NCBI RefSeq assembly: GCF_014191375.1
Contig: NZ_JACHWN010000010.1
Location: 62,001-126,000 of the forward strand
Direction of reading: 5' to 3'
DNA from: Mesorhizobium sp. RMAD-H1
GTDB lineage: Bacteria; Pseudomonadota; Alphaproteobacteria; Rhizobiales; Rhizobiaceae
DNA: 64,000 nt
In this document: in pieces, positions 1 through 64,000 of the stretch
Layout of the letters: each line of letters starts with the position of its first letter
How positions within the stretch are numbered: position 1 is the first letter of the stretch
Notes under the pieces: generated by a model
What the model saw: the letters and a program-made list of their open reading frames with translations, nothing else
The model's database searches: none
Told to the model about the DNA's origin: nothing
Translations under genes and position numbers: made by a program

Positions 1-882
1 GAACACGGCGACGAGCAGCGCGGCGATGAGGATGGCGATCCTGCCGGTGCTGGCCTGGTTCTCGCCGAGGGAGGAGCCGATGGTACGCTCTTCAAGAACC
101 GTGACGGGAGCCGGGAGCGCACCCGCGCGCAGCACCACGGCAAGATTGCTCGTGCTCTGCAGGTCGAACCCGCCGGAGATCTGAAGCTCCCCTCCGCCTA
201 TCGGCTCGCGGATGACCGGCGCAGCGATCACCTGATTGTCGATCAGGAGGGCGAGCGGCTTGCCGATATTGGCCGCCGTCGCTTCCGCCAGGCGCTGTTT
301 GCCCGCGGCATCGAGCGTGATGGTGATAATGGGCTCCTGCGAGCCAGTGTCGACGCCAGCCTCGGCATTGATGATGTTCCTGCTGGAAACGATCGCCTCA
401 TTCCGCACGAGATAGCCGACCGGCGGATCATCGGCTGAATAGACGACTTCGGACCCCGCCGGCGGCGTACCGGCGATCGCCTGGTCCACCGGCATGGAGT
501 CGTCGACCAGGTGGAAGGACAGATCGCCCCCCACGCTGAGGATGTCCTTGAGGAGCTGGGCGTCGTAAAGCCCCGGCACCTCGACCTCGATCTTGTCCCT
601 GCCCCGTTTCTCGACGAGCGGATTGTCGTAGCCGAGTTCGGCGAGGCGCCGCTTCATGATCGCGACGGCGGCGTCGGTCTTGGCGGTTTCTTCAGGGGGC
701 AATTGCAGGAGCAACCGCGATCCGCCGGCCAGGTCGAGCCCCAGCGCCACCTGGCGCTTCGGCAGCCAGTCCGGCAAGCCGGCGAGCTGTTTCTGCGACA
801 GCAGGCTGGGAAGCGCCAGAAGCACCCCCGCCGCCACGATCAACCAGATGAGAACCGACTTCCAGCGCGAGAAATAGAGCAT
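1..882 (-). CDS. secD: Protein translocase subunit SecD (or SecDF fusion), 3' end outside window
   Basis: Inner-membrane component of the Sec export accessory complex, which uses the proton gradient to help release and pull exported proteins on the periplasmic side. Only the first 294 residues are visible and the frame runs off the left edge. Seen: a transmembrane segment at about residues 9-28, the conserved start of the periplasmic region (GLDLAGGSRLLLQ), and near the edge the SecD signature LPAPVTVLEERTIGSSLG followed by the second membrane segment. The ATG at 880-882 lies 83 bp downstream of yajC, the usual yajC-secD order. In many rhizobia SecD and SecF are one polypeptide; the window cannot show whether that is so here. 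Confidence 0.95.
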   Translation of the reverse strand, partial: MLYFSRWKSVLIWLIVAAGVLLALPSLLSQKQLAGLPDWLPKRQVALGLDLAGGSRLLLQLPPEETAKTDAAVAIMKRRLAELGYDNPLVEKRGRDKIEVEVPGLYDAQLLKDILSVGGDLSFHLVDDSMPVDQAIAGTPPAGSEVVYSADDPPVGYLVRNEAIVSSRNIINAEAGVDTGSQEPIITITLDAAGKQRLAEATAANIGKPLALLIDNQVIAAPVIREPIGGGELQISGGFDLQSTSNLAVVLRAGALPAPVTVLEERTIGSSLGENQASTGRIAILIAALLVAVF

Positions 883-965
883 CGGGTGCCAATCAGTCCG
901 GCCGTGCCGCGTCGGATGGATGATCCGGCGGCGGCACGTGCCTCAAGGAGAAGAAACCGCTGTGG

Positions 966-1301
966 TTACTTCTTGTTGTCGGCGATGGGCTCGCCCTTCA
1001 CCCGCACGTCGGTGACCAGTCCGCGCAGCACGCGCACCTTGACGCCGTCGGCGATCTCGACTTCAAGCTCATTGTCGTCGACGACCTTCGTCACCTTGGC
1101 GACCATGCCGCCGGCAATGATGGTATCACCGCGGCGGATCGCCTTCAGCATCTCCTCGCGCTTCTTCATCTGGTTGCGCTGGGGACGGATGATGAGGAAA
1201 TACATGATCACGAAGATCAGGATGAAAGGCAGGATGCTCATCAGGACATCCGGGCCGAACGGCGCGCCGCCGGGGGCCTGAGCGAAAGCCGGGGTAACCA
1301 T
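966..1301 (-). CDS. yajC: Preprotein translocase subunit YajC
   Basis: Small single-span inner-membrane protein that associates with SecDF. The 111-residue protein has a short periplasmic N-terminus, one membrane span at about residues 22-40 ending in the family motif IIRPQRNQMKKREEML, and a beta-rich cytosolic domain beginning GDTIIAGGMVAKV. Length and order match the family exactly. It is the first gene of the yajC-secD unit; its promoter must lie in the roughly 200 bp shared with the divergent DUF815 ATPase gene. Confidence 0.97.
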   Translation of the reverse strand: MVTPAFAQAPGGAPFGPDVLMSILPFILIFVIMYFLIIRPQRNQMKKREEMLKAIRRGDTIIAGGMVAKVTKVVDDNELEVEIADGVKVRVLRGLVTDVRVKGEPIADNKK

Positions 1302-1509
1302 GCGAAAACTCCTCTAGAAATTCATCGTGCAGGCATAATTAGTCCAGCGCAATACAATGGTTATCGCCTCAAAAGCAACCGGACAAAAAACTGCCGCACA
1401 CTTTTCGCGCTCCGGTCCGCATGATAAGCCATCGCCGCCGGCGCATGGAATGACAGGCATTTACGTGCCCCGGCCCGTGAATATCTCAAGCATAAGGCTA
1501 GGCATCGAG

Positions 1510-2373
1510 ATGACGACTGAAGATTTGCTGTCGCAGAAGCTGGACCGGTTGATCGCTGTCCTGGAGCGCATCGCGCCGCCTGCGGCCAAGCCTGCCGACC
1601 TGACGGCTGCCGATTGCTTCGTCTGGGATCCCGCCCGCCTGACGCTCGATCCCGTCACCCGGGTCAATCGTGTCGACATCTCGCTCATCCAGGGCGTCGA
1701 CAATGTGCGCGATATCCTCCTCGACAACACCCGCCGCTTCGCCGACGGGCTGCCGGCCAACAACGTGCTCCTCTGGGGTGCGCGCGGCATGGGCAAATCC
1801 TCCCTGGTGAAGGCCGTCCAGGCCACCGTCAACGAGGAAAAACCTGCTCAGCCACCGCTCAAGCTGATCGAGATCCACCGCGAGGACATCAACAGCCTGC
1901 CCACGCTGATGAACAGCATCAAGGAGAGCGAATACCGCTTCATCCTGTTCTGCGACGATCTCTCCTTCGACCATGACGACACTTCCTACAAGTCGCTGAA
2001 AGCGGCGCTGGAGGGCGGCGTGGAAGGCAGGCCGGCGAACGTCATCTTCTATGCCACGTCGAACCGCCGCCATCTCCTGCCGCGCGACATGATCGAGAAC
2101 GAGCGCTCCACCGCCATCAATCCGTCGGAAGCGGTGGAGGAGAAGGTTTCCCTCTCCGACCGTTTCGGCCTCTGGCTCGGCTTCCATAAATGCAGCCAGG
2201 AGGATTATCTCGCGATGGTCGACGGTTACGCGAAATATTTCGGTCTCCATTATGAAGAGCAGAAACTTCACGCCGAAGCGCTGGAATGGGCCACCACCCG
2301 CGGCAACCGTTCCGGTCGCGTCGCCTGGCAGTTCATCCAGGATCTCGCAGGGCGGCTGGGCAAGGCGATCTGA
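1510..2373 (+). CDS. DUF815-family P-loop ATPase
   Basis: A cytosolic AAA-like ATPase of the DUF815 family, widespread in alphaproteobacteria and of unproven function. Seen: Walker A GARGMGKSS at about residues 90-98, Walker B FILFCDDLSF at about 143-152, and a sensor-like YATSNRRHLLP stretch, all typical of the family. The start chosen is the ATG giving MTTEDLLSQKL (287 aa). The frame stays open 51 codons upstream to 1357, but that stretch is low-complexity and does not resemble the family N-terminus. Transcribed away from yajC and convergent with nlpD across a shared terminator. Confidence 0.9.
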   Translation: MTTEDLLSQKLDRLIAVLERIAPPAAKPADLTAADCFVWDPARLTLDPVTRVNRVDISLIQGVDNVRDILLDNTRRFADGLPANNVLLWGARGMGKSSLVKAVQATVNEEKPAQPPLKLIEIHREDINSLPTLMNSIKESEYRFILFCDDLSFDHDDTSYKSLKAALEGGVEGRPANVIFYATSNRRHLLPRDMIENERSTAINPSEAVEEKVSLSDRFGLWLGFHKCSQEDYLAMVDGYAKYFGLHYEEQKLHAEALEWATTRGNRSGRVAWQFIQDLAGRLGKAI

Positions 2374-2388
2374 TTTGCCTTCAAACTG

Positions 2389-2417
2389 AAAAAGCCCGCG
2401 ATGTCGCGGGCATTTTT
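2389..2417. terminator. Bidirectional rho-independent terminator
   Basis: Perfect inverted repeat GCCCGCGA-TG-TCGCGGGC (2394-2411) flanked by AAAAA on the left and ATTTTT on the right, so it works as an intrinsic terminator on both strands. It sits between the convergent DUF815 gene (ends 2373) and nlpD (ends 2439). Confidence 0.92.
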
Positions 2418-2438
2418 CTCTTTCATCGTCTGTCGGAA

Positions 2439-3944
2439 CTATGATTCCAGATATTTCGTCGGATTGACGGGCGCGGAATTCTTGCGCACCTCGAAGTGCA
2501 GCTTCGGCGACTTGGCGTTGCCGCTCATGCCGGAACGGGCGATCTCCTCACCGCGGCGCACCTTCTGCCCGCGCTGGACGAGGATCTTGCTGTTGTGGCC
2601 ATAGACCGTCACCAGCCCGTCTTCGTGGCGCACCAGCACCGTGTTGCCGAACTCCTTCAGCCCGTCGCCGGCATAGATGACGACGCCGTTCTCGGCCGCC
2701 TTCACCGGCGTGCCCTCGGGCACCATGATGTCGATGCCATCATTGACGGAAGTACCCTCACGCTGGCCGAAGCTCGAGAGCACGCGGCCGCGCACCGGCC
2801 AGCGCATCTGCGAGATCCCGGTCGCGGACGGCGCTGCGGCCACGTCCTTTTCCGCTTCCTCGATGACCTTGTTGTTCGCCTGCGGCGGCGTGTAGGGCTT
2901 TGCGCCTTCGGCAGCCGGTTGCTGTGCCGGCGGCGTCGAGCCGGTATTGACCTGGTCAACCTTCGGAGCGCTCGCCACCTGTGTGGCGCCGCCAGCCGCT
3001 CCCGGAATGATCAGCGACTGGCCGACGCGGATCGCGCCATTGGCCAGTCCGTTGGCCTTCTTGATGGCATCCACCGACGCGCCGGTCTTCTGCGAGATGC
3101 CATAGAGCGAATCACCGCTCTGCACCGTATAGGTGCCGCCGGATGCCGGGGGCGTCGCCGTCTTCGGCGCAGTGGCGGCCGAGGCGGTCGCGCCGGCCTG
3201 CTTTTCCTTGATCGTCGGCGTCTGCGGCAGGATTGCCACGTCGCTGTTCGCCGGACGGTTGTTCGGCGCCTGCGGATTCTGCGGCAATTGTCCGAGCACC
3301 TTCTCCGGCTCACCCCGGCCGGCAGGCGCGGGCCTGGGATCATTGGCGGCGACGACCGTGCCGGAGGCCCCGGGGATCCGCAGCTTCTGCCCGGCCTGTA
3401 TCCTGTTGGCGTCGGTTATGCCGTTGGCCTGCATGATCGCGTTGGGCGACACGCCGGTGCGGCGCGCAATGCCGAAAAGCGATTCGCCGGGCTGGACGAC
3501 AACGAGGTTTTCACCCGAAGCGGCGACCGGCGCGGGATTGGCGGATGCGACCTGCTGCCCGGTTGCCGCCGGGCGGACAACCCTCGGCTCCGCCGCGACA
3601 GGCGCCGGGGCGGGCTGCGCGTTGGAAGCGCTGGCCACAGGAGCGGATGATACAGGCGGCAGATTGCTGCGCTGGACACCCCCGCCCTGCGTGACAGGCG
3701 TGACCGCACCGCGATTGACGGAGCCGGTATAGCCGCCATCCACGGGAGCGGCGGCCGCCTGCGGATAAGGCTGGGCCGCCGGCCTGTTGATCATCGACCG
3801 CTGGTTGGATGTCGATCCCGTATAGATGCCGTCGGTGAAACGCATCGTATCGGCGCTGCAGCCTGCGCCGAAGCCGGCGATCAGAATGATTGCGGCATTC
3901 CGCAAAAGCCGCTGGGACGCCCGGTCCAAAACCCTGAAACGCAT
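2439..3944 (-). CDS. nlpD: NlpD/DipM-like lipoprotein: LysM, LysM, degenerate M23 (LytM)
   Basis: Envelope lipoprotein of the LytM-factor type that activates septal amidases rather than cutting peptidoglycan itself. Seen: hydrophobic N-terminus with lipobox GAGC, an Ala/Pro-rich linker, LysM 1 (VVQPGESLFGIARRTG), LysM 2 (YTVQSGDSLYGISQKTG) and a C-terminal M23 domain. The M23 metal ligands are changed: the HxxxD position reads NDGID and the HxH position reads KLH, as expected for an amidase activator. The start is the ATG at 3942-3944, which has GGACGGG just upstream; an in-frame ATG at 3959 is possible. Last gene of the serS-surE-pcm-nlpD run. Confidence 0.92.
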   Translation of the reverse strand: MRFRVLDRASQRLLRNAAIILIAGFGAGCSADTMRFTDGIYTGSTSNQRSMINRPAAQPYPQAAAAPVDGGYTGSVNRGAVTPVTQGGGVQRSNLPPVSSAPVASASNAQPAPAPVAAEPRVVRPAATGQQVASANPAPVAASGENLVVVQPGESLFGIARRTGVSPNAIMQANGITDANRIQAGQKLRIPGASGTVVAANDPRPAPAGRGEPEKVLGQLPQNPQAPNNRPANSDVAILPQTPTIKEKQAGATASAATAPKTATPPASGGTYTVQSGDSLYGISQKTGASVDAIKKANGLANGAIRVGQSLIIPGAAGGATQVASAPKVDQVNTGSTPPAQQPAAEGAKPYTPPQANNKVIEEAEKDVAAAPSATGISQMRWPVRGRVLSSFGQREGTSVNDGIDIMVPEGTPVKAAENGVVIYAGDGLKEFGNTVLVRHEDGLVTVYGHNSKILVQRGQKVRRGEEIARSGMSGNAKSPKLHFEVRKNSAPVNPTKYLES

Positions 3945-4168
3945 GTTCAACCCGTCCATACTCGATACTCGAAGTATGGTGATTAAAACGCGTTAATCTT
4001 ACTTGCTGGTTAAAACAAATGAATTTTGTCGCAAAGATTCACCAAACGGATACCATAACAGCGCCGCGCGACCTTTTCGGACGCATAAAGGACGCCGTTA
4101 ATTTTTGGATCCGTGCATCGTGCCTTGCGAAAACCGATACGGATTTTCGAGCCGATGCGTCGGGCAAA

Positions 4169-4822
4169 TCACAGGACCGCGGCGACGCCTTCGATCAGGG
4201 GCTGATAACGCACGAGCATCAGATCCTCGCGTTCGAACCGGCTGCCTATCTTTGCCAGACGGCAGACCACCTGCTGCCCGTCTCCCGGCCCGATCGGCGC
4301 GATCATCACGCCGTTGCTGGCCAGCAGATCGACGAAATGGCGTGGCAGGCTCTCGAAAGCCGGCCAGACGATGATCCGGTCGAACGGTCCGGCGCCCGGA
4401 GGGCCGTGCCGCCCATCGGCCTGCATGACGACGACATTCTCGATCTTCAGCGCCTGCAGCCGCTGCCGCGCCTGGTCGACAAGCGTCTTGTAGCGATCGA
4501 CCGTCGTGACGCGGCCACCGAGCCGGCCCATGATGCAGGCCGTATAGCCGGAGCCGGTGCCGATCTCCAGCACCCGGTGCCCCTCCTCGACATTGAGCGC
4601 CGAGAGGAGCCGGGCCTGATCGTCGAGCCCTTCGATATACTCGCCGCAGTCGAGCGGAATGGTGCGGTTCTTGTAGGCGACATCCGCCCACAGACCGTTG
4701 ACGAAGCCGCGCCGGGGCGTCGCCTCGATGGCGCTGAAAAGACGGGGGTCGTTCATCCCGCGCCCACGCATCCTGAGCACGAAGGCGGCGAAATCCTCCC
4801 GCTCCGACAATTTTGGCGTCAT
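4169..4822 (-). CDS. pcm: Protein-L-isoaspartate O-methyltransferase
   Basis: Repairs age-damaged proteins by SAM-dependent methylation of L-isoaspartyl residues. The 217-residue protein carries the PCMT pattern: the substrate loop preceding the SAM site ([12 protein letters not shown]), SAM motif [17 protein letters not shown] at about residues 83-98, and [14 protein letters not shown] after the strand that follows. The start is the ATG overlapping the surE stop by four bases, implying translational coupling. surE-pcm-nlpD is the classic order in proteobacteria (in E. coli followed by rpoS, which is absent here as expected for an alphaproteobacterium). Confidence 0.95.
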
Positions 4823-5589
4823 GGGGCTTGCGTACCCAGAACGTCGGCAAGAGCCGCCCGGCTCTTGTGCGCGGTCAGGTCGAGCTGCAGCGGCGTGACG
4901 GAAATGGCATCCGCCCGGATCGCCGCCACGTCGCTGTCGGCGGCGACATCCGCTTTGCCGCGGCCGAAGCGCAGCCAGAAATAGGGAAAGCCCCGTGCGT
5001 CCCGGCGCTCGTCGATCGAGGCCTCGTGCGAAAGCTTGCCCTGGACGGTCACACGCGTGCCCGTCACGGCATTCGGCGCGCAATTGGGGAAGTTGACGTT
5101 CAGGAGAACGTCTTTCGGCATGTCCGCCTTGATCAGCTGCCTGATGAGGTCGGGCGCGCATGTCTCCGCCGTCTCCCACGGCACGATGCGGTGGCCATCC
5201 TCGAACTCATATTCCTGGGAAAGCGCGATGGCGCGGATGCCCAGAAGCGTCCCCTCGATGGCGCCGGCCACCGTGCCGGAATAGGTCACGTCATCGGCGA
5301 TATTGGCGCCGGAATTGACGCCCGAGAGCACGAGGTCGGGCGGCTCGGGCAGGATTCTGCGCACGCCCATGATGACGCAGTCGGTCGGCGTGCCGCGCAG
5401 CGCATAATGACGGTCGTCGATCTTGCGCAGGCGCAGCGGCTCCGAAAGGGTCAGGGAATGCGCCAGTCCACTCTGGTCCGTTTCCGGTGCGACCACCCAG
5501 ATATCGTCGGAAAGCCGCCTTGCGATCCGCTCCAGAACCGCTAGCCCTTCCGCGTGGATCCCGTCGTCATTGGTCAGGAGAATGCGCAA
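4819..5589 (-). CDS. surE: 5'/3'-nucleotidase SurE
   Basis: Metal-dependent nucleoside monophosphate phosphatase. The 256-residue protein begins [16 protein letters not shown], the hallmark metal-binding TNDDG loop, followed by the [10 protein letters not shown] motif and [22 protein letters not shown], which form the active site. Length is normal. Overlaps pcm by 4 bp (ATGA) and begins 30 bp after the serS stop, so it sits inside the long leftward operon. Confidence 0.97.
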
Positions 5590-5619
5590 TCCCAGTTCCT
5601 TTCTGGCTTCACACCGCCT

Positions 5620-6903
5620 TCATTCCGGCTTTTCGATTTTGGTGAGACCGCCCATGTAAGGAAGAAGAGCTTCAGGAATGGTTACGCTGCCATCCTCTTC
5701 CTGATAATTTTCCAGGATCGCGATCAACGCCCGGCCGACCGCCACGCCGGAGCCGTTGAGCGTATGGACGAAGCGCGTCGCCTTCTCGCCTTCCGGGCGA
5801 TAGCGCGCGTTCATGCGGCGCGCCTGGAAATCACCGCAGACGGAGCAGCTCGAAATCTCGCGATAGGTGTTCTGCCCCGGCAGCCAGACCTCGATGTCAT
5901 AGGTCTTCTGCGCGCCGAAGCCCATGTCGCCGGTGCACAGCACCACGGTGCGGAACGGCAGGCCGAGGCGCTTCAGCACCTCTTCGGCGCAGGCGGTCAT
6001 CCGCTCATGCTCGGCGATCGAGCTCTCGGCATCGGTGATCGACACCATCTCGACCTTCATGAACTGGTGCTGGCGCAGCATGCCGCGCGTATCCCGCCCC
6101 GCCGAGCCTGCTTCCGAGCGGAAGCACGGCGTAAGCGCCGTCATGCGGATGGGTAGCTCTTTCAGATCAAGGATTTCCTCGCGCACCAGATTGGTGAGCG
6201 GCACCTCGGCGGTGGGAATGAGCCAGCGCCCGTCCGTGGTGCGGAACAGATCATCGGTGAATTTCGGCAATTGTCCCGTGCCGAACATGGCCGGATCGTT
6301 GACCAGCAACGGCGGCACGACCTCCATATACCCATGCTCAGTCGTATGCAGGTCGAGCATGAACTGGCCGAGCGCGCGTTCCAGCCGCGCGAGCTGGCTT
6401 TTCAGAACCGTGAAGCGGCTGCCTGAAAGCTTGGCGGCGCGCTCGAAATCCATGTAGCCCATGGCTTCGCCGATCTCGAAATGCTCCTTCGGCTGAAAGG
6501 CGAAATTGCGGATATTGCCGACGCGCCTCACCTCGACATTGTCCGCCTCGTCCTTGCCTTCCGGCACGTCGTCGAGCGGCAGGTTCGGGATGACGGCGAG
6601 CGCATCCGCCAGTTCCTTGTCGAGGCGGCGCTCCTCTTCCTCGGCAGTCTGCAGGAAGGTCTTGAGATCGGCGACCTCGGCCTTCAGCTTCTCGGCGGTG
6701 GCGCTGTCCTTCTCGGCCATCGCCTTGCCGATTTCCTTGGAGGCAGCATTGCGGCGCTCCTGCGCCTGCTGCACCCGGCCGACATGCTGGCGCCGCTTCT
6801 CATCAAGCGCGATCAGCCCGGAAGACAGGGGTTCCATGCCGCGTTTGGCAAGGGCGTCGTCGAACGCTTCAGGGTTTTCGCGTATCCATTTGATGTCAAG
6901 CAT
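5620..6903 (-). CDS. serS: Serine--tRNA ligase
   Basis: Class II aminoacyl-tRNA synthetase charging tRNA-Ser. The 427-residue protein has an N-terminal two-helix coiled-coil arm (about residues 30-110, rich in K/E/A), motif 2 ([19 protein letters not shown]), the SerRS element [14 protein letters not shown] and motif 3 ([16 protein letters not shown]). The start giving [12 protein letters not shown] matches the family; the frame is open 12 codons further upstream but that extension is not family-like. Placed between tatC and surE. Confidence 0.98.
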
Positions 6904-6990
6904 GAGATAGAGCCGTAAGTGGAGTGAAATTAATTGCATAACAATGCCGGCAGGCCGGCATCCGGGACGCTGGAGACAGCGGACGAAGGA

Positions 6991-7818
6991 TCAGGATGCG
7001 GAGGAGATATTGCCCGCCGAATTCTTCTCGGCTTCGGCGAGTGCCCGTTTCCGCTCGATCATTCGCGCCGTCCAGATGGAAATCTCGTAGAGAAGGATGG
7101 TCGGCAAGGCAAGGCCGATCTGGCTCACCGGATCAGGCGGGGTCAGCACCGCCGCCACCACGAAGGCGATGACGATGGCGTATTTGCGCTTTTCCTTCAG
7201 CGCCTCGGAGGAGAGGAGCCCTGCCCGCACCAGAAGCGAGGAGACGACGGGCAGCTGGAATACCAGGCCGAAAGCGAAGATCAGCGTCATGATCAGGCTG
7301 AGATATTCCGAAACCTTCGGCAGAAGCGATATCTGCACCTCGCCGGCCCCGCCCGTCTGCTGCATGGCGAGGAAGAACCACATCACCATCGGCGTGAAGA
7401 AGCCATAGACCAGCGCGCCGCCAAGAAGGAACAGGATCGGCGAAGCGACGAGAAACGGCAGGAACGCCATGCGCTCATGCTTGTAGAGCCCCGGCGCCAC
7501 GAATTTATAGATCTGGGAGGCAATCACGGGAAAGGCGAGCACCACGCCGCCGAACATGGCGACCTTCACCTGGGTGAAGAAGAATTCCTGCGGCGCGGTA
7601 TAGATGAGCTCGGCTTTCGAGCGGTCCATGCCGGCCCAGTCGAGCGCCCACTGATAGGGAATGACCAGGAAGTTGAAGAGCTGCTTGGCGAAGGCGAAGC
7701 AGAGCACGAAAGCGATGAAAAACGCCAGGATCGCCCAGATCAAGCGGCGGCGCAGCTCGATCAGGTGCTCGATCAGCGGTGCCGAGCTCTGCTCGATTTC
7801 ATCCTGTTCGCTGGTCAC
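6991..7818 (-). CDS. tatC: Sec-independent protein translocase subunit TatC
   Basis: Six-span inner-membrane receptor for twin-arginine signal peptides. The 275-residue protein has the N-terminal LIEHLIELRRRLIW region and the conserved KFVAPGLYKHER loop with the glutamate needed for signal recognition. Hydrophobic segments follow, and TPPDPVSQIGLALP precedes the last pair of helices. Its start overlaps the tatB stop by 4 bp. Third gene of a complete tatABC operon. Confidence 0.97.
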   Translation of the reverse strand: MTSEQDEIEQSSAPLIEHLIELRRRLIWAILAFFIAFVLCFAFAKQLFNFLVIPYQWALDWAGMDRSKAELIYTAPQEFFFTQVKVAMFGGVVLAFPVIASQIYKFVAPGLYKHERMAFLPFLVASPILFLLGGALVYGFFTPMVMWFFLAMQQTGGAGEVQISLLPKVSEYLSLIMTLIFAFGLVFQLPVVSSLLVRAGLLSSEALKEKRKYAIVIAFVVAAVLTPPDPVSQIGLALPTILLYEISIWTARMIERKRALAEAEKNSAGNISSAS

Positions 7819-8369
7819 GCTTTTGATCCTGCATCGTCTGCTTTTGCTTTCGCTCTCGCCCGGGTCTTTGCGGCCGGTTTCCTGGCGGCCGTCTTTGCCG
7901 ATGCGCCGGGCGCCTTGACGGGCGCAAGCGCCTTTCCTGCCGGCTTATCCGCCACCGCTGCACCGGCTTTTGCCGTGGCAACCGCCTGAGGCGCGGCTTC
8001 GACCGGCGCATCGGCGGAAGGGACGGGCTCCGGCGGAGGCGGCGGAACCGGCGTCGCTGCCGGCGCCTCTGCGGCCTGGTTGAGGCTCGAGCGCAATTCC
8101 TCGCCGGCCGAGCGCAGGGGATCGAACACTTTCCTGATATCGCTGCGCGGATCGAGGCGGCGGGTATCCTCGACGACGTTCTTCACATCCTCGAGTTCGG
8201 CCTCCCTGAGCGCCTCGTCGAACTGGCGGCGGAACTCGTTTGCCGTCTTGCGCATCCTGCTCGTCGCCTGGCCAAATGCGCGGAGCATCCTCGGCAGGTC
8301 TTTCGGTCCGACGACCACGATCAGGACAATCGCGATCACCAGTATCTCGGACCAGCCGATGTCAAGCAT
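7815..8369 (-). CDS. tatB: Sec-independent protein translocase subunit TatB
   Basis: Partner of TatC in the substrate-receptor complex. The 184-residue protein starts MLDIGWSEILVIAIVLIVVVGPKDLP, a single membrane span followed by the conserved GPKDLPR hinge and an amphipathic helix (RMRKTANEFRRQFDEAL). The second half is a long Ala/Pro/Lys-rich tail, typical of rhizobial TatB and probably disordered. Overlaps tatC by 4 bp; tatA lies 59 bp upstream. Confidence 0.96.
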   Translation of the reverse strand: MLDIGWSEILVIAIVLIVVVGPKDLPRMLRAFGQATSRMRKTANEFRRQFDEALREAELEDVKNVVEDTRRLDPRSDIRKVFDPLRSAGEELRSSLNQAAEAPAATPVPPPPPEPVPSADAPVEAAPQAVATAKAGAAVADKPAGKALAPVKAPGASAKTAARKPAAKTRARAKAKADDAGSKA

Positions 8370-8428
8370 GATAGGCGGACTCCATACGCATCAGATGCCT
8401 CGCGGCATCCGCAGCAGCGGTATATTGA

Positions 8429-8650
8429 TCAGGACTTCGAGGTCTTCTTTACCGAAGAGACCGGGGTGTCGGGATTGTTGTCGATGGTCTTCGTTGTCTC
8501 GACCTGATCCTCTTCGTCCGTCATGCCCTTCTTGAAGTTCTTGATGCCCTTGGCCACATCACCCATCAGTTCGGGGATCTTGCCGCGGCCGAACAGCAGC
8601 AGCACGACGGCAAGCACGATCAGCCAGTGCCAGATTGAAAAACTACCCAT
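8429..8650 (-). CDS. tatA: Sec-independent protein translocase subunit TatA
   Basis: Pore-forming component of the Tat system. The 73-residue protein begins [20 protein letters not shown] and continues with [20 protein letters not shown], the TatA membrane span, hinge and amphipathic helix, then a short acidic and Ser/Thr-rich tail. The frame is open 28 codons further upstream, but the ATG at 8650 is the family start. First gene of tatABC. About 200 bp separate it from the upstream VOC gene, so a tat promoter could lie at 8651-8848. Confidence 0.96.
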
Positions 8651-8848
8651 AACTTTCCTCTTGTTGCCGGATCGCGGGAAGCGAAAACCCAAACCCTTTT
8701 GCCGTGATTTAAGCGCTTTCTCCGCATCTTTCAAACGGAACTATATCCCGACCGGCGATATGCGGGAATTTTTTTCGGGACCTTGCGTCAGATTGACCGG
8801 GGCAACGCTCGCAAAACACCTGATTTCGAGGCGCTCCGCGGCGGCTTT

Positions 8849-9214
8849 TCATCCCGCGACTTCCATCAGTTCGATCCGGTTTCCGAACGGGTCCGATACA
8901 TAAGCGCGGCGATACCCTTCCAGCGGCTCGCCGTTCCCGCAAGGGAAACCCGCCGCGTCCAGGCGGGAGCACAGGCTTGCGAGATCATCGACGATGAAGG
9001 CCGGATGCGCTTTCGTGGCGGGGTGGAAATCGGCCTGCACGCCAAGATGCACGCGTACGTCCCCGGACTCGAACCAGCAGCCGCCGCGCCTTACCAGGTT
9101 TCCGGGCTTCGACACTTCGGTCATCCCCAATGCGCCGGCATAAGAGCGGCGCGCTGCGTCCTCCTCGCCTGCCGGCATCGCCAGTTGGACATGATCGATC
9201 CGCTTAAGGCCCAT
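8849..9214 (-). CDS. VOC-family (glyoxalase/bleomycin-resistance-like) protein
   Basis: A 121-residue protein of the vicinal-oxygen-chelate superfamily: LKRIDHVQLAMPAGEEDAAR at the start, FYxxxLG-like YAGALGMTEV, and the C-terminal YVSDPFGNRIELME motif with the usual metal-ligand glutamate. Substrate cannot be told from sequence; members include lyases, dioxygenases and resistance proteins. It sits between scpB and tatA, 19 bp beyond the scpB stop, and is likely co-transcribed with scpAB. Confidence 0.85.
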   Translation of the reverse strand: MGLKRIDHVQLAMPAGEEDAARRSYAGALGMTEVSKPGNLVRRGGCWFESGDVRVHLGVQADFHPATKAHPAFIVDDLASLCSRLDAAGFPCGNGEPLEGYRRAYVSDPFGNRIELMEVAG

Positions 9215-9233
9215 ATCCCGATCTCAAATCGGC

Positions 9234-9965
9234 CTAGTCCTGCTCAACCCTGGGCGTCAGCAGGCCCAGTTCCTCCAGATCGATGTCGGTCAGCGGTTCC
9301 TCGTCCTCGGTCAGTTCGTCCGGATCGACCGACGGCATGGGAATGGAGAAATGGGGCGGCATGCGCGCCGAAAGCAACCCTGCCCCGCGCAATTCCTCGA
9401 GCCCCGGCAGATCGCGGATGTCGGGCAGGCCGAAATGGTCGAGGAAGCTCTCCGTCGTGCCATAGGTGACGGGCCGGCCCGGCGTGCGGCGGCGGCCGCG
9501 CATCTTGATCCACCCTGTTTCCATCAGCACGTCGATCGTGCCTTTCGAGGTCTCGACGCCGCGGATGTCCTCCAGTTCCGCGCGGGTCACCGGCTGGTGA
9601 TAGGCAATGATGGCAAGAACCTCCAGCGCCGCGCGCGACAGCTTCTTCTGCTGCACCGCCTCGCGGCTCATCAGGAACGACAGGTCCGCCGCCGTGCGGA
9701 AGGCCCAGGCATCGCCCGTGCGCAACAGGTTGACGCCGCGGCGCTGATAGTCCGCCTGCAGCGCTTTCAGCACTTCGGGAATATTGACATTGGAAGGCAG
9801 CCGCTCGGCGAGCGCCCGTTCCGAAACCGGCTCGGCGGATGCGAAGATCAGCGCCTCGGCCATCCGCACCGCCTCCCTGAGCGCCAGCCGCTCCACCGAA
9901 CCCTCCTTGTCGGAGGCTTCGACGGAGGGGAACGACACGATCTTGGCCTTGCCCGTGTCAGACAT
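9234..9965 (-). CDS. scpB: Segregation and condensation protein B
   Basis: Winged-helix kleisin-associated subunit of the SMC-ScpAB condensin, needed for chromosome organisation and segregation. The 243-residue protein has the ScpB pattern: an N-terminal winged helix (EALIFASAEPVSERALAERL), the second domain (RAALEVLAIIAYHQPVTRAE), and the GRRRTPGRPVTYGTT motif with FLDHFGLPDIRDLPGLEEL after it. The acidic C-terminal tail is rhizobial in style. The ATG giving MSDTGKAK overlaps the scpA stop by 8 bp. Confidence 0.96.
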   Translation of the reverse strand: MSDTGKAKIVSFPSVEASDKEGSVERLALREAVRMAEALIFASAEPVSERALAERLPSNVNIPEVLKALQADYQRRGVNLLRTGDAWAFRTAADLSFLMSREAVQQKKLSRAALEVLAIIAYHQPVTRAELEDIRGVETSKGTIDVLMETGWIKMRGRRRTPGRPVTYGTTESFLDHFGLPDIRDLPGLEELRGAGLLSARMPPHFSIPMPSVDPDELTEDEEPLTDIDLEELGLLTPRVEQD

Positions 9966-10815
9966 CGTTCGTTTCCTCTTCGGCCAGCGGAGCGCCGCCG
10001 CGCTTCGCACGCATATAGAGCGGCTTGAAGGGCGATTCCTGGCGGATTTCGAGCTTCCCTTCCCGCACGAGCTCCAGGCTGGCGGCAAAGGAGCTGGCCA
10101 GCGCCGTGGCCCGCTCGCGCGGGCTTGGGATGAAGGCGATCAGGAACTGGTCGAGCGCGGTCCAGTCCCTCATGTCGCCCATGAGCCGCGTCAGAACGAC
10201 ACGCGCCTCCTTCAGGGACCAGACGGTACGCTGCGCGATCTCGACACGGCTGACGGCCTGCCGCTGGCGCTGTGACGCGTAAGCCGTCAGAAGGTCATAG
10301 AGCGAGGCGGAGAACTCATTGGTCTTTTCCACCACCACCATTTCCGGCATGCCGCGGGAGAAGACGTCGCGCCCCAGCCGGTTGCGGTTGACGAGCTTGA
10401 CCGCCGCATCCCGCATCGCCTCCAGGCGCTTCAGCCGGAATTGCAGGACTGCCGCCAGTTCCTCGCCGGTTTCACCCTCATCTCCGGGTGATTTCGGGAT
10501 AAGAAGCTTGGATTTGAGATAGGCGAGCCATGCCGCCATGACCAGATAATCGGCCGCGAGTTCCAGCCGCAAGGCGCGGGCCTGCTCGATGAACAGGAGA
10601 TACTGCTCGGCAAGGGCCAGGACCGAAATGCGCGCGAGATCGACGCGCTGGTTGCGCGCCAGATGGAGCAGGAGGTCGAGCGGACCTTCGAAACCCTGCA
10701 CGTCGATGACCAGCGCCGGCTCGCCCGCGGCGCGCTCGGCATCGGTCTGCCAGAGCGCGTCCATCGGCGTCGCCGCATCATCCCTGCCTGTGGTCTTCAC
10801 GCCAGTCGCTGCCAA
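9958..10815 (-). CDS. scpA: Segregation and condensation protein A (kleisin)
   Basis: Kleisin bridging the SMC heads. The 285-residue protein carries the family core FEGPLDLLLHLARNQRVDLA near residue 42, the following helix ADYLVMAAWLAYLKSKLLIP, and a C-terminal winged helix ending in KLEIRQESPFKPLYMR. An in-frame ATG at codon 18 (MDALWQTDAE) is an alternative start. Directly downstream of nagZ (27 bp gap) and overlapping scpB; nagZ-scpA-scpB is a standard alphaproteobacterial order. Confidence 0.96.
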   Translation of the reverse strand: MAATGVKTTGRDDAATPMDALWQTDAERAAGEPALVIDVQGFEGPLDLLLHLARNQRVDLARISVLALAEQYLLFIEQARALRLELAADYLVMAAWLAYLKSKLLIPKSPGDEGETGEELAAVLQFRLKRLEAMRDAAVKLVNRNRLGRDVFSRGMPEMVVVEKTNEFSASLYDLLTAYASQRQRQAVSRVEIAQRTVWSLKEARVVLTRLMGDMRDWTALDQFLIAFIPSPRERATALASSFAASLELVREGKLEIRQESPFKPLYMRAKRGGAPLAEEETNDV

Positions 10816-10842
10816 GCTCCATCATTCCTTGCATAAGGTTCT

Positions 10843-11862
10843 TTATGCCACCGCCTCGAAAATGCGCTGGAATTCCTCGCGTATTTCCGCCTCGTCGGAG
10901 AGATCAGGCTCGCCGGCGAAAACCTCCGCTATCTCCGCCCGCTTCTTTGCCTTGCCCGCCAGAACAGGGGCGTGCGCTGCCACCTTCGACAATTCCTCCA
11001 TGAGGCCGTTGCAGTGAAGCACGACATCGCAGCCCGCGGCAAAGATTGCGTCGGTCAAATCCCCGAAATCCCCAGAAAGTGCCTTCATGGAGATGTCGTC
11101 GCTCATCAGAAGCCCGTCGAAACCGATGAAGTCCCTGATGATCGTCTCCACCACCGTGGGCGACAGCGTCGCGGGACGCGCCGGATCGATCGCCGTGAAG
11201 ACGACATGCGCGGTCATTGCCGCCGGGAGATCCGAAAGCGCCTTGAACGGCAGGAAATCGCGGTTCTCCAGGTCGCAAAGCGGCGCATCGACCTTCGCCA
11301 GCTCCTTGTGCGTATCGGCAAAGGCGCGGCCGTGGCCGGGAATGTGCTTCATGACAGGCAGCACACCGCCCGAAAGCAGCCCCTCGGCGGCGGCCCGGCC
11401 CATCTCGGCGACGATGTGCGGGTCCTTGGCATAGGCGCGCGTGCCGATCACGTCATGCGCCCCTTCCACCGGAACGTCGAGCACCGGCAGGCAATCGGCG
11501 TTGATGCCAAGTTTCAGGAGGTCAAAGGCATGGAGCCTGGACATCAGCCAGGCGGCGCGCAGCCCCGCCTGGCTGTCTCCCGCATAAAGCGCGCCGAGCG
11601 CCGAAGCCGGCGGATAATCAGGCGCCAGAGGCGGACGCAGCCGCTGCACGCGCCCGCCCTCCTGGTCGATGAAGACCGGCGTACGCGGTCGTCCCGTCAG
11701 GTCGCGCAGATGCGCCGTCAGGTCCGAGACCTGTGCCGCGTCACCGATATTACGCGCAAACAGGATGAAGCCCCAGGGCTGCGTGTCGCGGATGAGCGCG
11801 ATCTCCTCCGCCGTCAGGGCCTTGCCGGATACGCCTGCAATCAATGCCTTTGATTCGCTCAT
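10843..11862 (-). CDS. nagZ: Beta-N-acetylhexosaminidase NagZ (GH3)
   Basis: Cytosolic glycoside hydrolase family 3 enzyme that removes GlcNAc from anhydro-muropeptides during peptidoglycan recycling; in species with an AmpR/AmpC system it shapes beta-lactam response. The 339-residue single-domain protein has FIDQEGGRVQRL, the NagZ signature KHIPGHG at about residues 171-177 with the catalytic loop His/Asp (GRAFADTHKELA), and the nucleophile region LLMSDDISMKAL. Length is typical. Confidence 0.96.
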   Translation of the reverse strand: MSESKALIAGVSGKALTAEEIALIRDTQPWGFILFARNIGDAAQVSDLTAHLRDLTGRPRTPVFIDQEGGRVQRLRPPLAPDYPPASALGALYAGDSQAGLRAAWLMSRLHAFDLLKLGINADCLPVLDVPVEGAHDVIGTRAYAKDPHIVAEMGRAAAEGLLSGGVLPVMKHIPGHGRAFADTHKELAKVDAPLCDLENRDFLPFKALSDLPAAMTAHVVFTAIDPARPATLSPTVVETIIRDFIGFDGLLMSDDISMKALSGDFGDLTDAIFAAGCDVVLHCNGLMEELSKVAAHAPVLAGKAKKRAEIAEVFAGEPDLSDEAEIREEFQRIFEAVA

Positions 11863-11981
11863 GGTCGGACTCTAGTTGGAAAAACGGGGGATCGCATGGT
11901 TTTCGTCTTGCGCTGTCGGCCGCCGCAGAACGGCAAAGGGCGGCTCATCCGCCGCCCTTGAGTTTCGGGAGAAAGCATTCG

Positions 11982-14597
11982 TCACTGCGTGACAAAGCAG
12001 CTGCCGCCGGCGGCCTTGTAGCGGGTGCACAGGTCGACGGCGTCGCTCTTCGAGCCGGCATTGATGCGGACCCGGTAATAGGTGCCCTTGCCGGCGATTT
12101 CGGCGCGGCGGATATCGACACCGTGCCCGCCGATGATGTTGGCGTAGCGCCGGGCCAGATTGGCATAGCTCTGCTGAGCGGCCTCAGCCGAGGGCTGCGA
12201 GGCGATCTGGATCGCATAGCCGCCCGCACTCGCCGCCGCCGTTCCCGCCGCATTGGCAGCCGATGCGACCTGCGTGTTCTGAGCAGCGGGCGTGCTGTCG
12301 ACGATCGTCACCGGCTGCTGCGCCGGCCGCGATGGCACCACCGGCACGTTGCGCGGCTTGGCCGGAACATCGTTCGGCGTGATGGTTTGGGTCTCGACCA
12401 TCCGCGCCGGAGCGTTTGCGGCCGGCGCGGCATTTGCGGACGTCCCCTGTACCGGGATCCCGGAGGTCTGTGTCGGCTCGGTCGCGGCCTCGTTCTCCGC
12501 CGGCAGTGCTGCCGCGCTGTTCAATGCCGCAACCTCCGTTCCGGCCGGACGCGCCTGCGGCATCGCGACATCGCTGCTTGCCGGTGCGGCAGGCTCGGGC
12601 TCCGGCGCGACAATGGTACCATCGGGCCGTACGATCATCGTCTGCACGCGGCGCGGAACGATCGCCGGCTTGCTCTGCGAACCGTCGGAGATAGCAGCCT
12701 CCACGGAAGAAGGCTCCAGGCGGTCGTTTACCGCCGTCTCGTCAGCGCCCAGGCTGCCGTCGTCATCCTCGGCCATGCCGATGTCGATGGGCTTTTCCTC
12801 GTTGGAGACCAGCGCCTTCTGCTCGGGCGCTTCCGGCGCCAAGCCGGCCACCCGGTCGTAAACGGCCTTGTCCTGGTTGGGCACGGTATTGCCGCCCGGA
12901 TTTTCCGGCTGCACCTTGACCGGCTGGTTGTCGGCCTGAATGACGACGGGAGCGCCGTCGCCGCCGCCGGACGAAAGCCCGTAATAGCCGAGCGCGCCGA
13001 TCAGCAGTGCCGCGCCCGCAACGGACGCCAGCACCAGACCGCGCCGGCTGCGGGCAGGCCGCTGCTCATGGGCTGCCGTGGGGATATCGAGATCGTCCTC
13101 CGCTTGCGGATCATAGGCGAAATCCTCCGCCCCCTGCCCCGCATTGGCCCAATGGTTGTAGTAGTCGTTCGGCGTGCCCGAAGGCCCCGCCTTGGCGGCC
13201 GGCTGGTAAGCGGCCTGCGATCCCGCCTGGGACGCCATATAACCGCCGATCGCAGCGGCAGCGGTTCCGGCTGCATAAGCGGAGGAATCCGTCTGTTGCG
13301 CCGGCTGCGCGCCATAGGCGGCATAGGCATCGTTGAAGATATCCTCGAAGGCGCTGTCGGCCGATGTCCTGGCCTCCGGCTGCGCCGGCTGGTCCTCCAC
13401 CTCGATCGAGGCGAAGACTTCTGCGAATTCGTTTTCGAGAGCGTTCAGGCCGCTGTTCGATGCCGGCTCGGGCTCATATTCCACTTCCGGCAGGTCCAGC
13501 GCATCCGTCTGGTCGACCTTCGATTCGGAGACCGTGACGGTTTCGACATCAGGCGCCGGGCCGGCAGATCCGATCCTGTAGCCCGAATGGCCGGAATAGA
13601 CGTCGGCCGGCGCAGGCTGGGCAATGGCCGCTTCCGGCGCGTCATCGGCTTCGGCTTCGGCATACTGGCCGTCATCCTCGGCCCCGAAGAAATCCTCGTC
13701 GAGCTGCGGCTCCTCGCCATCCCAGGCGTTGGGCGCAGCCTCGGCCACCGGCGCTTCGTAGCCTGATGCCGCAGCGGCATAGGCCGGCTCGGCGTAAGCG
13801 ACGGCTTGCGCCGCCGGCCGGGCTTCGTGCGAACCGGTCGAAGAGGCAGAATAAAGCTGCGCCGGATAATAGGGGTAACGGGCTGCGGCGGGTTGCGGCT
13901 GTGCAGCCGCATAATGCGGTACCGGCTCCTGCGAGGGATCCTGACCGCCTTCATCCCCGACGAGCAGCATCTCCAGCTCTTCTTCCAGGCTGGGCGCGGC
14001 AACATAGTTCATCGCCGGCCGGTCATCCGCCGGATCATGGGCAGGCTCGTAGATCGTCGGATCATAGCCGGCATCGTCGCGGGCGGTCGCCTGATCATCA
14101 GAATAGCCGTCCGTATCGAGCGCCGGCGCCGATGTCACGGCATAGGCTCCGCTATCGTCCGCTGATACCGGATCGAAGGCATCATCCAGGGAAAATTCTT
14201 CAGGGTCCTCCGCATCAGCGCCGTCGATCGACAGGGCAAGCTCGTTCTCCAGCGAGGCGGAAAAGTCGAAATCCTCGCCCTCTGCCTGCGAAGGCTCGGA
14301 AAAGGCCTCCGCCCCGGCCAGCTGGCGGGGCACGGTCCAGCCATGGTGCGTCGCCGGCTGATATCGAGCCTCGGCTTCCGGCCGTGTCTCGGCCGGATGT
14401 TCTGAATAAAGCTCCGCCTCGAGACCGCCGATCAGCTCCTGCTCGAGATCGAAGGACAAATCGTCAGCCGCCTCTTGCGGGGCAGCCTCCTTTACTGGCT
14501 CGTCGAAGCCGATGATCCGTGACAGCTCCATCAGCGGATCGTCCTCCTGCGAAGGACGACCTCCGTGATCACGGTATTTGAAATTGCTGTCCGTCAT
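11982..14597 (-). CDS. Large SPOR-domain membrane protein
   Basis: An 871-residue inner-membrane protein with a C-terminal SPOR domain (about residues 790-871, GGYAIQIASQPSAEAAQQS), which binds denuded glycan strands at division sites. About 515 residues of acidic, Ala/Tyr/Glu-rich, probably disordered cytosolic sequence come first. One membrane span follows at about 518-537 (LVLASVAGAALLIGALGYYG) after an RxRRG positive flank. A periplasmic Ala/Pro-rich linker leads to the SPOR domain. The architecture is a FtsN-like bitopic layout but much longer. Lies between argS and nagZ, its conserved position in rhizobia. A specific role beyond peptidoglycan binding is inferred only from SPOR. Confidence 0.9.
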   Translation of the reverse strand: MTDSNFKYRDHGGRPSQEDDPLMELSRIIGFDEPVKEAAPQEAADDLSFDLEQELIGGLEAELYSEHPAETRPEAEARYQPATHHGWTVPRQLAGAEAFSEPSQAEGEDFDFSASLENELALSIDGADAEDPEEFSLDDAFDPVSADDSGAYAVTSAPALDTDGYSDDQATARDDAGYDPTIYEPAHDPADDRPAMNYVAAPSLEEELEMLLVGDEGGQDPSQEPVPHYAAAQPQPAAARYPYYPAQLYSASSTGSHEARPAAQAVAYAEPAYAAAASGYEAPVAEAAPNAWDGEEPQLDEDFFGAEDDGQYAEAEADDAPEAAIAQPAPADVYSGHSGYRIGSAGPAPDVETVTVSESKVDQTDALDLPEVEYEPEPASNSGLNALENEFAEVFASIEVEDQPAQPEARTSADSAFEDIFNDAYAAYGAQPAQQTDSSAYAAGTAAAAIGGYMASQAGSQAAYQPAAKAGPSGTPNDYYNHWANAGQGAEDFAYDPQAEDDLDIPTAAHEQRPARSRRGLVLASVAGAALLIGALGYYGLSSGGGDGAPVVIQADNQPVKVQPENPGGNTVPNQDKAVYDRVAGLAPEAPEQKALVSNEEKPIDIGMAEDDDGSLGADETAVNDRLEPSSVEAAISDGSQSKPAIVPRRVQTMIVRPDGTIVAPEPEPAAPASSDVAMPQARPAGTEVAALNSAAALPAENEAATEPTQTSGIPVQGTSANAAPAANAPARMVETQTITPNDVPAKPRNVPVVPSRPAQQPVTIVDSTPAAQNTQVASAANAAGTAAASAGGYAIQIASQPSAEAAQQSYANLARRYANIIGGHGVDIRRAEIAGKGTYYRVRINAGSKSDAVDLCTRYKAAGGSCFVTQ

Positions 14598-14698
14598 GGC
14601 GTTTTCCTGTACTCATACGCGGGGCGCCAGCCGACGTCACCCATCATTGGCGATTACCAGCGCAATGTGGGCAAAAGTTGACAGTAATTTCCAGCGCC

Positions 14699-16456
14699 TT
14701 AGCGCATTTCTGTCGGGGCGTCCGCTCCAATAATCGACAATCCGGACGCCAGGACATCGGAAACGACCTGCACCAGCCCTAGCCTGGCAAGAGACAAGTC
14801 TGGATCGTTAACCTTAATAAAACGTAAGTCCGGATTTTCCGTCCCCTTGTTCCACTGCGCATGGAAGGCGCTGGCAAGGTCATAGAGGTAGAAAGCGAGC
14901 CTGTGCGGCTCCTGATGCAGCGCCGCGGATTCGATCAGCCGTGGGTATTCGGCTAACTTGCGCACAAGCGCGATCTCGCTCTCATCGGTGAGCTTTTCCA
15001 GATGCTTGCCGAGCGTCTCCCGGTCGAGATCGGTGAACCCGCCCTGCTCCTTCGCCTGCCGGAAGACCGAATGGCAGCGCGCCGACGCATATTGCACGTA
15101 GAACACCGGATTGTCCTTGGAGTGCTCCGTCACCTTGGCGAAGTCGAAATCGAGCGGCGCGTCGTTCTTGCGGTAGAGCATCATGAAGCGCACGGGATCG
15201 CGCCCGACCTCGTCCACCACGTCGCGCAGGGTCACGAACTCGCCGGCCCGCTTCGACATGCGCACCGGCTCGCCCGCCCGGAACAGCCGGACGAGCTGGC
15301 ACAGAATCGCCGTCAGCTTCGCCTCTCCGCCGGAAACGGCTCGCGCTACGGCTTCGAGCCGCTTGACATAGCCGCCATGGTCGGCGCCGAGCACATAGAT
15401 CATCTCGTCATAGCCGCGCTCGTACTTGTTCTTGAAATAGGCGACGTCCGCCGCGAAATAGGTGAAGGAGCCGTCCGATTTCATCAGCGGACGGTCCATG
15501 TCGTCGCCGACATCGGTGGAGCGGAAGAGCGTCTGCTCGCGATCCTCCCAGTCCTCCGGCACCTGGCCCTTCGGCGGTGGCAGCTTGCCCTTGTAGACAT
15601 GCCCCTTCAGCGTCAGGTCGTTGATCGCCGAGCGGATCGCCCGCGCATTCTCCGCATGCAGCGAGCGCTCGGAGAAGAACACGTCGTGATGGACGTTCAG
15701 CGCGTCGAGGTCGGACCGGATCATCGCCATCATGGCATCGATGGTGCGGTCCTTGACGATGGCGAGCGCCTCCTCGTCAGACATCTCGAGCAATCGCCGG
15801 CCATATTCGGCCGCGAGCGTCTCGCCCACGGGAATGAGATAGTCGCCGGGGTAGAGGCCTGATGGGATCTCGCCGATCTCCTCGCCCAGCGCCTGACGGT
15901 AGCGCAGCATCACCGAGCGCGCCAGCACGTCGATCTGCGCCCCGGCGTCGTTGATGTAGTACTCCTTGATGACGTCGAACCCTGCGAATTTCAGGAGATT
16001 GGCGAGCGCATCGCCCACCACCGCGCCGCGGCAATGGCCGACATGCATCGGCCCCGTCGGGTTGGCCGAGACATATTCGACATTGACCTTGCGCCCCGCT
16101 CCGACGGTCGAGCGGCCGTAGTCGGTCCCGGCCGCGATCATTCCGGCCAGTTCCCGGTGCCAGTAGCTGTCTTTCAGCTGCAAGTTGATGAAGCCCGGTC
16201 CCGCGACATTGACCGAGGCCACGTCCTCATCCGCCTCGAGTGCGGCGGCGATGCGCGCGGCGAGATCGCGCGGCGCTTCTCCGACCGCCTTGGAAAGCAC
16301 CATCGCCGCATTGGTCGCGATATCCCCATGGGAAGGATCGCGCGGCGGCTCCACGCCGACACGGGACAAATCGAGCGCACCGCCGTCTTTTGTTTTGAGA
16401 TCAATGCTCTGCAGCGTCTTTTTTATACGTGCGTCGAAATCTGCGAAGATATTCAT
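14699..16456 (-). CDS. argS: Arginine--tRNA ligase
   Basis: Class I aminoacyl-tRNA synthetase. The 585-residue protein has the N-terminal Add-1 domain, the HIGH-type motif in [20 protein letters not shown] at about residue 135, the MSKRAG motif standing in for KMSKS (usual in ArgRS), and a DALR anticodon-binding domain at the C-terminus. Starts 32 bp downstream of the dgt stop; roughly 100 bp separate it from the SPOR gene. Confidence 0.98.
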
Positions 16457-16487
16457 GGTCAGTCTCGGATTGGAGTTAGACCCGGCC

Positions 16488-17690
16488 TTAATTCAATTCA
16501 GGCGTATGGTCAAACAGGCGCTTGTGCTCGCGTATGGCATAATTGTCGGTCATGCCGGCAAGAAAGTCGGCGATGCGGCGGGCTTGGACCGCCGTCCCGC
16601 ACGTATCGAGCCCCGCACGCCACTCCTCGGGCATGGTGCCGGGATCGTTCATATAGGCATCGAAGAGATCGCGCACGATCCGGTCGGCCGCCTGCCTGAC
16701 GACCACGACTTTTTCGTGAAAATAGAGGTTCTTATAGAGAAAACGTTTGAGTGTTTTCTCAGCCTCGCGCATGGCGGGGGAAAATGTCACCATGGTCGAA
16801 TCCGCCGCTCGCACGTCCTCGACCGAAGCCGGGGCGAGAGCGGAGAGATTGACCTGCGATTGGGCGATCACGTCCTCCACCATGATGGTGATCTGCCTGC
16901 GCACCAACTCATGGCCCGTCCGCACGGGATCGAGCGACGGATAGCGGTGGCGCACCTCGTCCAGCAATTGCCGCGTCAGCGGCACCTCGTCGAGGATCGG
17001 CAGCGTCAGAAGGCCGGAACGCAGGCCGTCGTCGATATCGTGCGCATTATAGGCGATGTCGTCGGCAATGGCCGCGCATTGCGCCTCCAGGCTGGCGAAG
17101 CTCGACAGCTTGAGATCGTGCTGCGCGCTGTAGTCGACGATCGGCTGCGGCACCGGCTCGCCATTGAATCTGGCCCCGGTCAGCGGGCCATTGTGCTTGA
17201 CCAGACCCTCCAGGGTTTCCCAGGTTAGGTTCAGCCCGTCGAAATCCGCATAGCGCCGTTCCAGTTTGGTGACGATGCGCAAGGACTGGGCATTGTGGTC
17301 GAAGCCGCCGAAATCCTTCATCTTTTCGTTGAGCGCATCCTCGCCGGTGTGGCCGAAGGGCGTGTGCCCGAAATCGTGCACCAGTGCGATCGCCTCCGCC
17401 AGATCCTCGTCGAGCCGCAGGGCGCGGGCGAGCGCCCGGGCGATCTGCGCCACCTCGATCGTATGGGTCAGCCGCGTTCTGTAATGATCGCCCTCATGGG
17501 CGATGAAGACCTGCGTCTTGTGCTTCAGACGGCGGAAGGCGGTCGAATGGATGATACGGTCGCGGTCGCGCTGGAAGGGGGTGCGCGTCGGGCTCTCGCT
17601 CTCGGGAAAGAGGCGCCCCCGGCTTGTTCCAGGATCGCAGGCATAGACCGCCCTCTCCCGGTAGCCAAAACCGATACCCTGCAATGTCAT
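16488..17690 (-). CDS. dgt: Deoxyguanosinetriphosphate triphosphohydrolase-like protein
   Basis: HD-domain dNTPase that hydrolyses dGTP or other dNTPs to nucleoside and triphosphate, tuning dNTP pools. The 400-residue protein has [11 protein letters not shown], the metal His in [17 protein letters not shown], the HD pair in [18 protein letters not shown], and the later conserved Asp in [17 protein letters not shown]. It belongs to the shorter dGTPase-like subfamily common in alphaproteobacteria. Divergent from the Fe-S carrier gene; 123 bp between them must hold both promoters. Confidence 0.94.
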
Positions 17691-17813
17691 TGCATCACCG
17701 TAATATGATAACAGGGGTCCGCCAGCCGCATTGACTTCGGGCCCGCCAATTCATAGCTATGCATTGAGCTAATTCATAGCCGGGGACAAGGTCTTTCCCG
17801 GCAGAATTGACCT

Positions 17814-18161
17814 ATGGATGCGATCATGAGCGAAATGACGGGCGTTACCGTATCCGATGCCGCTGCCAGGCGCATCGCTGCCATCCTGAAGTCCGAACCC
17901 GGCAAGACCGCGCTCCGCGTTTCGGTCGAGGGTGGCGGCTGTTCGGGCTTTTCCTATAAATATGATCTCGTCGACAGCGAGTCCGAGGACGACATCGTCA
18001 TCGAAAAGCACGGGGCGCGTATCCTCATCGATACCGTTTCCCTGCCCTATATGGACGGCTCCGAGATCGATTTCATCGACGATCTGATGGGCCAGTCCTT
18101 CCAGATCAGGAATCCGCACGCCGTTGCCTCCTGCGGCTGCGGCACCAGCTTTTCGATCTGA
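17814..18161 (+). CDS. erpA: Iron-sulfur cluster insertion protein (ErpA/IscA family)
   Basis: A-type carrier that delivers Fe-S clusters to apo-proteins. The 115-residue protein has the HesB/IscA fold signatures: VSDAAARRIAAIL, the cysteine in SVEGGGCSGFSYKYDL, and the C-terminal pair in ASCGCGTSF. Together these are the three cluster-binding cysteines. An ATG four codons in (17826, MSEMTGVTV) is an equally plausible start. Divergent from dgt, followed at 60 bp by the exonuclease III gene. Confidence 0.93.
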   Translation: MDAIMSEMTGVTVSDAAARRIAAILKSEPGKTALRVSVEGGGCSGFSYKYDLVDSESEDDIVIEKHGARILIDTVSLPYMDGSEIDFIDDLMGQSFQIRNPHAVASCGCGTSFSI

Positions 18162-18218
18162 TCCGGGGACAGCGTCATCCGCCTCTTGCCCTCGACCGCG
18201 CGGCGGCCTATGCCTAGG

Positions 18219-19003
<785 letters not shown>

Positions 19004-19027
19004 CGCCGGTGCATCGGAACTGTTCAG

Positions 19028-19060
19028 GCGTGGATTCTCGGGTCAAGCCCGGGAATGACG
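19028..19060. repeat. Palindromic intergenic repeat element
   Basis: The short segment running through GTGGATTCTCGGGTCAAGC and ending GGGAATGACGG contains an imperfect palindrome (TCGGGTCAAGCCCGGGA) of a style that recurs many times in rhizobial and other alphaproteobacterial intergenic regions. It lies in the 210-bp gap between the convergent xthA and exoR genes and may double as a transcription terminator, although there is no clear T-tract. Family membership is from memory of similar sequences; copy number cannot be tested from one window. Confidence 0.5.
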
Positions 19061-19213
19061 GACTGGAGAGGTTTCCGCCCAGTCCCAACGTTGACGATTG
19101 GCGGAAACATCCCTGCAATCTTTACCCTCGAGCTTGACCGGGGACCCATTCCGGAACATCGCCAGGCCACCAGCGGTCGGATATTATCGGCGCCGCCAGA
19201 AACGCCGCCGGGA

Positions 19214-20008
19214 TCAGAAATCCCCCGTCCGCACAATGTCGCCCGCCAGCGAGATCGCCGTACGCCGGTCTGCTTCGCCGGCCACCGAGAAGGCTCGCTC
19301 CTGCAGGTCGCGGATCCATTCGCAATCGTCATCCGAGCAGCGCTCGAAAGCGGCGGTGAGCATCGCCAGACCGCGCACGGTCTTGCCGGCCTGGAACAGC
19401 ATGTTGCCGAGCATGGCCTGCGCATTCACATTGCCCTTCTGGGCAGCGAGCCGGAACCAGCGGGCGGCCTGGACGGTATTGCGCGCTCCACCCTCGCCTT
19501 TCAGGAGCATCTTGCCCAGCTCATACTGCGCCGAGGGATCACCGAAATTCGAGGCGGCCTGGATGTAAAGCTCGCGAGCGACGTTCGGATTGGCTTGAAC
19601 GGGCGATCCGGGAATACCGCGCTTTATATAGCCGGCAAGCGCCACGAGCGCGTCGGCGACATAGCTTTCGTTCTGGGAGCCGGGCTCCGCGCCGTCGCGC
19701 ACGATCTTCTCGAAAATCTGATAGGCCTCGAAATCGTTCTCCTTGACGCCGTCGCCTTCCGCATACATGCGCGCAAGCTTCCACTTGGCGCCCGGATGGC
19801 CCATTTCGGCGGCATAGCGCAAGGCCTTGAGCGCCTCGTCCTTGTGACCATTCTTATAAGCGGAAAAGCCGAACTTGAAGAGTTCGAAGGGATTGCGGCT
19901 CTTCTCGGCGTCGTCAGTCACATCGAACGCTCTGGCATGTCCGCACATGACGGTCAGCGTCAGGGCAAGGCCGAATACCGGATATGTAATGTGCTTAACG
20001 ACTCGCAT
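19214..20008 (-). CDS. exoR: Exopolysaccharide regulator ExoR (periplasmic Sel1-repeat protein)
   Basis: Periplasmic inhibitor of the ExoS-ChvI two-component system; in Sinorhizobium and Agrobacterium it represses succinoglycan synthesis and controls motility, and is proteolysed on host or acid signals. The start chosen (20008) gives a signal peptide ending CGHARA before FDVTDDAEKS. The mature part opens with NPFELFKFGFSAYK, a stretch I recognise from ExoR, then Sel1/TPR-like repeats (ALRYAAEMGHPGAKWKLARM, AASNFGDPSAQYELGKMLL, AAQKGNVNAQAMLGNMLF). 264 residues, close to the roughly 268 of S. meliloti ExoR. The frame is open 52 codons further upstream, but that part lacks a signal sequence. 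Confidence 0.93.
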   Translation of the reverse strand: MRVVKHITYPVFGLALTLTVMCGHARAFDVTDDAEKSRNPFELFKFGFSAYKNGHKDEALKALRYAAEMGHPGAKWKLARMYAEGDGVKENDFEAYQIFEKIVRDGAEPGSQNESYVADALVALAGYIKRGIPGSPVQANPNVARELYIQAASNFGDPSAQYELGKMLLKGEGGARNTVQAARWFRLAAQKGNVNAQAMLGNMLFQAGKTVRGLAMLTAAFERCSDDDCEWIRDLQERAFSVAGEADRRTAISLAGDIVRTGDF

Positions 20009-20490
20009 CACGAAGCTATTTCTTTCACATGAGCGGACACCATCCCGGCCAGACCCGCACCGGTTCGCCACAAGGGACTGCCACTTGAGAAAACATGACC
20101 CGCGTTTTCGGCAAGAGTACGGCTGCGACGGAACCCCGCGCCGCACCTCCCGATTCCGTCGCATGCGGATATCCGCGCGATCCAGACCGGATCGGGCCGA
20201 GACAGCGGATTCTCTTTTGAAACAGCCTGCGTGTTCATTCCAGCTCCGCGCCGCGACATGACGGCATATTGACCGGTCGGACCAACGTCTTTGCGCTTAC
20301 CGTGGCCCCGCTTCATTTCGGGTGCTCCGGGTTTGTGGCGGGATGTGGGCAAAATGGTCCACACATCTTTCCCCGCAATTTCATCGTAAAGCGACTGTTG
20401 CTGAATCGCCACAAATTGGGATCAGCAATGCTCCGAAGCGACCTGCAAGCAGGTGGAAAACAACCCCACATATCAAAGCCCCCAAAAGAA
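20009..20490. other. Long non-coding region upstream of exoR
   Basis: About 480 bp with no convincing gene on either strand. It lies directly upstream of exoR and so should hold the exoR promoter and leader. I see no clear sigma-70 boxes, operator or stable attenuator-like hairpin beyond the fadL terminator at its right edge. Confidence 0.5.
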
Positions 20491-20516
20491 AGCCCGGCAA
20501 AAAAGCCGGGCTTTTC
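20488..20516. terminator. Rho-independent terminator downstream of the FadL gene
   Basis: Inverted repeat AGCCCGGC (20491-20498), an A6 loop, then GCCGGGCT (20505-20512), followed by TTT on the plus strand and by TTCTTTT on the minus strand. It lies 40 bp past the end of the leftward fadL-like gene and probably terminates it. Confidence 0.85.
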
Positions 20517-20555
20517 CAGATCGATGCCAGAAAAACCGGCGTCAAAACTTCAACT

Positions 20556-21815
20556 TTAGAACTTCAGCTTGGCTGAAATCGAGAGAGCGCCCACGAAATC
20601 ATCGTCGAAATCGGCGACAGAGCCGGTCAGATTGGGCTTGCCATCAATAATCCGGTTGTCCTTGGTGCCCGAGGTCAGCAAACCCACAAGACCGGCAAGA
20701 CGAACCTCAAACCGCTCGTTCGGCGAATAGGTCGTGCCGAGGCCGAGGGTCCAGGTATCTGTCTGGGTCTGTAGACCCGTTGATGTGCCACGATCCCAGG
20801 TAAGGCTTGTCGCCACCGACCACTGGTCGTTGAGCTTGTGCCCGACACCGCCGGTAACGGTCCAACCATCGCGGTAGTAAAGATCAAGGCCGGTGATACG
20901 GGCGCCTACCGGGATTGCACCAAATGGCCCGGGAAGACTTGCACTCGTATTGAGGAAGTTAATGGCATCCTGATTCGACCAGTGGGTCCACTTGACCGAG
21001 CCAAACGCCAGCCAACTCGGCGCGATGCCGGTCTGGAACTTGAACTCGACCGAGTCCGGCACTTCCGCCTCACCCACGACAGGGATCGTAATGGGGAACA
21101 GGCCCGTGATCGTTCCTTCCAGATCGTATTTTATCTTCGACTGGTAGACCAACGAGGCGCGCAAGGCGTATTCGGGAATCTCATAGGCCGCGCCGAGACG
21201 CCAGCCCCAACCCTTGTCCTCAACATTGAGATAGCCTGTTCGGAACGGCAACGTCGCGCCGAAGGGAGTGGGGAAGCCGGCCGGCAGATAGCGGGACTGA
21301 TAGCCTTCGACTTCCTGATAGGAAACGCCGCCAAGGATGCGGAAAAAGCCCTTCTCGCCCGCTGCGAAGCGGTAGGAGCAGTTGAGCCCGTAATCGCGAG
21401 ACGTGATTTCCTGCTCGATGGCCGTGTACATCTCCACCGTGCCCATGCCGACATCGGTATGGATGCCGATCGGCTCGCGATACTGCCCGGCACAGGCGAG
21501 ATCGTCCGTCAGATCAACCTTGGCCGAGAATTTCGGCACCGCATAGCCGCGGGACTCACCGGTCTCCGTCTCATAGGGACGAAAGCCGTTCGCAGGATTT
21601 CTGCCGCCGGTAGCGGCCCCCACCGCCGATCCGCGAATATTCTTGAGCTTTCGCTCCGGCTTGACGTAGGTCACGCCGGATTCGATGCGTGTGCCCGGCT
21701 CGAACAGGATGTCGAAATCCTGCGAGCTGCGCTCCAGACCGCCGGCCTGCGCGCCGCCGACAGTTCCGGCGGCGATAAGAGCGGCTCCGACGATTGTTTT
21801 TGTTGTTCCCCTCAT
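20556..21815 (-). CDS. FadL/OmpP1/TodX-family outer-membrane transporter
   Basis: A 419-residue outer-membrane beta-barrel of the long-chain fatty acid/aromatic hydrocarbon transporter family. Seen: signal peptide (MRGTTKTIVGAALIAAGTVG..AQA), then AGGLERSSQDFDILFEPGTR, a FadL-type N-terminal hatch. Alternating-hydrophobicity strands and repeated DG-W patterns follow, and the protein ends with the aromatic terminus SISAKLKF expected for BAM recognition. The start at 21815 has GGAGGAC just upstream; an in-frame extension to 21884 precedes the signal peptide and is rejected. Substrate unknown. Confidence 0.9.
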   Translation of the reverse strand: MRGTTKTIVGAALIAAGTVGGAQAGGLERSSQDFDILFEPGTRIESGVTYVKPERKLKNIRGSAVGAATGGRNPANGFRPYETETGESRGYAVPKFSAKVDLTDDLACAGQYREPIGIHTDVGMGTVEMYTAIEQEITSRDYGLNCSYRFAAGEKGFFRILGGVSYQEVEGYQSRYLPAGFPTPFGATLPFRTGYLNVEDKGWGWRLGAAYEIPEYALRASLVYQSKIKYDLEGTITGLFPITIPVVGEAEVPDSVEFKFQTGIAPSWLAFGSVKWTHWSNQDAINFLNTSASLPGPFGAIPVGARITGLDLYYRDGWTVTGGVGHKLNDQWSVATSLTWDRGTSTGLQTQTDTWTLGLGTTYSPNERFEVRLAGLVGLLTSGTKDNRIIDGKPNLTGSVADFDDDFVGALSISAKLKF

Positions 21816-22169
21816 TTGTCCTCCCCAAATCAAAGAATGGAATAAATTTTGACGCAAACGTAACATGAAAGTGATGTCGGACAAGTGCCTCGTAACCGCC
21901 CCCGCTGACCGGCAAAACGCGTTTCCCCGAAAATCGCGCCTTTTTCACCCAGCATGATAATTTAATAAGAAAATTCTGCCGCAAAGCGAGCAGGAAAACC
22001 ACGATTTTCGGCAGTTTTCATTCGATACGAAGCCTCTGTTGCCAAGGCGCAACAATGGCAGGAAATTGTCCAAATCATGATGGAAAGAGCCTGCCGACGC
22101 CCTAAAAACTACGGCCCGACACAGGGTCGGGCCGGCTTCCGTATGCTCGAATCGGGACGCGGATGAGGA
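21816..22169. other. Intergenic region with the valS terminator
   Basis: About 350 bp between fadL (leftward start 21815) and valS (leftward stop 22170). It holds a hairpin at about 22112-22133 (CGGCCCGAC-ACAG-GTCGGGCCG) followed on the minus strand by GTAGTTTTTAGG, a likely intrinsic terminator for valS. The AT-rich part nearer fadL (about 21940-22000) is a reasonable place for the fadL promoter. Nothing else is evident. Confidence 0.65.
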
Positions 22170-24902
22170 TTATCGCGCGCTCTCTATGTGCGTCAGCGCG
22201 ACGGCAATCTTTTCCGCCGCCTCGCGGAATTCATTAAGCTTTTCGCGCTCGGCCTCGACGACCTCCTCGCGCGCATTGGCGACGAACTTCTCGTTGGCGA
22301 GCTTCTTCTCGATACGCTCGATCTCGCCGGCGATCTTGCCGGCCTCCTTGGTGAGCCTTGCCGCTTCCGCCTTGATATCGATCAATTGCCCCAGCGGCAG
22401 GCAGACCGTCGCCTCGCCGATGACGATCTGCGCCGATGCCTTGGGCGCTTCCGTGGCAAAGCCGATGGTTTCGACACGCGCCAGCCGCTTGATCGCCGCG
22501 TCGTGGCGCTCGAGCCTGTCCCTGGTCGCATCACGGGCGTCGAGCACGACGAGCGGCGCGAGCGCCGAAGGCGGGACGTTCATCTCGGCGCGCACCGAGC
22601 GGATGCCGGTGACGAGCTCGATCAACCAGTTGATGTCGGCGGCCGCATCGCCGTCCTCGAAATCGAGCACAGGCCATTCGGCATGGGCGAGCAGGGTCGG
22701 GCGCGTCTGTCCCTCGCCCGCCGTATGCGCCCACAATTCCTCCGTCATGAACGGCATGAAGGGATGGAGCAGCTTGTAGATCTCGTCCAGGCAATAGGCG
22801 GCACAGGCTTGCGCTTCCTTCTTGGCCGCCTCGTCCTCGCCCATGAAGATCGGTTTCAGCAGCTCCAGATACCAGTCGCAGAGCTGGTTCCAGACGAATT
22901 TATAGGCCGCGCCCGCCGCCTCGTTGAACCTGTAGGTGGTGATCCCGTCCGTGACGGCGCGCGCGGCTCGCGTCAGCTCCGTCAGGATCCAGCGGTTGAC
23001 GGCGAGTTTCGCCTCAGCCGGATCGAAGCTGTCGTCGCGCTTGACGCCGTTCATCCCGGCAAAGCGTGTCGCGTTCCAGAGCTTGGTGCCGAAATTGCGG
23101 TAGCCGGCGATGCGCGCCGGGTCGAGCTTCACGTCGCGCCCCTGCGCCGCCATGATGGCGAGCGTGAAGCGCAGCGCATCCGCGCCATATTCGTCGATCA
23201 GGTCCAACGGGTCGAGGACATTGCCCTTCGACTTCGACATCTTGGCGCCGTTCTTGTCGCGCACTAGGGCGTGGAGATAGACGGTGTGGAACGGCTCATC
23301 TTCCATGAAATGGAGGCCCATCATCATCATCCGGGCGACCCAGAAGAAGATGATGTCGAAGCCGGTGACAAGGACGCTCGTCGGGTAATAGGTAGCAAGC
23401 TCCGGCGTCTTGTCCGGCCAGCCGAAGGTCGAAAACGGCCAGAGCGCGGAGGAGAACCAGGTGTCGAGCACGTCGGAATCGCGTGTGAGCGCAACGTCCT
23501 CGCCATAATGCGCGCGCGCCGCCGCCTTCGCCTCGTCCTCGGTTCTCTCGACGAAGCAGGTGCCGTCCGGCCCGTACCAGGCGGGGATCTGATGGCCCCA
23601 CCAGAGCTGGCGCGAGACGCACCAGGGCTGGATGTTCTCCATCCAGTCGAAATAGGTCTTTTCCCAATTGGCGGGGATGATTTTCGTGCGGTTCTCGCGC
23701 ACTGCAGCTATCGCTGGCTTCGCGAGTTCCGCCGCGTTGACATACCACTGGTCTGTCAGGAAAGGCTCGATCGGCACGCCGCCCCGGTCGCCATGGGGCA
23801 CCGCATGGATGTGGTCCTCGATCCTTTCGAGATAGCCGCCCTCCTCCATCATCTCGACGATGCGCTTGCGCGCGGCGAAGCGGTCGAGGCCATCAAGCTC
23901 GCGGATCAGCTGGTCGAGATGGCTCGATCTCTCCAGACCTTCCAGGAAGTCCTTGTTGTTCTTAAGCGTTATCGCCGCTTCCGTGGTAAGGATGTTGATC
24001 TGCGGAAGATCATGGCGCCGGCCGACCTCGAAATCGTTGAAATCATGTGCGGGCGTGATCTTGACCGCGCCAGACCCGGCCTCCGGGTCGGCATAGTCGT
24101 CGGCGACTATCGGGATATGCCGGCCGACAAGCGGCAGCACGACATCATTGCCGACGAGCGCGTGATAGCGCGGATCGTTGGGATTGACCGCAACGCCCGT
24201 GTCGCCCAGCATGGTCTCGGGCCGCGTCGTGGCGACGACGATATAGGTGTGCGGGTTTTCCGGATCGAACGGCACGTTCTCCAAGGGATAGCGGAAGTGC
24301 CAGAGATGGCCCTTGACCTCGCGCGATTCCACCTCGATGTCCGAGATCGCCGTCAGCAGCTTCGGGTCCCAGTTCACAAGGCGCTTGTCCTTGTAGATCA
24401 GGCCCTGCTTGTAGAGCGTGACGAAGACCTCGAGCACGGCCTTGGACAGGCCCTCATCCATGGTGAAGCGCTCGCGCGACCAGTCGCAGGAGGCGCCCAG
24501 GCGGCGCAGCTGGTTGGCGATCATGCCGCCGGATTCGGCCTTCCACTGCCAGATGCGCTCGACGAATTTCTCGCGGCCCATGGCATGGCGGCTCGGCTCC
24601 TGCCGCTCCATCAACTGGCGCTCCACCACCATCTGCGTGGCAATGCCGGCATGGTCCATGCCCGGCTGCCAGAGGACGTTCTTGCCGCGCATCCGCTCGA
24701 AGCGGACGAGAATGTCCTGGATCGTATTGTTGAGCGCGTGGCCCATATGCAGCGAGCCGGTGACATTGGGCGGCGGAATGACGATCGAGAACGGATCGGC
24801 GCCCGGCTTCGCTCCGGCTCCGGCCTTGAAAGCGCCGGCCTTCTCCCAGAGTTCAGCGATCTTCGGCTCGATGGCCGCGGCGTCGTATGTCTTCTCAAGC
24901 AT
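22170..24902 (-). CDS. valS: Valine--tRNA ligase
   Basis: Class I aminoacyl-tRNA synthetase. The 910-residue protein has the HIGH motif as PPPNVTGSLHMGH (His52-His55), the CP1 editing domain (TTRPETMLGDTGVAV), WFSSALWPFSTFGWPD, the KMSKSKGNVLDPLD loop at about residue 553, an anticodon-binding domain with DWYLELLK, and the C-terminal coiled-coil arm (EAARLTKEAGKIAGEIERIE). Slightly shorter than the E. coli enzyme but complete. Confidence 0.98.
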   Translation of the reverse strand: MLEKTYDAAAIEPKIAELWEKAGAFKAGAGAKPGADPFSIVIPPPNVTGSLHMGHALNNTIQDILVRFERMRGKNVLWQPGMDHAGIATQMVVERQLMERQEPSRHAMGREKFVERIWQWKAESGGMIANQLRRLGASCDWSRERFTMDEGLSKAVLEVFVTLYKQGLIYKDKRLVNWDPKLLTAISDIEVESREVKGHLWHFRYPLENVPFDPENPHTYIVVATTRPETMLGDTGVAVNPNDPRYHALVGNDVVLPLVGRHIPIVADDYADPEAGSGAVKITPAHDFNDFEVGRRHDLPQINILTTEAAITLKNNKDFLEGLERSSHLDQLIRELDGLDRFAARKRIVEMMEEGGYLERIEDHIHAVPHGDRGGVPIEPFLTDQWYVNAAELAKPAIAAVRENRTKIIPANWEKTYFDWMENIQPWCVSRQLWWGHQIPAWYGPDGTCFVERTEDEAKAAARAHYGEDVALTRDSDVLDTWFSSALWPFSTFGWPDKTPELATYYPTSVLVTGFDIIFFWVARMMMMGLHFMEDEPFHTVYLHALVRDKNGAKMSKSKGNVLDPLDLIDEYGADALRFTLAIMAAQGRDVKLDPARIAGYRNFGTKLWNATRFAGMNGVKRDDSFDPAEAKLAVNRWILTELTRAARAVTDGITTYRFNEAAGAAYKFVWNQLCDWYLELLKPIFMGEDEAAKKEAQACAAYCLDEIYKLLHPFMPFMTEELWAHTAGEGQTRPTLLAHAEWPVLDFEDGDAAADINWLIELVTGIRSVRAEMNVPPSALAPLVVLDARDATRDRLERHDAAIKRLARVETIGFATEAPKASAQIVIGEATVCLPLGQLIDIKAEAARLTKEAGKIAGEIERIEKKLANEKFVANAREEVVEAEREKLNEFREAAEKIAVALTHIESAR

Positions 24903-24986
24903 GAAAAATGTCCGTCAAGGCTGGTTAAGCGGATGCGGTTTCAAATCACTTTTAAAATGATTTTGAAAGCGAAAATACCACCGAAA

Positions 24987-25017
24987 CGACGAAATCCCGC
25001 TTGCCAGCAAGCGGGAT
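24987..25017 (-). terminator. Rho-independent terminator after popZ
   Basis: Perfect 10-bp stem ATCCCGCTTG-CCAG-CAAGCGGGAT (24994-25017); read on the minus strand it is followed by TTCGTCGTTT. It lies just past the popZ stop and before valS, so popZ and valS are probably separate transcripts. Confidence 0.8.
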
Positions 25018-25045
25018 CCGACAATTCCTGCAGGATATAGGGATT

Positions 25046-25900
25046 TCAGCCGCGGCCTGCGCGCACCACCCGCTCGATCTCCTCGCGCACCAGCCGCTCG
25101 ACGAGACCGGGGAGATTGTTGTCCAGCCACTCCTGCAGCATGGGACGGAGCATCTCTTCCGCCATCTCGTCAAAGGAGCGGCGCTGCTCGGCCCGCATCG
25201 CTGCCGAAAGGTCCTCGAAGGCAGCTGCCACCTGCCGTCCCGTCGCCGGCGAGATGATCGAGCCGGCTGTCGAAACAGCCGGACGCGGCGCATCTTCCTG
25301 CGCGGTACCAGTGGCGGCCGGGTTCTGCGGCGCCTCGGCATGCGCCGGCGCGGCGTCATCCGCCACCGCCCCATGTGCTCGGCCACTCACGGCAGCCGCA
25401 ACTTCCCGATCGTCATTGCTGGCGTCGAGGACTGGCTCGTAATCATCGTCGGCATCGTCCGATGCATCGCTGTCCGCATGGGCCGCCTCGAAATGCGGCT
25501 GAACACCCGCCGGCATGGCGACAGCGTCGCCTTTCGGCTGCGGCGCGGCATCGCGACCGGAAACCGCGACCTCGCCGCCGCTGCGCGCCGGATCAAGCGA
25601 GCCGCGCAGACCGATGCGCGCAGCGAGCGCCTGCATGGCATCTTCCGCCTGGCGCGCCTGACGCTCTTCCTGCGCTTTATCCGCTCCGACGCTGCCCTTC
25701 GCCGGCTCCACAGGCCTCAGCACCGGTTCAGGATCGCGGCGGAACTCGGCGATCTCACCGCGCACCGGCGCCATCTGCGGACGCTCCGGCTTGGGAGGCA
25801 CGCTCTGCCGCACCACGTCACTGTCCTCGATGATCCGACGGATGGAAGCAAGGATCTCTTCCATGGAAGGCTCACGCGCCGCGCTCGATGTCTGTGCCAT
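25046..25900 (-). CDS. popZ: PopZ-family polar organising protein (DUF2497)
   Basis: A 284-residue cytosolic protein of the PopZ family, which forms a polar matrix that anchors the chromosome origin and marks the growing or old pole. Seen: the N-terminal helix SMEEILASIRRIIEDSD that defines the family, a long acidic Pro/Ala-rich disordered middle, and the C-terminal oligomerisation helices (FDEMAEEMLRPMLQEWLDNN and LVERLVREEIERVVRAGRG). Its position next to valS and tolC is usual in rhizobia. Confidence 0.93.
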   Translation of the reverse strand: MAQTSSAAREPSMEEILASIRRIIEDSDVVRQSVPPKPERPQMAPVRGEIAEFRRDPEPVLRPVEPAKGSVGADKAQEERQARQAEDAMQALAARIGLRGSLDPARSGGEVAVSGRDAAPQPKGDAVAMPAGVQPHFEAAHADSDASDDADDDYEPVLDASNDDREVAAAVSGRAHGAVADDAAPAHAEAPQNPAATGTAQEDAPRPAVSTAGSIISPATGRQVAAAFEDLSAAMRAEQRRSFDEMAEEMLRPMLQEWLDNNLPGLVERLVREEIERVVRAGRG

Positions 25901-26117
25901 AGTCCTGTGCCGATTTTTGGTTCTCGCCGCCTCGTACGGCGAATCTCTGGAAACAGGCTACCGGACGAAACCGCATTTGAGAATCCCTGCCGGTCCGGCA
26001 CGGAAGCCAACCCACAGGATTATCGAATCATTGTCGGGAAACTGACACGGAAACGTCAGCCGATTCAAACCGTTGCCGCACCTCGCCGCAATGATCCCGC
26101 CCCGGCCGCGGGCGCAA

Positions 26118-26143
26118 CGAAAAACGGCACCTTGCGGTGCCGT
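26118..26143 (-). terminator. Rho-independent terminator after tolC
   Basis: Hairpin ACGGCAC-CTTGCG-GTGCCGT (26124-26143) with AAAA immediately before it on the plus strand, so the minus-strand transcript ends in a TTTTT run. It lies 29 bp past the tolC stop. Confidence 0.85.
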
Positions 26144-26171
26144 CATCAAAATCTGGTTGCGCGATTGCGGC

Positions 26172-27548
26172 TCAGCGACCGTCGGGCGTCCGCAGACCGA
26201 TCCACTTGTCCTTCACGGCTTCATAATGCTCTTCCGGCTTGTGCTCGGCGACTTGCAGGCCAAGATGGCCTGCCGTCAGGCGACCAACCGCCTGGAGCAG
26301 CGCATAGCTCGCTACCACCACATTGCGTTCCGCCTGAACGAGCGCAATCTGCACTGCCACCAGCTCATTCTGCTGGTTGAGGACGTCCAGCGTCGTGCGC
26401 TGGCCCACCTTACGCTCCTCGACGACGCCTTCGAGCGCCAGCCTGGCGGCCCGGACACCCTCGCGATTGGCCTCAACCGATGCCCTGGCCGATTCGAGCT
26501 GCGACCACGCGGACGCAACGGCGGCGCGCACGGAGTCACGGGCCACATCGACCTCGATCCGTGCCTGTCCCAGTTGCTCCTTGGACTGACGCACCTGCGC
26601 CGACGTCCGGCCGCCGCTATAGATCGGCACCGAAAGCTGCAGGCCGACGGACGCCGAATGGCCGTCGCCATTGCCCGACTCGCCGGCAAATGTCTCGGTG
26701 TGACTGGCGGAGGCGTTGAGGCCTAGGGTCGGCAGCAGCGCACCTTCCCTTGCCTTGACGTTGAAGCCGGCGGCATCGACCGCATATTTCGTTGCAAGGA
26801 TCGCCGGATGGCTCGCGGCCGAGACCTGATAGGCCTGATCGATCGAACGCGGCAGCAATCTGGAGGGAGCGTTTGCGGCCTGCAGCCTGCCCGGCGAAAC
26901 ACCGACTATCTGCCGATAGACCGCCTCGGCCGATTTCACGTCGGCGCGCGCCTGATTGAGCTCTGCGATCGCGGTCGAGCGGCTGGCTTCGGCCTGCGCC
27001 ACATCGGTGCGGGTGCCCTCGCCCACGTCGAGGCGGGCGCGCGCGGCGCGCACCTGCTCGTTCAGAGCGGCCAGATTCTGCTCACGCAGAACTGCGATCT
27101 GCCGGTTCTGGTAGACATCCATATAGGCCGAAACCGCGTCAAACAGCCTGTTCAATTCGTCGTTGCGGAGGTTTTCGCGCTGCGCATAGACCTGCGCTTC
27201 GGCGGCCGCGACATTGTTCTTGGTCTGAAATCCATCAAAAAGTGTCTGATTGAGCTCGATGCCCACGCTCCCCGCAGTGGTGGTCAGATTGGTCTGCCCC
27301 GAACGGCTGCGGCCGAAACTACCGGTTCCCGTGATGGTCGGCCGGTAGCCGGATTTGGCGATGGAGACGCCTTCATCCGTGATCCGGACACCGGCGCGCG
27401 AGGAGTTGAGCGCGGCATTGTTCTGATAGGCTTTGGCCAGTGCCCCGGTAAGCGTCTCGGCCCAGGCTGGATTCCCCGCCAAAACCGTGCCCGAAAGTAA
27501 TGCTGCCGCCAACCATCCCTTGCATACTTTGAACACAGTGAACCTCAT
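26172..27548 (-). CDS. tolC: TolC-family outer-membrane efflux/secretion channel
   Basis: A 458-residue trimeric outer-membrane channel used by tripartite efflux pumps and type I secretion. Seen: signal peptide ending NPAWA, then ETLTGALAKAYQNNAALNSS, the TolC N-terminal helix; two structural repeats of long helices (Ala/Glu/Arg-rich); and the equatorial signature RTTLDVLNQQNELVAVQIAL near the C-terminus. Separated from popZ by 270 bp and carrying its own terminator. Rhizobial TolC is needed for stress tolerance and exopolysaccharide/protein export, by analogy. Confidence 0.93.
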   Translation of the reverse strand: MRFTVFKVCKGWLAAALLSGTVLAGNPAWAETLTGALAKAYQNNAALNSSRAGVRITDEGVSIAKSGYRPTITGTGSFGRSRSGQTNLTTTAGSVGIELNQTLFDGFQTKNNVAAAEAQVYAQRENLRNDELNRLFDAVSAYMDVYQNRQIAVLREQNLAALNEQVRAARARLDVGEGTRTDVAQAEASRSTAIAELNQARADVKSAEAVYRQIVGVSPGRLQAANAPSRLLPRSIDQAYQVSAASHPAILATKYAVDAAGFNVKAREGALLPTLGLNASASHTETFAGESGNGDGHSASVGLQLSVPIYSGGRTSAQVRQSKEQLGQARIEVDVARDSVRAAVASAWSQLESARASVEANREGVRAARLALEGVVEERKVGQRTTLDVLNQQNELVAVQIALVQAERNVVVASYALLQAVGRLTAGHLGLQVAEHKPEEHYEAVKDKWIGLRTPDGR

Positions 27549-27694
27549 ATGAATCAGTCGAATCTGTTTTGACCGAACCGAGCGGTTCGGGCACGCATTT
27601 AATAACCGGTAAATTTCTCCTTTTCTATCTGTGCCATAGGCGGATGCACAAACAAAGTCAGAAGCGTTGCAGATATGTAACCATTTCCGAAAAA

Positions 27695-28372
27695 TCAGAA
27701 TTCGAACTGCGGCGCGCGTGCAAATCCGGGCAGCGGCTTCACCGCCAGATTGAAGGCCCGGCGTCCGGAGACGATATCCTCGTCCTTGACGTAAAGCTTG
27801 GCAACGCCGGCATTTCCGTGACCTTCGACAGCGACGAGGCGGCCGCCATTCTTCAGCTGATCGAACAGAGCGTCGGGAACAAAGTCGACCGCGCCTTCGA
27901 GGATGATCACGTCGTAAGGCGCCTCGGAAGGATAGCCCTCGGTCAGGGGAGCGGTGACGATCACGACATTGTCATAGCCGAGTTCGGAGAGTTTCGCCGT
28001 TGCCTCGGCCGCCAGATCGGAATCACTTTCGACCGCGATGATGGAGCTTGCGAGCCGCGACAGCACCGCCGCCGAATAGCCGCTTCCGGTGCCGATATCG
28101 AGGACGACGTCGCCCGGCTCGATGGCGGCGAGCTGCACGAGCTTGGCGAAGGGGGAAGGCTCCATGAGGTAGCGAGCAGCCCCGCCGGCGGGCGATGCCG
28201 GCTTCACCAGGGTATCCTCGTCGATATAGGCCAGGTCGCGGCGGGCTGCCGGAACGAACTCTTCGCGTGGAACGGCCAGAAACGCGTCGAGGACGGCAAG
28301 GTTCGTCACATCCGTCGTGCGGATCTGATTATCGACCATTTTGATACGGAGATCGTGGAAATCGGCTGTCAT
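27695..28372 (-). CDS. PCMT-type (protein-L-isoaspartate) methyltransferase
   Basis: A 225-residue SAM-dependent methyltransferase, the second PCMT-family protein in the window. Seen: FHDLRIKMVDNQIRTTDVTN at the start, SAM motif I VVLDIGTGSGYSAAVLSRL, and APYDVIILEGAVDFVPDALF in the position of PCMT motif II. The start at 28372 (MTADFHDL) is preferred over a frame opening at 28534 that would run through tRNA-Cys. In rhizobia this gene precedes tolC, as here. Whether it repairs isoaspartate or has another substrate is not shown. Confidence 0.9.
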   Translation of the reverse strand: MTADFHDLRIKMVDNQIRTTDVTNLAVLDAFLAVPREEFVPAARRDLAYIDEDTLVKPASPAGGAARYLMEPSPFAKLVQLAAIEPGDVVLDIGTGSGYSAAVLSRLASSIIAVESDSDLAAEATAKLSELGYDNVVIVTAPLTEGYPSEAPYDVIILEGAVDFVPDALFDQLKNGGRLVAVEGHGNAGVAKLYVKDEDIVSGRRAFNLAVKPLPGFARAPQFEF

Positions 28373-28452
28373 TGTCCCAAGCTTCCTTTCGCGTCGGACG
28401 CGGAGTGGAACGCTTGTCGGATGATATGAACGCCCGCAGGAACCGGTTGCGC

Positions 28453-28526
28453 TGGAGGCCTCGCCCGGAATCGAACCGGGGTGCAAGGATTTGCAGTCCT
28501 CTGCGTAACCACTCCGCCACGAGGCC
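28453..28526 (-). tRNA. tRNA-Cys (GCA)
   Basis: Cloverleaf read on the minus strand: acceptor GGCCTCG pairs with CGAGGCC, D-arm GGCGGAGTGGTT, anticodon loop CTGCAAA with anticodon GCA, T-arm CCGGTTCGATTCCGG, discriminator T and encoded CCA. 74 nt. Confidence 0.97.
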
Positions 28527-28686
28527 TTCCGCACAAGCGTTTGTGAGGCGTCAATAGGTTATGGCTTTTCGCCCGTCAAGCCGTTCTTGGGGGGATTGCA
28601 GGCGAATTCTCCGCGGCATTTCGGATCACCGCCGAAACATCCCCTTTGCATTCGCCTTTTTGCGCGTCCCAGGCTCATGCCCGCCG

Positions 28687-28956
28687 TCACTTCCTTCGCC
28701 ATTTGCGCCCGTAGCGCACTTCAAGCTTGCGCCGCCACCGGCGGATGATGGCAGAATCATGCGAGAGCACCAGGAGCCCGAGCGGCACCATCCAGAAGCC
28801 GAGCACGGGGAGAAAGCCCAGGATGCCGCCGACGACGAGGGCAATGCCGAGAATCCGCCGCATGAGAACGGATTGGGGAATCGGAATCCGCCGCCCCAGG
28901 ACATGCACGGCCTTCCTGCGCCGGAAAGAGGATTTCACTTCGTCTGATTGAACCAC
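28687..28956 (-). CDS. Small membrane protein of unknown function
   Basis: About 89 residues if started at the GTG at 28956 (reads VQSDEVKSSFRRRK). One or two hydrophobic segments run from about residue 35 (ILGIALVVGGILGFLPVLGFW), followed by MVPLGLLVLSHD and a very basic C-terminus (IIRRWRRKLEVRYGRKWRRK). The pattern is familiar from short conserved rhizobial membrane proteins beside tRNA genes, but I cannot name a function. An ATG at 29037 or the internal ATG before RRILGIAL are alternative starts. Confidence 0.65.
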   Translation of the reverse strand: MVQSDEVKSSFRRRKAVHVLGRRIPIPQSVLMRRILGIALVVGGILGFLPVLGFWMVPLGLLVLSHDSAIIRRWRRKLEVRYGRKWRRK

Positions 28957-29131
28957 GTTTTGCGTTTTCCACCGATACGGGACCCGCCTTCCATGCGGAC
29001 AGGCGGAACATAACCGGTATATATAGCTTGTTGTCATTTGCGTGCCAAAAAGATGAAAAAAACGGAACAGCCCCTTTGCAAAAGCGAAACCCTTTTGCTA
29101 TAGGCCACATCGCTGACGAATGAGCACCTGT

Positions 29132-29206
29132 TCCCCGGTAGCTCAGCGGTAGAGCAACCGGCTGTTAACCGGTTGGTCGCTGGTTCGAATCCGGCCCGGG
29201 GAGCCA
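29132..29206 (+). tRNA. tRNA-Asn (GTT)
   Basis: Acceptor TCCCCGG pairs with CCGGGGA, D-arm GCTCAGCGGTAGAGC, anticodon loop CTGTTAA with anticodon GTT, T-arm CTGGTTCGAATCCGG, then discriminator G and CCA. 75 nt. It is the last core-genome gene before the prophage, so its 3' end is the natural candidate for the attachment core. Confidence 0.97.
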
Positions 29207-29230
29207 CCTTTCCTTTTCAGTATCAGAAAA

Positions 29231-29254
29231 GGCCCGAAAATCCGGGCTTTTTGC
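29231..29254 (+). terminator. Rho-independent terminator downstream of tRNA-Asn
   Basis: Hairpin GCCCG-AAAAT-CGGGC at about 29232-29247 followed by TTTTTGCATTTT. It sits 25 bp past tRNA-Asn and presumably ends its transcript; it may be bacterial or the first bases of the prophage arm. Confidence 0.85.
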
Positions 29255-29394
29255 ATTTTAGCCCTCAACTATGTTGGACAAAATGTTGGACATTTTGGCA
29301 ACCGTCGCCCCCGTTGCCGATAGTTGCTCCTCCGCGATGATAAGCGCGTGATTTCTGGTATCCTCCCTCAGGATGCCAACGGGGACACAACAAC

Positions 29395-29526
29395 ATGGAC
29401 TCAGGGTACGAGAAAAATCGTTCTCCAGATGGATTTGAGCCAAACATCGGCTGGAGCGGGCGGATCGCACTGTTATGCATTGTCGCCGTCGTTCTCTTAG
29501 GGGCGTTCGGCTGGATGCTTGTTTAA
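29395..29526 (+). CDS. 43-residue single-span membrane peptide
   Basis: A short frame from ATG at 29395 to TAA at 29526: polar N-terminus (MDSGYEKNRSPDGFEPNIG) then a hydrophobic segment (ALLCIVAVVLLGAFGWMLV) reaching the stop. GGGGA lies about 10 bp upstream. It reads against the prophage's main direction and its stop codon shares the TTAA palindrome with the stop of the convergent zinc-ribbon gene. This tidy packing supports a real gene. No family recognised. Confidence 0.5.
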   Translation: MDSGYEKNRSPDGFEPNIGWSGRIALLCIVAVVLLGAFGWMLV

Positions 29527-29795
29527 TCCCCTGGAGCCTTCCATTGGGGATAGCTGTACTCCATTCCCTTCGACACAGCGCTTAACAGGACATTTTTTGA
29601 TCCGCATTTCGAGCATACTAGATGCGGCGCAAGGTGTTTGGATAGTTGGCTATGATCGCGACCGAGCTTTTCCGCCAGGAGATTAAGATCGAGAATCGCA
29701 GTGTGTCTGCAATCCTGATTGTTGCAATGTGCCCGGAACTGGTGATCGTAATCGATACAGTCACCTATGGTACTGATGGTGATGCCGTATTTCAT
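29523..29795 (-). CDS. Small zinc-ribbon protein A
   Basis: 90 residues from the ATG at 29795 (MKYGITISTIGDCIDYDHQF). Two Cys pairs, CNNQDC and CSKC about 45 residues apart, with HTAILDLNLLAEKLGRDHSQ between, form a plausible zinc ribbon. Overlaps the upstream zinc-ribbon gene by 4 bp (stop and start share ATGA), so the two are translationally coupled. Function unknown; similar small proteins occur as conserved hypotheticals in rhizobia. Confidence 0.7.
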   Translation of the reverse strand: MKYGITISTIGDCIDYDHQFRAHCNNQDCRHTAILDLNLLAEKLGRDHSQLSKHLAPHLVCSKCGSKNVLLSAVSKGMEYSYPQWKAPGD

Positions 29796-30067
29796 CCTGC
29801 GATGACCCTTTTCGCTGCACTCGGCTGAGCCGGGAAATCCATCAGGAAGCGGACATCTCGCGATCCGCACCGTGGGCACCGCATGCGGCCCTGCAGCAAT
29901 CCGACCGGCATGTCGCGTCCGCGTGTGCAGACGAGCGTCATCACGTCCAGTTCGGTGCCGAACAGGCAATCCCTGACCGATTTCATTCCGTCTCGCCTGC
30001 CGGCGGCGCACCGCATGGTTATGCGGACGCCATGCGTCAGCAGGTCACCGAGTGTCTCTATCTGCAT
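29792..30067 (-). CDS. Small zinc-ribbon protein B
   Basis: 91 residues: MQIETLGDLLTHGVRITMRC at the start and a C-terminal CPRCGSRDVRFLMDFP zinc knuckle. Only one CxxC is clear; the other ligands may be Cys at about residues 20, 34 and 47. Its start is separated by only 2 bp from the LexA-type box, so it is likely controlled by the same operator as the divergent SRAP operon. Function unknown. Confidence 0.65.
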   Translation of the reverse strand: MQIETLGDLLTHGVRITMRCAAGRRDGMKSVRDCLFGTELDVMTLVCTRGRDMPVGLLQGRMRCPRCGSRDVRFLMDFPAQPSAAKRVIAG

Positions 30068-30069
30068 GA

Positions 30070-30084
30070 GAACAGAATGAGAAC
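30070..30084. promoter_or_regulatory. LexA (SOS) box, GAAC-N7-GAAC
   Basis: GAAC at 30070-30073 and GAAC at 30081-30084 with exactly seven bases between (AGAATGA). Its complement GTTC-N7-GTTC is the direct-repeat LexA operator known for alphaproteobacteria. It lies in the 75-bp gap between the divergent zinc-ribbon gene (start 30067) and the small gene/SRAP operon (start 30143), so both sides could be SOS-regulated. Confidence 0.75.
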
Positions 30085-30142
30085 AAATCTCTTTTCAGTC
30101 AAGCTGGATCGTGCCAGACTAGGCGTTCGAAAGGAGGCAGAA

Positions 30143-30346
30143 ATGTCGCAGCCGATGGCCATCCATGTGCCGGACGATGACGAAGTGGAAGAGGTCCTTG
30201 AGGCCTTCGGAGGCGATTCGCGCGAGGCAATCCGCGATCTGCTTGCGCTCAAAGCCTTTTATGAACGAGAGCTGGAATTCGCCTCCCTTGCGCTATCATA
30301 TGGATTTACGCGAGGCTGGAAGCCGGGAAAGCGCCAGCGGGATTAG
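30143..30346 (+). CDS. 67-residue protein preceding SRAP
   Basis: Starts at ATG 30143 behind a strong ribosome site (AAGGAGG at 30131-30137). MSQPMAIHVPDDDEVEEVLE then an amphipathic helical region (DSREAIRDLLALKAFYEREL) and a basic tail. The mixed acidic and helical character gives no family call. It ends 8 bp before the SRAP gene, so the two are one operon under the LexA-type box. Confidence 0.75.
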   Translation: MSQPMAIHVPDDDEVEEVLEAFGGDSREAIRDLLALKAFYERELEFASLALSYGFTRGWKPGKRQRD

Positions 30347-30354
30347 GAGGCTCC

Positions 30355-31080
30355 ATGTGCAATCTCTATAATGCAACGACCGCCCATGAGGCGATGCGGC
30401 GACTTTTCAAGCCGACCGCGGACCTTACAAACCGGCTCGATCCGGCGATGGACGTCTACCCGGATTACCCGGCGCCGATTGTTCGCAACAATGGCGGCGA
30501 GCGCGAGCTGGTCATGGTGCGGTGGGGCATGCCCTCTTCCCAGCAGGCCCTTTTCCAGGCCGCGAAGAAGCGCGCCGACAAGCTTCGCGCTAAGGGCTCC
30601 GAGGTCGATTTCGATCATCTCCTCAAAATGGAGCCTGATCGGGGCACAACGAACATCAGGAATACCGAAAGCAAGCACTGGAAGAGATGGCTTGGAGTGG
30701 AGAACCGGTGCGTTGTTCCCTTCACGTCCTTCGCCGAGCCAAATCCAGCGGCGGCCGCCGGCGGACGCGTCCCTAATGCGTGGTTTGCGATAAGCGAGGA
30801 TCGCCCCCTCGCTGCCTTTGCCGGTGTTTGGGTTGCGGACTGGACGTGCGTTCGGAAGGTCAGGGAGGGCCAAATCACGTGCGATCTGTTCGGATTTCTG
30901 ACGACGGAGCCAAACGGCGTCGTCGGCCCCATCCACCAGAAGGCGATGCCCGTAATTCTTACGACGGAAGATGAAATCGAGACATGGCTGACGGCTCCGT
31001 GGGAGGAAGCAAAGGGGCTGCAACGACCGCTTCCTGATGATAAGCTCATGATCGTGGGGGCGCCAAAGGTGGCCGCATGA
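30355..31080 (+). CDS. SRAP-family (YedK/HMCES-like) abasic-site DNA-protein crosslink protein
   Basis: SOS-response-associated peptidase family: the N-terminal Cys left after Met removal links covalently to abasic sites in single-stranded DNA and shields them. The 241-residue protein has Cys2 (MCNLYNATT), NIRNTESKHWKRWLG in the place of the family NARxE motif, RCVVPFTSFAEP with the conserved Glu (usually GFYEW), and IHQKAMPVIL with the active-site His. Eight bp after the upstream small gene and overlapping the next gene by 4 bp. Prophage-borne copies are common; here it follows a LexA box. Confidence 0.9.
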   Translation: MCNLYNATTAHEAMRRLFKPTADLTNRLDPAMDVYPDYPAPIVRNNGGERELVMVRWGMPSSQQALFQAAKKRADKLRAKGSEVDFDHLLKMEPDRGTTNIRNTESKHWKRWLGVENRCVVPFTSFAEPNPAAAAGGRVPNAWFAISEDRPLAAFAGVWVADWTCVRKVREGQITCDLFGFLTTEPNGVVGPIHQKAMPVILTTEDEIETWLTAPWEEAKGLQRPLPDDKLMIVGAPKVAA

Positions 31081-31391
31081 CTGATTTCAACAAGCTCATC
31101 AATGAGGGATGGAGCTTCGACGCCCTCGATGTCGAGGACTATTACGCCTTACGCCCTGAACTGAAAAAGCTGGAAGAAATGCCGGGCTGCTATGCAATTG
31201 CAATTTCCGAGATCGGCACCCCAACCTTTGAGCGCCTGAAGAACGCCAGTCCCACCTGCTATTACGCTACCAAGGGAATCCACCCACAGCATGGCGAGGT
31301 ATTCATCTTCGGAAATGCCAATGATGAGGGCTATATCCTGGTGAATACACCAATCTCTGATCTGCTGGGGGAGATTGGAAATGGGGGATGA
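31077..31391 (+). CDS. Hypothetical protein in the SRAP operon
   Basis: 104 residues, starting inside the SRAP stop (ATGA overlap). Contains DALDVEDYYALRPELKKLEE and ISEIGTPTFERLKNASPTCYY. A compact mixed alpha/beta protein with no motif I recognise. Translational coupling suggests a role linked to SRAP or at least shared SOS control. Confidence 0.65.
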   Translation: MTDFNKLINEGWSFDALDVEDYYALRPELKKLEEMPGCYAIAISEIGTPTFERLKNASPTCYYATKGIHPQHGEVFIFGNANDEGYILVNTPISDLLGEIGNGG

Positions 31392-31560
31392 AAGCACACC
31401 GATTGTGCTGCCAAAGACCCGTCCGGGCATCGCTGAGCATTGGTGCATGCATCCAGGCTGCAAAGCATGGGGGAGTTTTGGCTTTACCGGCCGCTACGGC
31501 GTCGAGTGGTATTGCGGAGAGCACCGGGGAGGCGCATCTAAAGGGGATGAACAAAGATGA
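31381..31560 (+). CDS. Small zinc-binding protein in the SRAP operon
   Basis: 59 residues from ATG 31381, overlapping the previous gene by 11 bp in another frame. Cys/His pattern CMHPGC and CGEH about 23 residues apart (HWCMHPGCKAWGSF, VEWYCGEH) fits a treble-clef or ribbon zinc site. Last gene of the rightward SOS operon. Function unknown. Confidence 0.6.
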   Translation: MGDESTPIVLPKTRPGIAEHWCMHPGCKAWGSFGFTGRYGVEWYCGEHRGGASKGDEQR

Positions 31561-31618
31561 TATTCCGCCGCCGAAACGCCCTGCATTATCGAGCAAATTG
31601 CGGCTCTCTTCAAAAAGG

Positions 31619-31861
31619 TTAGTACGGCATCCCATCATCCGGCGTCGGGTAACTCAGAGGGCGCCCGGCATGGATATCCAAATAGTTGACCATCGCCTGC
31701 CGTATGCCTTCCGCTGATTCTGGGCCGATCAGATAGTGCGCCTGATTGCCATCAGCATCGATCAGGACCATCACGCCGACCGCCTCTTCTTCGCTGGTGT
31801 ATTGCAGGTCGAGGCCAACGGCCTTCAGCCATTTGGGTTCGTTGATATTTGGCTCGGCCAT
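31619..31861 (-). CDS. Hypothetical protein
   Basis: 80 residues: MAEPNINEPKWLKAVGLDLQ, then VGVMVLIDADGNQAHYLIGP and ESAEGIRQAMVNYLDIHAG. Looks like a small globular alpha/beta protein. Lies 27 bp after the DUF982 gene on the same strand, convergent with the SRAP operon. No family recognised. Confidence 0.65.
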   Translation of the reverse strand: MAEPNINEPKWLKAVGLDLQYTSEEEAVGVMVLIDADGNQAHYLIGPESAEGIRQAMVNYLDIHAGRPLSYPTPDDGMPY

Positions 31862-31888
31862 GGTGCCTCCTATCTGGTACCGGATTTA

Positions 31889-32140
31889 TCAATCTTTCAC
31901 ATAAATCTTAGCTTCATGCGCCGCTGCAATGAAAGCAGCTCTCGCGATTCCAGCATCGGCCCTCCCCTCCATAACATCTAGACACGCCTGCATCGCTGCA
32001 AGTCGTTTATCCCCTGCACCTGCTGGCCAATGTTCCACGAGCAGCCGCGCGGCCTCATCGGCGGAAGAGACATTCCGGTAAAGGCCTATCCTGTCGGATG
32101 GCAGCTCAATGGTAACCGGTTTGAAATGCCCTCTGTTCAT
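31889..32140 (-). CDS. DUF982-family protein
   Basis: 83 residues with the DUF982 pattern common in rhizobial plasmids, islands and phages: VTIELPSDRIGLYRNVSSAD, LLVEHWPAGAGDKRLAAMQACLDVMEGRAD and AAFIAAAHEAKI. Small proteins of this family have no established function. Downstream of the late-operon terminator and so transcribed separately. Confidence 0.8.
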   Translation of the reverse strand: MNRGHFKPVTIELPSDRIGLYRNVSSADEAARLLVEHWPAGAGDKRLAAMQACLDVMEGRADAGIARAAFIAAAHEAKIYVKD

Positions 32141-32180
32141 CGGCGCAAAACGCCGGGATCAATGCCAATGTTCCAAATGC

Positions 32181-32217
32181 AAAAAAGAGCCCCCGGCGCC
32201 GTGAGGCAACCGGGGGC
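32181..32217 (-). terminator. Terminator of the prophage late operon
   Basis: Hairpin GCCCCCGG (32189-32196) and CCGGGGGC (32210-32217) with a 13-base loop. On the minus strand it is followed by TCTTTTTTGC, a strong T-tract. It lies downstream of all leftward lysis and tail genes and marks the end of the late transcript. Confidence 0.9.
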
Positions 32218-32329
32218 GAATATCAGGTGTCGTTGTGGGTAGCGGCGGCTATCTACTCGATATGGATCCTTTCATGCGGCCATGAGTTTAGGAAAGCCCC
32301 TTATCCGGCAGGCCAGGCCGGCAGGGCGG

Positions 32330-32773
32330 TTATCTCTGGAGCTGCTGCCGGCGATCATAATCCTCCCTCGCCTGCATGGTCGCCGTCAGCGCCGCAATGG
32401 CGTTGGACATCGAGACAATGCTGTCCTGCAAGCGATCGAGCCGCGTCAGAGTGTCTTTCTGAAACGTGGCGGCCGTCGCCGCGTCGGTCGCCTGCTTGGT
32501 TTCCACCACCGTGAGCCGGTCCTTGACCTCCAGCGCCTGCGCGGTGGCATTGCCGGCGCTCTGCTCGACCCGCTTGATTGACGCCTCCTGCGTTTCAAAT
32601 CGCGCATCGATCCACTGTTGGCCAAGCATGGCCACCAGCCCGAGGACAGGCAGCGCAAGCGCCATGGAGACGCGCGCCACGACGAGCAGCATCACGCTTT
32701 CTGCTATTTTCCGGGTGGGCTCCTGTATCATCGGTTCGTACTCGCTCTGTCGTGTCATTCCCGCCGCTTTCAT
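32330..32773 (-). CDS. Membrane-anchored coiled-coil protein, candidate holin or lysis accessory
   Basis: 147 residues: polar N-terminus, one membrane span at about residues 31-48 (LVVARVSMALALPVLGLVAML), then a long coiled coil (ASIKRVEQSAGNATAQALEV, LTRLDRLQDSIVSMSNAIAA). Last gene of the late operon, after Rz/Rz1. The layout resembles XhlA-type lysis membrane proteins, but the match is only of shape. An ATG at codon 6 (MTRQSEYEP) is an alternative start. Confidence 0.7.
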   Translation of the reverse strand: MKAAGMTRQSEYEPMIQEPTRKIAESVMLLVVARVSMALALPVLGLVAMLGQQWIDARFETQEASIKRVEQSAGNATAQALEVKDRLTVVETKQATDAATAATFQKDTLTRLDRLQDSIVSMSNAIAALTATMQAREDYDRRQQLQR

Positions 32774-32800
32774 GCTCGTGATGCCGTAAGGAGGCCACCG

Positions 32801-33013
32801 CTACCAGCAGCCGAAGGATTGCCCGGCCCGGTTGTGGGCCGCGACCTGATTTGCAAACAGCCGATCCGCCTTGAGGATATAGACCGAGGTTTCAATGTTT
32901 GGGGATAGCTTCGCGAACCCGTCGCATGCACTCGTCTTTGTCGTCGTCTGACAGCCCGAGATCACCGCACAGAGCAGCAGCATGAGCAGCGGATACAGTT
33001 TCATCGATCTCAT
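32801..33013 (-). CDS. Rz1-like outer-membrane spanin lipoprotein
   Basis: 70 residues: MRSMKLYPLLMLLLCAVISGCQTTT, a short signal with lipobox VISGC, then a 45-residue mature region with ACDGFAKLSPNIETSV. The first part is nested out of frame in the 3' half of the Rz-like gene, the classic Rz/Rz1 overlap. Together the two proteins bridge and fuse the inner and outer membranes at lysis. Confidence 0.82.
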   Translation of the reverse strand: MRSMKLYPLLMLLLCAVISGCQTTTKTSACDGFAKLSPNIETSVYILKADRLFANQVAAHNRAGQSFGCW

Positions 33014-33170
33014 TCCTTTGCCTGAGAATTTTGACGGATTGCTCCAGGGAGGATACGGCCGCCTGCTGGCGCCCATGCGAAGCGCCGTAGAGATAGACGG
33101 GGCCAGCGGCTAAAAGAGCGCCGATGAACGCCCCCGCCCCGATTTGCCAGTACTTGAGGAGCGCCAACAT
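32892..33170 (-). CDS. Rz-like inner-membrane spanin
   Basis: 92 residues: one N-terminal membrane span (GAGAFIGALLAAGPVYLYG) then a periplasmic helix (VSSLEQSVKILRQRNEID) and a Cys-containing C-terminus. Directly follows the endolysin gene (stop/start overlap) and contains the beginning of the Rz1-like frame. Position and shape together identify it. Confidence 0.8.
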   Translation of the reverse strand: MLALLKYWQIGAGAFIGALLAAGPVYLYGASHGRQQAAVSSLEQSVKILRQRNEIDETVSAAHAAALCGDLGLSDDDKDECMRRVREAIPKH

Positions 33171-34252
33171 CAGCTTGTCCCCTCATAGGTGCGACGTGAC
33201 TTGATCACGCCCCAGATCGCATAGGCTGTCAGCCCAGCGCCGAGGACGCCGGCGCCGGCCATCAGCCAGCCAGAGAGCGTCTGCGCAGCGGATGCATCGA
33301 TACCCGTCAGGCTGGCGGCGGTGTCCGCGATCTGCTTTTGCAGCGCGGCGATGAGCACCACGATGCCACCGCCTTTTGTCGCGGTCTGCACCTCGCCGAC
33401 AAGGCGCGCCGGCATGGCCCCAGGCGTCTCATCCGGGCTGGCGCGCCAGGTGGCCAGCGCTGCCATGGTCTCCGGCCCGGCAACGCCGTCGATCGCCAGT
33501 TTCTGCCCCTCCTGGAACTCCGCGATCGCCTGCTTTGTCGCCGGCCCGAAATCGCCGTCAACGGTGACGGGATAGCCGGCCCGGACGAGGAGTTGCTGGA
33601 GCTCCCGGACCTTGGCGCCCTTCGATCCCATCCGCAGCATCCCCGATGCCGGAGATGCGGGCGATGCCGCGCCCTTGTACCGCTGATATGCCGCCTTGAG
33701 CTTTGTGTGATAGCCGTACTTGGCATAGGCCGGCCCATTGTACCCGCGGGCAAATCCGGCCCAGTCATGGCGGCGGAGCTCGTCGGCGAGGCCGAACTTG
33801 TCGATATACCGGCACATCAGTTCGAGTTGCCCGCTGAAGCCGCTTTTGCAGCGATTTACAAGCTGCACGATGCTCGCATAGCCGAGCTTTTTCCAATGCG
33901 CGCCCATGACCTGCCCGACGCCCCACGAGCACGAGCAATGGGCGGCCTGCCAGTCAAGCTTCGCGGCTCGATCGAGCAATGCATATCGCCTTGCCTGCGA
34001 TGCGGGATTCTTGACCGCGCCGGCTTTCGGGCTGGCGAGCCCGGCCGCCACCGCTTCGTCCCGCCGGCGAGCGTGCACCAGGTCATAGAAATAATGTCCT
34101 TCCCACCGGATGACCGGGAGCTTGTGGCCGCCCACGTCGGCAAAGACCTTGCCGCCACTCTCGATCTCAGTGACAGCCATCAGGGTTTCTGGCTCGCAGC
34201 CGAGCGCATTCGCGGCGCGCGCAATGGCGCCGCGTTGTTCCGCGGTGAACAT
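33170..34252 (-). CDS. Endolysin: N-acetylmuramidase + peptidoglycan-binding domain + C-terminal membrane span
   Basis: A 360-residue modular lysin. Residues 1-190 match the N-acetylmuramidase (DUF3380) type: LMAVTEIESGGKVF with the likely catalytic Glu, LPVIRWEGHYFYDL, and SCSWGVGQVMGAHWKKLGY. Residues about 208-270 form a PG_binding_1 domain (KGAKVRELQQLLVRAGYPV, GDFGPATKQAIAEFQ). The last 70 residues hold a hydrophobic span (LSGWLMAGAGVLGAGLTAYAIWG), so the enzyme may be membrane-tethered. Overlaps the Rz-like gene by one base. Confidence 0.9.
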   Translation of the reverse strand: MFTAEQRGAIARAANALGCEPETLMAVTEIESGGKVFADVGGHKLPVIRWEGHYFYDLVHARRRDEAVAAGLASPKAGAVKNPASQARRYALLDRAAKLDWQAAHCSCSWGVGQVMGAHWKKLGYASIVQLVNRCKSGFSGQLELMCRYIDKFGLADELRRHDWAGFARGYNGPAYAKYGYHTKLKAAYQRYKGAASPASPASGMLRMGSKGAKVRELQQLLVRAGYPVTVDGDFGPATKQAIAEFQEGQKLAIDGVAGPETMAALATWRASPDETPGAMPARLVGEVQTATKGGGIVVLIAALQKQIADTAASLTGIDASAAQTLSGWLMAGAGVLGAGLTAYAIWGVIKSRRTYEGTS

Positions 34253-34479
34253 GACGATTTCCTTATATGTTGCTGGGAGGATTTGCCGCGTGACGGCGTG
34301 CTATTTCAGGGCATGCAGCCCAATCGAGCAGCAACCTTTTTGATCTGTCTGGCCGGCGGGCATAGTGCCATAGGCCGGGAAAATTCCGACAACAAGGCGA
34401 CCATCAGATAGTCCGTGGTGGATTACAACCTCAACGCGCCAGACGGCGCCATGTGTTCACGATGTGTGAGGAGAAGAGG
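34253..34479. other. Gap between glycosylation cassette and endolysin, possible gene remnant
   Basis: 227 bp with no startable gene. On the minus strand a frame stays open from a stop near 34457 to a stop at 34303 and reads HHGLSDGRLVVGIFPAYGTM and QTDQKGCCSIGLHALK, but has no usable start. It may be the 3' scrap of a gene displaced when the AT-rich cassette arrived. The part next to 34252 includes the AT-rich leader of the endolysin gene. Confidence 0.35.
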
Positions 34480-35166
34480 TCATGATTTCTTCAGAAGCAT
34501 CCAAAAATATTGGGTATTTTGCCCCCGCGTTTGTAAGGTCTGAAAGCCAGCGGATTGCGCCAACTCCTCAGCCTCTTCTTTCGTGAAGTGAGGCCCCCAA
34601 GCCCAATGATTTGGATTTGGATTCGGAATTCCTCTGACCTGAACTTTGAACAAGCCACCACGTCGCAATGCGCGGTTTACCTGCTTAAACGAATGTTCGA
34701 TAGCTTCCTTTGTCGGGAAATGCTGATAGACGATAAAAGAGAACGCGAGATCAACGCTCTCCGAAAACAGCGGCACATCCTGTCCGTTACTTTCCAGATA
34801 AACTACGTTGGGGGAATCAACGAAATTTCTCGCCTTTTCAAGCATCGTTCTGGAGATATCAAGTGCTGCAACATTCTTGAAATAAGTCGCCAATGTCTTC
34901 GTCACGCGACCAGAACCGCACCCTATTTCTAGAACGTTGCATTCCGACAAGGGAGATAGGACCGTCATCAACGTTTCGTCATTAAGAATATGGTCTTCTA
35001 CGGTTTTTCGGCCGCTCTCACCGTATTCTTCATCGGATTGTTGATGATCTACCGATCTTACGTAGTATCGGTCGTTTTCCCGAGCAAGGGCTTCCCATTT
35101 TTCTTTGTGCTTATTTAGAATATTCTCATGTTTGTTTATAAGCTCGTCATTTTCCGGAATTGACAT
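34480..35166 (-). CDS. Class I SAM-dependent methyltransferase (cassette)
   Basis: 228 residues. SAM motif I CNVLEIGCGSGRVTKTLATY, acidic loop AALDISRTMLEKAR, motif II region VDLAFSFIVYQHFPTKEAI and a post-motif RRGGLFKVQVRGIPNP. Belongs to the broad methyltransferase_11/25 type that acts on small molecules, sugars or lipids. AT-rich compared with flanking phage genes. Last gene of the four-gene cassette; likely methylates a product of the adjacent glycosyltransferases. Confidence 0.88.
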   Translation of the reverse strand: MSIPENDELINKHENILNKHKEKWEALARENDRYYVRSVDHQQSDEEYGESGRKTVEDHILNDETLMTVLSPLSECNVLEIGCGSGRVTKTLATYFKNVAALDISRTMLEKARNFVDSPNVVYLESNGQDVPLFSESVDLAFSFIVYQHFPTKEAIEHSFKQVNRALRRGGLFKVQVRGIPNPNPNHWAWGPHFTKEEAEELAQSAGFQTLQTRGQNTQYFWMLLKKS

Positions 35167-35204
35167 ATAGATGCCTCATAATGCTCAGTTAACGTTCGAG
35201 AAAG

Positions 35205-35918
35205 CTATTGCTGCGCGAGAAGGGCGCTCCTAGCAGGCAAATGCGTTGCTGCAACGACGCGTCTTCGTAACCGAGACATAAATTCTATATCGATTGCATC
35301 GATTTTGTGCTCTGTTTTTTCCCCCCAAAAGAAGCACCCGCTATAAAGGCGCAACAATCTTGTCGTGTTCGAGTAATGCGCTATTCGCTTCTCCATAGCG
35401 TCCAAGGCTTCATCGGGAATAGGATCTATCTTGCTCTCTGCTTGAATAACCCTCGCGATATGGCGAATTTCCCGAACAAAATCAGCAGCTACACCGGCCC
35501 CGTGCTGCTTGAATCTGTACATTTCCCAAGACAATCCCTGTGTCGTCCAGCGCCGAAAATCATGCGGATGGGCATGGTAAAACTGATTGAATGGAACTTC
35601 TACCCATATGAATCCGCCAACTTTCAACGTGCGATACATTTCAAAGATTGCGAGTTGCGGTTCGAACACATGCTCAAGAACCGCATTGCACACGTAGCAG
35701 TCTACGGAGCAATCATCATAGGGTAAATCGTGAAGATCCACGTTCTCATCGATCAGCGGTCCGGTATCGAATTTATCGATCGCAGTCCAATCAGGGCCGA
35801 TCTTCTGGCCTCTGGCTCCAACCTGGATCTTGCGTGAAAAATTCTCGACCTTATCGGCGAACTTCTTTCTCTCAATCCCGCGAACCGTCAAGTTGGAAAC
35901 CTCCCAGCAACTTGTCAA
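35205..35918 (-). CDS. SAM-dependent methyltransferase, shortened N-terminus (cassette)
   Basis: 237 residues of the methyltransferase_11 type often found in polysaccharide clusters. The SAM-binding strand is unusual (KIQVGARGQKIGPDWTAIDK), with the motif I glycines reduced; NVDLHDLPYDDCSVDCYVCN and VLEHVFEPQLAIFEMYRTLK follow as expected, then IWVEVPFNQFYHAHPHDFRR. A role in O-methylation of glycans is inferred from context. 39 bp separate it from the previous methyltransferase. Confidence 0.82.
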   Translation of the reverse strand: MTSCWEVSNLTVRGIERKKFADKVENFSRKIQVGARGQKIGPDWTAIDKFDTGPLIDENVDLHDLPYDDCSVDCYVCNAVLEHVFEPQLAIFEMYRTLKVGGFIWVEVPFNQFYHAHPHDFRRWTTQGLSWEMYRFKQHGAGVAADFVREIRHIARVIQAESKIDPIPDEALDAMEKRIAHYSNTTRLLRLYSGCFFWGEKTEHKIDAIDIEFMSRLRRRVVAATHLPARSALLAQQ

Positions 35919-35949
35919 TGCTGCAATCTCTAACGCCTAATGAACATTG

Positions 35950-37575
35950 CTAGGCGTGAGTTCTTCGCCACAAAACCTCACGAAACAGCTTTTCGTGCTC
36001 AACGCTCCAGCCACTCCAATCGATTCCACGCATCTTTGAGGATAAGAAATTCCTCTGTAGCAAGAACTGATCGGCAAGATCGATGATCGTCTTCTTAAGT
36101 GCAGCCACGTCTCCCACCGGATAGCTCACATGCGGAAACTGCGGTACCACTCCGATTTCCGGTGCAATGGCCATTGTTCCGCACGCCAACGCTTCCATGA
36201 AAGGTACCGGCCCTCCCTCAATTCGGCTGGGTACGAGCAGATAATCAATAGCTCGGTAAAAATCTGCTGGGTCATCAAAGCTCCAGACCGGAACTCCCCA
36301 ACCTTCTTTTGCCGCGACAATTTTAACCTTCGCAGCTAAATCAGGATCTTCAGACAACGCCCGAACTATATCCTCCCCTTTTCGGCCGCCAGAATAGGTG
36401 CGACCGGTCACGCCAATCGTTAGCTTTGGCTGGAAGCCGCTATCCGCACCAACCAGAATGACACTAATCTTGGTTTCAGGTATCCCGAACTTCCTCAAAA
36501 CCTCGGCGGTCGCCTCTGAAACCGCAATACAGTGGTCAACCTCTTGGGCTGCACGGACGAATTCATCGGAGAGATGATCTGGATCGTAATGTGTGAAATT
36601 GGCTATCGTTATTCCCGTCTTGGGTTTACTGCGGAAATAGCCGTAGTTGATATAATAATGGATGTCAGCCTCGGGCCAGTCTTCATTGATCCGAACGTAG
36701 CGTTCGCCCATGTGCTTCTTTATCTCGTCGGCCTTTCGGTACATGATCCAGCCAGGCTTTTCCGTTACAATTCGAACCTTGGGTCGTCGCACTTCTGTAA
36801 CTGGATGCCCTTCACGGCGCCGCATGGAGTACGTTAGTATCCGTTTCAAGTCATGCTCTGGCGTCTTTGTCTCACCCGTCTTCTTTCGTGTATCGTTCTC
36901 AATGTGCACTGCAGTCGCACCCGCGACATAGAGTATCTCGCCATCAAATTTCTCCCGATAACGGAGATTCAGCGCAATATCTTCTCCGCATACATCAAAA
37001 CTCTCATCGAACCTAATTGAGTCGAACTCAGCTTTGCGCATCAGAATGAAAGCACCCGTTACGGACGGAACAAACATATCTGATGCAAGCTGCGGATCGT
37101 CCCACCTCAGCTGATGTTTGAAACGGTGGTAAGGGGTTCCGTCCTCGCGAAAAAACACGCCGGCGTGCTGTAATTTGTCGTTTAAATAGCGGAGGTTAAT
37201 TCCTACAATACCAATCGCCGGGTTGCTTAGTGCGTTTAGGGCACGTTGAACGCAACCCCGGTCTGGAATGGCATCGTCGTTTAGAAACAGCACGTACTCG
37301 CCGCGGGCATACTGCGCTAAAGAATTGTTGTTTCGTGCAAAGTTGTAAGGGCGTTGCTCGAAGAGACGAAAGCTTATCCCATCAGGACATTTGATTTTAC
37401 CAGCATCTGCTGACGGGCCGTTCCAAGAACAGAGAACTTCGAAAGAGTCAAAAATTTCGTTTGTTGATAATGCCTTCAAAAGGCGACTCATGTTCTCATG
37501 GGTACGAGAAATCACGAGAATAGATAGTTTGAGGATTGCGACCACACCGGTAGCTTCTCTGAATATCGAGTTCAT
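35950..37575 (-). CDS. Bifunctional GT2-GT4-type glycosyltransferase (cassette)
   Basis: 541 residues in two halves. Residues about 15-260 are a GT2 (GT-A) domain: LKLSILVISRTHENMSRLLK, YARGEYVLFLNDDAIPDRGC with a DxD-like DDA, and DESFDVCGEDIALNLRYREK. Residues about 275-541 form a GT-B-like domain: GITIANFTHYDPDHLSDEF, RTYSGGRKGEDIVRALSED and SRIEGGPVPFMEALACGTMA, the donor-binding E of GT4. A two-domain enzyme could add two different sugars. 31-bp spacing to the methyltransferase gene, 2 bp to the next glycosyltransferase. Confidence 0.88.
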   Translation of the reverse strand: MNSIFREATGVVAILKLSILVISRTHENMSRLLKALSTNEIFDSFEVLCSWNGPSADAGKIKCPDGISFRLFEQRPYNFARNNNSLAQYARGEYVLFLNDDAIPDRGCVQRALNALSNPAIGIVGINLRYLNDKLQHAGVFFREDGTPYHRFKHQLRWDDPQLASDMFVPSVTGAFILMRKAEFDSIRFDESFDVCGEDIALNLRYREKFDGEILYVAGATAVHIENDTRKKTGETKTPEHDLKRILTYSMRRREGHPVTEVRRPKVRIVTEKPGWIMYRKADEIKKHMGERYVRINEDWPEADIHYYINYGYFRSKPKTGITIANFTHYDPDHLSDEFVRAAQEVDHCIAVSEATAEVLRKFGIPETKISVILVGADSGFQPKLTIGVTGRTYSGGRKGEDIVRALSEDPDLAAKVKIVAAKEGWGVPVWSFDDPADFYRAIDYLLVPSRIEGGPVPFMEALACGTMAIAPEIGVVPQFPHVSYPVGDVAALKKTIIDLADQFLLQRNFLSSKMRGIDWSGWSVEHEKLFREVLWRRTHA

Positions 37576-37577
37576 CT

Positions 37578-39110
37578 TTAGGCACTTTTTACTTGAATAG
37601 AATTTTTTCTGAGCACGCTCTTATAAACGCGCTCATAGGCATCCAACATCTGGTCATATGAATTGAGCCTAGAAAGCTGCGCCCGTGCAGCAAATCCAAG
37701 CTGGATACGCTTTTCACGATCATCACATAACAAGCGAATTTTCCCCGATAGATCAGCGATCTGCTCCTCTTCATAAAACAGACCACTTATCCCGTTGACT
37801 AGCTGTTCCTTAACGCCAAAACACGGCGTAGAAATGATCGCCAGTCCAAAACCCATCGCCTCTAGAATTACACGGGGATAACTCTCAATCCGTGATGTCA
37901 AAACAAAGATATCCGAAGCGAGGTAGAGTTCAGCCACCCTCCGACGTTCTTCCTCGGATGTCGTTTCATCAAGCGCAATTATCCTGACGCCCTCTTTGCT
38001 CAAGGCCTCCAAGCGCTGCTTGATGTAATCTGAATATTGGGTGGGACTAAAGCCAACCATAGCTATAACGAGGCGTCTTTTTATATGATCATCCAATATT
38101 TGGACTGCATCAACGATGTCCTGCTGCCCCTTTCTCTTATTTACCGTTCCGACATTCAGAAGCACGATGTCATCTTCACGGAGACCAAGAGAGGATCGGA
38201 CGGTTGGCCTATTTGTCGCGTAAACATGCCTCATTAAACGCCCTAGATCGATCCCATTGTGAATCGTGACACTTTCAACAACTCCGCTTAGCTTGTCGAC
38301 CCATTTCTGACGAGTCGCCTCAGCGACAAACACAACGGTGGATGCCTTTGCAAATGCGGAATATGCTAATCGGCGCAGGTCGGGCGGCAGTTTGTCGTAA
38401 TAGCTGTCAGGATCTTCACTCTCTCGCACATTCCAGATGACGGGGATTCCAGCCATCGCAGCCGCTAGAACGCAATGATAATTTGGAAGCGTATTGACAT
38501 GCACAAGTTTTGCGTTGGCATCTTTGTAGTGTTTCGAAAGGGTCTGAAGAAACGAATTGCGGCGATCCGCATTCAACAGAAACTCAGACGGAATTCCATG
38601 AAAGACACACTCAATATCTGACGCAGCATAACTTTGCTGAAGAGGTCCTCCCCTCGGTGCCATGAGCACCGGCTCGAAATTTCCTCGTCTCATTATGCCA
38701 CTGGCAATCTCGAAGAGACTATTGGGCGCACCTTGGAGTTTCAGGTTATGGCTTTCGTATACTATCGCATCACGGCTTGGTCTTTCGGATCTCTTTCTGG
38801 CCAGCGGGATGACGCTAGTATCTGATGCTTTTGGTTCAACAGGGAAAGCCTGTCGCCCCTCAAATCTTCCCCACCGTATATAGTGAACAAGGGGATTTGA
38901 GCCAGCAATTTCGACATCCGGATTGCATTCTAGATAACGAGTGGTACTGAACTTCGGCGATGGATCTCTTTTCAGCCGTGCGCCTACCCAGAGATAATGC
39001 TCTATTGCGCACATGCCCAAAATTTCCACATCTTGGTAGCGCGCCCGATACCAGTCTTCATCAAAAAGGCCTGATCCGCGCAGAATTTGGATATCTGCGA
39101 GTTTCACCAT
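37578..39110 (-). CDS. GT4-family glycosyltransferase with N-terminal sugar-enzyme repeats (cassette)
   Basis: 510 residues. The first 90 residues hold two imperfect repeats with FDEDWYRARYQDVEILGMCA and STTRYLECNPDVEIAGSNPL, each followed by a (V/I)xWGxxxGR-like turn. These repeats are found at the N-termini of rhizobial glycosyltransferases. The GT-B part has VVFVAEATRQKWVDKL, SVTIHNGIDLGRLM, LLNVGTVNKRKGQQDIVDA and the C-terminal ESYPRVILEAMGFGLAIIST with the catalytic Glu. First gene of the cassette; its start lies 40 bp from the opposing small gene. Confidence 0.9.
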   Translation of the reverse strand: MVKLADIQILRGSGLFDEDWYRARYQDVEILGMCAIEHYLWVGARLKRDPSPKFSTTRYLECNPDVEIAGSNPLVHYIRWGRFEGRQAFPVEPKASDTSVIPLARKRSERPSRDAIVYESHNLKLQGAPNSLFEIASGIMRRGNFEPVLMAPRGGPLQQSYAASDIECVFHGIPSEFLLNADRRNSFLQTLSKHYKDANAKLVHVNTLPNYHCVLAAAMAGIPVIWNVRESEDPDSYYDKLPPDLRRLAYSAFAKASTVVFVAEATRQKWVDKLSGVVESVTIHNGIDLGRLMRHVYATNRPTVRSSLGLREDDIVLLNVGTVNKRKGQQDIVDAVQILDDHIKRRLVIAMVGFSPTQYSDYIKQRLEALSKEGVRIIALDETTSEEERRRVAELYLASDIFVLTSRIESYPRVILEAMGFGLAIISTPCFGVKEQLVNGISGLFYEEEQIADLSGKIRLLCDDREKRIQLGFAARAQLSRLNSYDQMLDAYERVYKSVLRKNSIQVKSA

Positions 39111-39150
39111 GCTAAACCCCCGTTGAGCTTATTCCACAAGCCCTGATAGC

Positions 39151-39381
39151 ATGGAAAACGAAAAGGAAAAAGCAATGACCGATCAGGAAATAGCAGATCT
39201 TCTTGCCGCTCAAACGGCGTTAATCTCTGTCCTCTTCGAAGAGCTTTTTAAAGCTGGAATTTCTGACCGGCGGGAGGTCGTGAATAGACTCTACGACCTC
39301 CTAGAGGAGCAGAATGCGGGCAAGCCTCCTTCCAACAGATCAGCTCCGATACGTCACCTGATTTCTATTCTCGAGAAATAG
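39151..39381 (+). CDS. Small helical protein, opposing strand
   Basis: 76 residues from ATG 39151, or 68 from ATG 39175 (MTDQEIADLLAAQ). Helical throughout: LAAQTALISVLFEELFKAG, RREVVNRLYDLLEE, PIRHLISILEK. It lies between the fiber gene and the glycosylation cassette and points against both. No family recognised. Its position makes its antisense strand the natural place for a cassette promoter. Confidence 0.6.
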   Translation: MENEKEKAMTDQEIADLLAAQTALISVLFEELFKAGISDRREVVNRLYDLLEEQNAGKPPSNRSAPIRHLISILEK

Positions 39382-39393
39382 CGCGAAGGCTTT

Positions 39394-42300
39394 CTAAACC
39401 GCCGTTCCATCTGCATATATCCAGTTTGCCCCATTGGATGTAACGAGCGGTTTTCCGCCAGAACCATTCGTCACGCGCACGGTGCAGCCGTTATAGGTGG
39501 ATGCACTGGGCAACGTGGTCGTGGTGTAGGACGGGAATCGAACCGGAGAGCCAAACCCGACGGGACCGGTTCCCTTGCCCCACAGACGGTGCTCGATGTT
39601 TGCGGATGGACCGACAGGAACGCTGTCAATGCGCCCCGCTACGGGAGACGTTTGGGTTATTCCAATTTCCCCACCAAAATTGCAAGCAATGGTGATTTCC
39701 GTAGACGCGGCTCCCGAGGATGTGCTTTTTCCAGTCGTTGACCCATAGTCGTTGCAGTTAATGAGCCGAGTATTCTCGGCCACGTTTCTAATACCAGCGA
39801 CACCGCATGAAATAGTGGTTACATTCTCCATAGTGCCACCGTTTACACCGACGCCGTTGACCACCCCGTACTCGGTGCAATCTACGGCGGTAACGTTAGA
39901 CACTTTGTACCTTTCTGCGGTCCCTGACGTGTTCCCTTGGAATGAGACGCCGTTCTTCACATTGCGCACCATTCCGTTGGTTACCACGCAATCTGGCGAT
40001 CCTACAGCAATGGCAACGCAGCCCCCCATTCCGTTACCCTCACATACGAAATTGGATATCGTGCTTCCGCGTGCCTGCTCCCCCTCAAATCCTACATAAA
40101 GGGCGCTTGGGTTAGGTGGGGACATCGTACGTAGACGAAAGCCTTCCATGACCATACCGGGCGCTCCAAAATTTCGGGCAATGACATCATCAAGGAAAGC
40201 GCGCCCGTGGCAATCGATGCCAGCACTTCCGGTGAGCCTAAGCCCAAAGTTCTCTACCAAGATGCCCGAGAAGTAGAGACCGTCGTTGCGCTGACTAGGG
40301 CCTCGCTGTTTGCTGTCTATACCGTCCGCACCCGTGTTGTAGATGTGAATGTCGCGGAGGTTTGTGTTTATAATGTCCCCGTTCTCTAGGCCGATTGCAT
40401 ATGACGACACGTTGCCGAGGTTTAGCCGCTCGAACGTCGTATTTCGGCACCATAGGGCCTGATCTTCATAAGGGAAATCACAGACATAGACATTGTCCAT
40501 CTCCCAATGGGTGTTTCCTAGTGCACCTACAGGCGCAGTGCAGTAGACAGAGAGATACGTGACGGTAGACGTGGCGATGAATGTAAACACTCGTGGCGTC
40601 TTATAGAGCAGACGGAACCGTGCAATCCTTGTTCTCGCGTCATAGGAAGGGTCGGGCCCGACTGCCATTTCCAAAGTATCGACCGGCACGGTATCCTCGT
40701 AGGCATCCACGCGAACACGATAAGCCCGACCTACAACGGTCGTGAATGCCTTTGAAATCTTCCCGACTGCTGCGACGGATGCATTATGCGTAATCCGCAG
40801 GCGACCGCTAACATTCGAAATGGTTGCGTCTCCAGAGATAGCCCAACCTTCCGTTCCGCTGTCAAATGTTCCTGGCGCCAGGAGGTTGGGACGCCCACTA
40901 TCCGATGGGGTGAGGTTCATGATGCCATGACCGTTGCTGGCGCTCACAAGATCCCATTGGTTGTCCAAAGAGAAATCCGAAAAGGTCTGCCCATCCGGCG
41001 AGATCGCGAACATCACCGTAAGGCCCGGATCGCTTGCAGAAATGAGAGTTGATTTCCGGGTTGTCCCTTTGATTGAAATACCGGTCGGGACAATAATGGC
41101 TCCCTCCGACCCCGCTATCTGATACCCGAAATTGTCGTAAATGGCCTGGTCGGGGCTTGGGTCGAACACGTAGTGACCGTGCCCCAAAATAAGAGTCCCA
41201 CTTCCGAATTTTGTCTTTATTTCGCCCATAGCGTCGTAAACGCGTTGGGAATTTTGTGCCGGAGTTGCTGAAGGCGAGACGCCAAGGTCTTCGGCATATG
41301 TGATCTGACTGATGCGGTTGTAGATGCGCGATGGATTAGCGAGCGCCGCATCATCAACGGATGCAGCCGGAAGCGTTCCATGGTGCTTTGAAAGGTCGAA
41401 TGCATCCCCTTCGACGGCGGTAGGGTCATAAACGGCCTTTAGCATATCGCCAGTGCCGGGGCCATTCGGTCCAGCAGGACCGCGAATATCAACGCCATCA
41501 GCAATATTTGAGGAGTATCCAGTTGATGTAACATAACCGGTGGCGGTCGGTTTCGCGCCTTGGCCGCCAACATAGTCATATACTTCCACGACGCGCCGCG
41601 TTCCGTTGCTGATGATACGCCACAGAGGAGACCAGCCGCGAGGGCCGAGAATGATCCGAAAAGTCGAGCCTACCTTATACCCAGATGCGAGCATACCGGC
41701 GGTAAGGCCGCCGGCCGAAACCGGGGAGCCGCCGGCATCTGTTATCGTCAGAACATTCCCATCACCATTGAAGACAACCGTTGGCGCGTCCTGTGTGTTC
41801 TCCACCAAGATCGGCAGCGCGATGAATGCGGCGCCATCCTGTGCCGGAATCCCTGTTGGTGTGGTTGCTGTGATGGCATTCGTGCCGCCCGTATTGGTCG
41901 CAACGATGAACTGGCTTTCAAAGTTGTTCAGCAGCCGAAAAAGGCCACCAATCCTGTAGCCAGCGACGATCATGCCATTTTTCAGGTCACCAGGAATCAC
42001 GTCACCACCATCGGCTCGTTTGATGATCAGGACAGGTTCGCCATTGAAAGAAACGGTAACTGGCGAACTGCTGATGTTTGCAACGATCGGCAGCGAGATA
42101 AGCGCCCCGCCATCAGCAGCGGGGATCGGAATCGGTGTAGTGGCCTGGATCGCATTCGCAGTGCCGGCACCGGTATTAGTGGCGCGGATAAAGCTATATG
42201 GCAGGTCCGCAACACGCACCCACGATCCAGTTCCAGATGCTCCCTGCTTTTGGTAAATGCCATTGTTGGCCGCCGTTGCATCCGCCACAACCCAGGCGAT

Positions 42301-42504
42301 CTGGTTGGCCGCATAGTTCAGATTGGCATTCATAGCTGCGCGCGTCTGGAAAACGATACCGCCTCCAGCCTGGGCCGCAGCGTAAAGCTGCTCAACATAG
42401 GTGCCCCACTCGCGAATATCCACCTTGTCCGGATCCCATACCCCGGAAGAGGGAACGCCGTCCGTAACAAAGTCTCGCCAGATCTCGTTTGCGGTCTGAA
42501 CCAT
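39394..42504 (-). CDS. Tail fiber/receptor-binding protein with beta-helix
   Basis: 1036 residues. N-terminal 60 residues (MVQTANEIWRDFVTDGVPSS) are the virion-attachment part. Two similar ~90-residue modules follow (IRATNTGAGTANAIQATTPI and IVATNTGGTNAITATTPTGI), then a collagen-like GPAGPNGPGTG and a pectate-lyase-type start (QRVYDAMGEIKTKFGSGTLI). A lectin-like DSGTEGWAISGDAT segment is inserted before a long parallel beta-helix (GADGIDSKQRG, DCTEYGVVNGVGVNGG). The C-terminus is a short knob (VTNGSGGKPLVTSNGANWIY). It probably recognises and may degrade surface polysaccharide. Confidence 0.85.
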   Translation of the reverse strand: MVQTANEIWRDFVTDGVPSSGVWDPDKVDIREWGTYVEQLYAAAQAGGGIVFQTRAAMNANLNYAANQIAWVVADATAANNGIYQKQGASGTGSWVRVADLPYSFIRATNTGAGTANAIQATTPIPIPAADGGALISLPIVANISSSPVTVSFNGEPVLIIKRADGGDVIPGDLKNGMIVAGYRIGGLFRLLNNFESQFIVATNTGGTNAITATTPTGIPAQDGAAFIALPILVENTQDAPTVVFNGDGNVLTITDAGGSPVSAGGLTAGMLASGYKVGSTFRIILGPRGWSPLWRIISNGTRRVVEVYDYVGGQGAKPTATGYVTSTGYSSNIADGVDIRGPAGPNGPGTGDMLKAVYDPTAVEGDAFDLSKHHGTLPAASVDDAALANPSRIYNRISQITYAEDLGVSPSATPAQNSQRVYDAMGEIKTKFGSGTLILGHGHYVFDPSPDQAIYDNFGYQIAGSEGAIIVPTGISIKGTTRKSTLISASDPGLTVMFAISPDGQTFSDFSLDNQWDLVSASNGHGIMNLTPSDSGRPNLLAPGTFDSGTEGWAISGDATISNVSGRLRITHNASVAAVGKISKAFTTVVGRAYRVRVDAYEDTVPVDTLEMAVGPDPSYDARTRIARFRLLYKTPRVFTFIATSTVTYLSVYCTAPVGALGNTHWEMDNVYVCDFPYEDQALWCRNTTFERLNLGNVSSYAIGLENGDIINTNLRDIHIYNTGADGIDSKQRGPSQRNDGLYFSGILVENFGLRLTGSAGIDCHGRAFLDDVIARNFGAPGMVMEGFRLRTMSPPNPSALYVGFEGEQARGSTISNFVCEGNGMGGCVAIAVGSPDCVVTNGMVRNVKNGVSFQGNTSGTAERYKVSNVTAVDCTEYGVVNGVGVNGGTMENVTTISCGVAGIRNVAENTRLINCNDYGSTTGKSTSSGAASTEITIACNFGGEIGITQTSPVAGRIDSVPVGPSANIEHRLWGKGTGPVGFGSPVRFPSYTTTTLPSASTYNGCTVRVTNGSGGKPLVTSNGANWIYADGTAV

Positions 42505-42545
42505 GCCAATTCTCCAATTCTAAGAATGGTTTTGTTGGGAGGCCG

Positions 42546-44615
42546 TCAGGTGACGGTGATGGAGCCGGTCGCGGCAGCCGCCGCGGGAACGCCGGAAGCG
42601 TTGATCGCTTGAACCCACCCGAAATAGGCGCCGGCGGCAACTCCGGTGAGCGTGTGGCCATCGGGTGAGTTTGGCGCGCCATATTCGGTTGCCATCAGTG
42701 TTGCCGTTGCGAAATCATTAGCAATGTTCAGATAGATACGCGAGGCGAAATAGTTGGCCGAGTTCGGCGCTATCCAGCTGAAAACGATCTGCCCTGCCCC
42801 GCCAGTCGCCGTCTGTCCGGTGACCGGCGCCGGCGCGACGGGATCGGCCGTCGCTGTCCGGATCAGATACTCTGTCCATTCAGAAGCCTTGCCGCCTGAC
42901 CAGGCCCTGAGGCGGAAGCGATATTGCGAGCCATCAGCTAGATAGCTGCTGCGCACTGTCGAGTCACCAGCCTTCGACATTGCCGCCTGCTTGGTTCCTC
43001 CTGTGGTCGGCTCCCACTCGAATTCATAAGTGAGCGCGGCCGACACGAAATCCCAGCTTGCCCGGGCGAATGCGGCGGTGGCGCCGCCCGCGACCACCTC
43101 GTTCTGAATCACCACGTCGAAATTCTGCGGCACCGGAACACCGGATGGCGGGAGCGGCACGACGGTAGAGCCGGGTTCGCCCTCATCAACGGCCGCATTG
43201 AAATCATAGAGGGTCGGCGGCACCACTATTCCTTCGAACTGCACCGTCAGATTGCGCAGGGAGAGCTTGGGCCGGCCGGTCAGCTCGACGATCGCCTCTT
43301 CGAGCCTGGGTGGATAATGCACCCTGACGAACCGGCGAAAGCGGACGTTCTTTGCCGCGTGATAATGCGCCACCACGGTCACGCGCGGCGCGTTGGCGCG
43401 AATGAAGGTGATTTTCTCCAGCCGGGCCATATGATTGTGGCTCTGCACCGCCTGGTTTTCGAGCGTGCGCGTCCTTTCGGAATCGTCGGCATAAGGGTCA
43501 CCATAAGGCGCCGCATCAGTCGTGACATAGCCGTTTTCGGGGCTCGTATAGCGGCCGCGCACAGCAAGCACATTCGAGCCTCTGCGGCGGTTGGCATCGA
43601 AGGACAGGGCAACAATATCCCGGGCATCGAGCCGCACGTCTGGGGCGACGAATTTGCCGGGGTGAACGCCGACTTTTCCATCCGGGCGCTCATAGACGAC
43701 GAGCTCCGCAGCCTGGTCCATCAGCCGTCCAACATCCACCGGATCATTGTTTGCCCGGAACCAGAAGCCGCCGTGATAGCGCCGCTCCTGCGCACCGCTC
43801 CGGTTGATGACAATCTCATCACACACATTCGCTGCCTCGATCCACTCAGGGAGATAGATGTCCGACAGGGAAAGCTTGCCGCCAACGGGATGCGTGAGGT
43901 GCCATAGCCGGAACAGCGCGAGATTGGTGGTGTAGCCCAGATTGCCCGTTCGCGGATCAAAGATCCGGTCATGACCGTCGATCACTGCCGTGTGGACCGG
44001 CTCCTGATTGGGATATACCGCGAGGTAGTCTTCCTGGGCGACAGTGTCCGGCATCATCAGGACACTGGCGAGACCATCTCCGCGATGATTGCCGGTCCAG
44101 ATCTCCGGGAATTTGGAGACGACTTCCGCATAAGGGATCTCCGCATCGTTCCCAATGCGCGTGAGTATGCGGACATGGTAGTCGGTATTGCCCGGAAGCG
44201 GCGTGCCATCGCCCTTGAAGTGGTCCGGCTTGTCGACATAGCCGTTCGCGGTAAGCGTCAGCTTTTCATCATGCAGCCAGTGCTCGACATAGCCTTTGAT
44301 GTGGTGCCCGGCCGAAACAATGATGTGATAGGCGGTACCGTCGCGCTCCTCGAGAAATACATAGTCTCCCCCCTTTTTCACCCTGCCGAGAACGAAGGGC
44401 AGATACGGCACTGGCTGCCGGAGGTTAAACTTTCCGTCCTCAGGCTTTGGGGTATCGACCTGGGGCTTGAAAGCCGCCTGGATGCCATAGAGTGCGGCGG
44501 CCGTTGCGGCATAGCCGAGCCCCAGTGAAACGGCGCTGACTGCGGCAGGACCGAGGAAATAGATCGGGCTGCTCGTGATCAACGGCAGCAGCAGCCCGGC
44601 AATGGCTTGAGGCAT
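42546..44615 (-). CDS. Tail tip/host-specificity (J-like) protein
   Basis: 689 residues. N-terminal membrane-like Ala-rich segment (LGLGYAATAAALYGIQAAFK), then a phage tip core (LRQPVPYLPFVLGRVKKGGD, AYHIIVSAGHHIKGYVEHWL, RYHGGFWFRANNDPVDVGRL) like gpJ-type hubs of lambdoid and GTA particles. It ends with fibronectin-like beta modules (DSTVRSSYLADGSQYRFRLR). Placed between the NlpC-like gene and the fiber gene, where J/central fiber genes belong. Confidence 0.8.
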   Translation of the reverse strand: MPQAIAGLLLPLITSSPIYFLGPAAVSAVSLGLGYAATAAALYGIQAAFKPQVDTPKPEDGKFNLRQPVPYLPFVLGRVKKGGDYVFLEERDGTAYHIIVSAGHHIKGYVEHWLHDEKLTLTANGYVDKPDHFKGDGTPLPGNTDYHVRILTRIGNDAEIPYAEVVSKFPEIWTGNHRGDGLASVLMMPDTVAQEDYLAVYPNQEPVHTAVIDGHDRIFDPRTGNLGYTTNLALFRLWHLTHPVGGKLSLSDIYLPEWIEAANVCDEIVINRSGAQERRYHGGFWFRANNDPVDVGRLMDQAAELVVYERPDGKVGVHPGKFVAPDVRLDARDIVALSFDANRRRGSNVLAVRGRYTSPENGYVTTDAAPYGDPYADDSERTRTLENQAVQSHNHMARLEKITFIRANAPRVTVVAHYHAAKNVRFRRFVRVHYPPRLEEAIVELTGRPKLSLRNLTVQFEGIVVPPTLYDFNAAVDEGEPGSTVVPLPPSGVPVPQNFDVVIQNEVVAGGATAAFARASWDFVSAALTYEFEWEPTTGGTKQAAMSKAGDSTVRSSYLADGSQYRFRLRAWSGGKASEWTEYLIRTATADPVAPAPVTGQTATGGAGQIVFSWIAPNSANYFASRIYLNIANDFATATLMATEYGAPNSPDGHTLTGVAAGAYFGWVQAINASGVPAAAAATGSITVT

Positions 44616-44618
44616 GAT

Positions 44619-45032
44619 CTACTGTTTCTCTGTTCGCCAGATGGCAAGCGCGTGCGCCGCGCAGGAGGGATAGGCATCCTTGAAGCGGACGCTCCAGCCG
44701 GAGCCGTTCCAGATCGCGCCCCATTGGCGCGAGACGTTGGCGGGGCTTCCGATGACAGCAACGAAGCCGATCTCCGGCAGCGCCGCGCGCTCGACACCAA
44801 TGAGTGCGGCGCGGCTGTCAATCAGAGGCACCACCCCGCCAGCGGCATCAATGATCGCCTGGAAGCCAATCTCATCGTCATACGTGCCCCGAAGATCGGC
44901 CGCCGGATCGCTATAGCCAAGCTCTACGCACCAATCAGCAAGCGCGAGGATGCAATCCGTGTCACCTGGCGACCAAGCTCGCGTCATGTGCTGATCGATG
45001 AATCTTCCGAGCATCAGTTCCACGACGGCCAC
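44619..45032 (-). CDS. NlpC/P60-like (DUF6950-type) tail-associated protein
   Basis: 137 residues. The N-terminal WSPGDTDCILALADWCVELG puts a Cys at the start of a helix preceded by a turn, as in NlpC/P60-type tail hydrolases; TYDDEIGFQAIIDAAGGVVP, then GFVAVIGSPANVSRQWGAIW follow. A clear catalytic His is not obvious, so enzymatic activity is uncertain. Overlaps the upstream tail gene by 19 bp. By position, the peptidoglycan-contact gene of the tail tip. Confidence 0.75.
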   Translation of the reverse strand: MAVVELMLGRFIDQHMTRAWSPGDTDCILALADWCVELGYSDPAADLRGTYDDEIGFQAIIDAAGGVVPLIDSRAALIGVERAALPEIGFVAVIGSPANVSRQWGAIWNGSGWSVRFKDAYPSCAAHALAIWRTEKQ

Positions 45033-45589
45033 CTGATCGTCTTGTCATTGAGGCCCGGCACGCGCTCGCAGAAGAGATCGGCCGGCGCATTCGGGTTGAG
45101 GATCGCCGAACGCGCCCGCTGGTCCACATCGGAGAGCACCGCGCCATTGGTCAGCGTGCGCAGGGTGAAGCGGTTCGTGATCTCGGCGGTGATGGTCGAA
45201 AGGACATGGTCCCCGGACACTGCATCGTCAAACACAACATTGTCCATGGTTCCGGTGAACGCCACATCCGGGTTACCGATCGGCTGATCATACTCGTCGC
45301 AGTCCTGAATGAGGATCTGCATGACGGACCCGATGACATCATCCGCGTCTGTCTCCTGCCACGCGACATCGGCAATCTGCTTGTCGATGCCCGAGAGCGT
45401 CAGGGGCAACGTCACAGCCTCGCCATTGATGCCTGCCTCAATGGAATCGAGCGCGTCATCCGAAACGACACAGCAGCGCCAGATATTGCCCTCTCTGTCG
45501 AGATACGGTCCCGATCCGCTCCAGAGCCGAACGGTTGCGCTCGGAAAGTCGAGACGGCACAGAATTTTCAGCGATTTGACGGCGGACAT
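45014..45589 (-). CDS. Tail protein (hub-like)
   Basis: 191 residues from the ATG at 45589. Reads MSAVKSLKILCRLDFPSATV, GPYLDREGNIWRCCVVSDDA and ends FCERVPGLNDKTIRWPSW. Between the Dit-like gene and the NlpC-like gene, the position held by DUF2163/hub proteins in GTA-like and related siphovirus tails. No specific domain is certain. The start shares one base with the previous gene's stop. Confidence 0.7.
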   Translation of the reverse strand: MSAVKSLKILCRLDFPSATVRLWSGSGPYLDREGNIWRCCVVSDDALDSIEAGINGEAVTLPLTLSGIDKQIADVAWQETDADDVIGSVMQILIQDCDEYDQPIGNPDVAFTGTMDNVVFDDAVSGDHVLSTITAEITNRFTLRTLTNGAVLSDVDQRARSAILNPNAPADLFCERVPGLNDKTIRWPSWN

Positions 45590-46314
45590 CAGATCAGCCC
45601 CGCCGCGAGATCCGACCAATAATCGACAGCCTCGACGAACGACACGCTCGGATAGGAGCTTTTCTTGAGCACGTCATGGCCGATGTCCATCCCCCGATCG
45701 TCCGCCAGCCGGCAGAGGCAGGTTGGCTGATCGAATTCGAGATCGACGCCATCGGGAATCTCCGCGCGAACGGCCGGAGAGATCGGCACCGTCCAGACAT
45801 CACCGTCGATCCGGATAACCGGTCCCGTTTCATAGAGGGCGTGCTTGTATGAGAATTTCACGCCCACGAGGTTCGGCTCGGCATTGATGATCCGGAGCCG
45901 GATGGTTGTTGCGCTGATCGGCGTCACGTCGACCGATTTTATCGAGATGGCGCGCTGGCGGTGTTTCGTGCCATCGCTGAAACCCGCGCCGTCCGAGTGC
46001 GGGATCCTCTCCACGGGTTCGAACCGCCCCGAAGCATATGGTGCTGATGGAGACGTCGGCGCGCGCACGGCGATCAGGCCGGCGCTACCTCCCAGCATCT
46101 GCCGTATGGCATGCCATGTCTTCCATTGATCGCGGTGCGAGATCAGAACTGGGATGTTCTGATAGTCGATCACCCAGTACCCGCGATCCGTCCGCGTGCG
46201 CGGCTCCAGGCCGCCGAGCGAGCGGCCACCGCTGCGCGTGAATGGCACGAGGTTGGCGGCCGGCTGCTGCGGCGTGAGCTGGCAATAGGGCCAAAGCACA
46301 ATAAAATCGCTCAT
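45589..46314 (-). CDS. Tail protein (distal tail-like)
   Basis: 241 residues: MSDFIVLWPYCQLTPQQPAA, RSLGGLEPRTRTDRGYWVID, then a beta-rich C-terminal half with VSFVEAVDYWSDLAAGLI. Directly downstream of the tape measure, where distal tail (Dit/DUF2460-like) proteins are found. Function is assigned from position only. Confidence 0.65.
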   Translation of the reverse strand: MSDFIVLWPYCQLTPQQPAANLVPFTRSGGRSLGGLEPRTRTDRGYWVIDYQNIPVLISHRDQWKTWHAIRQMLGGSAGLIAVRAPTSPSAPYASGRFEPVERIPHSDGAGFSDGTKHRQRAISIKSVDVTPISATTIRLRIINAEPNLVGVKFSYKHALYETGPVIRIDGDVWTVPISPAVRAEIPDGVDLEFDQPTCLCRLADDRGMDIGHDVLKKSSYPSVSFVEAVDYWSDLAAGLI

Positions 46315-48884
46315 AATGTGCGGTAGTCTCCGCCAGCCCGATCGCGCTGGTACTTTCCGACAGCCGCGGGCGCGCTCTGATTGGCCTGGGCGACGGATAT
46401 GCGGATGATGTCGCCGGAACGCGTCTGGATCTGCTGATCCGCGATATCGGCGATCAGGCCGCTATCGGTGCGTAGATTCAGCTCGATTACTTCGCGGCCA
46501 CCTGACCGAATGTTCGGCAGCTGGGGCGTCCTCAGATCGACCGGTATTCGGCGTCCGTCCGGCAAGGGCACCGCCGCCTCAGCCCGGCCAGTTTCGCCAA
46601 AGATGGCAGCAGTCTTGGATATTCCGCCATTGGCGAACATCTTTAACGGCTTACCGTTCTTTGCAATACCACCGTTCGCGAATGGGAATATTGCACCCAA
46701 CAATCCGCCGATCCCGTTTCCGCTCCCTCCGCCGCCGAGCAGCCCGGCCAACGGCCCGTTGCCAAGTAGTGCAGCCTGGGCTACGGCCTCTATCAGAGTA
46801 TTCAACAGCCGATCGAGCGCCGAATTGCCGGTTTCGATCTTTGGTACAAGGCCCAGTATCGCTTCACCAAAGGCGTCTTCAAAGAACCTGGACGCCTCCA
46901 CGACCTTTTTTTGCTTCTCTGCCAGCATTTCCGTGGCCGAGCTCGCCTTGGCATAATTGGCAGCCAATTTGTCGATCTCGGCCGTCAATTCGGGCGTGAT
47001 CTCCACGCCGGCTTTTTTGGCATCGTTCAGGAGCTGCTGCTTGATTCGCGCCTGATCGACAGCAAATCCGTAATCCTTGACGAGGGGATTTACCTGGGCT
47101 TGCGCAGCATATTCGGCATTCAATAATTCGATGCGGCGCTGTATTTGCGCCATGTCACCCTTGAATATCTCGTCAGGCGATTTCTGGGTTGTGGAAGCAG
47201 ACTTGATGCCCGCCTCCGAAAGAGAAACTCCGGACCCTGAGAGATAGGTTTGAGCTTCCTCCCTCCGCCGGTCCGGATTGGCCGAGAGACTGGCTATTGC
47301 CTTCGCGACTGCGCCAGCCCCTCCCCCTTGCCGAATGGCGTTCACAATGGTCTTTGGCAGGCTTCCATAATTATAGGCGATCGAGGTAAGTGCCGCCTGT
47401 TGCGCTTCGCTCAGGCTCTGCCAAGTGTCAATGCCGATCGCTTTCTGGATTCCGTTCTGGAATTCGAGAATGCGACGGGACAGGTCCCGTTCGGCATCCT
47501 CCAGCGTGACGACGGTGTCCTTCGTCACCTTTTCAATCATGCCATTGGCGCGCGTTGCGGTATCTGACCCAAAACCGGTGCGGTAGGCATTGACGTCGTA
47601 ATACGCGTCTGGCCGAAACCCTTCGAAGCGTTTGATGAGAGCGGCCGCCACGCTTTCGCCGGCAGCGCGCAATGCCGCCTCGCTCGCCTTATAGCTCTGA
47701 AGCTCCGCTTCGTTCAGGAAGCGTCCGCCGCCGCTAAACACTGGAGGCACGGATCCGAGCGGCGACTGACTGAGCATGTCGCCTAGCTTCGAGTAGTTCT
47801 CAGCATAATCGAGGATCTGCTTTATCGCCGTTTCGACGGTCGGGATGAGCTCGTTTTTGAATTTGCCCACCAGCTTGTCGACAGTATCGGTGCTGACGGG
47901 ACCGACACCAAGAATGGCCGCGGTGAGATTAACAAAGGTCTGCTTGGCGTTCTCACCATTCACATAGGTGGTTTTCAGGCGCTTGTTGATCTCGTCGATC
48001 GCATCCTGAGCCGGCAACGCCTCCTGCGCGGCGGTCCGCAGATCCTTAGCCAGATTGCGCGCGAACTCGGAAAACCCTTTCTGGTTTTCGATCGCAATCA
48101 TATCTTCGACGAATCCTCGAAGATCCGGCGTGTCACCGTCGAGCCGGCTCAGCGCCTGCCGGAAGTCGTCGATTGTCTTTGTCGCTCCCCCAAAGTCGCC
48201 AATGGGCACACCGAGCAGCCGATCCGAAACATCATCCGCCGTCGATCGCACCACCTTCTGCAGGTCGCCGAACTCATCCCGCAATTTCTGCAGGGCGATA
48301 TTGCGAACTGCATCCGAATATTGCTTTGCGCCCTTTTCAGCGATCCCGAAGGCGGCATCGAAGGACTTGATCAACTCGGCATGATTCTTGAGCAGTTGGT
48401 CGGCGTCAGGAAGTTCATCGCCCAGCGTCATGAAGTACTGCACAGCCGCCCCAGTCAGCCCGATCAAGGCATAAGACGCCAGGGAAACCGGATTGACCAT
48501 GGTCGCGAAGGCTCCCCCAAGTGCTTTCACGGCACCGACCAGCCCCCCACCAGCTCCCTGCAAGGCCTGCGCGACCTGGCTCCCCTGCTGGATCATGATT
48601 GTGAAGGGAGAAGTGCCGGAAGCGAGGCCCATCGCTATATCGTTGAGCTGAAACGACAAGTTGGACACTGCCGCGCGCGTCGCGCCCAGCGACTTCTCGG
48701 CATCGCGGCCGGCCTTCTGGAAGGATTTTCCCGCATTGTCGTTTGCGCTCTTGAACCGATTTTCGATGCCGGTCGCGGAGGTACCAGCAGCTTTGGCGAT
48801 CGCCGCGAGCTGCTTTTCGAACTTGCGTTGCGTCGCCTCGATCGAGATGAGCAATCGGGCCTGATCTTCGGCTGTTGCTGCCAT
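46311..48884 (-). CDS. Tape measure protein with embedded GH24 lysozyme domain
   Basis: 857 residues setting tail length and delivered through the envelope at infection. N-terminal coiled-coil region (ATQRKFEKQLAAIAKAA), then a hydrophobic stretch (PVSLASYALIGLTGAAVQYF). At about residues 412-550 lies a complete T4-type lysozyme domain: ALIKRFEGFRPDAYYDV with the catalytic Glu, Asp in YYDVN, Thr in YRTGFGSD, and EAQQAALTSIAYNYGSLP. A Gly-rich hydrophobic C-terminus follows (LLGGGGSGNGIGGLLGAIF). Overlaps the next gene by 4 bp. Confidence 0.93.
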   Translation of the reverse strand: MAATAEDQARLLISIEATQRKFEKQLAAIAKAAGTSATGIENRFKSANDNAGKSFQKAGRDAEKSLGATRAAVSNLSFQLNDIAMGLASGTSPFTIMIQQGSQVAQALQGAGGGLVGAVKALGGAFATMVNPVSLASYALIGLTGAAVQYFMTLGDELPDADQLLKNHAELIKSFDAAFGIAEKGAKQYSDAVRNIALQKLRDEFGDLQKVVRSTADDVSDRLLGVPIGDFGGATKTIDDFRQALSRLDGDTPDLRGFVEDMIAIENQKGFSEFARNLAKDLRTAAQEALPAQDAIDEINKRLKTTYVNGENAKQTFVNLTAAILGVGPVSTDTVDKLVGKFKNELIPTVETAIKQILDYAENYSKLGDMLSQSPLGSVPPVFSGGGRFLNEAELQSYKASEAALRAAGESVAAALIKRFEGFRPDAYYDVNAYRTGFGSDTATRANGMIEKVTKDTVVTLEDAERDLSRRILEFQNGIQKAIGIDTWQSLSEAQQAALTSIAYNYGSLPKTIVNAIRQGGGAGAVAKAIASLSANPDRRREEAQTYLSGSGVSLSEAGIKSASTTQKSPDEIFKGDMAQIQRRIELLNAEYAAQAQVNPLVKDYGFAVDQARIKQQLLNDAKKAGVEITPELTAEIDKLAANYAKASSATEMLAEKQKKVVEASRFFEDAFGEAILGLVPKIETGNSALDRLLNTLIEAVAQAALLGNGPLAGLLGGGGSGNGIGGLLGAIFPFANGGIAKNGKPLKMFANGGISKTAAIFGETGRAEAAVPLPDGRRIPVDLRTPQLPNIRSGGREVIELNLRTDSGLIADIADQQIQTRSGDIIRISVAQANQSAPAAVGKYQRDRAGGDYRTL

Positions 48885-48885
48885 G

Positions 48886-49092
48886 TTAGAACCCCTCTAT
48901 GCCAAGTTCGGCCAGACGTTCGTCGGGAATTTCACGGGCATTCCGCTTCTCGCCATGGGCCTCACGGAATCCCTCCAGCGCGCACATGAATTCCCACATT
49001 GTGCAGTCATCGACATCGCGCGGAGAAAGCCCCATCGCCATGCCGGCCTTAAGGTAAGTTGACCATCGGGTTTTCCCGTTCGGGAGCGGCAT
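48886..49092 (-). CDS. Tail assembly chaperone, second component
   Basis: 68 residues: MAMGLSPRDVDDCTMWEFMC and ALEGFREAHGEKRNAREIP. Immediately upstream of the tape measure and overlapping the preceding chaperone gene by one base, as for the small gp10-adjacent protein of gene transfer agents. No slippery-sequence fusion is evident here: the two chaperones are separate frames joined by stop/start overlap. Confidence 0.75.
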   Translation of the reverse strand: MPLPNGKTRWSTYLKAGMAMGLSPRDVDDCTMWEFMCALEGFREAHGEKRNAREIPDERLAELGIEGF

Positions 49093-49445
49093 CAGCTCTT
49101 GCTCGCCGCTCCCGCTTTGGCTTCCCCCGGTTCGTCACCTCCATCCCACATTATGAAGCGGCGAATGATGTCCGCCGCCGTTACGGCCAGTGCATAGGGG
49201 CTTGCTAGGTCGGCCAACGCGCGATCAATGAGCGCCTGGGCTTCCTTTTCCTGCATCCCGGCCCCGATCAGCCCCAGCCTGATGGGTTGAATCACATCGT
49301 CAATTTTCCACTGGGATGTGAGCAGGCGCATCATGACGACAGCGCAACCGGCATCGGAACGCTGCTCGATGGCCCGCAGCTCGCCTATGCCGAGGCGGAA
49401 ATCATGCTCGCCCCCCGACCAGACTATGGTTTCAGCGGGGCGCAT
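49092..49445 (-). CDS. Tail assembly chaperone (GTA gp10-like)
   Basis: 117 residues with IVWSGGEHDFRLGIGELRAI, LTSQWKIDDVIQPIRLGLIG and AADIIRRFIMWDGG, matching the GTA-gp10/DUF3356 family. The start shares one base with the tail-tube stop. Coats the tape measure during tail assembly, by analogy. Confidence 0.85.
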   Translation of the reverse strand: MRPAETIVWSGGEHDFRLGIGELRAIEQRSDAGCAVVMMRLLTSQWKIDDVIQPIRLGLIGAGMQEKEAQALIDRALADLASPYALAVTAADIIRRFIMWDGGDEPGEAKAGAASKS

Positions 49446-49900
49446 CAGGCAGCGTTCGTCAGAGTGGGACGGCCGTCGAAGCGGATTTCGATGTCCTGAG
49501 TGACGGTGACACCCTTTTCTCGAGCCGCATTAAGAGCCGTGCAGAGAGCGGGCCCGCTTTCGCTGGCTATATCACCCGTCGCCGCAGCCGCGTCAGTCAA
49601 GCGCACATTCAGCTTGCGGGCGTTGTAGATCCAGTCCTTCATCTTGCTTTGACTGGACTGAGCCCATTTGCCCTGCGCCGAAACGGTGACGACGAGGTTC
49701 GTCGCATTGACCTCGGTGCTATTTGGCTGGCTCTCATCGTCACACGGCGGAATTTGATCCTCACTCGTGTTCAGGGTGCGATTGATCGTAACGCCACTAA
49801 GGCCACAGATCCGGGAATATACGCCGGGCGATGCAACCGGATCGAATTCCACTTCGAGGATCATCTCCTCATATTTTTCAGTCTTCGGGTAAGCAGGCAT
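49445..49900 (-). CDS. Major tail tube protein
   Basis: 151 residues from ATG 49900 (MPAYPKTEKYEEMILEVEFD). Beta-rich core SRICGLSGVTINRTLNTSED, AQGKWAQSSQSKMKDWIYNA and QDIEIRFDGRPTL; follows the phage tail tube (TP901-1/lambda V-like) layout. Located between the completion genes and the chaperones, as expected. A start at 49915 is possible but leaves an extra MEKNS. Confidence 0.88.
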   Translation of the reverse strand: MPAYPKTEKYEEMILEVEFDPVASPGVYSRICGLSGVTINRTLNTSEDQIPPCDDESQPNSTEVNATNLVVTVSAQGKWAQSSQSKMKDWIYNARKLNVRLTDAAAATGDIASESGPALCTALNAAREKGVTVTQDIEIRFDGRPTLTNAA

Positions 49901-49968
49901 CGAATTTTTCTCCATGCGTTATCGGGCCACCGGGCGGCAGCCATCGAGATGACAGGTTTCTTGAAGGG

Positions 49969-50172
49969 CTATTCTGCCCGATTGCGGCCCGAGGAATTGC
50001 GCTTTTTGGCGAGGTTCGGGCTTTCGACCTCTACCGCTGCACCGGCGGCGACCGCCGCGGCGATCACATCACTCGGCCGCGACTGCGGCTCCGGAGATGG
50101 CAGAACATGAAACGAAAAGACAGACTTCGGACGCCGCCAGTTGAATTCACGGTTGAAAATCGCCCAAGGCAT
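49969..50172 (-). CDS. Hypothetical protein between tail completion and tail tube
   Basis: 67 residues from the ATG that overlaps the previous stop: MPWAIFNREFNWRRPKSVFS then an Ala-rich stretch and basic tail (KKRNSSGRNRAE). Stop/start overlap with the DUF3168-type gene supports translation. Such short proteins are regular in rhizobial and GTA-like tail modules; function unknown. Confidence 0.65.
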   Translation of the reverse strand: MPWAIFNREFNWRRPKSVFSFHVLPSPEPQSRPSDVIAAAVAAGAAVEVESPNLAKKRNSSGRNRAE

Positions 50173-50582
50173 CAGTTTGGCTCCTCGATAATTGCGGTCA
50201 CTGTGACGATGCCATGCGACGTCAATCCGTCCGGATCGCGAACGACGCGGGTCACCTCCACCCATATATCGACCAGCGCATTCGTCTCAAACTTGAGAGG
50301 TTTACGATGGAGCGTGCGCCGGACAAGATCGACTAGCCGCTTGCACTCCATCTGCCCGACTGCCCGCGACCAGATATCGATCTGGCATGTCACTCGTATA
50401 CCGGTGATGCATTCGGTATCGTCTTCGCCACCGTCGCTTGGCCCGAAAGAAATATAGTTCATCTTGGTACCAAACGGATTTTCCGGGACGCGATCATAGA
50501 CGCCGTTCACCAGGTCCATAATCTCCTGATTGCCGGTCATAGTGGCGTAATAGAGCCTCTGTAATTCCTCTGACGAGCTCAT
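50172..50582 (-). CDS. Tail completion/terminator protein (DUF3168-like)
   Basis: 136 residues: RLYYATMTGNQEIMDLVNGV, YDRVPENPFGTKMNYISFGP, VTCQIDIWSRAVGQMECKRL and HGIVTVTAIIEEP, the pattern of the DUF3168 tail completion family that caps the tail and joins it to the head. The start overlaps the stop of the gp10-like gene by 4 bp. Confidence 0.88.
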   Translation of the reverse strand: MSSSEELQRLYYATMTGNQEIMDLVNGVYDRVPENPFGTKMNYISFGPSDGGEDDTECITGIRVTCQIDIWSRAVGQMECKRLVDLVRRTLHRKPLKFETNALVDIWVEVTRVVRDPDGLTSHGIVTVTAIIEEPN

Positions 50583-51019
50583 TCGGACGCACTTTCGGCC
50601 TGTATGGCCTTTTTCATCGCGCGGGTGATGCGGGATTTGATGCGGCGCCGAAGCGCTCGATAGCTTGGAAAGAAGAAGGGATGCGCCGCAGCGAGGCGAG
50701 TGCCCGCCTCGATGAACCAGGCATAGAACGCCTTGGTGTTTCCGGCGTACACGGTGATTTTCAAGCCACGACTGTCCGCCTCGCTTTGCGCAACGACAAC
50801 GCTCCCATCGGGGGCATCCCCCCACGTCCACCCGATGCTGTCACGAAGAGTGCCCGGAAGGTTCCCGTGCGATCCGTCAACACTGACCGGCACGAGCCGC
50901 TTCATCATGTCAACGAGTTCCTGGGCGCTCTTTTCCATCGCCGCGCGGCTTGCTTCTTCGACCTTGGCGGGGATGGTCCTTGTCAGCTTGCGATTGAGCT
51001 CAGAGATTCCCTGGACCAT
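50579..51019 (-). CDS. HK97 gp10-family tail protein
   Basis: 146 residues from ATG 51019 (MVQGISELNRKLTRTIPAKV). AMEKSAQELVDMMKRLVPVS is the family helix, followed by LPGTLRDSIGWTWGD, TVYAGNTKAFYAWFIEAGTR and HPFFFPSYRALRRRIKSRI, all typical of HK97 gp10/DUF646. Involved in head-tail joining or tail completion. Confidence 0.9.
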   Translation of the reverse strand: MVQGISELNRKLTRTIPAKVEEASRAAMEKSAQELVDMMKRLVPVSVDGSHGNLPGTLRDSIGWTWGDAPDGSVVVAQSEADSRGLKITVYAGNTKAFYAWFIEAGTRLAAAHPFFFPSYRALRRRIKSRITRAMKKAIQAESASE

Positions 51020-51024
51020 TCTCG

Positions 51025-51375
51025 TCACCCCGTCGCTACGCCGCTTTCGCAAAGGAAAGCGATGAACTGGCGATCGACCTCATGGGTCACATCGCGGATG
51101 TTGAAGGCAACCCCGGTGCGCACATCCCGCACGCGCCAGTCCGTCGTCACTTGGCGCGCCTGCGATAGGGATCGCACGGTGATGATCTGCACATGATGAC
51201 CCTGCAACCGGCTGGCCATGACGCTTTCGCCGCCGCGCAGATGGCGGAAGGCGGCGCGGCACTGGAACCGCTCCTGCCAATCACCGACCGTGTTGCCGGC
51301 GCCATCGTCGATCTCGACGCGCTCGTCGAAGGCGACACGGTAAACGAGATCCTGGGCGCTGACGGGCTGTGCCAT
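51025..51375 (-). CDS. Head closure/head-tail adaptor protein
   Basis: 116 residues: RVAFDERVEIDDGAGNTVGDW, the typical opening of SPP1 gp16/HK97-type adaptors, followed by RFQCRAAFRHLRGGESVMAS and a beta-strand core (VTTDWRVRDVRTGVAFNIR). Just downstream of the gp6-like connector. Confidence 0.88.
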   Translation of the reverse strand: MAQPVSAQDLVYRVAFDERVEIDDGAGNTVGDWQERFQCRAAFRHLRGGESVMASRLQGHHVQIITVRSLSQARQVTTDWRVRDVRTGVAFNIRDVTHEVDRQFIAFLCESGVATG

Positions 51376-51387
51376 AGCTATCCCTTC

Positions 51388-51975
51388 TCAGATGCTGAAG
51401 CGCCGATATTTCGCGACGAGCATATCCTCGATGCGCTCGATGTTCCCGGCATTGTCCCGAGCGGCCTCATCATAGACGAGCTGGACGCGGAGGCGGATGG
51501 CAAGGCAGATATCTTCCGGAACGGTAGGCTTGACCGGTTCGCCAGTGTTCGGCCATCCAGCCTTGTATTCGACACGCACCGCGCCAACCTCTGCCAGATC
51601 CGAGGGCTGAGTGAAGCCGTGGCGGAAGCGGACGAAGGACCGACCGCCGCCGTCGGTCTCGAGCCTGTAATCCACCTTCGGGACGATTGAAATTTGCTCG
51701 GCCGGATTGACCCACGAGACCGACGCGATATCGATTACTGGCCCGAGCGGCAGCGGCAGGCAATGTGCGAATCGGTCGAAATCCTGCCGCCAGCTCTGCT
51801 CGACGAGGCAAATGCCGAGAATGCCCGTCCAGCCCTCATAATGCGCGACGGCGGCGCGAATGGCCTGCTCGATAACGCTGTCGTCATCGGCAAAATCAAT
51901 GCGTACCTGTTCCTTTATCACCTCGACGGAAATTGGAAGCAGTGCCGGCGGCGTTACGAGGACTGGGCGGTGCAT
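51388..51975 (-). CDS. Head-tail connector (gp6-like)
   Basis: 195 residues: LPISVEVIKEQVRIDFADDD, EQAIRAAVAHYEGWTGILG, QDFDRFAHCLPLPLGPVIDI, and PEDICLAIRLRVQLVYDEAA near the C-terminus. This is the gp6-like/DUF3199 connector pattern of HK97-type phages that forms the ring below the portal. Confidence 0.9.
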   Translation of the reverse strand: MHRPVLVTPPALLPISVEVIKEQVRIDFADDDSVIEQAIRAAVAHYEGWTGILGICLVEQSWRQDFDRFAHCLPLPLGPVIDIASVSWVNPAEQISIVPKVDYRLETDGGGRSFVRFRHGFTQPSDLAEVGAVRVEYKAGWPNTGEPVKPTVPEDICLAIRLRVQLVYDEAARDNAGNIERIEDMLVAKYRRFSI

Positions 51976-51979
51976 GGCG

Positions 51980-52174
51980 CTATTCGGCCTTGTTCTTCGG
52001 CGCGCCGGTTTCAGCCTTGTTGGCTAGTTTACCCAGTGCCTTTGACTTTGGCTCATCGGTCGATAAAACACCATTGTCGACCAGGTGCTTCACATCGCCC
52101 TCCTTGGCCTCGCGCGTGTCGCCGGGCAGGTACATTTTGTCGCCGAGATGTGGGCGGATTACATGGAATTTCAT
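51980..52174 (-). CDS. Small phage protein next to the capsid gene
   Basis: 64 residues from ATG 52174: MKFHVIRPHLGDKMYLPGDT then EAKEGDVKHLVDNGVLS and a Lys/Ala-rich tail. The beginning resembles small phage proteins found between capsid and connector genes. Probably structural or assembly-related; not proven. Confidence 0.75.
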   Translation of the reverse strand: MKFHVIRPHLGDKMYLPGDTREAKEGDVKHLVDNGVLSTDEPKSKALGKLANKAETGAPKNKAE

Positions 52175-52239
52175 GGCTGCTCTCCTTCGGTTCATAGAGG
52201 GAGCGGCGGACCCGCCGCTCCCCGTGATGAGCCGAACGA

Positions 52240-53670
52240 TTACGGGGCGACAGGCGCTGCGAGAGGGCCGGTGACAAACGCTTCCGGCCGGTAGACCGCC
52301 AGCGCAAGCCGTTCTTCGCCAAGGATCGTCAGGAGGTTCTTGATGAAGTCGTCGTTGACGAACCCCACCTCGACGCGAGCATCCCAGCGATCGAACAGCT
52401 GGGCACCGAGCTTGAAGGCGCCCGTCAGGAAATTGCCCACGGTAATCGCCTGGGTTTCGACCACCGGCAGACGCCAGAGCGTCGGTGCAAGCGATCCCTG
52501 CGGATTGCCGATGATGTATCGACCTGTTGTGTCCTTCAGGGTTTCAATCGATGCCCAGTCGGTCGGATGCAGCACGTGGCCAGTCGCCGGGAATTCGGCG
52601 AGCGCAGCCTGCAACATGGCGAACCGGAGGGTATCGAGCGCGGTAAACGGCTCCGGCGCCGTCACGCCATTGGGCAATGCGTATGCACTCGCCTGGGGAA
52701 TGATGCCGTGCAAGTTCTGCCCGGTGCCATCGCCATTCAGGAGCTGCAGTTCTTCCTTAAAGGCCAGACCATACAGCAGCCGCCCATCGATGATCGATCG
52801 CAGTTGGGCGAAATCGTCGAGAATCTGTTTCGACGCCTTCATCCAGTGAGCGATCACCTTTGCCGAGGTGGTGATCAGGTCGAACTTGATATCCGACTCC
52901 GGCTTTGTCGCGGTTTCTGCAACAGGTGCGGCATTGTTCGTGAAGCCCGTTTCCCGGACATATTCGAGCGAGTTTCCGTCCATCTGCCCGGGCGTGATCA
53001 GATCTCGCACGGTCAGGCGCCGATCGGGCAGCATGAGCACGCCAGGGCGACGCGTCGGAGCGACACCGGCGCCAGCTGCACCGGGCGTGTCCGTGGTGGC
53101 GGACGTGATGGTCGCCTTGAAGCGCATATCGGCCTTGCCTTGGGTTGGTCTTCCTTCCGCCCATGACTTAACATTGGGGTTTTCGACGAACTGCTGACCG
53201 ATTGATTTCGGAGTATCGTCGCCATCCCCCCCTACGCGGGCCATCTTTTGCTGCAACTCGGAAAGCTGCTCCTGAAGGCCGTTCATCTTCGTAAGCGCTT
53301 CGTCTGCCTTTTCCTTCAGGGAACTGGACAACGCTTCACCAGCCTTCGCCTTGCCAAGCGCCTCTTCGGCAATACCCTTCACGGCATCGAGCGACTCATT
53401 GAACTTGGTTTTGACCTCATTCGCGAGCTGTTCCGCTGTCTTTGTGCCGCTACCACCGCCTTCTTCAGGGGGGGCGAAGAAGGGGCGGGGACCGATATGG
53501 GATGCTGCCAGGCGCGCAATGCCGCCAGCGCCGATAGCAGCGAACGGCGCAAGAGTCGCAAGCGCGCCCGGATCTACGGGACCGATGGCGGCATATGCGC
53601 CCCCAGCCGTGAGAATGCCAACGGCAGCGAGCAGCGCTACCGCCAGCATGGTGGCGATATTCAGTTTCAT
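52240..53670 (-). CDS. HK97-family major capsid protein
   Basis: 476 residues. Hydrophobic N-terminus (MLAVALLAAVGILTAGGAYA, then AAIGAGGIARLAAS), a coiled delta scaffold domain at about residues 75-145 (EQLANEVKTKFNESLDAVK, LTKMNGLQEQLSELQQKMA), then the HK97 fold: RPGVLMLPDRRLTVRDLITP, SAKVIAHWMKASKQILDDFA and LHGIIPQASAYALPNGV with LRFAMLQAALAEFPATGHVL. The signal-like N-terminus is unusual for a capsid protein. Follows the protease by 33 bp. Confidence 0.93.
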   Translation of the reverse strand: MKLNIATMLAVALLAAVGILTAGGAYAAIGPVDPGALATLAPFAAIGAGGIARLAASHIGPRPFFAPPEEGGGSGTKTAEQLANEVKTKFNESLDAVKGIAEEALGKAKAGEALSSSLKEKADEALTKMNGLQEQLSELQQKMARVGGDGDDTPKSIGQQFVENPNVKSWAEGRPTQGKADMRFKATITSATTDTPGAAGAGVAPTRRPGVLMLPDRRLTVRDLITPGQMDGNSLEYVRETGFTNNAAPVAETATKPESDIKFDLITTSAKVIAHWMKASKQILDDFAQLRSIIDGRLLYGLAFKEELQLLNGDGTGQNLHGIIPQASAYALPNGVTAPEPFTALDTLRFAMLQAALAEFPATGHVLHPTDWASIETLKDTTGRYIIGNPQGSLAPTLWRLPVVETQAITVGNFLTGAFKLGAQLFDRWDARVEVGFVNDDFIKNLLTILGEERLALAVYRPEAFVTGPLAAPVAP

Positions 53671-53703
53671 TGGTTCGTCCTTTCTGGACAGTGAGCTGAA
53701 GGA

Positions 53704-54369
53704 TCAGCCGCGCAGGAGTGCTTCCAGGAATGCGGCCGGTTCGTTCGCCTTGCTGCCCTCGGACTCACTCCGAATGGCTTTCGCATAGCCGACAGAGGCG
53801 ATCTGTACGGCCATGGCTTTCGGGACACCTGCCTCACGCAGGATGTCCTCGAATTCCTTGACGGGGAGAGGATCGCCGTCACGCAAGCGACGGGCGAATT
53901 CCTCCATGCGTTCAGCTTTCACGCTTTCGACGCGCGCCCGCCTGTTAGCGGGGAAGGAAACGACGCTGATTTCCATCAGGTCCAGTTTCTTCAGGATCCG
54001 GACATTCCCCTCCTGATCGGTATCAAGTTCACGATAACCGATCGAAAGCCCGCGGATGGCGCCCGCTTTCAGAAGGGCGTGGACCTCACGTCCCCGCGAG
54101 GCTTCCATGACAAACCGGCCGGTACCTTTAAGGCCCTTGCCGTCTTCCGCCAAATCTTCCCACACACCGATTGGCTCATTGGGATTGTGCTGCCAAAGCA
54201 TGAGGGGTTTCGTCTCCTCTTGACGATGGCGCGCCAAGCTTTCAGCGAAGGCTCCGGCCGCGACCTTTTCGCCATAGCTATCGACATTTCCGAAGATCGA
54301 GCCGTAACCGGTGAACGTGCCCTCATCCGTCACATCCTTGACCTGCAGGGCGAAATCCTTGGTTTTCAT
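53704..54369 (-). CDS. Prohead maturation protease (HK97 gp4-like)
   Basis: 221 residues of the S78 family: GTFTGYGSIFGNVDSYGEKV at the start, catalytic His region KPLMLWQHNPNEPIGVWED, catalytic Ser region AGAIRGLSIGYRELD, and LMEISVVSFPANRRARV. Removes the capsid delta domain during maturation. Overlaps the portal gene stop by 4 bp. Confidence 0.95.
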   Translation of the reverse strand: MKTKDFALQVKDVTDEGTFTGYGSIFGNVDSYGEKVAAGAFAESLARHRQEETKPLMLWQHNPNEPIGVWEDLAEDGKGLKGTGRFVMEASRGREVHALLKAGAIRGLSIGYRELDTDQEGNVRILKKLDLMEISVVSFPANRRARVESVKAERMEEFARRLRDGDPLPVKEFEDILREAGVPKAMAVQIASVGYAKAIRSESEGSKANEPAAFLEALLRG

Positions 54370-55613
54370 GATCCTTGTTCCCGTTCCTGGGCGATCGCAT
54401 CGCGAAGCGTTTCACGATCGATTTCCGTAATCGGCACGTTCTGCATCTGCATGCGTGGCACATTGCCCCCCTCGACCGGGGGCAGATTTTCAAGCTGGCG
54501 AACTTCGTTGATCGTCATCGCGCCGATTGCGGTCATCTGCTGATAGAACCGGGCGCGGCCCACGCTGTCGGCACGTAGCAGCCCTTCGAGGTTGAACTCG
54601 ATGGTGATACCCGCGGCACGATCGGCCGGTGTGAGCAACTGTTTCTGGCAGGCCTGCTCGATGCGCTTCAGGCGTCGGCGCAGGGTGAACTTCTGGAATC
54701 CGAGCGTCTGCTGCTCAAGTCCAGTGCCCCAACTCGTCGACTTTTCCGTATGCCCGATCATAAACGGGGGCACGCCGAAGAAGCGGCAAATTTCCTCCAC
54801 CGAAAAGCCGCGCGATTCCAGCATCTGCGCGTCTTCCGGGTTGATGGTCAGTTGCTCCCACTTCGTGCCCCCTTCGAGGATCAGCGGGCGCCCAGCGTTC
54901 ATGGCGCCGAGATATTTTTCTGTCAGCTTGGTCTCAGCCAGCTCACGCTGTTCCGGCGATAGCCACTTTTCAAAGGTGAGCACGCCCGAGGGGCGCAACC
55001 CGTTTTTGAACATGCCGCCGGCAGAACGGTCGATGGCGCGCGCCAAGCTGAAGGCATGCCGACCGAAATGCAGCGTGGACATGCCGCCGAGCGGGTTGCC
55101 GCCAAAGCCACGAATGTGGAGCACCCGCCTTTCGGTCTCAGTGTAGGATTTGCCGTTATCGGTCCACCTATACTGAATCGTGCCGCTCTGCAGCCGGGAA
55201 ACAGACATGCATGCGGGCAGAATGGGCGTGAGCGTGGTAACATTCCCGCCGCTGCGCTCGATCAGGGCATAGGCATTTCCCCAAAGCTCGATCGACGCGC
55301 AGATGAACTCCCAGAAATCCACAGCTGTCTGATCGAAATTCGGGCTGTCGTGAAGCACGCGATAGAGTGGGTGATCCTTTGCCACCTCGGCCGCGCCATC
55401 AGGGCCGCTCCGGTAAACCATCAATGGCAGGCTGGCGATGGTGCCGGCGAGAAGGTTCACACACGCCCACACCGAAGAGAGCCCGAGCACGGTTTCGGCG
55501 CTGACGTGTTCGCCGGCATCTCCCATCTCGCCTGCCGGATACCATCCATGCGGATCTTTCAGCGAAAGCAAGCGCCGCACCACCGTCTGCGCCATTTTCT
55601 GCAATAGGTTCAC
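54366..55613 (-). CDS. Portal protein (HK97 family)
   Basis: 415 residues forming the dodecameric DNA gate. LGLSSVWACVNLLAGTIASL, ENLLHDSPNF-type LYRVLHDSPNFDQTAVDFWE, FKNGLRPSGVLTFE and RGFSVEEICRFFGVPPFMIG are the HK97 portal landmarks. Starts with a 4-bp overlap with the large terminase stop. Confidence 0.95.
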   Translation of the reverse strand: MNLLQKMAQTVVRRLLSLKDPHGWYPAGEMGDAGEHVSAETVLGLSSVWACVNLLAGTIASLPLMVYRSGPDGAAEVAKDHPLYRVLHDSPNFDQTAVDFWEFICASIELWGNAYALIERSGGNVTTLTPILPACMSVSRLQSGTIQYRWTDNGKSYTETERRVLHIRGFGGNPLGGMSTLHFGRHAFSLARAIDRSAGGMFKNGLRPSGVLTFEKWLSPEQRELAETKLTEKYLGAMNAGRPLILEGGTKWEQLTINPEDAQMLESRGFSVEEICRFFGVPPFMIGHTEKSTSWGTGLEQQTLGFQKFTLRRRLKRIEQACQKQLLTPADRAAGITIEFNLEGLLRADSVGRARFYQQMTAIGAMTINEVRQLENLPPVEGGNVPRMQMQNVPITEIDRETLRDAIAQEREQGS

Positions 55614-57346
55614 GCGGCACCTTCCAGGCTCTTGAAGTAATCATCCATGCCGCCGCCCTGCGCTTCGGGGTTCTGAAACATCAGCATCGAGGCGTTGAAC
55701 ATTGCCATGAGAAGGTCGATCTTCGCAGCACCCGAGACTTCCTTCGTCACCACATAGTTGCTCCCGCGCAGCGTCTGCTTTGCGTTGCCGACACACCAGG
55801 CCATGATGCTCTGGTCGCCATGCAGGAAACGCCGATCCTCCAGCTTGAGGGGAACCGACGATATTGCGGTTTGCAGCTTCCATCCCTGACCAACAGCCTG
55901 GATGAGCGGCTGCTCAAGTTTGGCATCCTCCAGCGCGTCCAGCAGAAGCGCCACGCCGGCACTATCAAGGCCGATGCCGCCCTGCTCGGGGAGCAACCCG
56001 GTGTCAGCTACACGCCGACATATGGCGGCAGCCGACGCGGCCTGCTCTTCTCCGCTCTTGGCGATGATCAGATCGCCGGCCTCTTCGAACTCTCGCAGAC
56101 GCGATGCGATGCTCTTGCGCTGTTCAAACACGGTGGGACGCGCCCAAGCCTTTCCCCAGCCGAGCCAGCGCTTGGTCACCTTCTCGCGCCCGATGACATA
56201 GAGAGCGGCAAGATCGTCAGCACCGCCCCAGTCAACACCGATCGTGCAGACTTCGGATCGGGCAAGCAAATTCTCGAGACCGGTTAGCTTCCGGTCCACA
56301 CAGGATGACCAGTGGGGCGCACCCGACCATCCGTCACCGCCGAGGCCGATACCAATCTCAATGTTGAGATGCTGACTCGCCCATATCTGCTCGGCTTCTT
56401 TTGTCGCCTTTCCGTTATTCTCATAGTCGTCGGAAAGCCGTTGCGGGTTGATCGAGCGCCCCAGATTGGGGAGGATGTGGCGCCAGTTCCGTTTGTCCCG
56501 CCAATAGTCCTGGTTTCGCTGCAGTTCCACAGGGAACTCATACAGCACCGGCAGCAGGATGGGCGCCCGGCCGCCTTTCCCGTCGCGGATCTTGCGCGCC
56601 TTCTCGAGCTCGATTTTCCATATCCCGGCCGGCGGCTCATCGGATTGGGTCGTGATCATCAGGACCTGACCGCCCTGCATGGTGATGCCGCCTCCCCTGA
56701 TCTGCTGCATCACGGCCGCCGCTTTCGCCTTCTTCCCCAGCTCATGTAGCTCGTCGATGATGGTCAGGATCGGGATTTCGCCCGTCACGATTGACGTGTC
56801 GAAGGTCTTGACGTCGAGCTTGGTGCCCGTTTTGCGCCGGGTGATGCACTTCAGGTGATCCTGCACATGAAAGATTTTCTCAAGGCGATCGTCGATCCGG
56901 ATCATGGCCTGCGCCTGGCCAAAGCATCGCTCCGAGATGTTCTGACTGGGCGCCACCAACAGCATCTGGCGGTTCGGCGCTTCCTCCATAAACAGGGCGG
57001 TCAGCCCGAGTGCGGCAACATAGGTGGTCTTGGAGTTCTTCTTCGGGACCATGCAAAGCAGTTCCCACACAAGCCGCTGTTTTGTCTCAGGGTCCTCGCT
57101 GGCGAGGAACGCACAGAGAATATCGCGAAACCATTCCCCGCATGCCTCGGATAGTGGTGGATTGCCCGGCACATCGGGAAGGCGCAACCGATTGAAAAAC
57201 GCGATCGCTTTTGACGCCTTCCCCTCGTTGAGGGGGACGTCGACCATTGGGGTTTGCCCCATCTGCAGCCGCTCCCACCAATTCGGGCAGGCGAAACGCG
57301 GCAGTTCCTCAGTGGTGGACTGCATTCGCGGTGGCTTCCTGCTCAA
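55610..57346 (-). CDS. Terminase large subunit (Terminase_1, HK97-like)
   Basis: 578 residues. ATPase motor with a Walker-A-like CMVPKKNSKTTYVAALGLTA at about residue 98, Walker B ILTIIDELHELG at about 192, and C-terminal RNase-H-like nuclease with CTIGVDWGGADDLAALYVIG at about 368. Cuts and packages DNA with the portal. Its start overlaps the small terminase gene by 38 bp. Confidence 0.95.
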   Translation of the reverse strand: MSRKPPRMQSTTEELPRFACPNWWERLQMGQTPMVDVPLNEGKASKAIAFFNRLRLPDVPGNPPLSEACGEWFRDILCAFLASEDPETKQRLVWELLCMVPKKNSKTTYVAALGLTALFMEEAPNRQMLLVAPSQNISERCFGQAQAMIRIDDRLEKIFHVQDHLKCITRRKTGTKLDVKTFDTSIVTGEIPILTIIDELHELGKKAKAAAVMQQIRGGGITMQGGQVLMITTQSDEPPAGIWKIELEKARKIRDGKGGRAPILLPVLYEFPVELQRNQDYWRDKRNWRHILPNLGRSINPQRLSDDYENNGKATKEAEQIWASQHLNIEIGIGLGGDGWSGAPHWSSCVDRKLTGLENLLARSEVCTIGVDWGGADDLAALYVIGREKVTKRWLGWGKAWARPTVFEQRKSIASRLREFEEAGDLIIAKSGEEQAASAAAICRRVADTGLLPEQGGIGLDSAGVALLLDALEDAKLEQPLIQAVGQGWKLQTAISSVPLKLEDRRFLHGDQSIMAWCVGNAKQTLRGSNYVVTKEVSGAAKIDLLMAMFNASMLMFQNPEAQGGGMDDYFKSLEGAA

Positions 57347-57800
57347 GCTCCGCCATCAGGTCAGCGTCGGCATCGATGGCGCGCTGCTTGTCGAGCGCCT
57401 TCTTGCCCGCCGACCCGCCACCTTTGTGTGCCTGATCATCCTTCGGTTTCTCACCCATGGCTCGCTCGATCTCCATGCGGTCGTTGCGATCCATCAGCTT
57501 TCCGAATTCCTTGAAGGCACCCACATTTCCCTTTTCGGCAAGTTCCCATGCCAGCTCCAGGCGCCTGACTTCCATCCGATCCCGCGCGACATCCCGTTGG
57601 CGGAGCTCATAAAAATAATGCTTGTGCAGCGTCGGCAATGTGATGCCGATCGCAGCCGCGATCCTCGGATTCGACCAGCCAAGGGCGACTAACATGCTGA
57701 CTCTATTGCGAGTTCTCTGCGTAACTTCATGCGGTGGACGCCCGCGCTTGGTGGGACGGTCAACCCATGGGTTGCCGAAGAGGTCGAAATTTTCAGTCAT
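57309..57800 (-). CDS. Terminase small subunit-like DNA-binding protein
   Basis: 163 residues from ATG 57800 (MTENFDLFGNPWVDRPTKRG). A resolvase-like helix-turn-helix (RTRNRVSMLVALGWSNPRIA, AIGITLPTLHKHYFYEL) followed by a helical region and a charged tail. Located directly before the large terminase; probably recognises pac or cos. An upstream ATG at 57869 would add a Pro-rich stretch. Confidence 0.85.
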   Translation of the reverse strand: MTENFDLFGNPWVDRPTKRGRPPHEVTQRTRNRVSMLVALGWSNPRIAAAIGITLPTLHKHYFYELRQRDVARDRMEVRRLELAWELAEKGNVGAFKEFGKLMDRNDRMEIERAMGEKPKDDQAHKGGGSAGKKALDKQRAIDADADLMAELEQEATANAVHH

Positions 57801-57883
57801 CGAGAAAAAAATCTTTGAATGAGGGGGACGCGGGTCTGGCGAAGGAGGGGGTCCGAACTTTCGACCCACCCCCCCCTCCTCGG

Positions 57884-58249
57884 TCAGAGGGCCGACCGCC
57901 GCTCCTCCGCCTGCTTAGTGCTGTCGTGGTAGGCCTTGCTGACGGCGTGCAGGTTGTCCTCGTCCCAGAACAACTGCTCATCGCCGCGATGCGCCGTCTT
58001 GTGGTCAACCACAGGGCTGTCCGGGGCCGGATACTTGCCGATCAGCAGGACTCCAGTCTTTTGGCATATGTATCGATCACGGATGAGGATGCGCTCGCGC
58101 AGCTTCTGCCATCGGCTCGTTTTGTACCAAGCACGCCACGGCTGCATAGCATCGCGCATGCGCGATCGCGCAGTCTCATTAGCTGGTGAATCCCCGATCC
58201 GGCCGGCAAGTATGCCGACTCGGGGCTTGAGCATCTTCAGCCGGCCCAT
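57884..58249 (-). CDS. HNH endonuclease, packaging-associated
   Basis: About 121 residues. WQKLRERILIRDRYICQKTG, the family Arg/Asp-rich lead-in; PVVDHKTAHRGDEQLFWDED with the metal-binding DH; and NLHAVSKAYHDSTK with N and H. Beside terminase, as for HK97 gp74-type HNH enzymes needed for DNA packaging cuts. Start uncertain: ATGs at 58282 and 58234 also exist, and the divergent gene starts at 58287. Confidence 0.88.
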   Translation of the reverse strand: MGRLKMLKPRVGILAGRIGDSPANETARSRMRDAMQPWRAWYKTSRWQKLRERILIRDRYICQKTGVLLIGKYPAPDSPVVDHKTAHRGDEQLFWDEDNLHAVSKAYHDSTKQAEERRSAL

Positions 58250-58286
58250 GTAGTGTTCTGCAGCCAATTGGAGGGAGGGCATTACT

Positions 58287-58607
58287 ATGCGAATTGCATT
58301 CAGCATTCTGATCGCAATGTTGGCGACGTCCGCGCACGCCGCCCCACTTACGAGGGAAGAGACGTTTCAGCTACTGAGCCGAGAGCTTGCTAAGATCGAG
58401 GAGAACTCATCTGAGGTGCAACGATATTCGACGATGCCTGCATATACATCCCTGGTCAAAGATAAGATCCAAGAAGCAATGAAGATTGCGATTAGCCTGC
58501 GCGACACGCTGTCTGGAAATCCATACGTCAGGGTGTCCGGAGTTTCCGTCACCATACCTTGGGGGATCACATTGGAACTGACCTTCCCCGAACCCGAGAA
58601 ACAGTAA
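58287..58607 (+). CDS. Exported small protein, opposing strand
   Basis: 106 residues with a clean signal peptide (MRIAFSILIAMLATSAHA, cut before APLTREETF) and a strong ribosome site (GGAGGGAGGG, 58270-58279). Mature part: LLSRELAKIEENSSEVQRYS, then LVKDKIQEAMKIAISLRDTL and a beta-strand end. Its codon style is less GC-biased than the late genes. Points away from the HNH gene, between early and late modules: a moron. No family recognised. Confidence 0.72.
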   Translation: MRIAFSILIAMLATSAHAAPLTREETFQLLSRELAKIEENSSEVQRYSTMPAYTSLVKDKIQEAMKIAISLRDTLSGNPYVRVSGVSVTIPWGITLELTFPEPEKQ

Positions 58608-58628
58608 ATCCCATAGCTTCGCACTTGG

Positions 58629-58663
58629 GGAGAAGCGGTTGCCGGTTTCCCGATCGCTTCTCC
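58629..58663. other. Hairpin downstream of the exported-protein gene
   Basis: Inverted repeat GGAGAAGCG (58629-58637) and CGCTTCTCC (58655-58663) with a 17-base loop, no T-tract on either strand. It may end transcription of the exported-protein gene with a factor, or belong to the late-gene control region (58608-58759), which otherwise has no gene. Confidence 0.45.
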
Positions 58664-58759
58664 AGGGTCCGAGCGTGGCCACCTCAGGAGCTATGTCCCC
58701 ACGTGCTACCGTGTATCGAGGATCACTATCTAAACCGGATCGTCCGGGACAAATATCAG

Positions 58760-59413
58760 TCACAAAGGTTGGAGGATTGCAAGAGGCATCAGAGCGGGCG
58801 TGACGCCACCGAGGAAGTTGATTGCCACCACCGCGCTCCCCTTCCCCTTCTCGCCGCCGGATACGATCTCACCCTTCGCGCCTGCAAATATGCCATCCTT
58901 GATGCGCACCTTCATGCCGCGCCTGAACACTGATTGCGGCACCTCGTAATCGAAGTGTCCGCTATCGGCTTTCTCTTTGAATTCGCTTACTTTGTCAGCC
59001 GCAATAAGGTACGGCGTTTCATAGCCGCCAAGGATGCCGGCAACGTGCTCAAAGCCAAGGAGAGCGGCGGCGCACTCGTTCGAGATCACGCATCGGGCGA
59101 AGATGTAGCCGACGAAAACAGGTTCCTTCTTCGCAGGTATTTCACGCCCCTGACGCCGCAACTTTTTCCCCAGCTTCATGGGGACAAGCGTCTCGATGCC
59201 AGCTGCCACAAGCGCCTCCTCCACCACCACTTCCCGTCCCGTCGCGACTCGAAGCACCAACCACGGCGCTGATTCGTCCGCACGCTGCGCCGCCTGCTCG
59301 ATCAGCTTGCGCCGACGGCGGCACTCGGCAATCGCCCTGTCGCTCGCCGCGTAGGCCCGCGTCAGGTCGATCGCCTCTGCCGCTTCAACCTGCCTTCCGT
59401 TGACCGCCATCAT
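58760..59413 (-). CDS. NusG-like transcription elongation/antitermination protein
   Basis: 217 residues. After a 50-residue helical extension comes an NGN domain (APWLVLRVATGREVVVEEAL, GIETLVPMKLGKKLRRQG, KKEPVFVGYIFARCVI) and a C-terminal KOW domain (VFRRGMKVRIKDGIFAGAKG, EIVSGGEKGKGSAVVAIN). NusG specialised paralogues such as RfaH and LoaP load onto RNA polymerase at selected operons. It is the last early gene before HNH-terminase, so a late-operon antiterminator role is likely. Starts at ATG 59413 behind GAGGGA; overlaps the replication gene end by 29 bp. Confidence 0.85.
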   Translation of the reverse strand: MMAVNGRQVEAAEAIDLTRAYAASDRAIAECRRRRKLIEQAAQRADESAPWLVLRVATGREVVVEEALVAAGIETLVPMKLGKKLRRQGREIPAKKEPVFVGYIFARCVISNECAAALLGFEHVAGILGGYETPYLIAADKVSEFKEKADSGHFDYEVPQSVFRRGMKVRIKDGIFAGAKGEIVSGGEKGKGSAVVAINFLGGVTPALMPLAILQPL

Positions 59414-60581
59414 TTCCAATCCCTCGTAACGCCGCCTCGAAATCGCTCAGTGCATCCGGCCCTCCGGCCGGCAGATAAACCCATTGCTGCCTGCCGGGAT
59501 CAGGCATCCACGGCCATCCGCGGCGCTCGTGCTCCGCCTGCCAAGCCCGCCAAAGCTCGCCGCCGACGCGCACTACTTCGAATGCATCCGCCAACGGCTG
59601 CAGGCTTGAGGAGACCGCCACGCCCTGCCCCGTCGCCGCCCTGTTGAACATCTCGCTTACAGCGGGCCAGCAGCTGCGCGCCTGTTTCTCCAGCAACAAC
59701 GCTCCCTTGTCCGCCGTGCCGTCGTCGACCATCCGCTGCTCGAATGCAGTCAGAGGTGGGCATGGCCGCTGCACGCCGGAAAGCAAGCGCTGATAGACCC
59801 TTGCACCCCAGAGCTTGCCGAAGGGCGCGGCATCGAGGAATTCGGGTTTCGCATCCGCCTCCTGCCTGGGCGGCAATCTCTCCCAGCGCTTTTCCCGCAG
59901 ATACACCGCAAACGCGCAGTGCTTGGCGCGACCGTCGCCCTTGCGGGCAGCGATGTAATCGGCGATCCGGTCAGCCGCCTGGGCGCGTTCCTCGTCGGTC
60001 AGCGAGAACCATTCCTTGCGGGCTTCCGCCTCGCTGTCGCTGACATAGGTCGGCCATTTCGGGAACGCCCGCTTGAAGGCACGGTCGATCGCCTTCGCAT
60101 CGGCTCCGGATATCGTCCCTTCACCATCCCGAGCATCAGCGCGGTCGCGCGCTTCTCTCTCAACCGGTTCCATTGGTGGTTCTTCTGACGGTTCAGCCTT
60201 ATAGGGGGGTGTGGGGGGAACGGCACCATCTGCCGGTGGTTGCGGCACCATTTGCCGGTGGTCCCGGCGCGAGATGCCGGTGGCACCACCGGCAGATTTT
60301 GCCGGTGGTTGCGCGCCCATGGAAAGGCGGATTTCATCAGCCTGAAATGTGCCACCAGGCGTCCGCCGGCGCGCGACTCTGAGCAGGCCGGCCTCCTCCA
60401 GTTTCCGCTTCCACTCGCGAATGGCCCGCTCAGACAGCTCGGTATCCTGCATCAGCCGCGCATCGGACGGCCAGCAGCGGCCGTGCTCATCGGCATAGTT
60501 CGCGAGCGCGTAAAGTAGCAACTTGCCGCTCGCGCCGCCCGCCTCGACAGTCGCCACCCATGCGGTTGCCTGCCAGCTCAT
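59385..60581 (-). CDS. Replication initiator-like protein (lambda O-type, HTH_36)
   Basis: 398 residues. N-terminal winged helix (SGKLLLYALANYADEHGRCW, RLMQDTELSERAIREWKRKL, EEAGLLRVARRRTPGGTF) of the HTH_36 type common at the front of phage replication proteins. A Pro-rich low-complexity linker (about residues 85-140) contains the iterons described separately; the C-terminal half has DAKAIDRAFKRAFPKWPTYV and SDSEAEARKEWFSLTDEERA. Initiator with origin inside its own gene parallels lambda O. Overlaps the GNAT-like gene stop by 4 bp. Confidence 0.83.
   Translation of the reverse strand: MSWQATAWVATVEAGGASGKLLLYALANYADEHGRCWPSDARLMQDTELSERAIREWKRKLEEAGLLRVARRRTPGGTFQADEIRLSMGAQPPAKSAGGATGISRRDHRQMVPQPPADGAVPPTPPYKAEPSEEPPMEPVEREARDRADARDGEGTISGADAKAIDRAFKRAFPKWPTYVSDSEAEARKEWFSLTDEERAQAADRIADYIAARKGDGRAKHCAFAVYLREKRWERLPPRQEADAKPEFLDAAPFGKLWGARVYQRLLSGVQRPCPPLTAFEQRMVDDGTADKGALLLEKQARSCWPAVSEMFNRAATGQGVAVSSSLQPLADAFEVVRVGGELWRAWQAEHERRGWPWMPDPGRQQWVYLPAGGPDALSDFEAALRGIGNDGGQRKAG
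60231..60309. repeat. Iteron cluster, candidate prophage replication origin
   Basis: TGCCGGTGGT occurs at 60231-60240, 60253-60262, 60275-60284 (last base C) and 60300-60309, with one inverted copy at 60285-60294. Start-to-start distances are 22, 22 and 25 bp; the first two units extend to a shared GGCACCATYTGCCGGTGGT. Because 22 is not a multiple of 3, the repeats fall in different codon phases of the O-like gene. They are therefore DNA-level repeats rather than a protein repeat. Confidence 0.75.
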
Positions 60582-61042
60582 TGGCGCACCTCCGGCCCTG
60601 TGCGCTCCAGAATGTGCAGACCGCGCTTGGTCAAGCCGCAGAATCGCCAGCCGGCTCTTTTAAAGCAACATCCGGGATTGCTTCCTCGAATCTTGAAGGG
60701 ATTGACGTAGGTATAGTGGCGCACTCCGGCCCATCTCTGGTCTGCCAGATGGTCGGCCGCACTGATCAATTCCGAAGAAAGTCCGGCCCCCTCGTTTCGG
60801 AAAATCGCGCAGTTTACCCCGGCCTGGCGGTCCATCGTTTTGAATTTCCGCCAAACGAAGAGCGCCTGCGCGCAGCCGGTGAGGAGCACCATTTTCTCGC
60901 CAGGGCCGACATAGAGTTTTGGCTTTCTGCCGTCTGCATACCGGTATCGAGAGTAGTGACGATCGAAAAGCGCACGGCCCGTGTCATTGCCGTCGCGAAC
61001 CTCAATCCATCCGTCACCAAAGAGAAAAGGCTGAATATTCAC
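60578..61042 (-). CDS. GNAT/Mom-like phage protein (tentative)
   Basis: 154 residues from GTG 61042 behind GAGGGAGG. Contains GRALFDRHYSRYRYADGRKP, MVLLTGCAQALFVWRKFKTM, VNCAIFRNEGAGLSSELISA, DQRWAGVRHYTYVNPFKIRG and PGCCFKRAGWRFCGLTKRGL. The order (FRNEG, YTYVNP, NPGxCFKxAGWR) recurs in phage proteins and looks like a compact acetyltransferase fold; the HYSR element recalls Mom-type DNA modifiers. Both links are inferences. Confidence 0.7.
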   Translation of the reverse strand: MNIQPFLFGDGWIEVRDGNDTGRALFDRHYSRYRYADGRKPKLYVGPGEKMVLLTGCAQALFVWRKFKTMDRQAGVNCAIFRNEGAGLSSELISAADHLADQRWAGVRHYTYVNPFKIRGSNPGCCFKRAGWRFCGLTKRGLHILERTGPEVRQ

Positions 61043-61224
61043 TCCGCCGCCTCCCTCAATGCTGATGCGGCGTAGGCGCCCCACTGATCGGCCATAGCCT
61101 CGGCAATGCTTGGAAAGAAGCGTGATCGCTCTTTCGCCCGATCCGGACCCGGAGGCATGCGATGCACGCGCGACCAGGCGCGATCCCCCCGCGTGCCGGA
61201 TGCAGGGGATGCGGCCCTCGCCAA
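61039..61224 (-). CDS. Small early protein
   Basis: About 61 residues if started at TTG 61224, or 39 from ATG 61158 (MPPGPDRAKERSRFF). Ends PSIAEAMADQWGAYAASALREA followed by AE and a stop that overlaps the next gene's GTG by 4 bp. Codon style through 61224 is GC-rich like its neighbours, supporting the longer form. No family recognised. Confidence 0.5.
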   Translation of the reverse strand: MARAASPASGTRGDRAWSRVHRMPPGPDRAKERSRFFPSIAEAMADQWGAYAASALREAAE

Positions 61225-61275
61225 TCTTGTTTCAATCGTGCTATTCAGGCGCCCGAAAGCAGGGGCAATTCGTCT

Positions 61276-61905
61276 ATGTTTAGGGAAAGCGGGAGCCACA
61301 TAGTCGCGTGCGTTGCGGCGGCGGGGATGGGAGCATTCGTTGCTCTTTGGCTTTTGGATTTTGCCATTGTGCGAACTGATTGGTGTAGCGGGACGGAAAC
61401 AAATTGCCTCCGAGACTGGATTGGGGCAACGAGTGGTTGGGCGGCAGCAATTTTCGCTGCAGCCACGATATTCGTACTCCTCCGCCAGCTGAAAGAGCAG
61501 CGAAAGCAGACCGACTTTCTCATTGGAGCTGGCCAACCAATCATTTCTTCTGTTGAGCTGACCGATGTTCGCGGGGGGAGGCTCGTAATGGTTGATAATA
61601 TAAAGAACGTCCCAATCGAGATCGTGGGCATGCGCGTCGACACACGAGATGATGTGTTTCCGTTCAAAATCTTCCGGGTCGCTGTAAACTCTCGTGTCGA
61701 TAAGGGTTGGGTGCACAGCCCAGATCGAGACCGAAGGCTCGTTGTGCCCGTGGTCATTGATGCTTGGGTAGATCGAAGCCGACCGCCTGAACGCGCAAGG
61801 TTCTGGCTTTTGCCTGAAATTGATGTGGCCAACACAGATGGTCACACACTGCACATTGCATACCGGGCTGCCGGTAGAGTCCACGTACATGAGCACAAGC
61901 TTTGA
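61276..61905 (+). CDS. Two-span membrane protein with cytosolic domain, opposing strand
   Basis: 209 residues from ATG 61276. Two hydrophobic segments (HIVACVAAAGMGAFVALWLL at about 8-27 and WIGATSGWAAAIFAAATIFV at about 47-66), then a basic helix (LLRQLKEQRKQTDFLIGAGQ) and a beta-rich C-terminal domain (SSVELTDVRGGRLVMVDNIK, APxx-like RRLVVPVVIDAW). Inserted against the leftward early operon, with a moron-like layout. Functions such as superinfection exclusion are guesses from topology only. Confidence 0.7.
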   Translation: MFRESGSHIVACVAAAGMGAFVALWLLDFAIVRTDWCSGTETNCLRDWIGATSGWAAAIFAAATIFVLLRQLKEQRKQTDFLIGAGQPIISSVELTDVRGGRLVMVDNIKNVPIEIVGMRVDTRDDVFPFKIFRVAVNSRVDKGWVHSPDRDRRLVVPVVIDAWVDRSRPPERARFWLLPEIDVANTDGHTLHIAYRAAGRVHVHEHKL

Positions 61906-61910
61906 GTTGG

Positions 61911-62429
61911 TCACTCCGCCGCCTCCAGTCCCTGATGGTCGCGGGCGTCGAGCGGCCTTTGCGCGCGCAATGCTGCGAGCCGCCGCTGATATTCCGCTTC
62001 GTTGATTGACGCGCCGAGGCGCCGGATTTGGTCATGCCGCCCGGTCCAGGCATCGCACTGCCGGTGCGCCTCGATGACGGCGCTGCCGAGCGTCTGGATC
62101 GAGCGCACGTCGCGCCCGAACATGCCGCCGAACCGATCGAGGAGCAGCCGCACACACCGCCGGGCGGCGTCGAAATCAGGCAGCAGCCATCCTGCCGGCG
62201 TCAGCAGATACCCGCTGCTGGCATGTGCCAGGGCAAAGCCGCGCCGGATGAGTTGCCCCGGCGGTTCGTCGCTCCGGTCACCGTCGAGCCATCTCTGCAT
62301 GGCCTCCGCTGTCGCCGCCTCGTCGGGCAGATCGCGCGCCACGATGGCGAGGCCGTCGCAGACATGTGCCTCGACGGGCGAGAGCGTTTCGCGCAGCCGG
62401 ATATGTTGCCGGGTAAGCGTCCGCGTCAT
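61911..62429 (-). CDS. Hypothetical early protein
   Basis: 172 residues, helical: RLRETLSPVEAHVCDGLAIV, AEAMQRWLDGDRSDEPPGQL, YLLTPAGWLLPDFDAARRCV and QCDAWTGRHDQIRRLGASIN. No conserved motif recognised. Its start overlaps the stop of the DUF3310 gene by 4 bp, so it is translated within the early operon. Confidence 0.7.
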   Translation of the reverse strand: MTRTLTRQHIRLRETLSPVEAHVCDGLAIVARDLPDEAATAEAMQRWLDGDRSDEPPGQLIRRGFALAHASSGYLLTPAGWLLPDFDAARRCVRLLLDRFGGMFGRDVRSIQTLGSAVIEAHRQCDAWTGRHDQIRRLGASINEAEYQRRLAALRAQRPLDARDHQGLEAAE

Positions 62430-62638
62430 TGGCCGCGTTCCCGCTTCTTAATTTCCCGGTCGAGATACCATCGCGCCTTTTTCAGGTCCTCGACGGCGTT
62501 GCCTTTCAGGTCGGCGCGCCAGATGTATTTGATCGCGTTGCCCAGGCAGAATCCCATGTGCTCGACGATCGTGATGCACTCGATGCCCGAAGGATGGCCG
62601 GTGTAATGATCGGGATGATTGACGTTGTCCCTACTCAC
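62426..62638 (-). CDS. DUF3310 (SaV-like) protein
   Basis: 70 residues from GTG 62638 behind AGGGGGAA. Matches the DUF3310 family common in phages: DNVNHPDHYTGHPSGIECI at the start, EHMGFCLGNAIKYIWRADLK and DLKKARWYLDREIKKRERG. The family is linked by distant similarity to nucleotide kinases/phosphatases; activity is unproven. Part of the leftward early operon. Confidence 0.88.
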   Translation of the reverse strand: MSRDNVNHPDHYTGHPSGIECITIVEHMGFCLGNAIKYIWRADLKGNAVEDLKKARWYLDREIKKRERGQ

Positions 62639-62646
62639 GTTTCCCC

Positions 62647-62934
62647 CTAGGTTTCCCGTGTAACGGATGCTGTAACAGCTTGATTCAGAATGGATTTCAT
62701 GGTGATGCGAGGCCGCTTTTCCTCGATGAGGAATTCGAAAGGGTCGAGCCCCAGATAGCGGCACAGCAGCAGGTAGTTGCCAGCCGAAAGCGTTCGGCCG
62801 TTGCAGGCGCGCGAAAGCATCGCCGTGTTGAGATGCGGCCATTTCTCGATGGCGTGCCGGAAGGAGCAAACCTGCAGCGCCGCCAGCCTCTCAGCGACGG
62901 CCCCGGCAAAACGGTTATGGGCGATCTCAGCCAT
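62647..62934 (-). CDS. HTH-type small regulator candidate
   Basis: 95 residues from ATG 62934: MAEIAHNRFAGAVAERLAAL, FRHAIEKWPHLNTAMLSRAC, NGRTLSAGNYLLLCRYLGLD. The alternation of helices with LSxAxNGRxLSxxNYLLLCxYLGLDP is that of Cro/XRE-like phage HTH proteins. The natural reading is an early-region repressor or regulator. Overlaps the upstream gene by 8 bp. Confidence 0.7.
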   Translation of the reverse strand: MAEIAHNRFAGAVAERLAALQVCSFRHAIEKWPHLNTAMLSRACNGRTLSAGNYLLLCRYLGLDPFEFLIEEKRPRITMKSILNQAVTASVTRET

Positions 62935-63232
62935 TGGTAACCTCCGAAGGCTCCTGCCCGCCATGTGTCAGCGTCACGCCGTAGTCGGCCGGCACAATGC
63001 CGAGGGCGCCCCAGATGCGAACACGATCATCAGGATTGTTGAGCCGCCCCATCCAGGCGAGATCGAGCGCGCCATGCGTCACCCGCGCCCGCTTGCGGAT
63101 CTCCGCCTTGACGGCGCGCACTATCGGCGCACGCCGATCCGGCGTACCGACAGCGACAATCCGAAACTCGGCGCGGGCTCTCAGGAAGAGCCGGAGCATG
63201 GCGGGCGAAAATGAGGGGCGAGAGATGTTCAC
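62927..63232 (-). CDS. Hypothetical early protein
   Basis: 101 residues: SRPSFSPAMLRLFLRARAEF, APIVRAVKAEIRKRARVTHG, ALDLAWMGRLNNPDDRVRIW and GALGIVPADYGVTLT. A basic, helical small protein with no recognised domain. Starts 7 bp after the end of the sliding-clamp gene. Confidence 0.65.
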   Translation of the reverse strand: MNISRPSFSPAMLRLFLRARAEFRIVAVGTPDRRAPIVRAVKAEIRKRARVTHGALDLAWMGRLNNPDDRVRIWGALGIVPADYGVTLTHGGQEPSEVTNG

Positions 63233-63239
63233 GATCGCC

Positions 63240-64000
63240 TCACGCGCGCATCGGCATCTGGACGATGCGAAGAGGGTCGTTTTCCGACGTGATGACGGTA
63301 GGCGAGCCGTTGAAGGCTTCTGGGTGCGCGGTCGCGAATATAACCGTTTCGCCGGTCAGGGCTGATAGAGCTGAGATCAGATAGCGGGCATTGTATCCGA
63401 CCTCGAACGGCCCTGCAAAAGCATGCCCCCCCCCAGCTGATATGCTCGACGGCACTACGCTCCGATTGAGCGATTTCAAGCCGCAGTCCTTCTGATGTGC
63501 CGATGAGCTTGACGCCTTCGCGCCATCCCTCGCTAAAGGAGCGTAGCCGCCTCAGGACGCGAAGCAGCCCCGCGCGATCCACCGCAAATACCGGCCTAGC
63601 ATCGACCGGGATCACGCGATTGACCTCGGGATAGGCGCCATCGATCAGCTTGGCCGACATCTGATGACCTGGCAGATAAAACCGCGCACGGCGCTGTTCC
63701 AAATCGATCGCTATCGATATCGGCTCGTGCCCGCGCATGACAAGGTGATTGACGGCGCCGATAGGAATGATCGCGCCGAACCAGTCAGCCGGCACGCCGT
63801 CGATCGGCATCATCGCCAGCCGGTGACCATCGGTCGCGACCAGCATGGGCCTTCCATCGCGGCCGTTCACGATGGCCGCGCCATTGAGATAATAGCGGAT
63901 CTCCTCCGTCGAAATCGCGAAGCGGATTCGCCTCATCGCGGCGACAAACCCGAGATTTCCGGTTTCGGCGCGCACTCCCTTCACCGTTCCGAAGTCCGGA
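63240..64000 (-). pseudogene. dnaN: Sliding-clamp (DnaN) homologue, frameshifted at a G9 run; 5' end outside window
   Basis: Domains 2 and 3 of a DNA polymerase III beta clamp. The reading from the right edge gives RIRFAISTEEIRYYLNGAAI, PMLVATDGHRLAMMPIDG, SAKLIDGAYPEVNRVIPVDA and a final SAVEHISWGG. A +1 shift in a run of nine G (63426-63434 on the minus strand) then moves translation to a wrong frame that ends at 63229. The right frame continues HAFAGPFEVGYNARYLISAL, SALTGETVIFATAHPEAFNG and ends in the clamp-type IVQMPMRA. With eight G the two parts join as WGGHAFAG. The intact protein is a phage-encoded clamp; whether the extra G is real is open. Confidence 0.8.

Follow-up and report, generated by a model that had tools for sequence, protein, structure and literature searches.

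The window, a 64,000-nucleotide stretch of Mesorhizobium sp. RMAD-H1 DNA, contains a gene for a 398-aa protein at 59385-60581, in which a Pfam profile search identified an HTH_36 domain (E 2.5e-11). This protein matched phrog_270, 'replication initiation protein' (E 1.9e-43), and also phrog_391, 'replication initiation O-like' (E 9.7e-15). In the AlphaFold2 model, 10-residue means of pLDDT ranged from 86 to 95 over residues 1-70 and from 76 to 98 over residues 161-390, and fell below 50 at residues 93-117, 124-134, and 136-155, all in the linker. The gene, its protein domains, and its downstream neighbor are as follows.

59385..60581, minus strand: initiator gene, 398 aa, with HTH_36 and phrog_270 matches
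Residues 1-90 of the 398-aa initiator: winged-helix N-terminal domain (AlphaFold2 model and HTH_36)
About residues 91-157 of the initiator: disordered linker (AlphaFold2 model)
About residues 158-391 of the initiator: folded C-terminal domain (AlphaFold2 model)
58760..59419, minus strand: NusG-family antiterminator, the next gene downstream (PF02357, phrog_6386)

The C-terminal domain was modelled confidently (mean pLDDT 91). Searches with it returned no Pfam family at E<=1, no PDB chain by sequence at E<=5, and no Foldseek match at a meaningful level, while the corresponding domains of relatives gave stray weak matches only. Because no useful fold match emerged, any role that we give this domain is a guess. 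Shorter relatives also exist (L043, L050, L051, and L108) in which the C-terminal domain is present and no HTH was seen; the stretches fetched for these four held no GAGAGAG and no clear array.

The order of initiator and NusG gene was the same in phi2LM21, phi3LM21, Rivra, and PPF1. No match to a helicase or loader (P-like or DnaB) was found among the proteins scanned (two sets of 10). Upstream of the initiator lies a beta-clamp-like DNA polymerase processivity factor, at 63229-63984 in the window and at 4230-5333 in the locus L279 (phrog_947, E 7.9e-38). The early region of L279 additionally has two neighboring DNA methyltransferase genes at 5318-7593 (phrog_56 and phrog_359), and methyltransferase genes near replication genes are described for sinorhizobial prophages in PMC5537653.

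Within the linker-encoding part of the gene we located a repeat array spanning 60231-60309. Specifically, on the plus strand TGCCGGTGGT was present in exact form at 60231, 60253, and 60300, a copy with one mismatch to it (TGCCGGTGGC) began at 60275, and a further copy, exact but inverted, began at 60285. The preliminary description had placed four direct copies and one inverted copy, the former spaced 22, 22, and 25 bp, inside the linker of an HTH_36-type initiator gene; these spacings, the copy number (three direct copies exact and a fourth nearly so, one exact inverted copy), and the domain assignment were all borne out. Read along the coding strand, copies of ACCACCGGCA start at 60309, 60284 (one mismatch), 60262, and 60240, and the inverted copy occupies 60294-60285. 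The array and the elements that follow it are listed in this direction.

60132..60311, minus strand: whole putative origin, coding for the disordered linker (delimited by codon freezing; far edge near 60132 from the 10-codon profile)
60300..60309, minus strand: iteron 1, ACCACCGGCA on the coding strand, exact
60285..60294, plus strand: inverted copy, ACCACCGGCA on the plus strand; its 9-bp core TGCCGGTGG (coding strand) is invariant in the window and three relatives, L001, L002, and L003
60275..60284, minus strand: iteron 2, GCCACCGGCA, one mismatch
60253..60262, minus strand: iteron 3, ACCACCGGCA, exact
60231..60240, minus strand: iteron 4, ACCACCGGCA, exact
60204..60218, minus strand: C-tract CCCCCCACACCCCCC (C6-ACA-C6), identical in the window, L001, L002, and L003; codon identity 29/29 in 60221-60192
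60162..60204, minus strand: putative unwinding element, in which GAACC occurs three times at 12-bp intervals (starting at 60194, 60182, and 60170)
60155..60161, minus strand: GA box GAGAGAG, lying 31-121 nt beyond the last copy in 50/70 array genes, its complement in 0/70
60140..60154, minus strand: GC-rich run after the GA box; GAGAGAG.{0,6}GCGCG in 41/70 array genes vs. 0-2 in 10 synonymous permutations

The array stands out at every scale at which it was compared. All three-copy chains of 11-mers spaced 20-25 bp that scored at least 26/33 in the 64-kb window (14 overlapping rows) fell inside it. Its five copies (at most one mismatch, both strands) lie within 100 nt, whereas the most seen in 1000 permutations of the gene's synonymous codons was 3. 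Across the genome (5.14 Mb) the exact 10-mer had 52 occurrences, four of them in the array, vs. 21 for the control read backwards. No DnaA box was found near the array in the window. The C6-ACA-C6 tract sits between the last iteron and the GAACC repeats; the G-tracts remarked on in the preliminary description are this tract, read at 60218-60204 on the coding strand. That description had also reported no obvious AT-rich stretch beside the array, which did not hold up, as the segment at 60204-60162 directly adjoins the array and has the lowest duplex stability among the 1155 43-bp windows of the initiator gene. Neither the GAACC repeats within this segment nor the GAGAGAG and GC block at 60161-60140 figured in it.

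We compared codons at identical residues with those of L001, L002, and L003, which comprise two Mesorhizobium MAGs and a Nitratireductor. Between 60311 and 60141 the codons were identical at 39/43, 36/43, and 40/42 positions, respectively (84-95%), as against 85/155, 73/143, and 65/138 (47-55%) in the rest of the gene (Fisher 6e-6, 1e-4, and 3e-9). In blocks of 10 codons the frozen stretch ran from about 60311 to about 60132; codon identity was also raised in the first 20 codons (0.70-0.72) and in the block overlapping the next gene (59441-59412, 0.83). Iterons 1, 3, and 4, nine bases each of iteron 2 and the inverted copy, and the C-tract were invariant in the DNA alignment with these relatives. 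Because synonymous codons are frozen, the comparison demonstrates, at the level of sequence, selection on DNA in the linker-encoding segment, as had been proposed for the repeats. The linker codons can serve as DNA sites, which would leave the linker itself free to be disordered.

To place the array in a broader context we pooled 121 ORFs, namely that of the window, 20 loci from two collections, 29 + 60 loci from genomes of the bacterial family of the window, and 11 named phage or plasmid records, and reduced them to 104 by removing near-duplicates at 85% identity. A three-copy array spaced 20-25 bp was present at p<0.01 vs. synonymous permutation in 67 of these 104 non-redundant related ORFs. 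The set used for anatomy was defined by p1<0.02, p2<0.02, and a score of at least 25, cut-offs that were picked after the p-value results; 71 genes passed, and removal of L118, a false array that belongs to a class with 15-bp repeats, left 70. Thus, 70/104 ORFs carried a family-specific array spaced 20-25 bp. The 140 spacings in these arrays were 20 (3), 21 (17), 22 (45), 23 (65), 24 (8), and 25 bp (2), and an inverted half followed the last copy in 43/70 genes (null mean 16.4, maximum 21). The iteron sequences vary widely among relatives and include CCACCGGCAAAT, GAGTCCAGAA, GGGTGACA, CCCCTGCCG, AAGGTGGTGGA, and ACCATGCCGCA, among others.

The remaining 34 ORFs comprised 12 of the 15-bp class, two whose arrays lie upstream of a wrongly chosen start (L042 and L095), and 20 that belonged to neither array class by the criteria used. 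Some of these 20 had no HTH and some were weak (L018, L099, L124, and L126), and one, L089, has an array outside the chosen ORF. The 12 proteins of the 15-bp class, including those of phi3LM21 and Rivra, are associated with candidate CCGNCGNCGG-type repeats spaced 15 bp, for which 10/12 reached p<=0.04 against the synonymous null (L039, p=0.20; L109, p=0.08), and GAGAG(A/G)G was present in 8/12 of their genes. Conservation of the array plan among relatives, a comparison called for in the preliminary description, is seen in 70/104 ORFs plus the 12 with candidate 15-bp repeats. A class-level sample from outside the bacterial family of the window had an array at p=0.01 in 7/23 ORFs. In L275, one of these seven, GAGAGAG lies about 50 nt past the array as an arm of a hairpin-like repeat, AACTCTCC...GGAGAGAGTT. 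We also observed sequences resembling DnaA boxes (at most one mismatch) 117-279 nt past the end of the initiator gene (34 rows, 27/34 in one frame); they were absent in the window and are probably a coding coincidence.

Beyond the array, the relatives share further structure. At 10-55 nt past the last copy, A+T exceeded that of the gene by 0.12-0.16 (n=71 genes), and this excess was accompanied by rare AT-ending codons, with a shift in codon use in the 90 nt past the array (AGA 0.29 vs. 0.03, TTA 0.21 vs. 0.02, and CCG 0.17 vs. 0.55; n=71). Short repeats in direct orientation recur along the stretch, commonly (G/T)AACC at 12-bp intervals, the interval being 14 bp in the CCCCTGCC class. Repeat pairs 12 or 14 bp apart were found in 43/70 genes, in all three codon positions, vs. 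a null mean of 10.7 (maximum 13 in 20); pairs 13 bp apart were also common (18). GAGAGAG followed the array in 50/70 genes (null mean 3.2, maximum 7 in 20 permutations), distributed 34/8/8 over the frames of these 50 genes, and of its 83 occurrences (overlaps counted) in 81,030 bp of array genes, 82 fell in the 90-bp stretch examined. The box is strand-specific within that stretch, as seen from its complement.

A search independent of the iteron was made by scanning viral_contigs for GAACC-N7-GAACC-N6..36-GAGAGAG, a pattern that matched at least 120 stretches. An ORF with the initiator profile was present at 34 of the 80 matches analysed (of at least 120), and an array lay upstream at p<=0.05 in 33 of these 34 vs. 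5 of the other 46. Array scores of at least 27 were reached by 19/80 analysed matches and by 0/266 control segments, and in an ORF-only check of 120 matches (of at least 120), 54 lay in an initiator ORF. Seven of the 34 initiator matches were at least 85% identical to members of the pooled set that gave the pattern; of the 18 that were both new and non-redundant, 17 had arrays. The scan is a test of co-occurrence within related initiators and not of an independent lineage, and because 46/80 matches lie elsewhere, the GAACC/GAGAGAG pattern alone is not specific.

We next considered how the DNA elements vary with the protein domains, using 58 of the 70 array genes. Iteron similarity followed the N-terminal domain (partial Spearman 0.33, 0/500 permutations, n=58), and its correlation with the C-terminal domain was 0.08 (35/500, n=58). 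Pairs with related N-termini and unrelated C-termini had an iteron similarity of 11.1 (91 pairs), whereas pairs with related C-termini and unrelated N-termini had 2.4 (42 pairs), against a background of 2.3. Co-variation of repeat and HTH, suggested in the preliminary description as a point for comparison, is thus seen, in that iteron sequence follows the HTH-bearing domain; since the two adjoin, part of this correlation could be linkage, and physical linkage may contribute to it. The unwinding stretch likewise tracked the N-terminus (0.56, 0/300) and not the C-terminus (0.01, 131/300). For the GA/GC stretch, the partial correlation was 0.26 with the C-terminus (1/300) and 0.12 with the N-terminus (6/300), a lean that is only modest because raw pair-group means do not show it (shared N-terminus 7.9, shared C-terminus 6.1, background 2.6). 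GAGAGAG itself was present in 50/60 array genes with a window-type C-terminal domain, being absent in the other 10, vs. 0/10 with another C-terminal domain (Fisher 4.7e-7). This association would be accounted for by recombination with a boundary close to the GA box.

Taken together, we consider it very probable that 60132-60311 is a theta replication origin of the prophage, located inside its own initiator gene in the manner of lambda O. The lambda-O-like prophage origin proposed in the preliminary description is supported by the array plan of relatives, the co-variation of iteron and N-terminal domain, the codon freezing, and the phrog_270 match. The initiator protein most likely recognizes the iterons in its own gene. 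In such a scheme, the N-terminal winged helix would bind the four iterons, whose spacing of about two helical turns would allow the proteins to stack on one face; the bound array would bend the DNA and open the adjacent stretch of 12-bp GAACC repeats, a step suggested by duplex instability and conservation. More speculatively, the C-terminal domain, acting with the GAGAGAG/GC block that borders the opened stretch on its far side, might recruit the host replicative helicase or primase, a proposal prompted by the association between box and domain and by the lack of a helicase or loader match among the proteins scanned. A fuller version, which we regard as possible but doubtful, is a two-part origin code in rhizobial prophages. 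One part would be a movable cassette of winged helix, iterons, and unwinding repeats, and the other a GAGAGAG/GC block bound by the C-terminal domain, placing host helicase or primase without a phage loader. If true, the block would constitute a new kind of helicase-loading site.

HTH proteins frequently bind arrays to repress, and in iteron plasmids autoregulation and origin function coexist. The repeats might accordingly be operators for autoregulation by the initiator, or sites for another phage repressor, with no origin at this place; helical spacing on one face would fit operators too. We consider this improbable, as it accounts neither for the 12/14-bp repeats of low duplex stability and the GA/GC block, which keep a similar distance past the array, nor for the phrog_270 match and the like behavior of lambda O and P22 gp18. 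Less probable still is that ribosomes bind internally at the GA box to make an isoform consisting of the C-terminal domain, a reading for which the purine-rich character of the box and the existence of shorter proteins with that domain alone (L043 and L050) could be cited, since an in-frame start codon follows 3-15 nt after the box in just 3/50 GA-box genes and in the window there is none. Finally, a by-product of a low-complexity linker or of recent slippage, with no function in DNA, might be read from the disordered, Pro-rich linker, but this is scarcely credible and largely refuted at the sequence level by the synonymous permutations, by the retention of a single codon phase in just 8/70 arrays, and by synonymous codons being most frozen in 60311-60141.

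The origin reading has close precedents. In lambda gene O and P22 gene 18, as in the window, iterons lie mid-gene in the initiator, a weak duplex follows directly downstream, and the gene belongs to an early operon. Both were picked by the same array detector (p=0.005 each), with iterons in the lambda record at 39034, 39054, 39078, and 39101 (spacing 20/24/23). In the A-rich stretch of P22 (L128, 1830-2040) a 14-bp direct repeat, ACAAAAGACAATAT/ACAAAAGACAATAA, was seen by eye. The window differs from both phages in its iteron sequences and in having 12-bp GAACC repeats and a GA/GC block in place of an A-rich tract. Specificity swaps among lambdoid O proteins were reportedly made by Furth and co-workers. 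PMC5043065 describes how, on supercoiled DNA, the binding of lambda O to the iterons leads to opening of the adjoining A+T-rich region of 40 bp, with P bringing in DnaB; it also states that the iterons of plasmids generally keep helical phase. Unlike lambda, the window had no P-like loader or DnaB match among the proteins scanned, and the searches made found no relation between its C-terminal domain and lambda O.

Three further systems bear comparison. The winged-helix N-terminus of pSK41 Rep (RepA_N) binds four boxes inside rep, its linker is encoded by the origin, and its C-terminal domain contacts host DnaG (PMC5703833); winged helix, boxes inside the initiator gene, and origin-encoded linker are shared with the window. 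For the window model, Foldseek ranked first the Rep-DNA complex 5kbj, which matched at the N-terminus only (E 0.06) and which other winged helices equal or beat by VIA-align, and the RepA_N domain PF06970 was not among the Pfam matches listed (25 of 26 families in one of the listings). In R. etli p42d, a rhizobial replicon, oriV is contained in repC, its initiator gene, a placement like that proposed for the window, and silent GC-raising mutations abolished replication; in contrast to the window, repC has no iterons and a much larger AT-rich region (PMC3155836). The RP-C N-terminal profile scored 13.5 bits with the window protein, below the cut-off of 24.4, and matched weakly at the N-terminus in 15/25 relatives. 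The 'putative replication initiation protein' of phi2LM21 and phi3LM21 is homologous to that of the window and has the same NusG neighbor; the words 'iteron' and 'origin' are absent from the paper on these phages (PMC5537653). Unlike the window array, phi3LM21 belongs to the 15-bp class, while phi2LM21 lies outside that class and was left out of array counts as a near-duplicate.

To our knowledge, few phage origins have been mapped. Because many related viruses keep the layout and swap the recognition sequence, the probable start site can be located from sequence alone, and the array, the weak stretch built of repeats, and the GA box would allow origins to be predicted at base level in a large group of prophages. 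Recombinants of N- and C-termini that occur naturally are ready test pairs for initiator-iteron specificity, and the confidently modelled C-terminal domain may shed light on the way in which the host replisome is captured by these phages. In the open-licence literature searched, no description of the GA box and modular code was found. As lambda, P22, pSK41 rep, and R. etli repC share it, the principle of an intragenic origin is already known; the present locus and its relatives add to that design a GA box and a modular pattern, besides sequences of their own.
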